A stretch of DNA of 32,665 nucleotides from Acidobacteria bacterium Ga0077522 (GTDB lineage: Bacteria > Acidobacteriota > Vicinamibacteria > Vicinamibacterales > Vicinamibacteraceae). A program made the translations under genes and the position numbers. Shown here piece after piece: positions 1 to 32,665 of this stretch (the first letter of the stretch is position 1; each line of letters begins with the position of its first letter). The notes under the pieces were generated by a model. That model ran no database searches. It saw only the letters and a list, made by a program, of their open reading frames with translations, and had not been told where the DNA came from. Location: positions 1 through 32,665 of the forward strand of contig LNDN01000156.1 in the NCBI GenBank assembly GCA_001464065.1, written 5' to 3'.

Positions 1-63
1 GACGCCGAGCGTCACGATCGCCGCGAGGCTCGCGGCGATCCCGTACCGCAGGGGGATTCGCAT
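1..63 (-). CDS. N-terminus of a membrane or exported protein (partial)
   Basis: An ATG at 63 on the minus strand opens a frame with no stop before the window edge. The 21 residues read MRIPLRYGIAASLAAIVTLG plus V: two positive charges and then an uninterrupted hydrophobic stretch, as in a signal peptide or first membrane helix. It lies 35 nt downstream of the GGDEF gene on the same strand, so the two could be co-transcribed. I see no clear Shine-Dalgarno sequence. The product cannot be identified from this fragment. Confidence 0.45.
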   Translation of the reverse strand, partial: MRIPLRYGIAASLAAIVTLGV

Positions 64-98
64 GCGGGCAGGATACCGCCGAACGCCGGCCGCGTCGG

Positions 99-1955
99 CT
101 ACATCTTGTGCAGGGGGGGGCGCGGCAGATTGTTCGGGAAGGTGTCGCCGGAGCCGTGCTCCCGGTCCCGGTCGCCCTGCTCGCGCCAGCGGTGCTTGTC
201 CTGGTACATGCGGGCATCGGCGGCGGCGAGCAGCGCCTCGGACGAATCGCCATCACGCGGGAACACGGCGGCGCCGATGCTCACGCCCAGCGTGAACGTC
301 CGTCCATCGGGCAGGCGCACGTCGTGGCGCGCGATCTTGGTCTGCAGGTCGCGCAGGCGCTCCTCGGCCTCTTCCCGGCCGCATTCCGGCAGCATGATGA
401 CGAACTCGTCGCCGCCGTACCGGGCACACACGTCGTAGGGGCGCACGGCCTGTCGCAGCACCGCGGCCAGTTCCTTCAGGGCGAGATCGCCGATCGGGTG
501 CCCCTCGTTGTCGTTGACGGACTTGAAGTCGTCCACGTCGACGAGCAGCAGCGCGAGCCGCGACGCCTGGCGTGCCGCCCGCGCCAGCTCCTGCGTGAGG
601 TGCATCCACAGGAAGCGCGTGTTCGGCAGCCCCGTCAGCGGGTCGGTGAGGGCTTCTTCCTGGGCGCGCGAGAGCTGCAGCGCGTGGCTGACCACGGGCC
701 CCGCCTGCCTCGCCACCATCTCGAGCATGCGGCACTCGTCCTGCGTGTAGCAGCCCGGCGTGACGTGGTAGATGGCCATCGCCCCGACCAGCTCGTTTCG
801 CTCTCCGTAGAGCGGACAGACGATGGATGATCGCAGCCGTGTGGTGGCAGCGGCGCGGGCGTCCAGGCAGACGTGCGGATCGCCATTGGCCACGGCCCGC
901 TGCTCGCGCAGCGACTGCCCGAACATGCCCGCCTCGGCGCTCACGTGGACGGTGGCCAGGACGTCGGCTTCGATCCCCTCGGTGAACGCCGCCTTGAAGC
1001 TGCGGCGCTCCGGGTCGTAGAGGTACAGGGCCGCGCTCGAGTACGGAATCACGCGCCGCAGCTTCTGCGCCAGCAACTGCGCGGTGCCCTCGACGCCGAG
1101 CCCGGCGCTGATCGCCTGGGAGATCTCGAACAGCGCCACGTCCTCGCGACGTGCCGTGACGATCGACACCAGCGAACTGTCGACGGCGCCCTCGTGCCCG
1201 GCGCCCCCTTCGATCGACGGCAGCAGCGTGATGAAGCGCTCGACGATCGACGGGTCGAGCGACTTGCCTTCTTCTTCGCGCAGCACGGCGATGGCCGCCT
1301 CGCGGGTCAGGCGGTCCCGGTACGGGCGCTCGCTGACGAGGGCGTCGTAGTTGTCCACCACGGCGAGCACGCGCGCGCCCACGGGGATGGCGTCCTTCGC
1401 CAGGCCCTCGGGGTAGCCCTTGCCGTCCCAGCGCTCGTGATGCGACCGCACGAAGGCGCCGACGGCTTTCGGCAGGGGCACGCCCTCGATGAGCCCGGCG
1501 CTGACCTCGGGGTGGATGCGAATCTTGTGAAACTCCTCGACCGACAGCGGGCCCGGCTTGGACAGGATGTGGTCGGGGACGGCGAGCTGGCCGATGTCGA
1601 GCAGGAGCGCCGCCGTACGCAGGGCGTCGATGTCGGCCGGCGGCAGGCCCACGGCCCTGGCCAGCGCCGTGGCCCATTCCCGCCGCCGCTGCAGCCGCTT
1701 GCCGGAGGGGTCGTGCTTGGCATCGATGGCGCCCGCGAGGGCTTCGACCAGCGAGCTGTGGACGTACTCCGCGGACGGTTCTTCCGCGCGCGTGACGGGC
1801 GGTCGCGCGAGGGCCGCCGCCGTGCCGAGGCCGACGCCGATGCCGACCAGGAGCGCACCACTCACCGCCTGCCCGCCGACCAGCAGCAGGGCGCCGCCGA
1901 CGGCGCTGACGGCCGCCAGGAGCAGCAGCCGGGCAGGTGGAAGAGGCCTGGTCAC
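99..1955 (-). CDS. HD-GYP-like / GAF / GGDEF cyclic-di-GMP signalling protein
   Basis: A 618-residue protein. Two hydrophobic segments lie at about residues 7-52, followed by an HD-GYP-type domain (about 60-255), a GAF domain (about 275-430) and a C-terminal GGDEF domain (about 440-600). The GGDEF domain has an intact YGGDEF signature and an RPYD motif exactly five residues before it, the RxxD inhibitory site of diguanylate cyclases, so c-di-GMP synthesis with product inhibition is expected. The HD-GYP part keeps HHERWDGKGYP but has LLLDIGQ where the family has LLHDIGK. The metal-binding histidine of the HD pair is therefore missing and phosphodiesterase activity is doubtful. The start is a GTG preceded by TACTGT seven nt upstream, which points to a leaderless transcript. 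It probably acts at the inner membrane as a GAF-regulated cyclase. Confidence 0.9.
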   Translation of the reverse strand: MTRPLPPARLLLLAAVSAVGGALLLVGGQAVSGALLVGIGVGLGTAAALARPPVTRAEEPSAEYVHSSLVEALAGAIDAKHDPSGKRLQRRREWATALARAVGLPPADIDALRTAALLLDIGQLAVPDHILSKPGPLSVEEFHKIRIHPEVSAGLIEGVPLPKAVGAFVRSHHERWDGKGYPEGLAKDAIPVGARVLAVVDNYDALVSERPYRDRLTREAAIAVLREEEGKSLDPSIVERFITLLPSIEGGAGHEGAVDSSLVSIVTARREDVALFEISQAISAGLGVEGTAQLLAQKLRRVIPYSSAALYLYDPERRSFKAAFTEGIEADVLATVHVSAEAGMFGQSLREQRAVANGDPHVCLDARAAATTRLRSSIVCPLYGERNELVGAMAIYHVTPGCYTQDECRMLEMVARQAGPVVSHALQLSRAQEEALTDPLTGLPNTRFLWMHLTQELARAARQASRLALLLVDVDDFKSVNDNEGHPIGDLALKELAAVLRQAVRPYDVCARYGGDEFVIMLPECGREEAEERLRDLQTKIARHDVRLPDGRTFTLGVSIGAAVFPRDGDSSEALLAAADARMYQDKHRWREQGDRDREHGSGDTFPNNLPRPPLHKM

Positions 1956-1962
1956 AGACCCA

Positions 1963-1968
1963 ACAGTA
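1963..1968 (-). promoter_or_regulatory. -10 element, likely leaderless promoter of the GGDEF gene
   Basis: On the minus strand TACTGT ends seven nt before the GTG start at 1955. The spacing matches other TANNNT elements in this window, so transcription probably starts at or next to the start codon. No convincing -35 is visible. Confidence 0.4.
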
Positions 1969-2037
1969 TCGCGCGTCCGACAGCACCGGCAAATGCTCGT
2001 CTTGACGATGGGCTGAGGCGGATGGCACTGTGAGCAG

Positions 2038-2406
2038 ATGGTGGTGCCGCTGGCGACCCGACTCCGGGCGCTCTGGCTCGCGTGCCTGCTGGTGCTTGCG
2101 CCGGCAGGTCCCCTCGGGCTGCTGATCTCCGGTCACGTGACCGGCGAGAGCGCGCACGTCACCGCCGTCGTCCACGACGCCTCCGACCACGGCATCTCGG
2201 CCGGCGTGCTGCCCGACGCCTCGCCGGACCGCCACTGTCTGTACTGCCAGACCGCCTCGTCGCTCCGATTCGGCTGGGGTGGCGTGCCCGTCAGCCTGCT
2301 CGCCCCCGCATCGGCGTCGATCGAGTGGATCGCGCTCCAGGGTGGGGTCCCGCACTCGGACGCGCGGCCGGCGCTGCCGGCCCGGGCGCCACCGACTCGC
2401 GCCTGA
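2038..2406 (+). CDS. Small exported His/Cys protein upstream of TonB receptor (DUF2946-like?)
   Basis: A 122-residue protein with an N-terminal hydrophobic segment (about residues 9-31) followed by a histidine-bearing stretch (HVTGESAHV, VVHDASDHG) and a CLYCQ motif after DRHC. A short exported protein with scattered His and one CxxC upstream of a TonB receptor resembles the DUF2946 group, often seen beside metal transport genes; this assignment is tentative. TTGACG at 2002-2007 and CACTGT at 2026-2031, six nt before the ATG, are a possible leaderless promoter. The gene precedes the receptor by 142 nt in the same direction, so joint metal sensing, binding or delivery is a reasonable inference. 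Confidence 0.6.
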   Translation: MVVPLATRLRALWLACLLVLAPAGPLGLLISGHVTGESAHVTAVVHDASDHGISAGVLPDASPDRHCLYCQTASSLRFGWGGVPVSLLAPASASIEWIALQGGVPHSDARPALPARAPPTRA

Positions 2407-2548
2407 TCGGCCGTCCGGCCGACCGCTCCCGACCTGCTACCCATTCGAGTCCAGGTGCCGCGCCGCAGCCGCCGGCACCGGCGTGGTGCGCGATCGCGAC
2501 CGCGCCAGGGGTGTCTGTCCAGACCCCGCCTGCACGGAGTATCGACAC
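2407..2548 (+). other. Structured leader before the TonB receptor
   Basis: This gap holds consecutive inverted repeats: TCGGCC/GGCCGA (2407-2422, loop GTCC) just after the previous stop codon, GGTGCC/GGCACC (2454-2479) and GGGGTgTCT/AGACCCC (2508-2527). The first could be an attenuator but lacks a T-run. I could not match a known riboswitch. GGAG at 2536-2539 is the ribosome binding site of the receptor. Confidence 0.35.
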
Positions 2549-4828
2549 ATGTTGCCCTGCTTCACCTCCCGGCTCGTCCGGGTGTCCACCGGCCTGGCCC
2601 TGGGCCTCGGCCTGTCCCTGATCGCGCCGTCGCCGGCCGTTGCGCAGTCCACCGCGCCCGCTGCGGCGATGCAACTCACCGGCCGGGTCCTCTCCGGCGA
2701 GAGCCGTCAGCCAGTGGCCGGCGCCACCGTCGTGCTCGAGGAACGCCGCACGACGGTGTTCACCGATGACACCGGCGCATTCACGCTGCCGACGCCTGCG
2801 TCGGGACTCGTCCACGTGCGCGTCAGCGCCACCGGGTTCCTGCCCATGCGCACCGAGGTCACGCTGGCCGACCCGCTGGCGCCGCTCGAGGTCCTGCTGC
2901 AGGAAGACCTGCACTATGCCGAGGCGGTCACGGTGGGGCCCGAGCCTCGCGACCCCTTCGAGTCCTACCAGCCGACGTCCGTGCTCTCCGGCCAGGAACT
3001 GAGCATCAAGCTCGAGGGGTCGCTCGGCGGGCTGTTGCGCAACGAGCCCGGCGTGTCCGAGCGGTCGCTCGGCCCCGGACCGTCGCGGCCGATCATCCGC
3101 GGCCAGGATGGCGATCGTGTCCTCATCCTGCAGAACAGCCAGCGCACCGCCGACCTGTCCAGCCAGTCGGGCGATCACGGCGTGACGATCAACCCCGCGG
3201 CGGCGACACAGGTCGAGGTGGTCCGCGGCCCGGCGACGCTGCTGTACGGCGCCAATGCGATTGGCGGCCTGGTCAACGTCATCTCGAACCAGATCCCGAC
3301 GCGGCCGGCCACGGGCACCATGGGCGCGGCCCAGGTGGACCTCGCGACCAACGGCGGCCAGGCGGGCGGTGCGGCCGACGTCACGGTGGGCAACGGCCTG
3401 TGGGCGATGAACGTCGGCGGGTCGGCGCGCCGTTCCGGCAACTACGACACGCCCGAGGGTGAGGTCGACAACACGCAGACCCGTGGCTTCTTCGGCAACG
3501 TCGGCGTCGCCAGGACCACGGCCAACAGCTACGTCGGCGCCGGCGTGCAGCTCGACGACACCAAGTACGGCGTGCCGGTCATCGAGGGCGGCGAGATCCA
3601 GCTGACGCCGCGTCGGCAGGTGTACAGCGGCCGCGGTGAAGTGCGCAACATGACCGGGTTCTTCACGTCGGCGCGCGGCTCGGTCGCCTATCACCGTTAT
3701 CGCCACGAGGAACTGGAGGGCGACGAGGTGGGCACAGAGTTCAGGAACGATCTGCTCGACCTCGACTTCCGCGCCACCCATCGTCCGGTCGGCCGGCTGA
3801 CCGGGACGGTCGGCGTGTCCGGCTACACCCGGACGTTCGAGGCCGTCGGCGCCGAGGCGCTGTCGCCGAAGGTGGACCAGAACGTGGTCTCGGCGTTCAC
3901 CTACCAGGAAGTGTCATGGTCGCACGCGACCCTGCAGTTCGGTGGGCGTTTCGACCGGGCGAGTTACGACCCGGCCGGTGGCCTGCGGCCGCGCGACTTC
4001 AACAACCTGTCGTTCTCGCTCGGGTCACTGCTGCGGCCGACCGAGCAGAGCACGCTGGCCATCAGCCTGGCGCGCGCGGCGCGCAACCCGGCGCTCGAGG
4101 AGCTGTACTTCTTCGGCGTGCACGCCGGCAACTTCTCCTTCGAGGTCGGCAACGACGACCTCGACTCCGAGGTGTCGTACGGACTCGACGTGTCCTACCG
4201 CGTCCGCCTGCCGCGCGTCTCGGCCGAAGTGACGTATTTCAACAACACCGTCGACAACTACATCTTCCGCAGCCCGCTGACCGAGGACGAGTTCGACGAA
4301 CGGTTCCCGGGCCTCGAGGAAGAGGGCCACGAGGAAGGGCACGAGGAGGAGGGCCACCACCACGGCGACGAGGAGTTCCCGATCGTCGAGTTCATCGGCC
4401 GCGACGTGCGCCTGCAGGGCGTGGAAGCCCATGCCGACATCGACCTGTCCCGCGGGCTGCACCTCGAACTGGGGCTGGACACGGTGCGGGGCGAACTGCG
4501 TGACGGTGGCGACCCGCTCCCGCGCATCCCGCCGGTGCGGGTCACGGGTGGTCTGCGCTACCACTGGAATGCGCTGCAGCTCGGGGGCCAGGTGGTGCGC
4601 GCGTCGTCGCAGGATCGGGTCTACGACATCGAGACGCCGACCGACGGCTTCACCACGCTCCGCCTGTTCGGCGCCTACTCGCTGCAGGCCGGGCCGACGA
4701 CCCACACGTTCTCGGCGCGGCTGGACAACGTCACCAACGAGCTGTTCCGCAACCACCTGTCGCTGGTGAAGGACCTGGTGCCCGAGATGGGGCGGAACTT
4801 CCGCGTCGTCTGGCAGGTGAAGTTCTAG
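2549..4828 (+). CDS. TonB-dependent outer-membrane receptor, ZnuD-like, with His-rich loop
   Basis: The ATG at 2549, nine nt after GGAG, gives 759 residues with a signal peptide ending in AVAQ. The order is a carboxypeptidase-regulatory-like beta domain (about 38-120, QLTGRVLSGESRQPVAGATV), a TonB-box-like EAVTV, a plug domain (RGQDGDRVLIL, VEVVRGPATLLYGANAIGGL) and a 22-strand-type barrel. The C-terminus ends in FRVVWQVKF, as outer-membrane proteins do with a terminal aromatic residue. Around residues 588-608 lies an extracellular-type loop dense in His, Glu and Asp (GHEEGHEEEGHHHGDEE). Such loops are known in the zinc receptor ZnuD, and the following LPRIPPVR segment also fits that group. 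Zinc or another divalent metal is the likely substrate. A cobalamin substrate was considered because of the adjacent adenosyltransferase, but that gene is convergent and the loop argues for metal. Confidence 0.9.
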   Translation: MLPCFTSRLVRVSTGLALGLGLSLIAPSPAVAQSTAPAAAMQLTGRVLSGESRQPVAGATVVLEERRTTVFTDDTGAFTLPTPASGLVHVRVSATGFLPMRTEVTLADPLAPLEVLLQEDLHYAEAVTVGPEPRDPFESYQPTSVLSGQELSIKLEGSLGGLLRNEPGVSERSLGPGPSRPIIRGQDGDRVLILQNSQRTADLSSQSGDHGVTINPAAATQVEVVRGPATLLYGANAIGGLVNVISNQIPTRPATGTMGAAQVDLATNGGQAGGAADVTVGNGLWAMNVGGSARRSGNYDTPEGEVDNTQTRGFFGNVGVARTTANSYVGAGVQLDDTKYGVPVIEGGEIQLTPRRQVYSGRGEVRNMTGFFTSARGSVAYHRYRHEELEGDEVGTEFRNDLLDLDFRATHRPVGRLTGTVGVSGYTRTFEAVGAEALSPKVDQNVVSAFTYQEVSWSHATLQFGGRFDRASYDPAGGLRPRDFNNLSFSLGSLLRPTEQSTLAISLARAARNPALEELYFFGVHAGNFSFEVGNDDLDSEVSYGLDVSYRVRLPRVSAEVTYFNNTVDNYIFRSPLTEDEFDERFPGLEEEGHEEGHEEEGHHHGDEEFPIVEFIGRDVRLQGVEAHADIDLSRGLHLELGLDTVRGELRDGGDPLPRIPPVRVTGGLRYHWNALQLGGQVVRASSQDRVYDIETPTDGFTTLRLFGAYSLQAGPTTHTFSARLDNVTNELFRNHLSLVKDLVPEMGRNFRVVWQVKF

Positions 4829-4835
4829 CGCGCGC

Positions 4836-5399
4836 CTACAGCTGGCTGTTCCAGATCGGTTCCGGAATGGCCCGCTGGTGGTTCTCGTAGCGCGCCATGA
4901 TGAACAGGGCGTCCGACAGCCGGTTCAGGTAAGGAATCACGAACGCGCCGACCGGCTCCTCGTGCGCGAGCGTGATCGCCTCGCGTTCGGCCCGGCGGCA
5001 GACGGTGCGGGCGACGTGGAGATGGGCGGCGCCGGGGGCGCCGCCCGGCAGCACGAAGTTCTCGATCGGGCCGACCACGTCGTTCAGCTCGTCCATCAGC
5101 GTCTCGAGGGCCTCGACGTGCCGCGGTTCGATCTGCGGAATGCGGTACGTCGCCTTGTCGTCCTCGAGGAAGCACAGGTCCGAGCCGAGGTGGAACAGCT
5201 CGTTCTGGATCACCGGCAGCGTCTGCGCGAGGCGGGGCACCAGGCCGCTGGCGAGGGCCACACCGATGACGGAATTCAGCTCGTCCACGGTGCCGTAGGT
5301 GGAGACTCGCAGGGCATCCTTCGCCACGCGCTGCCCACCCCCGAGCCCCGTCGTCCCGTCGTCTCCCTTGCGTGTGTAGATGCGCGTCAGCCGAGGCAT
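4836..5399 (-). CDS. pduO: PduO-type cob(I)alamin adenosyltransferase
   Basis: Starting at ATG 5399 the protein has 187 residues, the usual length for the PduO family, which moves the adenosyl group of ATP to cob(I)alamin to make adenosylcobalamin. Family signatures are present: the N-terminal ATP-binding loop [19 protein letters not shown], the VCRRAERE helix and [14 protein letters not shown] near the C-terminus. An upstream in-frame extension exists but overlaps the divergent gluQ gene and carries no family sequence, so 5399 is preferred. It is also six nt from a TACAAT element. The stop codon lies 7 nt from the receptor's stop codon in a convergent arrangement without room for a separate terminator. 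Confidence 0.93.
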
Positions 5400-5421
5400 C
5401 CGATCATTGTAGGCTACGCCG
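5400..5421. promoter_or_regulatory. Overlapping divergent -10 elements (pduO / gluQ)
   Basis: Only 22 bp separate the two start codons. On the minus strand TACAAT (plus coordinates 5406-5411) is six nt from the ATG of pduO. On the plus strand TAGGCT (5410-5415) is six nt from the GTG of gluQ. The two hexamers share bases 5410-5411. Both transcripts would be leaderless and could not be initiated on the same molecule at once. Confidence 0.45.
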
Positions 5422-6267
5422 GTGACCATCGGCCGGCTCGCGCCGACGCCCTCCGGGCGGCTGCATCTCGGCAACGTCTGCGCCTTCGCCGGTGCGTGGC
5501 TGTCGGCGCGGGCCGACGGCGGGCGGCTGCTGTTGCGCATCGAGGACGTGGATCGCGGCCGGTCCCGCCTCGACGTCGAAGCGGACCTGCGCGCGGACCT
5601 GGCGTGGCTCGGCGTGCAGGCCGATGCCGAGACGCCGCGGCAGTCGTCGCGCGACTACGGCGCCGTGCTGGCGCACCTCGCGCCACGCCTCTACCACTGC
5701 CGCTGCACGCGCGCCATGCGCGACGAGGGTCTCGTGGCAACGGCCGGGTGCCCCGGCGGCTGTGCCGACCGCGGCTGGCCCGACGGCGCCCTTCGCTTCA
5801 GACTGCGCCCGGGCTTCGCGTCGTTCGTCGATCGCCGCTGGGGGCGATGCGAGAGCGATCCACGCGCCTTCGGTGATCCGATCCTCGTGCGGCGCGATGG
5901 CCTCGTCTCCTACAACCTCGCCGTCGTCGCCGACGACATCGCCGATGGGGTCAGCGACGTGGTGCGCGGCAGCGATCTGCTCGAGTACACGACCGTGCAG
6001 ATGCAGCTGTGGGAGGCGCTGGGCGCGCCGCCGCCGCGCTGGCTGCACACGCCGCTTGTGCTCGGACCCGATGGCCGCAAGCTGTCGAAGTCGCATGGCT
6101 CGGCACACGTCGGCGCGATGCGGGATGCCGGCGCCACGCCCGCCGACGTCTGGCGCATCGTCCTGCCCTGGCTGGGTCTCGAGGGGGCGGGATCACTGCG
6201 CGAGGCGTTGCCACGGTGGGATCCGGCCGCCGGGCCTCGCGGGCCCATCACACTCGCCAGCCCGTAG
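5422..6267 (+). CDS. gluQ: Glutamyl-Q tRNA(Asp) synthetase
   Basis: A 281-residue GTG-start protein matching GluQ-RS, a truncated GluRS paralog without the anticodon-binding domain. It attaches glutamate to the queuosine base at position 34 of tRNA(Asp). The class I HIGH-like signature is [11 protein letters not shown] near residue 8-18 and the KMSKS equivalent is [10 protein letters not shown] near 217-226. A zinc site of four cysteines is visible in YHCRCTR followed by GCPGGC. RIEDVD and the ADD(I)[14 protein letters not shown] segment are also family hallmarks. The length is slightly below 300, as expected. It has no ribosome binding site, but a -10 element lies directly upstream. Confidence 0.93.
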
Positions 6268-6289
6268 CGGCCGTCGACGCGCGCGTGGC

Positions 6290-6925
6290 TCAGACCAGGG
6301 GCGGATGGCCACCCGCAAGGCGCCGCAGCACCGGCAGCAAGGCGTCGGCCATGCGGCGGTAGACGGCCGGCGTCGGGTGCAACTGGTCGGGACTCGCGAA
6401 CAGGAGGTCGGGATGGCCCGGGGCGGCTGCGGCGGCCCGCGTGTCGCAGAACGCCATGCCGGGCCTGCTCGCGGCAGTCGCGCGAATCCAGCCGTTGATG
6501 GCGTGCATGCGCGCGTTCTGGTCGGCCGTCGCCGTGTCGTAGGGAATGATCGAGCAGGCCACGACGGGGAGCGCCGCGCTCAGGGCGCGTTCGTACATCG
6601 CGAGCAGGTGCGCCTGCACCGTCGCGGCATCGCGTCCCTGATACACGTCGTTGACGCCGGCCAGCAGCACGACCACCACGGAGGACTGTGACGCATGCGC
6701 CAGCACGTCGCGGTCGAAGCGCGCCGCGATCTCGTCGGTGCGTTCGCCGTCGACGCCGCGATTGAGGACGCGCCAGGCGGGCTCGGCGCGCGCCAGCCAC
6801 CAGGGGAACTGGCTCGTCACGTCACCCTCGCCGTCGGGCGGGGCCTCGACCGGCGACCGGAACCCCGGCGTGCCCGCCGTCGTCGAGTCGCCGAGCGCCA
6901 CGATGGTGAGGGCCGGCGTCGGCAT
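6290..6925 (-). CDS. SGNH/GDSL-type hydrolase
   Basis: From ATG 6925 the protein has 211 residues. The four SGNH blocks can be read: GDSTTAG with the nucleophilic Ser (about residue 12-18), the block II Gly in NRGVDGERT, AGVNDVY (block III Asn) and DQLHPTP with the catalytic Asp and His near 180. No signal peptide is evident, so a cytoplasmic esterase or lysophospholipase-like enzyme is likely; the substrate is unknown. The start lies 5 nt beyond the stop codon of the M19 dipeptidase, so the two are almost certainly co-transcribed. Confidence 0.85.
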   Translation of the reverse strand: MPTPALTIVALGDSTTAGTPGFRSPVEAPPDGEGDVTSQFPWWLARAEPAWRVLNRGVDGERTDEIAARFDRDVLAHASQSSVVVVLLAGVNDVYQGRDAATVQAHLLAMYERALSAALPVVACSIIPYDTATADQNARMHAINGWIRATAASRPGMAFCDTRAAAAAPGHPDLLFASPDQLHPTPAVYRRMADALLPVLRRLAGGHPPLV

Positions 6926-6930
6926 CGCGA

Positions 6931-8241
6931 TCAGCGGACGGGCGGGAGCGGCTGGCCGCGACGCGTGACGTGATCGACGTCCTCGATCGTCTTGAGCGAC
7001 GGCGCGGTGGACCGCAGGGTCGCGGCCGTGGCCTCGGCGCCGCGCATCACGCGCAGGATGTTGCGGCCAGAGATTTTCGCGAGATCGTCGCTGGAGTACC
7101 CGCGTCGTCCGAGCTCGGCGATGAGGGCCGGGTAGGTGCCGACGTGCTCCAGCCCCTGCACGACCGACGTGATGCCATCGAAGTCGCCGCCGAGGCCGAT
7201 GTGGTCGATGCCCGCGACCTTGCGGATGTGGTCGATGTGGTCGGCGACCTGGGCCAGCGTCGCCCGCGGCTCGGGGTTGGTCGTACGCCACGCCTTCAGC
7301 GCCGCGTCCAGGCCGGCCTTGTCGGCACCGAACTGCGACTGCAGCAACTGGCTCTGCGCCTGCGCCCGCCGCGAGTAGTTGGCCGCGTCCTGCGAGACGA
7401 AACCCGGCACGAAGGTGACCATCACGATGCCGCCGTTGCCGGCCACCTGCCGGAGGATCGCATCGGGCACGTTGCGGGGTACGTCGCAGACCGCCCGCGC
7501 GTTCGAGTGCGAGAAGATCACCGGCGCCCGCGAGACACGGATCGCGTCGGCCATCGTCTCCGGCGAAGTGTGGCTCAGGTCCACCAGCATGCCCAGCCGG
7601 TTCATCTCGCGGACGACCTCCTCGCCGAACGCCGAGATGCCGCCCAGCTTCGGGTCGTCGCTCGTGGAATCGGCCCACGGCACGTTGCGGCTGTGAGTGA
7701 GCGTCATGTAGCCCGCGCCGAGGCGATGCAGCATGCGCAGCGTGGCGATGGAGCTGTCGATCGAGTGCCCGCCCTCGACGCCCATCATCGACGCGATCTT
7801 GCCGGTGGCCATGGCGCGTTCGACGTCATCGGCCGTGCGCGCCAGCACGAACCTGTCAGGGTAGCGGCGCACCATCTCGTGCACGGCGTCGATCTGTTCG
7901 AGGGTGGCGCTGACCGCCGCGTCTCCCTGCAACTCCGCCGGCACGTACACCGACCAGAACTGTCCCCCGACGTGCCCCTGGCGGAGCCGCGGGAGGTCGG
8001 TCATCAGCTGCGGCTGTGGCGCGGCGATGTCGATGCGGTCGAAGTCGTACCTGGCGCGCTGCCGCATCTCCCACGGCAGGTCGTTGTGCCCGTCGATGAT
8101 CGGCGAGGTGGTCAGGACCGCGGCGGCGCCTCCCGCCGTCCCCGGAGCCGTGGGCGGCGCGGGCTGCGCAGCCACGGGGGCCAGGGCGCCTGAGACGACG
8201 AGGCTGGCCACGACCAGCCGGACATGAAGGAACGCGTGCAT
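6931..8241 (-). CDS. Secreted membrane-dipeptidase family peptidase (M19)
   Basis: A 436-residue protein with a signal peptide (MHAFLHVRLVVASLVVSGALAP, cleavage near VAAQ). The zinc ligands of the M19 renal dipeptidase family are visible: HND in DGHNDLPW, the bridging Glu in GVEGGHSI, His in VDLSHTS and His in IFSHSNARAV. The GIDHIGLGGDFDG segment carries the substrate-side Asp. The family hydrolyses dipeptides, including some with D-residues, and the protein probably acts in the periplasm. It is preceded by the CoA-transferase gene (21 nt gap) and followed by the SGNH gene (5 nt), forming a three-gene unit. Confidence 0.93.
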   Translation of the reverse strand: MHAFLHVRLVVASLVVSGALAPVAAQPAPPTAPGTAGGAAAVLTTSPIIDGHNDLPWEMRQRARYDFDRIDIAAPQPQLMTDLPRLRQGHVGGQFWSVYVPAELQGDAAVSATLEQIDAVHEMVRRYPDRFVLARTADDVERAMATGKIASMMGVEGGHSIDSSIATLRMLHRLGAGYMTLTHSRNVPWADSTSDDPKLGGISAFGEEVVREMNRLGMLVDLSHTSPETMADAIRVSRAPVIFSHSNARAVCDVPRNVPDAILRQVAGNGGIVMVTFVPGFVSQDAANYSRRAQAQSQLLQSQFGADKAGLDAALKAWRTTNPEPRATLAQVADHIDHIRKVAGIDHIGLGGDFDGITSVVQGLEHVGTYPALIAELGRRGYSSDDLAKISGRNILRVMRGAEATAATLRSTAPSLKTIEDVDHVTRRGQPLPPVR

Positions 8242-8262
8242 GGCGGGCTCGGGGTCGACTGG

Positions 8263-9558
8263 CTAGACGTGCCGGATCTCGGCGAGATCGCGGCGCAATT
8301 CGGCGCGGAAGTCCGGGTGCGCGATGCTGATGAGCATCTCGCCGCGCTCGCGGATCGAGGCGCCATGCAGGTTCACCGCCCCGAACTCGGTCACGATCCA
8401 GTGCACGTGCCCGCGCGTGGTGACGACACCGGCGCCGGGCTTGAGCGTCGGCACGATGCGCGACAGCGTGCCCCGCGCGGCCGTCGACGGCAGCGCGATG
8501 ATCGGCTTGCCGCCGGGCGACAGGGCGGCGCCGCGGATGAAGTCCATCTGCCCGCCGATGCCCGAGAAGATGCGGTAGCCGATGGAGTCGGCGCAGACCT
8601 GGCCGGAGAGATCGATCTCGAGCGCCGAGTTGATCGCCACGACGCGCGGGTTGCGGCGAATGGTCGACGTGTCGTTGGTGCGATCGCACGGGTGGAACTC
8701 GACCTGCGGGTTGTCGTCCACGAAGTCGAACAGCCGTCGCGTGCCGTTGACGAAGGACGTCACCGTGCGGTTGGGATGCACCACCTTGTGTCGGTTGGTG
8801 ATCACGCCGTTCAACTGCAGGTCGATCAGGCCGTCGGAGAACATCTCGGTGTGGACGCCGAGTTCCAGCTTGTTGCCCAGGCGACGCAGGACGGCGTCGG
8901 GGATGCCGCCGATGCCCATCTGCAGCGTCGAGCCGTCCTCGACCAGGTCGGCGATCAGCTCGCCGATGGCGCCCTCGATCTCGGTCTCCGGCGCCGGCGT
9001 GTGCTCGTGCAGCGCGCGGTCGTTGGCGATGAAGGCATCGAGGCGGCTGGCCGGCACCACCACGTTGCCGCGCGTGCGCGGCATCTGCGTGTTGACCTCG
9101 GCGATCACCAGCGTGGCCGTGTCGGCGGCGGCCCGCGCCGCATCCACCGACGTGCCGAGCGTGCAGAAGCCATGGCGATCCGGCACCGACAGGCTGAGCA
9201 GGGCCGCATCGAGCTTCACCTGCCCGGAGAGGAACAGGCCCGGGATGTCGGAGAGGAAGATCGGGACGAAGTCGGCACGCCCCTCGGCGATGGCGCCGCG
9301 CAGCGGGGCGCCCGTGAACAGCGACACGGAGCGGAAGCGTCCGTCGTGTTCCGGGTCGGCGAAGGGCGCCGGCCCGGCGGTGTGGAGGTGGTAGACGGTG
9401 ACGCCGGTCAGGTCGGTGCGGCGGGCGAGAGCCTCGAGCAGCGTGGTCGGCGTCGCCGCCGCGCCGTGGACGAAGACCTTCGCGCCGCTGCGGATGCCCG
9501 CGACGGCTTCGTCGGGCGACACCGCGCGGGATGTCCAGTCGGAATTCATGACGGACAT
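8263..9558 (-). CDS. Acetyl-CoA hydrolase/transferase family protein (4-hydroxybutyrate CoA-transferase-like)
   Basis: A protein of 431 residues from ATG 9558; a second in-frame ATG at 9549 would give 428, and neither has a clear ribosome binding site. The sequence is typical of the Cat2/AbfT branch of CoA-transferases: AEVNTQMPRT near residue 155-165 (the EVN glutamate is the residue that forms the glutamyl-CoA thioester), MGIGGIPDAVLRRL, HTEMFSDGLIDL and a C-terminal IVTEFGAVNLHG. It moves CoA between acyl donors such as acetyl-CoA and a carboxylate; the acceptor cannot be told from sequence. It is the first gene of the unit with the M19 and SGNH genes and is divergent from the M20 gene by 60 nt. 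Confidence 0.88.
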   Translation of the reverse strand: MSVMNSDWTSRAVSPDEAVAGIRSGAKVFVHGAAATPTTLLEALARRTDLTGVTVYHLHTAGPAPFADPEHDGRFRSVSLFTGAPLRGAIAEGRADFVPIFLSDIPGLFLSGQVKLDAALLSLSVPDRHGFCTLGTSVDAARAAADTATLVIAEVNTQMPRTRGNVVVPASRLDAFIANDRALHEHTPAPETEIEGAIGELIADLVEDGSTLQMGIGGIPDAVLRRLGNKLELGVHTEMFSDGLIDLQLNGVITNRHKVVHPNRTVTSFVNGTRRLFDFVDDNPQVEFHPCDRTNDTSTIRRNPRVVAINSALEIDLSGQVCADSIGYRIFSGIGGQMDFIRGAALSPGGKPIIALPSTAARGTLSRIVPTLKPGAGVVTTRGHVHWIVTEFGAVNLHGASIRERGEMLISIAHPDFRAELRRDLAEIRHV

Positions 9559-9603
9559 TTTGGATCGGATCGGGTGGCGGCGGCGGGATCGGGCCCGCTT
9601 CCT

Positions 9604-9612
9604 TGCTACGAT
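9604..9612 (+). promoter_or_regulatory. Extended -10 element, leaderless promoter of the M20 gene
   Basis: TG-C-TACGAT is an extended -10 sequence whose last base is six nt before the ATG at 9619. A start point 6-7 nt downstream would fall on the start codon. No -35 is evident, which suits an extended -10 promoter. Confidence 0.45.
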
Positions 9613-9618
9613 GCGCCG

Positions 9619-10908
9619 ATGCGCCCCTTCGTGCTCCTTCTGACCGGTCTCCTGGCCCTGCCGGCCGTGGCTGACGCCCAGGACATCGCCCTGCCGCCGG
9701 CGGTCCGCCAGCGCCTCGCCGCGCAGGCGACCTCGCTTGCCCCGCGTCTGGTCGAGACCCGCCGCGACATCCACCGGCATCCCGAACTCGGGTTCCGCGA
9801 GACACGCACGGCGGCGCTGATTGCCGAGCGTCTGCGCTCGCTGGGCTTCGACGAGGTGCGGGAGCGCGTCGGGGTCACCGGCGTGGTCGCGGTCCTGAAG
9901 GGCGGACGGCCCGGGAAGGTGGTCGCCATCCGTGCCGACATGGATGCCCTGCCGATTCCCGAGCTGATCGACGTGCCGTACAAGTCGACCGTCCCCAACG
10001 TCAAGCACGCCTGCGGGCACGACGGGCACGTGTCGATTGGCCTCGGCGTCGCCGAGGTCCTCGCGTCCATGCGCGCCGAGATTCCCGGCACCGTCGTCTT
10101 CCTGTTCCAGCCGGCCGAAGAAGGCGACCCCGACGGCGGGCTCTCCGGCGCCCAGCGCATGCTCGACGCCGGCGTCTTCGCCGGCCCGGTGCCGACGGCC
10201 GTCTTCGGCCTCCACGTGCTGCCGACCCTGCAGGTGGGCACACTCGGCGTCAACGTCGGGGCAGCGATGGCCAGCAGCAACCGCTTCACCATCACCATCA
10301 CCGGCAAGAAGACCCACGCCGCCTACCCGCACACCGGCATCGACCCGGTGCCCGTGGCCGCGCAGGTGGTCTCGGTCCTGCAGACGATCCCGAGCCGCAT
10401 GAACAACGCCGCCGAGCCGATCGTGGTCTCGGTCGGCACCATCAACGGCGGCAACCGCTTCAACATCATCGCCGACAGCGTCACGCTGACCGGCACCGTG
10501 CGCACGCTCAGCAAGGACGGCCCGGCGCGCGTCCGCGCCTGGATGGAGCGTGCCGTCAAGGGCGTCACCGACGCGTCAGGCGCCACCTACACGTTCGACT
10601 GGCCCACGTCCGGCAATCCGGTGACCTTCAACGAGGAGACGCTGGCCGCCGCCAGCCTGCCCGTGCTCGCCGATGTCGTCGGGGGGCGCGCCAACATCCT
10701 GTCGCCACCGCCGCAGATGGGGGCCGAGGACTTCGCGCTCTACCAGCAGAAGATGCCCGGGCTGTTCTTCTTCCTCGGCGTCGGCAACACCGCCCGCAAC
10801 ATCACGGCGATGATCCACACCGAGTACTTCGACATGGACGAGGCCGCCCTGCCCATCGGCGTGCGCGCGCTGTCGAGCGTCGCCCTCGACTACCTGTATC
10901 GGAAATGA
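9619..10908 (+). CDS. Secreted M20 amidohydrolase (M20D, hippurate hydrolase-like)
   Basis: A 429-residue protein with a signal peptide (MRPFVLLLTGLLALPAVADA). M20D signatures appear in order: RRDIHRHPELGFRE, IRADMDALP, the metal-binding ACGHDGH, FQPAEEGD with the catalytic and ligand Glu pair, GLHVLP, the dimerisation domain with THAAYPHTGIDPV, and a final QMGAEDFALY. Family members hydrolyse N-acyl or amide bonds of amino acids, using one or two metal ions. Export suggests scavenging of acylated amino acids or small amides in the periplasm, in line with the dipeptidase on the opposite strand. The ATG at 9611 is out of frame and is not the start. Confidence 0.92.
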   Translation: MRPFVLLLTGLLALPAVADAQDIALPPAVRQRLAAQATSLAPRLVETRRDIHRHPELGFRETRTAALIAERLRSLGFDEVRERVGVTGVVAVLKGGRPGKVVAIRADMDALPIPELIDVPYKSTVPNVKHACGHDGHVSIGLGVAEVLASMRAEIPGTVVFLFQPAEEGDPDGGLSGAQRMLDAGVFAGPVPTAVFGLHVLPTLQVGTLGVNVGAAMASSNRFTITITGKKTHAAYPHTGIDPVPVAAQVVSVLQTIPSRMNNAAEPIVVSVGTINGGNRFNIIADSVTLTGTVRTLSKDGPARVRAWMERAVKGVTDASGATYTFDWPTSGNPVTFNEETLAAASLPVLADVVGGRANILSPPPQMGAEDFALYQQKMPGLFFFLGVGNTARNITAMIHTEYFDMDEAALPIGVRALSSVALDYLYRK

Positions 10909-10919
10909 GGAGAGGTCGC

Positions 10920-10941
10920 CCGCGGATCTGAAGATCCGCGG
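10920..10941. repeat. Perfect hairpin between convergent genes
   Basis: Ten paired bases (CCGCGGATCT/AGATCCGCGG) around a two-base centre, followed by CTAC. It sits between the M20 stop codon and the stop codon of the small Feo gene, so it may act as a bidirectional terminator, although there is no T-run. It resembles the other intergenic hairpins at 13562, 19511 and 19561. Confidence 0.55.
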
Positions 10942-11151
10942 CTACTTGGGCGCGTGTTTCTTCGCGGCGGCGGAACCGGCCGCGCAGTGACTGCAGCCGG
11001 CCGCGCCCGTGCCGTGCGGGATGCCCGTCGTGTCCGGCCGTCGCTCGAAGACCCCGAACACACGGCGCGCCACGACCCCGGCGGCAAGCAGCGCCACGAT
11101 GAAGACGGTGAGGTGCTGCCACACCTGGTCGAATCCGAAGGCCTGAATCAC
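10942..11151 (-). CDS. FeoB-associated small membrane protein with CxxC
   Basis: A 69-residue protein starting at GTG 11151, which overlaps the feoB stop as GTGA. A GGAGGG ribosome binding site lies inside the feoB end, five nt upstream. One membrane helix (about residues 14-28, LTVFIVALLAAGVVA) is followed by a cytoplasm-type tail with CSHC and a lysine-rich end. Small Cys-containing membrane proteins after feoB are known in many bacteria as FeoB-associated Cys-rich proteins, and some occupy the place of FeoC. Only two cysteines are present here. A role in assembling or gating the ferrous iron channel is inferred from position. Confidence 0.75.
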   Translation of the reverse strand: MIQAFGFDQVWQHLTVFIVALLAAGVVARRVFGVFERRPDTTGIPHGTGAAGCSHCAAGSAAAKKHAPK

Positions 11152-13163
11152 TGGATCCCTCCGGCGCGCAGCGCCTGATAGACGACCAGCGCCGCCACGT
11201 ACGCCAGCACCGACATGTACGCGAACTGCAGGAAGGCGTAGCGCCCGGACCCGGTCTCGCGCCGCGTCACCGTCAGCGTCGGCAGGCACTGCATCGCGAG
11301 CACGAAGAACACCAGCGCACTGGCCGAGGTCGCCGCCGTGAACAAGGGGGTGCCATCGTCACGGGTCGCGCTGCGGATGCGCTCGATCACGCCGACGTCC
11401 ACCTCGGCGTCGCCCGACCCTCCCACCAGCACCGACATCGTCGAGACGAAGACCTCGCGCGCGAGGAAGCTCGTGAGGATGCCCACGGTGAGCTGGGCAT
11501 CGAAGCCGAGCGGGGCGAACACCGGCTGCGCGAGGCGGCCCAGCTGACCGGCGAACGACCCGCGCTGCGAGGCCTTCACCTCGAGCGCCTCGGCCTCGGC
11601 CAGCCACACGTCGCGCTGCGCATCACTCATCGTGGCGCTGCTCGCCTGGGCGCGCAGGGCCACGGCGCGTTCCGGCGGCGGCACCTGCGGATACGCGCTC
11701 AGCCACCACATCACGATGCAGATCGCCATGATGACCGTGCCGGCGGTCTGCAGGAACGCCAGGCCCTGATCCTTGGCCGTGAACACCGCGTTGCGCAGCG
11801 AGGGCCACTTGTACGTCGGCAGTTCCAGCACCATCGGGCGCGCCTCGCCGCGCAGCCAGGTCCGCCCGATCAGCGTCGCCGTGCCCAGCGCGGCCAGCGC
11901 CCCGAGCAGGTAGCACGCGGCAAAGCACGCCGCCGCGTACAGCGGCTGGCGCGGAAACAGCAGGCTCGTCAGCAGGACGTAGACCGGCAGGCGCGCCGAG
12001 CAGCTCATGAGCGGCGCCACCAGAATCGTGGCCAGACGATCCCGGCGGTCGGGAATCAGTCGGGTCGACATGATCCCCGGCAGCGCGCAGGCCGACGAGG
12101 TCAGCAGCGGCACGAAGGCGTGCCCGGGCAGACCGAAGCGGCGCAGCACGCGGTCCATCACGAAGGCCGCGCGCGCGAGATAGCCCGTGTCTTCGAGCAG
12201 GCTGATCAGGAAGAAGAGCAGGCAGATCTGCGGCAGGAACACGACCGTGCCGGCCACGCCGCCGATGATGCCCTGCGACACGAGATCCCGCACCGGGCCT
12301 TCGGGCAGCACCTGCGCGGCAAAGTCGCCGAGCCGCGCGAACGTCGCCTCGATCAGGTCCATCGGGATGGTCGCGAGCGCGAACAGGGTGTAGAACAGGC
12401 CACCCATCACCAGCAGGAAGACCACCAGGCCGAGGGCGGGGTGCGTGAACACGCCATCGAGCCGCTCGGTGAACGGATCGCGCGCATGCGGGGCCGACGG
12501 GCGCCCCGCGCTGTACGCCATCACGTCATCAGCCCAGTTGGTGAGCACCTCGATGGAGGCGCCCTCGCCGGGAATGCCCACCGCCGGCGCTTGCGCGGGC
12601 GGCGTCCGGCCGAGCGAGCGGGCCAACGCCGATCGCACCTCGTCCACTCCGTCACCGCGGCGCGCAATCATCGGCACCACGGGACAGCCGAGTCGCTCCG
12701 ACAGCTTCTGCCCGTCGATCGTCAGCCCGCGTCCCTGCGCGAGGTCGATCATGTTGAGGGCGACGACGACGGGGAGGTCGTAGGCGAGGAGCTCGCCGAC
12801 CAGGACCAGGTTCCGGGTGAGGTTGCAGGCGTCGATCACCACCAGCACGGCATCCGGCTGCCGGTAGAGACCGGCCCCGCTCAGCACGTCGCGGGCGATG
12901 CGCGTCTCGGGCACGTCCAGGCCGAGCTCGTAGAGCCCCGGCAGGTCGATGATCTCGGCGATCCAGTCGCCAGGCAGCGCGGCGCGGCCGACGCGGGAGG
13001 CCGTGGTGGTGCCCGGGAAGTTGGAGGTCTTGGCTCTGGCGCCGCAGAGGCGGTTGAAGAGCGTGGTCTTGCCGGTGTTCGGGTTGCCGATCAGGGCCAC
13101 CCGCGCCGCATCACGCACGGTCGAGGACGCAGCGCCGGTCGTCTGCGGTGCGGCGACCGCCAT
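11148..13163 (-). CDS. feoB: Ferrous iron transport protein B
   Basis: A 671-residue FeoB. The N-terminal G domain shows G1 GNPNTGKT, G3 DLPG and G4 NMID, so it should bind and hydrolyse GTP. A guanine-dissociation-inhibitor-like helical region follows, then the membrane part with the Gate motifs (CALPGIMSTRLI, APLMSCSARLPVYVLL, with the channel cysteines CS and C) and further helices to the C-terminus. It imports Fe(II) across the inner membrane. The ATG at 13163 is the base next to the feoA stop codon, with no intergenic base, and the 3' end overlaps the small Cys protein, so the three are translated as a coupled unit. Confidence 0.96.
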   Translation of the reverse strand: MAVAAPQTTGAASSTVRDAARVALIGNPNTGKTTLFNRLCGARAKTSNFPGTTTASRVGRAALPGDWIAEIIDLPGLYELGLDVPETRIARDVLSGAGLYRQPDAVLVVIDACNLTRNLVLVGELLAYDLPVVVALNMIDLAQGRGLTIDGQKLSERLGCPVVPMIARRGDGVDEVRSALARSLGRTPPAQAPAVGIPGEGASIEVLTNWADDVMAYSAGRPSAPHARDPFTERLDGVFTHPALGLVVFLLVMGGLFYTLFALATIPMDLIEATFARLGDFAAQVLPEGPVRDLVSQGIIGGVAGTVVFLPQICLLFFLISLLEDTGYLARAAFVMDRVLRRFGLPGHAFVPLLTSSACALPGIMSTRLIPDRRDRLATILVAPLMSCSARLPVYVLLTSLLFPRQPLYAAACFAACYLLGALAALGTATLIGRTWLRGEARPMVLELPTYKWPSLRNAVFTAKDQGLAFLQTAGTVIMAICIVMWWLSAYPQVPPPERAVALRAQASSATMSDAQRDVWLAEAEALEVKASQRGSFAGQLGRLAQPVFAPLGFDAQLTVGILTSFLAREVFVSTMSVLVGGSGDAEVDVGVIERIRSATRDDGTPLFTAATSASALVFFVLAMQCLPTLTVTRRETGSGRYAFLQFAYMSVLAYVAALVVYQALRAGGIQ

Positions 13164-13481
13164 CTAGCCCTCTTGTGTGTCGGGGACGACGAGGATGCCG
13201 TCGGCGACCTTGCCGGACAGCCCGATGCGCGTGGAGCGCACCTGCACGATGCAGGGCTCACCCGCCTTGCACAGCGTGAGCTGGCACTCGCGCGTCAGCC
13301 CGAGCGCCCGCAGCAGGTCGCAGGACTCGGGGTCCAGCGCCGTCCCGCGGAAGCGCACGACCGACCCGGCCCGCAGGGAACTCAGCGGAATGGGATCAGG
13401 GTCGGCGGGCGTGGTCGCACGCGCGGGCGCGGCGGTCGCGGGTGGCTCGATCATGGGGAGGTCCACGTCCCGCCGGCCCAT
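13164..13481 (-). CDS. feoA: FeoA domain protein
   Basis: A 105-residue protein in which about residues 30-102 form an SH3-like FeoA domain (PLSSLRAGSVVRFRG, LLRALGLTRECQLTL, STRIGLSGKVADGILV). FeoA is a small cytoplasmic partner of FeoB needed for ferrous iron uptake. The first about 28 residues are Ala/Pro/Thr-rich and probably disordered; an internal ATG at 13454 would shorten the protein by nine residues. It carries a CKAGEPC pair of cysteines. It is the first gene of the operon, and the palindrome at 13506-13520 lies 24 nt upstream of its start. Confidence 0.9.
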   Translation of the reverse strand: MGRRDVDLPMIEPPATAAPARATTPADPDPIPLSSLRAGSVVRFRGTALDPESCDLLRALGLTRECQLTLCKAGEPCIVQVRSTRIGLSGKVADGILVVPDTQEG

Positions 13482-13505
13482 CGACTGATGGCGACCGTAC
13501 GGGTC

Positions 13506-13520
13506 CGATTTCCGAAATCG
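13506..13520. promoter_or_regulatory. 7-1-7 palindrome upstream of feoA, candidate iron-regulator operator
   Basis: CGATTTC-C-GAAATCG is a perfect inverted repeat with a single central base, the same geometry as the 7-1-7 Fur site although the bases differ from the Escherichia coli consensus. It lies just upstream of a TACGGT that could be the -10 of feoA on the minus strand. Its position suits an iron-responsive repressor of the Fur family. Confidence 0.4.
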
Positions 13521-13561
13521 ATCCTAGCACGGAACTGAGACTCGCTCTCAAGACGCCTCAC

Positions 13562-13582
13562 GGCCGGCTCGGAGAGCCGGCC
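13562..13582. repeat. Intergenic hairpin (GGCCGGCTC-GGA-GAGCCGGCC)
   Basis: A perfect 9-bp stem with a three-base loop, followed by CTACC. It stands between the divergent feoA and OsmC genes, so it is not simply a terminator. It shares stem-loop geometry and the apex CTC-NNN-GAG with the elements at 19511 and 19561. Confidence 0.5.
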
Positions 13583-13609
13583 CTACCTGTTTCAGAGCGT
13601 CAGGGCCGT

Positions 13610-13615
13610 TAGAAT
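13610..13615 (+). promoter_or_regulatory. -10 element, leaderless promoter of the OsmC gene
   Basis: TAGAAT ends six nt before the ATG at 13622. There is no ribosome binding site in between. Confidence 0.4.
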
Positions 13616-13621
13616 TCCCGC

Positions 13622-14035
13622 ATGGCCAAGCCTCCCGTCGAAGTCTCCCTGCAGTGGACCCGCGACCTCGTCTTCGACACGGAGGTCGCGGCCGGCCCCG
13701 GACCCGTCCTCGATGGCGACGCCGTCGCCGGTGCGTCGCCCGTCCAGGCCATCGCGCTCGCCCTCGGGGCCTGCATGGGCGTCGATCTCGTGATGATCCT
13801 GAAGAAGGGGCGGCACGACCTGCAGGGCCTGAAGGTCAAGGTCGTCGGGACCCGTGCCGATGGGCCGCCGGCGTACTACACGGGCTACGCCATCCACTAC
13901 GACGTGACCGGCCCGATCCCGGACGCCGCGATCCAGCGCGCCATCGACCTGTCGCGCGACACGTACTGTTCCGTCTGGCACAGCCTGCGCACCGAGACGC
14001 CCCTCGAAGTCACCTTCACCCGGCTCGATGGCTGA
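13622..14035 (+). CDS. OsmC family protein
   Basis: A 137-residue OsmC/Ohr-fold protein. The two redox cysteines of the family are present: LGACMGVDLVMILKKGR (about residue 51) and TYCSVWHSLR (about residue 117), with the basic residue pattern around the first helix. OsmC proteins reduce organic or inorganic peroxides as homodimers, and related YhfA-type proteins have unproven roles. With a MILKKGR helix and a length near 137 it fits the YhfA/OsmC branch better than Ohr. Its position beside feo and a downstream dps gene is consistent with oxidative and iron stress. Its last eight bases overlap the next gene. Confidence 0.88.
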   Translation: MAKPPVEVSLQWTRDLVFDTEVAAGPGPVLDGDAVAGASPVQAIALALGACMGVDLVMILKKGRHDLQGLKVKVVGTRADGPPAYYTGYAIHYDVTGPIPDAAIQRAIDLSRDTYCSVWHSLRTETPLEVTFTRLDG

Positions 14036-15126
14036 GGTGCTGCCGCCGCCGCCGGTCGTGCGACGCGCGCGCGCCGGCTACATCGACTGGATGCGCGGTC
14101 TCGCGGTCCTCATCATGGTCCTCGCGCACGTCGTCGACGCCTGGACCGTGATGGGACCGACCCGACAGACGCGGCCGTACTTCTGGTTCATGGTGCTGGC
14201 GGGGATGGGCGCACCGCTGTTCCTGTGGCTTGCCGGTCTGGCGGTGCCGCTCGCGGCCCATGCGCGCATGCGCCGGGGGGCCTCGCTGGCCGAGGCCAGC
14301 TGGTCACTGCAGAAGCGCGGCTGGCAGATCTTCGGTCTCGCCCTGCTGTTCCGGCTGCAGGCGTACGTCTTCAGCGCCGGCGCCACGATCTACGGGATGC
14401 TCAAGGTGGACATCCTGAACATCATGGGGCTCTCGCTGGTGGCCGCCGGCTGGCTGTGGGGGCGGGGACGGACGCCGCGGACGCGTCTGCTCCTGTCGCT
14501 CGGCGTCACCGTGGCCATCCTGGTCCTCACGCCCCTGCTGCGGGTCTGGTCCTGGCCGGCGGTACCTGCGTCCGGCGCCGGCGCGAAGCACCTTCACGCT
14601 ATTTCCCTGGAGCGCGTTCGTCTTCGCCGGCCTGGGGCTCGGCGAAGGGCTGGCGATCACCGCCGCCGATCGACAGCGCTGGTTCCACGCGGCCTGCCTC
14701 ATCGGCGGCGTCAGCCTCTCCGTGGCCGCGTACCAGTTGTCGTTCGTGCCCACCCTGTTGCCGGGTTCCAACTTCTGGACGACGTCGCCGGCCTTCTTCT
14801 CCGTGCGTCTCGGGGTGCTGGTCGCGGCGTTCGGGCTGCTGTACTTCCTGCTCCACCCCGACAGCGTGTGGGCGCGACTCACGTGGCCTCGACACTGGAG
14901 CCCGATGGAACTGCTCGGGCGCACGTCGCTCTTCCTGTACTGGGTCCACGTCGAGCTCGCCTACGGCCTGCCCTCGCGTCCCCTGCACAAGGCCCTGTCG
15001 TTCAACGGCGCGCTGGTCGCGTTCGCGGTGTTCATGACCGGCATGGTGGCCCTTGCCATGGTCAAGTCGAAGTACTGGGATCACGAAACGCCATGGCACA
15101 GGTCCAGCCGACCTGACGCAGAATAG
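14028..15126 (+). pseudogene. Frameshifted multipass acyltransferase (DUF1624 / HGSNAT-like)
   Basis: The 5' part, from ATG 14028, reads as a membrane protein with the opening YIDWMRGLAVLIMVLAHVVDAW, the pattern of heparan-alpha-glucosaminide acetyltransferase-like and acyltransferase-3-like families. Good family sequence in this frame ends near 14560 (LRVWSWPA). From about 14563 the protein-like sequence continues in the next frame (YLRPAPARSTFTLFPWSAFVFAG ... FLYWVHVELAYG) to a stop at 15126. The span is 1099 nt (3n+1), so one frame break is needed, at about residue 177; several codons of a loop may also be missing. The first frame stays open to 15116 but only as shadow sequence. The function is probably transfer of an acyl group to a surface sugar. 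The ATG overlaps the OsmC end by eight nt. Confidence 0.75.
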
Positions 15127-15150
15127 GCCGTCCATCACCGGAGAACGTCC

Positions 15151-16170
15151 ATGCGTACCCTGCTGCCGCTGTGCGGCGTCGTGCTCACCGCCACGGTTGT
15201 GTCGGCCCAGCCGACGCTCGACATCCATCACATCGACGTCGAGGGGGGCGCGGCCACCCTCATCGTCACGCCGGCTCGCGAGTCGGTGCTCGTGGATGCC
15301 GGCTGGCCTGGCAACGGCGGACGTGACGTCGGCCGCATCGAGGCGGCGATGAAGGCCGCGGGCATCAGCCGCATCGACCACCTGATCGTCACGCACTACC
15401 ACACCGATCACGCCGGCGGTGTGCCGGCGCTCGTCGCCCGGGTGCCGGTCGGGGCGTTCTACGACCACGGGCTGATGGAGGCGCCGCACGCGCCCGACTT
15501 CGCCGCGAACTATCAGGCGTACATGGCGGCGGTGCCGCAGCGCCGCACGCTCGCGCCCGGCGACGTGCTGCAGTTGCGACCTGCGCCTGACGCCACGCCC
15601 ATCACGCTGCGCGTCGTGGCCGGTCACGGCAAGGTGTGGTCGCGAGACTCGGGGCCGCGCAACGCGAAGTGCGACAGCGTTCCGGCCAAGCCGGTGGATG
15701 TGTCGGACAACGCGCGCAGCGTCGGCTTCGTGCTGACCTATGGCGCCTTCGACTTCTTCGATGCCGGCGACCTGACGTGGAACACCGAAGCGCAGCTCGT
15801 GTGCCCCAACGAGCGTCTGTCGGCCGTCGAGGTCTATCAGGTGACGCACCACGGGCTGGACACCAGCAATCACCCGCTGGTGCTCGACGCCCTGGCGCCG
15901 ACGGTGGCCGTGATGAACAACGGCGCGAAGAAGGGGGGATCGGCAGCGACCGTCAAGGCGCTGAAGGCCCTGCCGTCCCTGAAGGCGCTCTACCAGCTGC
16001 ACCGCAACGAGACGACCGGGCCGGACGACAACACGTCGCCCGACCTGATCGCCAACCCGGAGGAAACGCCGGATGCCGGCCATGGCGTGACGGTGCGGGC
16101 CCGCAAGGACGGCACCTTCACGGTCGTCAACCACCGGACGGGGGACACGCGTGCCTTCGCGGCGCGCTGA
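15151..16170 (+). CDS. Secreted metallo-beta-lactamase-fold hydrolase (ComEC/Rec2-like)
   Basis: A 339-residue protein with a short signal peptide (MRTLLPLCGVVLTATVVSA) and GGAG eight nt before the ATG. The metal-binding core is clear: THYHTDHAGG (HxHxDH, about residues 82-91), FFDAGDLTW (Asp ligand) and VTHHGLD (His ligand). The LDIHHIDVEGGAATLIV start is typical of the ComEC C-terminal domain-like hydrolases, here as a stand-alone exported protein. Substrates of this branch are uncertain (phosphodiester or ester bonds). It is the last gene of the plus-strand run that ends 6 nt from the convergent dps gene. Confidence 0.88.
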   Translation: MRTLLPLCGVVLTATVVSAQPTLDIHHIDVEGGAATLIVTPARESVLVDAGWPGNGGRDVGRIEAAMKAAGISRIDHLIVTHYHTDHAGGVPALVARVPVGAFYDHGLMEAPHAPDFAANYQAYMAAVPQRRTLAPGDVLQLRPAPDATPITLRVVAGHGKVWSRDSGPRNAKCDSVPAKPVDVSDNARSVGFVLTYGAFDFFDAGDLTWNTEAQLVCPNERLSAVEVYQVTHHGLDTSNHPLVLDALAPTVAVMNNGAKKGGSAATVKALKALPSLKALYQLHRNETTGPDDNTSPDLIANPEETPDAGHGVTVRARKDGTFTVVNHRTGDTRAFAAR

Positions 16171-16176
16171 GTCCGT

Positions 16177-16680
16177 CTAGCCCCTGTGGGCCTCGACGAA
16201 CCACATGTACTTGTCCACCTCGTGGGCGATGCCGGTGAGCAGGTCGGCGGTGACGGCATCGTCGAGCTCGTCGGCGTCCTCGATGCCCTGACGCAGGGCC
16301 GTGCCGAACTTCGCCAGGGCGGACGACACGCCGTCCACATGGCTCTTCCAGTCCTGCGCCTCGACCGGATACGGCGCCAGCGTGGTGCGCTCGACCACCG
16401 CCTGCGCCGTGCCCACCGCGACGCCACCGAGCATCACGGCGCGCTCGGCGATCTCGTCCTTGAAGGCGGCGGCTGCGGCGGCCACCTTGTCGAAGAGTTC
16501 ATGCAGCCCGATGAAGTTCGGGCCCTTGACGTTCCAGTGCGCCTGCTTGGCCTGCAACTCGAGGTCGATGGCGTCGGCGAGCCGCGCGTTCAGCAGCTCG
16601 ACGGCAGACTGGCGGGTCTCGGTGTCCAGGCCGTGCCTGGTCGGGTTGAGGTGAATCTCGGCAACGCTCTTGTTCGACAT
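16177..16680 (-). CDS. dps: Dps-family DNA-binding ferritin-like protein
   Basis: A 167-residue Dps protein. The ferroxidase site shared across subunits is visible in KQAHWNVKGPNFIGLHELFDKV (His and His, then Asp and a later Glu in FKDEIAER). Dps forms a dodecamer that stores iron, uses hydrogen peroxide as oxidant and protects DNA in stationary phase. The N-terminus (MSNKSVAEIHLNPTRHGLDT) is short and mildly basic. TCTAAT is five nt upstream of the start, a possible -10 of a nearly leaderless transcript. Its place near feoABC and OsmC suggests an iron and peroxide neighbourhood. Confidence 0.94.
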   Translation of the reverse strand: MSNKSVAEIHLNPTRHGLDTETRQSAVELLNARLADAIDLELQAKQAHWNVKGPNFIGLHELFDKVAAAAAAFKDEIAERAVMLGGVAVGTAQAVVERTTLAPYPVEAQDWKSHVDGVSSALAKFGTALRQGIEDADELDDAVTADLLTGIAHEVDKYMWFVEAHRG

Positions 16681-16732
16681 GCCTGATTAGACGCACCTCG
16701 CCGTGCTGCAGGCAACCACAGCCGTCGCGGCC

Positions 16733-19490
<2,758 letters not shown>

Positions 19491-19497
19491 GGCGCCG

Positions 19498-19503
19498 ACT
19501 ATA
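19498..19503 (-). promoter_or_regulatory. -10 element, leaderless promoter of the M14 gene
   Basis: On the minus strand TATAGT ends seven nt before ATG 19490. The spacing matches that of the GGDEF gene. Confidence 0.4.
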
Positions 19504-19510
19504 GCCGCAG

Positions 19511-19535
19511 ACGGACGCCTCGGCGAGGCGTCCGT
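19511..19535. repeat. Intergenic hairpin, 11-bp stem
   Basis: ACGGACGCCTC-GGC-GAGGCGTCCGT is a perfect 11-bp inverted repeat with a three-base loop, followed by CCCACC. It is in the divergent gap between the M14 gene and pxpA, 25 nt from a second hairpin. Confidence 0.55.
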
Positions 19536-19560
19536 CCCACCCGCGGACGCTTGATGGGAG

Positions 19561-19581
19561 GGACCGCTCGCCGAGCGGTCC
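19561..19581. repeat. Intergenic hairpin, 9-bp stem
   Basis: GGACCGCTC-GCC-GAGCGGTCC is a perfect 9-bp stem with a three-base loop, the partner of the hairpin at 19511. Both stems begin with GGAC and close with CTC/GAG, which suggests two members of one palindromic repeat family. Confidence 0.5.
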
Positions 19582-19682
19582 GTGACCCAGAACTGTGATT
19601 CGAGCCTCGGATTCGTCATCGGCCTCGCCCGCGCCCGCACGCCTGGCGCCGCCAAATACGCGAAAGTCCCTGCATTCGCGGG

Positions 19683-19698
19683 TGGCATGGCGGTTGCT
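19683..19698 (+). promoter_or_regulatory. Candidate sigma-54 (-24/-12) promoter for pxpA
   Basis: TGGCAT-GGCGG-TTGCT matches the TGGCAC-N5-TTGCW consensus, with exactly ten bases between the invariant GG (19684-19685) and GC (19696-19697). The start point would be near 19709, leaving a leader of about 130 nt before the GTG at 19843. Sigma-54 control would suit a gene for nitrogen-source use. Confidence 0.4.
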
Positions 19699-19708
19699 CT
19701 TCTACAAG

Positions 19709-19842
19709 GCGTCGGCGGTCTGTTTGTGGCACGATGCCACAGTGCTGGGGAGCCAGATCGTCGGCAGCAGGGGCTGCGCAATTCTGCGCGGCCTCTGCCC
19801 GTTTATACCGGTCCTCCTGACGACCCGCCACGAGGAGGCCCG
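19709..19842 (+). other. Structured leader of pxpA
   Basis: No gene is seen here. The stretch contains GTGGCA-CGA-TGCCAC (19726-19740), a GCAGC/GCTGC pair around 19764-19777 and further GC-rich pairing, then GAGGAGG (19832-19838), a strong ribosome binding site four nt before the GTG. The first hairpin could also be an operator. Confidence 0.3.
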
Positions 19843-20607
19843 GTGATCCCCCGGATCGATCTCAACGCCGACCTCGGAGAACACGACGGCGCGCCGCCTG
19901 CCGCCGCGCGCGACCTGCTGCGTGCCGTGACCTCGGCCAACGTGGCGTGCGGGTGGCACGCCGGCGATGCCGTCAGCATGCGCCTGACCGTCTCCGAGGC
20001 CGCTACCCTCGGCGTCCAGATCGGGGCCCACCCGTCCTATCCGGACCGCGCAGGCTTCGGTCGTCGTGTGGTGCCGATGTCCCCGACCGAGATTGCCGAC
20101 GCCGTCGCGCACCAGGTCCACGCGCTGTGCGCCGTGGCAACCGCCGAGCGCGCGGCGGTGCGCCATGTGAAGCCGCACGGCGCCCTGTACAACCTCGCTT
20201 GCCGCGACCGACAGGTCGCCGACGGCATCGTCTCCGGCGTGCTCCTCGTGGACGCCTCGCTCGCGCTGTACGCGCCGGCCGACTCGGTGCTCGCGCTCGC
20301 CGGCGCAGCCGCCGGCCTCCACGTCGTCGCCGAGGGATTCCTCGACCGCGCCTACGAAGACGACGGCACGCTCACGCCGCGCGATGTGCCCGGCGCCGTG
20401 CTGGACGACGCGGCCGCGGCCGCGGTGCGCGCGGTCGACTGGATGCGGACCGGCACGGTGCGCACCCGTACCGGGCGCGTGCTGACACGGCGACTCGAGA
20501 CGCTCTGTGTCCACGGCGATACGGGAGATGCCGCGTCCATCGCGGTCGGCGTGCGCGCGGCCCTGGCGGCCGCGGGGGTGCGCGTCCTGCCCGCGCTTGA
20601 GGCGTGA
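19843..20607 (+). CDS. pxpA: 5-oxoprolinase subunit A (LamB/YcsF family)
   Basis: Starting at GTG 19843 after GAGGAGG, the protein has 254 residues, the normal length of PxpA. Family hallmarks are IDLNADLGE at the N-terminus, SANVACGWHAGD, IGAHPSYPDRAGFGRR, VKPHGALYN, AEGFLDRAYEDDGTL and a final LCVHGDT. PxpA works with PxpB and PxpC to cleave 5-oxoproline to glutamate using ATP. No pxpB or pxpC is in the window, so the partners must be elsewhere. An upstream in-frame extension to 19582 crosses the promoter and hairpins and has no family sequence. Confidence 0.93.
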   Translation: MIPRIDLNADLGEHDGAPPAAARDLLRAVTSANVACGWHAGDAVSMRLTVSEAATLGVQIGAHPSYPDRAGFGRRVVPMSPTEIADAVAHQVHALCAVATAERAAVRHVKPHGALYNLACRDRQVADGIVSGVLLVDASLALYAPADSVLALAGAAAGLHVVAEGFLDRAYEDDGTLTPRDVPGAVLDDAAAAAVRAVDWMRTGTVRTRTGRVLTRRLETLCVHGDTGDAASIAVGVRAALAAAGVRVLPALEA

Positions 20608-20656
20608 CACGCGTTGGTGTTGGCGCGACGCACCGCTTCAGGCAGAGTAGTCCCGC

Positions 20657-21430
20657 ATGGGGCTGATGCTGGTCGGGGTGGTCGCGTTCACGGCATCGGC
20701 CCTGACGTTCGTGTCCGGCTTCGGTCTCGGCACGCTGCTGATGCCGGTGTTCGCGTTCGTCATGCCGGTCGAACGTGCGGTGGCGGCGACCGGCGTCGTG
20801 CACTTCCTCAACAGTCTCTTCAAGTTCTGGCTCGTCGGCCGCCGGGCCCACTGGCCGACGGTCTGGCGCTTCGGCCTGCCCGCGCTGCTGGCGTCGCTGC
20901 TCGGCGCCTGGTGGCTCGTGAGTCTCGCCGACCAGCCGCCGATCCTGACGTGGACGCTCGGCGCGCGCGTCCTGCAGGTGACGATGGCGAAGCTGCTGAT
21001 TGGCGCCCTGCTGCTGGTGTTCGTGCTGGTGGAGTGGGTGCCGGCCTGGCGATCGCTGACCGTCCCCGCGGCCTGGATGCCGCTCGGCGGAGTCCTGAGT
21101 GGTCTGGCCGGCGGCGTTTCCGGCATGCAGGGGGCACTGCGCTCGGCGTTCCTCGCCAGGGCCGGACTCGCGCGTGACGCCTTCGTGGCGACCGGCGTCG
21201 CCATCGCCTGCCTCATCGACGTCTCGCGCGTCGGCGTCTACCTGCGCATGTTCGGCGAGCACCGCGCGTCGCTCGATGTCGGCCTCCTGACGGTCGCGGT
21301 CCTCTCCGCCTTCGCCGGGGCGCTGGTCGGCCGTCGCTACCTAAAGCAGTTGACGATGGACGCGGTGCGTCATGTGATTGCCGTCCTGCTGCTGCTGACG
21401 GCGGTCGCGATCGGGAGTGGGGTCATCTAG
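20657..21430 (+). CDS. TauE/SafE (TSUP) family membrane transporter
   Basis: A 257-residue protein with about seven to eight hydrophobic helices. The N-terminal FVSGFGLGTLLMPVF and the repeated GLAGGVSGMQGALRSAFL segment are the duplicated glycine-rich signatures of the sulfite exporter TauE/SafE group. Members export or import small sulfonates or organic anions, and the substrate here is unknown. It follows pxpA by 49 nt in the same direction, so transport of a related compound is possible but unproven. Its stop codon overlaps the first base of a heptanucleotide repeat. Confidence 0.87.
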   Translation: MGLMLVGVVAFTASALTFVSGFGLGTLLMPVFAFVMPVERAVAATGVVHFLNSLFKFWLVGRRAHWPTVWRFGLPALLASLLGAWWLVSLADQPPILTWTLGARVLQVTMAKLLIGALLLVFVLVEWVPAWRSLTVPAAWMPLGGVLSGLAGGVSGMQGALRSAFLARAGLARDAFVATGVAIACLIDVSRVGVYLRMFGEHRASLDVGLLTVAVLSAFAGALVGRRYLKQLTMDAVRHVIAVLLLLTAVAIGSGVI

Positions 21431-21450
21431 GCTCAGGGCTCAAGGCTCAG
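21430..21450. repeat. Heptanucleotide tandem array A (GGCTCAG/A x3)
   Basis: Three 7-nt units, GGCTCAG, GGCTCAA and GGCTCAG, sit directly after the TSUP stop codon, 27 nt before the next start codon. One of four arrays of period seven in gene junctions here. Confidence 0.6.
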
Positions 21451-21476
21451 GAGTGCGCGTGGTGTATCTGACGGGT

Positions 21477-23588
21477 ATGCGGGGACGACTGCTGGTGGCC
21501 GTGATGGCCTGGTCGTGCGGTGTGGTGACGGCCGGTGCGCAGACGCGCGGGCTGGCGCCTGGCGACTACTACCGGGAGGTCACCGTCGAGGACGTGGCCA
21601 TGCGTCCGCAGGGCGACCTGGTGGCCTTCACGGTGATGACGATCGTCGAGAAGGAGAATCGGCGGCATCGCGAGATCTGGCTGCAGCCGATTGCGCAGGG
21701 CAAGGCCAGCGGCGAGGCGTTCCGCTTCACCGCGCCGACCGAGGAGTCGACCGATCCGCGGTGGAGTCCTGACGGCGCCCTGCTCGCCTTCACGTCGAAG
21801 CGCGACAAGGACGACAACGCGACGTGGTTCGCTCGCGTCGGCGGCACCGGCGGCGAGGCCTTCCATCTCGAAGGCGTGGCTGGCGAACCGGTGTGGTCGC
21901 CCGATGGCCGGTGGATCGCCTACGTCAAGGCGCCCGTGCGCGACAAGGACGGCGATGGCGCTCCAGACAAGCGGCCGGAGCGCGAGGGGTGGGTCGCGCC
22001 CGATGCGGTCTCGCGCACGCTGGATGCGGGGCGGTTCGATGGGCGCGTGGTGACGTCGATCCGCTACAAGTCCAACGGCACGCTGACGTGGATGCCGCAC
22101 TACTCGACGCGCGACATCCCCCAGATCTTCGTCGTGCCCTCGGGTGGCGGCACGGCGGTGCAGGTGACGCGCCTTGCGTTCGCGCCGTCGCAGTTGGCAT
22201 GGCTGCCGGACAACCAGACGCTCGTCTTCACGGGCGACGATCAGCAGGACAACGAGGTCAACCCGGACCTGACGGCGGATCTCTTTGCCGTCGCGCGCAG
22301 CGGCGGCGAGCCGACGCGCCTGACGAGCAACCCCGGTGCCGACCGCGGTGCCGCCGTGTCGCCGCGCGGCGACCGCCTCGCGTTCCTGCACCAGTCGCGC
22401 GTCGGCGCGGAAACCGACGTCCTGGTCGCCGACCTCGACCCGGCCGGTCGCCTGCGCGGCACGCCGCGCAACCTGACGGCGGCGTGGGACCGCGTGCCGG
22501 GCGTGCCGCGCTGGACGCCGGACGGCCGCGCCGTGCGCTTCGACGCCGAGACGAACGGCAACGCGCACGTCTTCGAGGTGACGCTCGACGACCGGGCCGT
22601 CGTCCGCCTCGTGACGACCGGCGACGTGTCGATCAGGAGTGCCTCGGAGAGTCGTGACGGCGCGTGGATGGCGTATCGGCTCGACTCGCCGCTGTCACCC
22701 GCCGAGCTGTTCGTCGCCGCTGGCGACGGCAAGGGCGCCACCGCGTTGACCCGCCTGAACGCGTCGTGGCTGACGAGCGTGGTGCTGCAGGCCCCCGAGC
22801 GCCTGACCTGGACGGTGGCCGACGGCACCACGATCGAAGGCTGGCTGGTCAAGCCCGTCGGGTATGTGCCCGGCCGCTCGTATCCGATGGTGCTCAAGAT
22901 CCACGGCGGTCCCCACACCCAGTACGGCAACACCTGGTTTCCGACCTTTCACATCCTCTCGGCCTCCGGCTTCTTCGTGCTCTATCCCAATCCGCGCGGG
23001 TCATCCGGGTACGGGCATGCCTTCACGTATGCCACGCGCGGCAAGTGGGGGGAGCTGGACACCGAGGACTACCTCGGTGGCGTCGACACCGCCCTCGCGC
23101 GCTACCGGGACATCGACCCGAAGCGCGTCGGCGTGTCTGGCGGCAGCTACGGGGGCTTCATGACCAACTGGCTCAGCGCCACCACCACGCGGTTCGCCGC
23201 CGCGGTCACGAGCCGCTCGATCACCAACTGGGAGAGCTGGTACGGGACGTCCGATGCCCAGCGACTCACCGAGTACGAGTTCCACGGCCCGCCCTGGGAG
23301 AGCCGGGAGACCTACCGGCGACTGTCGCCGATCAGTTACGTGGAGAACGTGTCCATCCCGACGCTCATCATCAACGGCGACAACGACTGGCGCACACCGC
23401 CAGGCGATGGCGAACAGTGGTTCATGGCGCTGAAGAAGCGGCAGGTACCCGTCGAACTGGTCAGCTATCCACGCTCCACCCACGACCTGTCGCGTACCGG
23501 CGAGCCGTGGCTGCTGGTCGATCGGCTCGAGCGCATTCGCAGCTGGTTCGATCACTGGCTGAAACGCAAGGTGGTGGCGAGTTGGTAG
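21477..23588 (+). CDS. Secreted S9 family prolyl oligopeptidase-like peptidase
   Basis: From ATG 21477 the protein has 703 residues and a signal peptide (MRGRLLVAVMAWSCGVVTAG). A WD-like beta-propeller built from repeats such as DPRWSPDGALLAFTSKRD and EPVWSPDGRWIAYV covers about residues 30-420. The alpha/beta hydrolase domain has the nucleophile in GVSGGSYGGF (about residue 555-564), the Asp in NGDNDWRTPP and the His in STHDLSR. This is an acylaminoacyl- or dipeptidyl-peptidase-type enzyme that trims peptides in the periplasm. TATCTG six nt before the ATG is an imperfect leaderless -10. The alternative upstream start would begin inside the TSUP gene. Confidence 0.93.
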   Translation: MRGRLLVAVMAWSCGVVTAGAQTRGLAPGDYYREVTVEDVAMRPQGDLVAFTVMTIVEKENRRHREIWLQPIAQGKASGEAFRFTAPTEESTDPRWSPDGALLAFTSKRDKDDNATWFARVGGTGGEAFHLEGVAGEPVWSPDGRWIAYVKAPVRDKDGDGAPDKRPEREGWVAPDAVSRTLDAGRFDGRVVTSIRYKSNGTLTWMPHYSTRDIPQIFVVPSGGGTAVQVTRLAFAPSQLAWLPDNQTLVFTGDDQQDNEVNPDLTADLFAVARSGGEPTRLTSNPGADRGAAVSPRGDRLAFLHQSRVGAETDVLVADLDPAGRLRGTPRNLTAAWDRVPGVPRWTPDGRAVRFDAETNGNAHVFEVTLDDRAVVRLVTTGDVSIRSASESRDGAWMAYRLDSPLSPAELFVAAGDGKGATALTRLNASWLTSVVLQAPERLTWTVADGTTIEGWLVKPVGYVPGRSYPMVLKIHGGPHTQYGNTWFPTFHILSASGFFVLYPNPRGSSGYGHAFTYATRGKWGELDTEDYLGGVDTALARYRDIDPKRVGVSGGSYGGFMTNWLSATTTRFAAAVTSRSITNWESWYGTSDAQRLTEYEFHGPPWESRETYRRLSPISYVENVSIPTLIINGDNDWRTPPGDGEQWFMALKKRQVPVELVSYPRSTHDLSRTGEPWLLVDRLERIRSWFDHWLKRKVVASW

Positions 23589-24898
23589 GCCTGACGCGCG
23601 CCGCGGTGACGACGGTCGTGATGTTGTCGACGGCATCCGCGGCGGCCCAGACGACAGCAGGCCCGCTTGTGCCGCGGCAGACCCAGGCCGACGACTATTC
23701 CTCGTACGAGTTGCTGGCGCCCGAGCGTCAGCAGTTCCGCATCCTCTACGACGTGACGGCGACGACGCCCGGCGCGACGGTGTTCCTGAACCCCATTCGC
23801 CAGGGTAGCGAGGCGAGTGACGAGCGGGTGACGGACCTGGCCACCGGGCAGCCGCTGGCGTTCCGGGTGATCCGGGGGACCGACGCGCGCACGCTCGGCC
23901 TGCCCAACGCCGCGCCCGACGCCGAGTACCTCCGGATCGACCTGGCGCGACCCGTACCCGTTGGTGGCGAGCAGCGGATCCGCATCGACAAGACCTACAA
24001 GGATCCGGCGTCCTACCGGCGCGACGGCGCCGACATCGTCTTCTCGCGGTCGCTCGGCATCCGACGCAACAAGGTCGTCCTGCCGCCCGGCTACGAACTG
24101 GTGGCCTGCAACACGCCCGTCCAGGTCTTCACCGAGGAGGATGGACGGGTGGCGGTGAGCTTCGTCAACGTGCAGCCGGGGCAGGTCGCGCTCGAGGTGC
24201 GGGCGCGTCCGTCGTCTGCGCTGGCCACGCCTGCGGCACCGCGGACTGCAGCCGTCCCGCCCGTGGCGGATGCCGTCGCCCCGACCAGCACGCGCGCGCC
24301 CACGCTCGAGGCGTCCGCGTCCGCGCGGGTGTCCGATCGGGCGTTCCAGGATCGCGAGATCACGTACTGGCTGCAGCCGCCAGAGACGCATGCGTTCGAC
24401 ATCTCGCACGACTACACCGAGACCCGGCCCGGCACCGATCGCTACGTCAACATCGTGCGCGGTGGCAGCCGCGCGTCGAATCCGGGCGCCACGGTGCTCG
24501 ACACGGGGGCCGTGCTGCCTGTGGAGACGCTGCGTGGCGAGGCCATCACGAAGGCGGGCGTGGACATCGGTGGGGCGGTGTCGGCCGAGAGTGAGGTCGT
24601 GCTGATCCGGTTTCCGGCCGTCAAGGCCGGGCAGAGCACGCGGCTGCGCATCACCGAGACGTACACCGACCCGTCACGCTATGGCCTGGTCGACGGCGTG
24701 CTCGTGTGGCGGCGGGCCTTCGGTCGACCGCGCAACGTGGTGGTGCTGCCCGAGGGGTGGGCGCTGACGGCCAACGCCGTGCCCGCGACCATCGACCGCG
24801 ACGAGCGCGGTCGCGTGCGGCTGACCTACGTCAACCCGCGCACCGACGAGATCGATGTGCTGATTCGCGCGCGCTCGGCGGGCGTGACGCCTCGCTGA
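23582..24898 (+). CDS. Secreted protein with two tandem copies of an unidentified domain
   Basis: The best start is TTG 23582, inside the S9 stop region, giving 438 residues with a signal peptide (VGLTRAAVTTVVMLSTASAAAQ); ATG 23621 is an alternative but would lose most of it. The mature part is two copies of one domain, about residues 40-205 and 260-435, joined by an Ala/Pro/Thr linker. Matching landmarks are QFRILYDVTATTPGA with AFDISHDYTETRPGT, IRIDKTYKDPASY with LRITETYTDPSRY, RSLGIRRNKVVLPPGYEL with RAFGRPRNVVVLPEGWAL, and VSFVNVQPG with LTYVNPRTD. I do not recognise the domain. Overlap with the S9 gene suggests translational coupling and a shared periplasmic role, perhaps as a peptidase partner. 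Confidence 0.75.
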   Translation: MVGLTRAAVTTVVMLSTASAAAQTTAGPLVPRQTQADDYSSYELLAPERQQFRILYDVTATTPGATVFLNPIRQGSEASDERVTDLATGQPLAFRVIRGTDARTLGLPNAAPDAEYLRIDLARPVPVGGEQRIRIDKTYKDPASYRRDGADIVFSRSLGIRRNKVVLPPGYELVACNTPVQVFTEEDGRVAVSFVNVQPGQVALEVRARPSSALATPAAPRTAAVPPVADAVAPTSTRAPTLEASASARVSDRAFQDREITYWLQPPETHAFDISHDYTETRPGTDRYVNIVRGGSRASNPGATVLDTGAVLPVETLRGEAITKAGVDIGGAVSAESEVVLIRFPAVKAGQSTRLRITETYTDPSRYGLVDGVLVWRRAFGRPRNVVVLPEGWALTANAVPATIDRDERGRVRLTYVNPRTDEIDVLIRARSAGVTPR

Positions 24899-24904
24899 CC
24901 TGTC

Positions 24905-24930
24905 CCGCCGTAGCCTCGGCGGAGGCGGAG
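24905..24930. repeat. Short palindromic GC-rich element
   Basis: CCGCCGTAGCCTCGGCGGAGGCGGAG contains CCGCC/GGCGG and GCCTC/GAGGC pairings. It lies in the 46-nt convergent gap between the secreted repeat protein and the 73-residue minus-strand gene; it may serve as a terminator or be a dispersed element. Confidence 0.3.
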
Positions 24931-24944
24931 TGCGCGGGCCCGCT

Positions 24945-25166
24945 CTAGTCGCGTTCGACGCGGGTGACCTGATTGAGCAGGATGTGCAGCTTGACGCGAT
25001 CGCCGGCGTGCAGCCCGGCGTCGACGTCCTCGCCGCCGACACGTGCCACCTGCGGGATCAGATCTTCGTCGTCGGCCTTGACGTAGTGGACGTCGTAGAA
25101 GATCTGCCCGTGGATGCTGACGGGCTGCAGTTTCGTGAGGACGCCGACCTGGATGCCACGCAGCAT
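24945..25166 (-). CDS. Small conserved-looking protein at the end of the arg operon
   Basis: A 73-residue protein starting at ATG 25166, four nt after the argF stop codon, so it should be co-transcribed with the arginine genes. It has no membrane segment or signal peptide and is acidic. It looks like a small beta-rich domain: GIQVGVLTKLQPVSIHGQIFYDVHYVKAD, then ARVGGEDVDAGLHAGDRVKLHILLNQVTRVERD. Codon use agrees with its neighbours. I do not recognise a family; the HAGDRVKLHILLNQVTRVER end recalls small TOBE-like or OB-like modules, but this is weak. Confidence 0.6.
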   Translation of the reverse strand: MLRGIQVGVLTKLQPVSIHGQIFYDVHYVKADDEDLIPQVARVGGEDVDAGLHAGDRVKLHILLNQVTRVERD

Positions 25167-25170
25167 GTCG

Positions 25171-26157
25171 CTATTGTGACCTGCCCATGAGGAGCATGAG
25201 CAAGGCCTTTTGCGCGTGGAGGCGATTCTCGGCCTGATCGAAGATGATCGACGACGGGCCGTCCATCACCTCGTCGGTGGCCTCTTCGCCCCGGTGGGCC
25301 GGCAGGCAGTGCATGAACACGGCGTCGCCGGCCGCCTGCATGAGCGCCTCGTTGACCTGGAACGGTGCGAAGACCTTGCGGCGCTGCTGGGCCTCGGCTT
25401 CCTGCCCCATCGACGTCCACGCGTCGGTATACACCGCGGAGGCGCCCGTTACTGCCGCCTTCGGATCGCGCATGACCTCCAGCGTGGCGCCCTGTCGGGC
25501 CACACCGCGCAACTGGGCGGCAATCTCGTCGGAGAACTCGTAGCCGACCGGCGTGGCCAGCCGCACGTGCATGCCGAGCATCAGCGCCCCCTGCGCCAGC
25601 GACGCGGCGACGTTGTTGCCGTCCCCGACGAAGGCCACCGTCAGCCCCTGCACCTCACCGAACTGCTCGCGCAGCGTCAGGAGATCGGCCAGGGCCTGGC
25701 ACGGGTGCTCCTCGTCGGTCAGCGCGTTCACCACGTGCAGGCGCGGGGCGGCGGTCGCGAACTCGACCAGCCGATCCTGCGCGAAGGTGCGGATGACGAC
25801 GCCGGACACCCAGCGCTCGAGGTTGCGGGCGACGTCGGCAATCGGTTCGCGTTCGCCCATCGCCACGTCCTGCGGCGGCGCGATCACGTCGCCCCCCAGC
25901 TCGCGGACGGCGATCTCGAACGTGCAGCGCGTGCGCAGCGACGGCTTCTCGAACAGCAGGGCGACATGCTGGCCTGCCAGCGCGGTGGCGCCGTAGCTGC
26001 GCACGCCGCGGGCCCGTTCCTTCTTCAAGGCGAGGCCGGCCGTCAGCACGTCGGCCAACTCCGCGGGCGAGAGATCGAGCAGCGAGACGAAGTGCTGCGT
26101 CCGCAGGCTGCGGGACGCGGCGGGCGTACGGACGGTGCGCGTGGCTCTCGATGGCAT
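25171..26157 (-). CDS. argF: Ornithine carbamoyltransferase
   Basis: A 328-residue protein with the carbamoyl phosphate site [13 protein letters not shown] (a SLRTR form of the STRTR motif), [12 protein letters not shown], and the ornithine-side [10 protein letters not shown] that separates OTCases from aspartate transcarbamoylases. It makes citrulline from ornithine and carbamoyl phosphate. The start at ATG 26157 adds an N-terminal tail of about 20 basic and small residues ([19 protein letters not shown]) before [12 protein letters not shown], where most homologs begin. No strong ribosome binding site is seen. It is the sixth arg gene in the minus-strand run, separated from argJ by 108 nt that contain two heptanucleotide arrays. 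Confidence 0.95.
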
Positions 26158-26177
26158 GGGGAGAATCTCGACGGTAG

Positions 26178-26198
26178 CGGGAATCGGGAATCGGGAAC
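26178..26198. repeat. Heptanucleotide tandem array B (CGGGAAT x3)
   Basis: CGGGAAT, CGGGAAT and CGGGAAC stand just upstream of argF (minus strand), 21 nt from its start codon. Period seven, like arrays A, C and D. Confidence 0.6.
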
Positions 26199-26235
26199 CG
26201 GTCGTGTCCGCGGCGACTCACGACGATGCCGTGAA

Positions 26236-26263
26236 GGCCCAAGGCCCAGGGCCCAAGGCCCAA
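26236..26263. repeat. Heptanucleotide tandem array C (GGCCCAA/G x4)
   Basis: Four units GGCCCAA, GGCCCAG, GGCCCAA and GGCCCAA, then a degenerate GGCTACG that includes the argJ stop codon (26266-26268). The unit differs from array A by one base change (GGCTCAG/GGCCCAG). Confidence 0.65.
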
Positions 26264-26265
26264 GG

Positions 26266-27474
26266 CTACGTCCGGTACTCGGCGTTGATCTGGACGTATT
26301 CCTTGCTCAGGTCACACGTCCACATCGTGGCCTCGTCGGACCCACCGGTGCCGAGATCGACGCTGACGCTGATGTCCTTCGCCTTGAGGTACGCGGCGGC
26401 TTGCGGCGCGCGTTCGTCGAAGGGACGCCCACCCTCGAACAGGACGATGTCGCCGATCCGCACGGCGGCGTTCTGCAGGTCGAAGTCCACCCCGGCCCGC
26501 CCGGCCACGGCCACGAGGCGTCCCCAGTTCGGGTCGCCGCCGTGAATCGCCGTCTTCACCAGCAGCGAGTTGGCGATGGCGCGTGCCGCCTGCTTGGCTT
26601 CGTCGTAGGTGCGGGCGCCGGTGACCTGCACGGTGACCAGCTTGGTGGCGCCCTCGCCGCCGCGCACGATCTCGGTGGCCAGGAAGCGGCACACCTCGTA
26701 CAGCGCGTCGGAGAGCAGCGGCAGGTCGTCCTCGCCGATCGTCACGCCGCTGGCGCCGTTGGCGAGCAGGGCGACGCAATCGTTGGTCGAGCACTCGCCA
26801 TCGACGGTGATGGCATTGAAGGTGTGCTCGGTCACTTCCGACAGCGCGCGCTGCAGCAGGGCCGGGGCGACGGCCGCATCACACGTCAGCACCCCGAGCA
26901 TGGTCGCCATGCGGGGTTCGATCATGCCCGAGCCCTTGCAGATGCCGCCGATGCGGAAGGTGCCGCGCGGCGTGGTGACCTCGACCGCGCGCTCCTTCGG
27001 AAACGGGTCGGTCGTCATGATGGCGCGCGCGCACAGCATGTGGGCGTCCACCGACAGGGCATCGGCCGCGGTGATGATGCCCTGCGTCACCGTGCGGGGA
27101 TCGAGCTGCACGCCGATCACGCCGGTCGACATCACGAGCACTTCCTCGAGGTCGCAGTCGACGGCGCGGGCCGTCTCGGCCGCCATCAGGTGCGCCACCT
27201 GGCGTCCCTGATCGCCCGTGCAGGCGTTGGCGCAGCCCGAGTTGACGACCACCGCCCGCGCATGGCCCTGCGTGGCATGCAGGTGGTCGCGCGAGACGAT
27301 GATCGGCGGGGCCACCGCGAGGTTCGTCGTGAAGACGGCGGCCGCCGACGCCGGCTGGTCGGAGACCAGCAGCGCGAGGTCGAGCTTCTCCGGATTGGCC
27401 TTGATGCCGCAGTGCACTCCGGCGGCGCGGAAGCCGGCCGGTGCGGTGATGCCACCTTCAATGGTCGTGATCAT
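26266..27474 (-). CDS. argJ: Bifunctional ornithine acetyltransferase/N-acetylglutamate synthase
   Basis: From ATG 27474, 402 residues, the usual size. ArgJ recycles acetyl groups from N-acetylornithine to glutamate and, in some species, also uses acetyl-CoA. The autocatalytic cleavage site is KGSGMIEPRMATMLG, cut between Ala and Thr, with the Thr as nucleophile of the beta chain. Other family segments are SGCANACTG, GECSTNDCVALLANG, KTAIHGGDPNWGR and the C-terminal CDLSKEYVQINAEYRT. The start codon overlaps the stop codon of argA as ATGA, so argA and argJ are translationally coupled. A longer reading frame upstream is the argA region in the wrong phase. Confidence 0.96.
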   Translation of the reverse strand: MITTIEGGITAPAGFRAAGVHCGIKANPEKLDLALLVSDQPASAAAVFTTNLAVAPPIIVSRDHLHATQGHARAVVVNSGCANACTGDQGRQVAHLMAAETARAVDCDLEEVLVMSTGVIGVQLDPRTVTQGIITAADALSVDAHMLCARAIMTTDPFPKERAVEVTTPRGTFRIGGICKGSGMIEPRMATMLGVLTCDAAVAPALLQRALSEVTEHTFNAITVDGECSTNDCVALLANGASGVTIGEDDLPLLSDALYEVCRFLATEIVRGGEGATKLVTVQVTGARTYDEAKQAARAIANSLLVKTAIHGGDPNWGRLVAVAGRAGVDFDLQNAAVRIGDIVLFEGGRPFDERAPQAAAYLKAKDISVSVDLGTGGSDEATMWTCDLSKEYVQINAEYRT

Positions 27475-28079
27475 CGATGCAGGACGAGGACGGACGAATC
27501 GGCGCGGCGCGGTTGCGCGGCGCGTCGGCTGTGGCGCACGGCCGTCATGCTGCCGATCTGCGTGCCGCGGAGCGGCAGCGCGACGGCGTACTGGCCGCAC
27601 GTGCGGAACTTCGGGCACCCGACGCAATCGGTGGCGATCTTCTCGGGCAGCCAGGTGTGCGGGACGATGGTGAAGCCGAGGCGGACGAAGTGGGTGGGCT
27701 CGTGCGTGAAGGCGCAGAGCGTGCCGAACTGCTCGCGGCGCGCCGTCGCCCCGAGCGACTCGATCAGGGCCGGGCCGAGCTTGCGGCCGCGATGGGCGGC
27801 GTCGATGACCAGCGAGCGCACCTCGGCGACCGTGCCGCTCAGCGGCGCGAGTTCGGCGCAGCCGACCAGGGCGCCCTCGGTCATGATCACGAGGAATCGC
27901 CCGGCGTGCGTCCGCAGATCCTCGAGCGTGCGCGGCAGCAGGTGGCCGGCTTCCATGTTGGCCGTGATCAGGGCGTGCATCGCCGGCGCCTGCTCTGGCG
28001 TGCCGCGTTCGATCGTGTACCCGGCCGGGAGTTCCCGGGCGCGTGGCACGTCGATGGGGGCGAGGATGGACACGGTCAC
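27471..28079 (-). CDS. argA: GNAT N-acetylglutamate synthase (short ArgA type)
   Basis: A 202-residue GNAT protein. The acetyl-CoA loop is RSLVIDAAHRGRKLGPAL near residues 88-105. The later stretch with THFVRLGFTIVP, LPEKIATDCVGCPKF and TCGQYAVAL is characteristic of the stand-alone ArgA of actinobacteria and other lineages, including its DCxxCPKFxxC cysteines. It should make N-acetylglutamate, the first step of the cycle. The start is a GTG at 28079 that overlaps the argD stop codon as GTGA; a second GTG at 28073 is possible. Its C-terminus after ALPLRGTQIG is an extension of about 35 basic residues without family sequence. Confidence 0.85.
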   Translation of the reverse strand: MTVSILAPIDVPRARELPAGYTIERGTPEQAPAMHALITANMEAGHLLPRTLEDLRTHAGRFLVIMTEGALVGCAELAPLSGTVAEVRSLVIDAAHRGRKLGPALIESLGATARREQFGTLCAFTHEPTHFVRLGFTIVPHTWLPEKIATDCVGCPKFRTCGQYAVALPLRGTQIGSMTAVRHSRRAAQPRRADSSVLVLHR

Positions 28080-29320
28080 GCTCCTTGCACCGCCGTCAGC
28101 GCGGCATCGAGGCGCGACAGCGCCTCCGCGATCTCGGCTTCACTGATGATGTAGGGCGGCAGCATGCGCACCACGCGCTCTGCCGTGCGGTTGACGATCA
28201 GTCCGCGCTCGAGGGCGGCGGGCACCACCGGTGCCGCGTCGCGATCCAGCACGAGGCCCTGCATCAGGCCGGCGCCACGGACGTCGACGACCATCGCGTG
28301 CCGGCTGGCCAGTTCCCTGAGGCCGGCGGCGAAGATCGGCCCGACCCGGCGCACGTGCTCCAGCAACCCGTGCTCCAGGGTGTCCATGACGGCCAGCGCG
28401 GCGCGACAGGCCAGCGGGTTGCCGCCGTAGGTCGTGCCGTGGTCGCCGGCGCTGATGTTGGCCGCGACCCGCTCGGACACCAGCACCGCCCCGATCGGCA
28501 CCCCGGCACCGAGCGCCTTGCCCACCGAGATCAGGTCGGGGCAGAGCCCGAGCGCCTCGAAGTGGAACAGGTGGCCGGTGCGGCCGAGCCCCGACTGCAC
28601 CTCGTCGGCGATGTAGAGCGCGCCGGTCGATCCGCAGGCCTTGTTGATCGCCGCGACAATCTGCGGCGGCAGCGGACGCACGCCACCCTCTCCCTGAATG
28701 GGTTCGGCGAGGATGGCCGCCGTCTGCTCGCTGACCGCCGAGAGCAGGTCGTCGGGATCGTCGTTGGAGACGAAGCGCACCTCGGGCACGAGGGGGCCGA
28801 ACGGCGTGCGGTAGTGCTCATCCCACGTCGTCGACAGCGCGCCCATGGTGCGGCCCGAGAAGCCGCGCTCGAAGGCGATGAACTGCGGCCGCGGCGTGCC
28901 GGCCGTGTACCAGAAGCGGCGGGCGAACTTGAGGCAGCCCTCGACGGCTTCCGCGCCACTGTTGCAGAAGAACGCGCGTTCGAGGCCGGACGCCCGGGTG
29001 AGCTTCTCGGCCAGCGGGCCCTGCCACGGATGGAAGAACAGGTTGGACGTGTGGACCAGTTCGCCGACCTGCTCGCGCACGGCCGCCACCAGCGCGGGAT
29101 GGCCATGGCCGAGGACGTTCACGCCGATCCCCGACAGCAGGTCCAGGTAGCGCCTGCCATCGTCGCCGATCAGCCACACGCCCTCGCCGCGGACCAACAC
29201 CACCGGCTGGCGCTTGTACGTCTGCAGGACGTGCGCGGCCTCGACGGCCTGGACGGTGGTGGCGGGTGTCTCGGTGGCGGTGGACATCAGTGCGCTCGTT
29301 TCTTGCTCGGCCTTGGTCAT
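28076..29320 (-). CDS. argD: Acetylornithine aminotransferase
   Basis: A 414-residue class III PLP aminotransferase; an internal ATG at 29287 would remove 11 residues, and neither start has a clear ribosome binding site. The PLP lysine is in LISVGKALGAGVPIGA (about residue 265), the phosphate-binding turn is FCNSGAEAVEGCLK, and IADEVQSGLGRTG holds the Asp that contacts the pyridine nitrogen. The order in the operon and the GIGVNVLGHGHP opening identify ArgD rather than RocD or GABA transaminase. It converts N-acetylglutamate semialdehyde to N-acetylornithine. Its stop overlaps argA (GTGA). A heptanucleotide array lies between it and argB. Confidence 0.93.
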   Translation of the reverse strand: MTKAEQETSALMSTATETPATTVQAVEAAHVLQTYKRQPVVLVRGEGVWLIGDDGRRYLDLLSGIGVNVLGHGHPALVAAVREQVGELVHTSNLFFHPWQGPLAEKLTRASGLERAFFCNSGAEAVEGCLKFARRFWYTAGTPRPQFIAFERGFSGRTMGALSTTWDEHYRTPFGPLVPEVRFVSNDDPDDLLSAVSEQTAAILAEPIQGEGGVRPLPPQIVAAINKACGSTGALYIADEVQSGLGRTGHLFHFEALGLCPDLISVGKALGAGVPIGAVLVSERVAANISAGDHGTTYGGNPLACRAALAVMDTLEHGLLEHVRRVGPIFAAGLRELASRHAMVVDVRGAGLMQGLVLDRDAAPVVPAALERGLIVNRTAERVVRMLPPYIISEAEIAEALSRLDAALTAVQGA

Positions 29321-29335
29321 CCGGCCGTCGGCCTT

Positions 29336-29370
29336 CGTTCTTCGTTCAGCGTTCTTCGTTCAGCGTTCGT
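29336..29370. repeat. Heptanucleotide tandem array D (CGTTCTT/CGTTCAG x5)
   Basis: Five units alternate: CGTTCTT, CGTTCAG, CGTTCTT, CGTTCAG, CGTTCGT. The array fills the space between the argB stop codon (29375) and the argD start codon on the minus strand, breaking up an otherwise overlapping gene set. Confidence 0.65.
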
Positions 29371-29374
29371 CGCG

Positions 29375-30146
29375 CTAGTCAAGCCGCGTGCCGCGTCGCT
29401 CGAGCATCGCGTCGACCGATCGCCCATCGACGATCGTGACTCGTGAGACGCCGCGCGCGCGCGCCGTGGTGGCAGCGCGCAGCTTGGCGACCATGCCTGC
29501 CGACGCCGTGCCGTCCTGCATCAACCCGTCGGCCTCGCGCGGCGTCAGGGCCGGGATTGTGGCACCTGCGCCTGCCTCCGACCAGCAGCAGCTCGCTGGC
29601 GCCGATGCCCGCCGCGACATGCGCGGCGAGCGTGTCGGCGTTGACGTTGAGGACCCCCGCTTCGTCGGACATGCCGAGGCTCGCGATGACCGGCACATAG
29701 CCGCCCGCCAGCAGGTGCGACACCACGCCGAGATCGGCGCCGGGCTCCGGCTCGCCGACCAGGCCCAGGTCGACCTCGGCTCCGGCCGCCGTGACATGCG
29801 CCGCCGCTCGCCTCGATCGCGCCAGCGCCGCATCGACGCCCGTCAGGCCGACCGCCTGGAGGCCGAGTCCGACCAGATGCGCCACCAGCCGCGTGTTGAT
29901 CGTCCCGCCCAGCACGGCCACGACGGCCTCGAGCGTGGCGGCGTCGGTGATGCGCAGGCCGTCGACCGCCTGCTTCGGTACACCGCGTCGAGCCAGCTCG
30001 GCATCGATCTCGCGCCCGCCCCCGTGCACGACGACGAGCGGTCCCTCGGCGGCCAGGGCCGAGAGCGCCTCACCGACGGCGTCGAGGCGCGCCTGCGTCT
30101 CCACCAGCTCGCCGCCGAACTTCACCACGACGGGCCCCTGGGTCAC
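29375..30146 (-). pseudogene. argB: N-acetylglutamate kinase, frameshifted
   Basis: Start GTG 30146 overlaps the argC stop codon as GTGA. The first about 189 residues are good ArgB: VVKFGGEL with the ATP-phosphate Lys, VVHGGG, and VLNVNADTLAAHVA with the catalytic Asn and Asp. Then the frame changes near 29580: ELLLVG is followed, one phase over, by GAGATIPALTPREADGL ... AGMVAKLRAA (the transition-state Lys) to the stop at 29375. The span is 772 nt (3n+1). Compared with the family, the loop of the TDVxGVLD type between these halves is absent, so about five or six codons are probably missing rather than one base added. The enzyme would phosphorylate N-acetylglutamate; as written it is broken. 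Confidence 0.85.
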
Positions 30147-31147
30147 AGCAGTCCCTCGTGCTCGGGAAAGCCGCAGAGCAGGTTGAAGTGCTGCAGGGCC
30201 TGGCCGGCCGCGCCCTTCAGCAGGTTGTCGAGCACCGCGACCACGATCAGGCGTCCCGAGGCCTCGTCGACCTTCCAGCCGATGTCGCAGAAGTTGGTGT
30301 GGGCGACGTGCTTGATCTCGGGCAACCGATCGCCCGTCAGCCGCACGAAGAACGCCTGCGCGTACGCCTCGGCCATCGTGCTGGCGACCTGATCGGCGGT
30401 CACTCCAGGCGCGAGCCGCGCATACACCGTGGCGAGAATCCCGCGGTCGAGCGGCACGAGGTGCGGCGTGAACGTCACCGGCAGACCGAGGCACTGCTCC
30501 ATCTCGGGGGTGTGCCGATGCCCGAACAAGCCGTAGGCGGCCACACTGCCGTGGTTCTCGGAGAAATGCGTCCGCTCGCTCGCGCCCTTGCCGGCGCCCG
30601 AGATGCCCGACTTGGCGTCGACGATCACGTCGCCCTGCAGCAACCCGGCCCGGGTCAGCGGCAGCAGCGACAGCGTCGCGGCGGTCGGATAGCACCCGGG
30701 ACACGAGATCAGCCGGGCGGCCGGCACCGCGCTGGCGACGACCTCCGGCAGGCCATACAGCGTGCCGTCAGGCAGCGGGTCTGGCGTGGCGGGGTAGAAC
30801 GTCGCGCGGAGCGCGGCGTCCGTGAGGCGAAAGGCCCCCGAGAGGTCGATCACGCGGTGGCCGCGCGCCAGCAACTCGACGGCGCTCGTGGCGGCAAACG
30901 CCTCGGGCGTGCTCAGGAAGACGACGTCGCAGCCCGCGAGGGCGTCCGGGCTGTAGGCCGTGATGGCGCCATCCCAGAGACGCGCGAGCCCCGGCAGGGT
31001 CCGCGGCTGGTCGGACGCACTCGATCCGAGGGCCACCTTGAGGTCCGCGAAGGGGTGCCGGGCCAGCAGCCGGACGAGCTCCTGCCCGCCGTAGCCCGTG
31101 GCCCCGACCACCCCCACCCCGATGCGTTGTTGCTGTCCCTCAGTCAT
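30143..31147 (-). CDS. argC: N-acetyl-gamma-glutamyl-phosphate reductase
   Basis: From ATG 31147, 334 residues. The NADP-binding loop is GVVGATGYGGQELVRLL near the N-terminus, the catalytic cysteine is in SCPGCYPTA (about residue 145), and GHRHTPEM carries the active-site His. It reduces N-acetylglutamyl phosphate to the semialdehyde. The longer start at 31174 would run through the ARG-like operator and the -10 region, so 31147 is preferred. It is the first gene of the minus-strand arg operon, and its start codon abuts an ARG-box-like site. Confidence 0.95.
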   Translation of the reverse strand: MTEGQQQRIGVGVVGATGYGGQELVRLLARHPFADLKVALGSSASDQPRTLPGLARLWDGAITAYSPDALAGCDVVFLSTPEAFAATSAVELLARGHRVIDLSGAFRLTDAALRATFYPATPDPLPDGTLYGLPEVVASAVPAARLISCPGCYPTAATLSLLPLTRAGLLQGDVIVDAKSGISGAGKGASERTHFSENHGSVAAYGLFGHRHTPEMEQCLGLPVTFTPHLVPLDRGILATVYARLAPGVTADQVASTMAEAYAQAFFVRLTGDRLPEIKHVAHTNFCDIGWKVDEASGRLIVVAVLDNLLKGAAGQALQHFNLLCGFPEHEGLL

Positions 31148-31163
31148 GTGAATAGTTATGCAA
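31148..31163. promoter_or_regulatory. ARG-box-like operator at argC
   Basis: GTGAATAGTTATGCAA matches the ArgR site pattern TGAAT-N4-ATTCA with one mismatch (ATGCA). It lies directly against the argC start codon and covers the place of a -10 on the minus strand, so ArgR bound with arginine would block initiation. Confidence 0.55.
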
Positions 31164-31175
31164 GAGAACGCCAAG

Positions 31176-31186
31176 TATGCAGGTGT
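31176..31186. promoter_or_regulatory. Left arm of an 11-bp inverted repeat in the argC/argR gap
   Basis: TATGCAGGTGT is the exact reverse complement of ACACCTGCATA at 31252-31262, 65 bp away. Each arm contains the ATGCA/TGCAT half-site seen in the ARG-like boxes. Two mirror-image sites could let one ArgR hexamer bridge the divergent promoters. Confidence 0.45.
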
Positions 31187-31238
31187 TGCCCAGCCAGTGC
31201 AAGCGGAAAATATTGCTATCTTTTCGCGAACGTGCTGG

Positions 31239-31247
31239 TGCTACACT
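31239..31247 (+). promoter_or_regulatory. Extended -10 of argR
   Basis: TG-C-TACACT is an extended -10 element 18 nt before the argR ATG. The expected start point near 31254 lies inside the ARG-like boxes at 31246-31271, which supports autoregulation. Confidence 0.45.
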
Positions 31248-31271
31248 GCATACACCTGCATAACGATGAAG
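31246..31271 (+). promoter_or_regulatory. ARG-box-like sites at argR
   Basis: TGCAT occurs at 31247-31251 and 31257-31261, ten bp (one helical turn) apart. The first forms TGCAT-ACAC-CTGCA and the second TGCAT-AACG-ATGAA, the latter covering the argR start codon. Both are imperfect fits to the TGAAT-N4-ATTCA pattern. Confidence 0.45.
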
Positions 31272-31748
31272 GGAACCCGCCAGGGCGTCATCCTTGACGT
31301 CATCCAACGTGAGAGCATCTCGAGCCAGGAGATGCTGAGGCAGCGTCTCCACGCCGAGGGGGTGGACGTGACGCAGGCCACGCTGTCGCGCGACCTCAAG
31401 GAACTCGGGGTGGTCAAGCGGGCCGGTGATGGCGCGTATCAGCGCCTGGCATCAGGCCCCCAGACCACGGGGGACACGCTCGCCACCTTGCAGCGGACGA
31501 CGGCCGAGTTCCTGACCCGGGCGGAGCGGTCCGAGCAGCTGGTGGTCCTGCGGACCGACTCCGGCCAGGCGGCGCTCCTCGCGATCGCCATCGACCGCGC
31601 GGCGCTGGTCGAGGTGCTCGGCACGGTGGCGGGCGACGACACGATCTTGGTGATTTGCCGGGACGCCGAGGCGGCACGGTCGCTGGTGCAGCGACTGGAG
31701 GGCTGGCGGTCCGGAACACTCCTGCGCATGCCTGCGCTCGCACGATAA
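31266..31748 (+). CDS. argR: Arginine repressor
   Basis: From ATG 31266, 160 residues. The winged-helix N-terminus includes VTQATLSRDLKELGVVK, the DNA-recognition part of ArgR. The C-terminal oligomerisation and arginine-binding domain has GTVAGDDTILVICRD, whose Asp-Asp pair binds arginine in the hexamer. It should repress the arg genes when arginine is plentiful. An upstream in-frame start at 31158 would run through the operator region and adds residues without family similarity. It is divergent from argC and 15 nt before the argG-like gene. Confidence 0.95.
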   Translation: MKGTRQGVILDVIQRESISSQEMLRQRLHAEGVDVTQATLSRDLKELGVVKRAGDGAYQRLASGPQTTGDTLATLQRTTAEFLTRAERSEQLVVLRTDSGQAALLAIAIDRAALVEVLGTVAGDDTILVICRDAEAARSLVQRLEGWRSGTLLRMPALAR

Positions 31749-31763
31749 GGACGCTCACGACAG

Positions 31764-32665
31764 ATGTCACAGCAACGGGTGGTGCTCGCCCATGCCGGCG
31801 ATGCCGCCACGCTCTGCGCGATCCCCTGGCTGTCGCGCCAGGCCGAGGTCGTCACGGTCACGGTGGATGTCGGGCAGGGCGAAAGCCTGCTGGCGGTGCG
31901 CGAACGAGCGCTCGAGGCGGGCGCGGTGCGCGCGCATGTACTCGACGCGCGTGAGAGGTTTGCCCAGGACGTGGTGCTGCCGGCGCTGCGGGCCGGGGCC
32001 ATCGGCTTCGATGGGGATCCGCATGCCGCCATCCTGGCGTTGCCGTGCGTGGCGTCCCAGATCGCGACGGTCGCGGCCATGGAGCAGGCCGACGCGCTCG
32101 CGCACGGGGGCAGGGGGCAGGCCGCGGCGCGCATGACCCGTCTGCTCGAGGCCGTGTCGAGCATTCCGGTGCGGCCGAGCGTCGAGGTGGAGATGCCGGC
32201 CGAGGCGCACGCCGCCGCGATGGCGGCGCTGCAACTCGACGGGGAGGCCTCCGCCGGCGTGCGCGCCACGCTGTGGGGACGCTCGCTGTCGGTCGGCCGC
32301 GCGCTCGACGGTCCGCTCGACGAGGCCCGCTTCACGCAGACGCGCGCGGTCACCCGCGGGCCGGACACACCGGCCACGCTCGATCTCGGGTTCGTCGGCG
32401 GCACGCCGCTGCGGGTCAACGGCGTGGCCATGCCGCTCGTGGAACTTCTGAGCAGCCTCGACACGATCGCCGCCGCGCACGGCGTCGGACGCATCGACGT
32501 GCTGGTGCCCGAAGGGGCCGGTGTGCGGCGTGAAGTAGCCGAGGCGCCCGCCGCGACGGTCCTGCAGATCGCCATGCGCGAACTCGAAGCGCTGCAGCTG
32601 CCCTGGTCACTCCGCACGCTTCGTCGTCGTCTCGCCGAGAGCTATGTCGATCTGCTGCGGACGGG
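31764..32665 (+). CDS. argG: Argininosuccinate synthase-like protein with degenerate active site (partial)
   Basis: ATG 31764 opens a frame that is uninterrupted to the window edge (300 codons; family length about 400). Family sequence is clear in VTVDVGQGE, ERALEAGA, LWGRS (about residue 170-174), GPDTPATLDL and AHGVGRID (about 238-245). The active-site segments are not kept. The PP-loop YSGGLDTS is HAGDAATL (residues 10-17), the citrulline and aspartate segment YPLxxSLxRP is DPHAAILALP (85-94), and AHGCTGKGNDQVR is AHGGRGQAAARMT. As written, ATP and substrate binding look lost. The reading frame and codon use are normal, so it is not simply decaying. The location after argR (AAGGA 12 nt upstream) fits the arg regulon. 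It may be a pseudoenzyme or a strongly altered ArgG. Confidence 0.75.
   Translation, partial: MSQQRVVLAHAGDAATLCAIPWLSRQAEVVTVTVDVGQGESLLAVRERALEAGAVRAHVLDARERFAQDVVLPALRAGAIGFDGDPHAAILALPCVASQIATVAAMEQADALAHGGRGQAAARMTRLLEAVSSIPVRPSVEVEMPAEAHAAAMAALQLDGEASAGVRATLWGRSLSVGRALDGPLDEARFTQTRAVTRGPDTPATLDLGFVGGTPLRVNGVAMPLVELLSSLDTIAAAHGVGRIDVLVPEGAGVRREVAEAPAATVLQIAMRELEALQLPWSLRTLRRRLAESYVDLLRT

Follow-up and report, generated by a model that had tools for sequence, protein, structure and literature searches.

The 22-bp gap between the divergent genes pduO and gluQ is probably a compact promoter that serves both of them and gives each an mRNA with no leader. RNA polymerase carrying the housekeeping sigma factor would recognise TACAAT, with the A of pduO's ATG as the first transcribed base; in the opposite orientation it would recognise the weaker TAGGCT and begin at the G of gluQ's GTG. 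Both mRNAs would begin at their start codons and be translated through leaderless initiation. The boxes have a TA step in common, since this dinucleotide reads the same on both strands, and the shared step would fix the predicted starts 23 bp apart, a spacing known from other bidirectional promoters. In both directions activity is probably low and constitutive, and steric exclusion would then be momentary, with little effect on levels. The pduO promoter would be the conserved part, overlapping a gluQ box only where the spacer is very short. Transcript starts, sigma factor, promoter strength and lack of competition are the parts of this explanation that we infer. Taken as a whole, the arrangement is probably a neat instance of promoter types already described rather than a conserved switch, since close relatives retain one promoter but differ widely in the spacing of the two genes.

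The gap and its two -10 boxes

The window, meaning the whole 32,665-nt stretch analysed here, has a G+C content of 70.5% and belongs to a genome of 5.44 Mb (G000), which was compared with four more members of its genus (G001-G004). Positions 4836-5399 of the minus strand encode a 187-aa cob(I)alamin adenosyltransferase of the PduO type (TIGR00636, E = 1.2e-57; PF01923, E = 3e-58). On the plus strand, positions 5422-6267 encode a 281-aa GluQ-like tRNA glutamyl-Q(34) synthetase, for which TIGR03838 is the best NCBIfam match (E = 2.5e-66) and the catalytic domain PF00749 the sole Pfam match. With 223.9 bits, TIGR03838 falls short of its curated cut-off (276.7), and the product is likely, though at such a score not certainly, a GluQRS. 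Between the two genes lie 22 bp of intergenic DNA (5400-5421), CCGATCATTGTAGGCTACGCCG.

The pduO start codon is taken as the ATG at 5399 (minus strand), a choice supported by M1, P2, L4 and T5, residues that do not vary among the 9 homologues aligned. A codon-usage gene caller prefers another in-frame ATG, at 5429. For gluQ, the GTG at 5422 (plus strand) has an in-frame TAG 12 nt upstream, and the alignment with congeners starts at this codon or one residue further.

Two other reading frames of the window appear to be interrupted. A long protein, presumably peptidase-like, is split on the minus strand over two frames of 313 and 935 aa (16733-19781); the end of the 935-aa frame becomes nonsense near 17.7 kb, and the split reflects a frameshift or an assembly error. 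On the plus strand at 14028-15126, a protein that we take to be membrane acyltransferase-like seems to carry on in another frame from ~14.6 kb, a second apparent frameshift in the contig.

The pduO -10 element, TACAAT (5406-5411, minus strand), matches TATAAT at 5 of 6 positions, and the candidate gluQ element, TAGGCT (5410-5415, plus strand), at 3 of 6. A first-pass annotation of this DNA had reported that the two hexamers have two base pairs in common and that each lies six nt from its start codon. Both observations hold: TACAAT and TAGGCT both contain 5410-5411, where positions -12 and -11 of the two boxes coincide on opposite strands, and 6 nt separate TACAAT from the ATG and TAGGCT from the GTG. 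With the usual distance between a -10 element and its transcript start, a box that ends 6 nt before a start codon places the start on the codon itself, and a leaderless mRNA is therefore predicted in each direction. The 6-nt spacing puts the predicted starts on the first base of each start codon, A at 5399 for pduO (minus strand) and G at 5422 for gluQ (plus strand), 23 bp apart. The earlier reading missed this leaderless meaning of the spacing, which is common in the genus. Its statement that the gap has no room for separate promoters or leaders is sound for leaders and too strong for promoters, since -35 contacts can lie in the opposite gene.

A matrix derived from the boxes of the genus set, the window being left out, was used to score the two elements. 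Scores in that set run from 4.8 to 11.7, with a median of 9.2 and a 10th percentile of 5.7; the pduO box reaches 8.4 and the gluQ box 5.2, below the 10th percentile. Moreover, two of the three consensus bases of the gluQ box come free because TA is self-complementary and is here the complement of pduO's own TA; with these supplied, T5415 alone is independent evidence for the gluQ box. TAGGCT is the sole TAnnnT found within 300 nt upstream of gluQ, and its position is exact; judged from the sequence, a real box seems the likelier case. The pduO box, which is present in all five genus members and scores 8.4 against the set median of 9.2, goes beyond chance; the case for the gluQ box is weaker. 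A weaker minus-strand hexamer, TAGCCT (5411-5416; score 3.8), lies 11 nt from the pduO ATG and is the mirror of the gluQ -10, TAGGCTA being a TAnnnTA element.

Other signals are sparse. A consensus scan of 4600-6600 found no paired -35/-10 hexamers, a weak test in that shuffled sequences are also expected to yield about none. Neither gene has a recognisable -35, and the genus set has only a slight excess of -35 matches, with a mean best match of 2.86 versus 2.55 in shuffled sequence. Neither strand of the gap contains AGGA, GGAG or GAGG.

Leaderless signals in the genus

The available text of a survey of bacterial genomes describes TAnnnT, lying ~12 bp upstream of the start codon when counted from the first T, as the mark of leaderless genes, and gives their average share in Acidobacteria as 13.3% (9.7 to 19.4) over three of three genomes (PMC3160421). 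In Deinococcus, a -10-motif has been linked to leaderless expression through reporter tests, according to the accessible sections of that work (PMC12340547). Among the papers listed in a literature search, one mentions leaderless genes together with Vicinamibacter; its accessible sections cover Shine-Dalgarno use by class and not the pduO-gluQ site (PMC10783764).

TAnnnT was surveyed in a genus sample made up of 693 kb of the window's genome and 400 kb each of G001 and G002, with d denoting the number of nt between the end of the box and the start codon. Before 567 likely first genes, the motif has a rate of 38.8 per 1000 at d = 6, 31.7 at d = 7 and 19.4 at d = 8, against a background further upstream of 4.6 per 1000 per position. 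At d = 6-8 it is carried by 51 of the 567, versus ~8 expected from this background, and 48 of the 51 genes lie outside the window. Each of the three genomes contributes (23/235, 10/182 and 18/150), and a smaller, earlier sample has the same peak. Control motifs have no such peak: at the same three distances, ATnnnT occurs at 7.1, 10.6 and 1.8 per 1000 (background 6.0) and TTnnnA at 5.3, 5.3 and 3.5 (background 4.5). Internal in-frame start codons (n = 21,157) are preceded by TAnnnT at just 0.7, 0.4 and 0.0 per 1000. Genes close behind a gene on the same strand (n = 488) have a smaller and broader TAnnnT peak.

Gene starts in this survey came from a codon-usage caller, with some starts misplaced and some genes missed. 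Such errors should dilute the peak, and the flat controls argue that they did not create it. A clear Shine-Dalgarno peak is also present in the genus samples. Leaderless initiation thus looks, on these motif counts, like an ordinary mode of the genus that operates beside Shine-Dalgarno initiation. The survey suggests that leaderless genes are common in a little-studied acidobacterial genus.

Divergent pairs were also sampled (n = 159; median gap 187 bp). TAnnnT at d = 6-8 occurs on both sides in 4, on one side in 32 and on neither in 123; the survey took the pduO start as 5429, which led it to count the window pair as one-sided. All 4 two-sided pairs have gaps of at least 71 bp and separate boxes. 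They lie at L236 6992-7064, L245 16362-16443, L217 10033-10272 and L085 10865-10954, and are candidate head-to-head leaderless pairs whose boxes do not meet.

The interlocked form itself was sought as CAY N6 ANNNTANNNT N6 RTG, with exact 6-nt spacing only. It occurs at 6 places in 5 genomes, versus 10 for a control in which TA was changed to AT and 7 for the pattern read backwards. The window pair is alone among the 6 in having strongly scoring frames on both sides, a feature found at 0 of the 10 TA-to-AT control places. A possible second interlocked pair lies at G003:C5:22186-22213, where the plus side has a frame of 123 aa with a score of only 20. The 18-bp class pattern occurs at 1 place, where neither flank has a gene-like frame, and its backward control at 6. 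A recurrent interlocked architecture in the genus was considered and rejected, the places being no more numerous than in controls; a conserved overlap was likewise rejected, because gap lengths differ among genus members. The interlocked form is a rare product and not an architecture.

Conservation, rival readings and origin

All five genus members examined have the divergent pduO-gluQ pair; in G004, gluQ runs off the contig end after 141 residues. The pduO box also occurs in all five, as TACAAT (G000), TAGAAT (G001), TATGAT (G002), TACGAT (G003) and TACAAT (G004), at d = 6 in every genome except G003, where d = 7. The product of the background rates for these five boxes is 5e-10, an overstated figure since the genomes are related. 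A gap of variable length in close relatives, which the first-pass annotation itself had named as speaking against its reading, is what the genus has: 22 bp in the window, 58 in G004, 109 in G003, 182 in G002 and 276 in G001. Because these lengths are so widely spread, the rest of the gap must have turned over around the pduO box. A gluQ TAnnnT at d = 6 is found in 2 of 5 genomes, as TAGGCT in the window and as an unrelated TATCGT in G003, and is absent at that distance in G001, G002 and G004. Within 300 nt upstream of gluQ, other TAnnnT motifs are at least 47 nt off in G001 and G004, and G002 has none. The two boxes overlap in 1 of 5 members, the window's genome alone.

Short tandem units fill much of the pduO spacer in the relatives. 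GCCGAAC units lie upstream of pduO in G001 and G004 (L063, L061), ending in G001 ~15 nt short of the pduO -10, and a CACCGGG-type unit upstream of pduO in G002 (L062) reaches the pduO -10. Units resembling CAGGGATCAGGG lie upstream of pduO in two genomes from another genus, G005 and G006 (L066, L065). Tandem units of this kind may be behind the variable length of the gap.

The low score of the gluQ box, 5.2, would suit an account, rather unlikely in our estimate, in which only the pduO half is real. TAGGCT would then be pduO's TA joined by a T that the very short gap happens to contain, and transcription of gluQ would begin within pduO, or be weak and lack a dedicated box. The unequal conservation of the boxes (5/5 for pduO versus 2/5 for a gluQ box at its place) fits this, as does the fact that TAGGCT owes two of its three consensus bases to the complement of the pduO box. 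However, no other TAnnnT was found within 300 nt upstream of gluQ, the gap has no AGGA, GGAG or GAGG, a chance TAnnnT at one given distance is rare (4.6 per 1000), and G003 carries its unrelated TATCGT at the very same d = 6. A more sweeping account would treat both hexamers as chance A+T patches and put the promoters of both genes inside the neighbouring coding sequence. That the consensus scan, weak as it is, returned no paired -35/-10 site and that the interlocked pattern is not enriched genome-wide would agree with it. Nonetheless, the pduO box keeps a fixed position in 5 of 5 genomes despite turnover of the gap, and TAnnnT is enriched at that distance in the genus samples, which together make chance patches very improbable.

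The first-pass annotation had gone further and proposed that initiation in one direction must exclude the other, linking cobalamin adenosylation to tRNA(Asp) modification in a mutually exclusive way. Exclusion is correct to the extent that one polymerase footprint would block another at a given moment; on the E. coli precedent, it is not expected to govern levels unless one side is activated. A functional exclusion switch joining cobalamin adenosylation to tRNA(Asp) queuosine modification would draw on the overlap of the -10 elements, on the divergent pairing of the genes in 5 of 5 genus members, and on matches to TIGR00276 above cut-off in 7 of 7 genomes. We take TIGR00276 to be the family of the queuosine enzyme QueG. 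QueG requires cobalamin, and a biochemical thread between pduO and gluQ can be imagined. The variable gap (22, 58, 109, 182 and 276 bp, with overlap in 1 of 5) speaks against coupling through promoter overlap, as does the absence of a gluQ -10 at that place in 3 of 5 genomes. Two genomes of another genus of the family have pduO and no gluQ-like gene that could be found, and competition at basal activity in vitro was small in five E. coli bidirectional promoters, as described in the available text of PMC12825309. A switch of this kind is therefore scarcely credible, and a compact leaderless bidirectional promoter is the reading that we prefer.

The history of such a promoter can be sketched from the wider family. 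In G005 and G006, which belong to another genus of the same family, an M19 dipeptidase gene lies directly upstream of pduO on the same strand; the window has its M19 dipeptidase gene at 6931-8241. No gluQ-like gene was found in either genome (completeness 97 and 90%), a neighbourhood which implies that gluQ was gained between pduO and the M19 gene in the window's genus or lost in the other. Nor was TAnnnT found at d = 6-8 before pduO in these two; as far as seven genomes can tell, the divergent pair may share its origin with pduO's leaderless promoter. More tentatively, and with the odds against it, spacer loss in the window's lineage could have let the conserved pduO box lend its TA to a new gluQ box, with one added T completing a leaderless gluQ promoter whose firing is sterically tied to that of pduO. 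If true, this would be a natural case in which a single base gave head-to-head leaderless genes their second mRNA promoter. The difference in spacer length may reflect either shrinkage in the window's genome or growth by repeats in its relatives.

A pduO scan of named genomes gave at least 80 loci, with a best identity of 76% among those listed; records very near the window's genome may be missing from it. Among the loci listed, one (L144) has a gluQ-like gene, ~0.9 kb downstream of its pduO and in the same orientation. The closest PduO among the matches listed comes from a Chloroflexi-labelled MAG (L107, 76%), and in an Anaerolineales-labelled record (L117, 62%) a TATAAT precedes the pduO ATG by exactly 6 nt. 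These matches suggest either horizontal transfer or mislabelled bins.

Comparison with known promoters

By the definition in the available text of PMC10268837, a bacterial bidirectional promoter has divergent starts separated by 7-25 bp and -10 positions that overlap. A separation of 18 bp is the commonest, and 10 and 23 bp are also common. In vitro work on five E. coli cases, their starts separated by 10-23 bp, found that one direction could be weakened with little change in the other; competition appeared once one direction was substantially activated (PMC12825309, available sections). A literature search, in which the papers returned were judged by their listing, found none on leaderless starts at a divergent bidirectional promoter. 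A similar search on Luteitalea (Acidobacteriota, class Vicinamibacteria), most likely the window's genus, found no paper on transcription start sites.

The pduO-gluQ gap suggests that even very short divergent gaps can hold complete promoters for both genes. It also illustrates how readily a -10 box can look like part of a paired switch because its TA is self-complementary. The site makes no long-standing question newly testable; its value is as a simple test object for polymerase sharing at leaderless bidirectional promoters.

Set beside the bidirectional promoters of Warman and Grainger, the pduO-gluQ gap has opposed -10 elements that overlap, both products would be mRNAs, and the predicted separation of 23 bp falls within the range of 7-25 bp. 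Unlike those examples, its starts are predicted from sequence, one of its two boxes is not conserved, neither transcript is expected to have a leader, and the host is an acidobacterium of high G+C content. Set beside TA-led leaderless genes, pduO and gluQ each have the first T of a TAnnnT 12 nt before the start codon, a candidate box in the case of gluQ; the motif is enriched in the genus samples, and the gap has no Shine-Dalgarno core. Unlike ordinary genes of that class, they stand head to head with their boxes overlapping. Among known bidirectional promoters, it is the leaderless character predicted for both starts that would make this one unusual.
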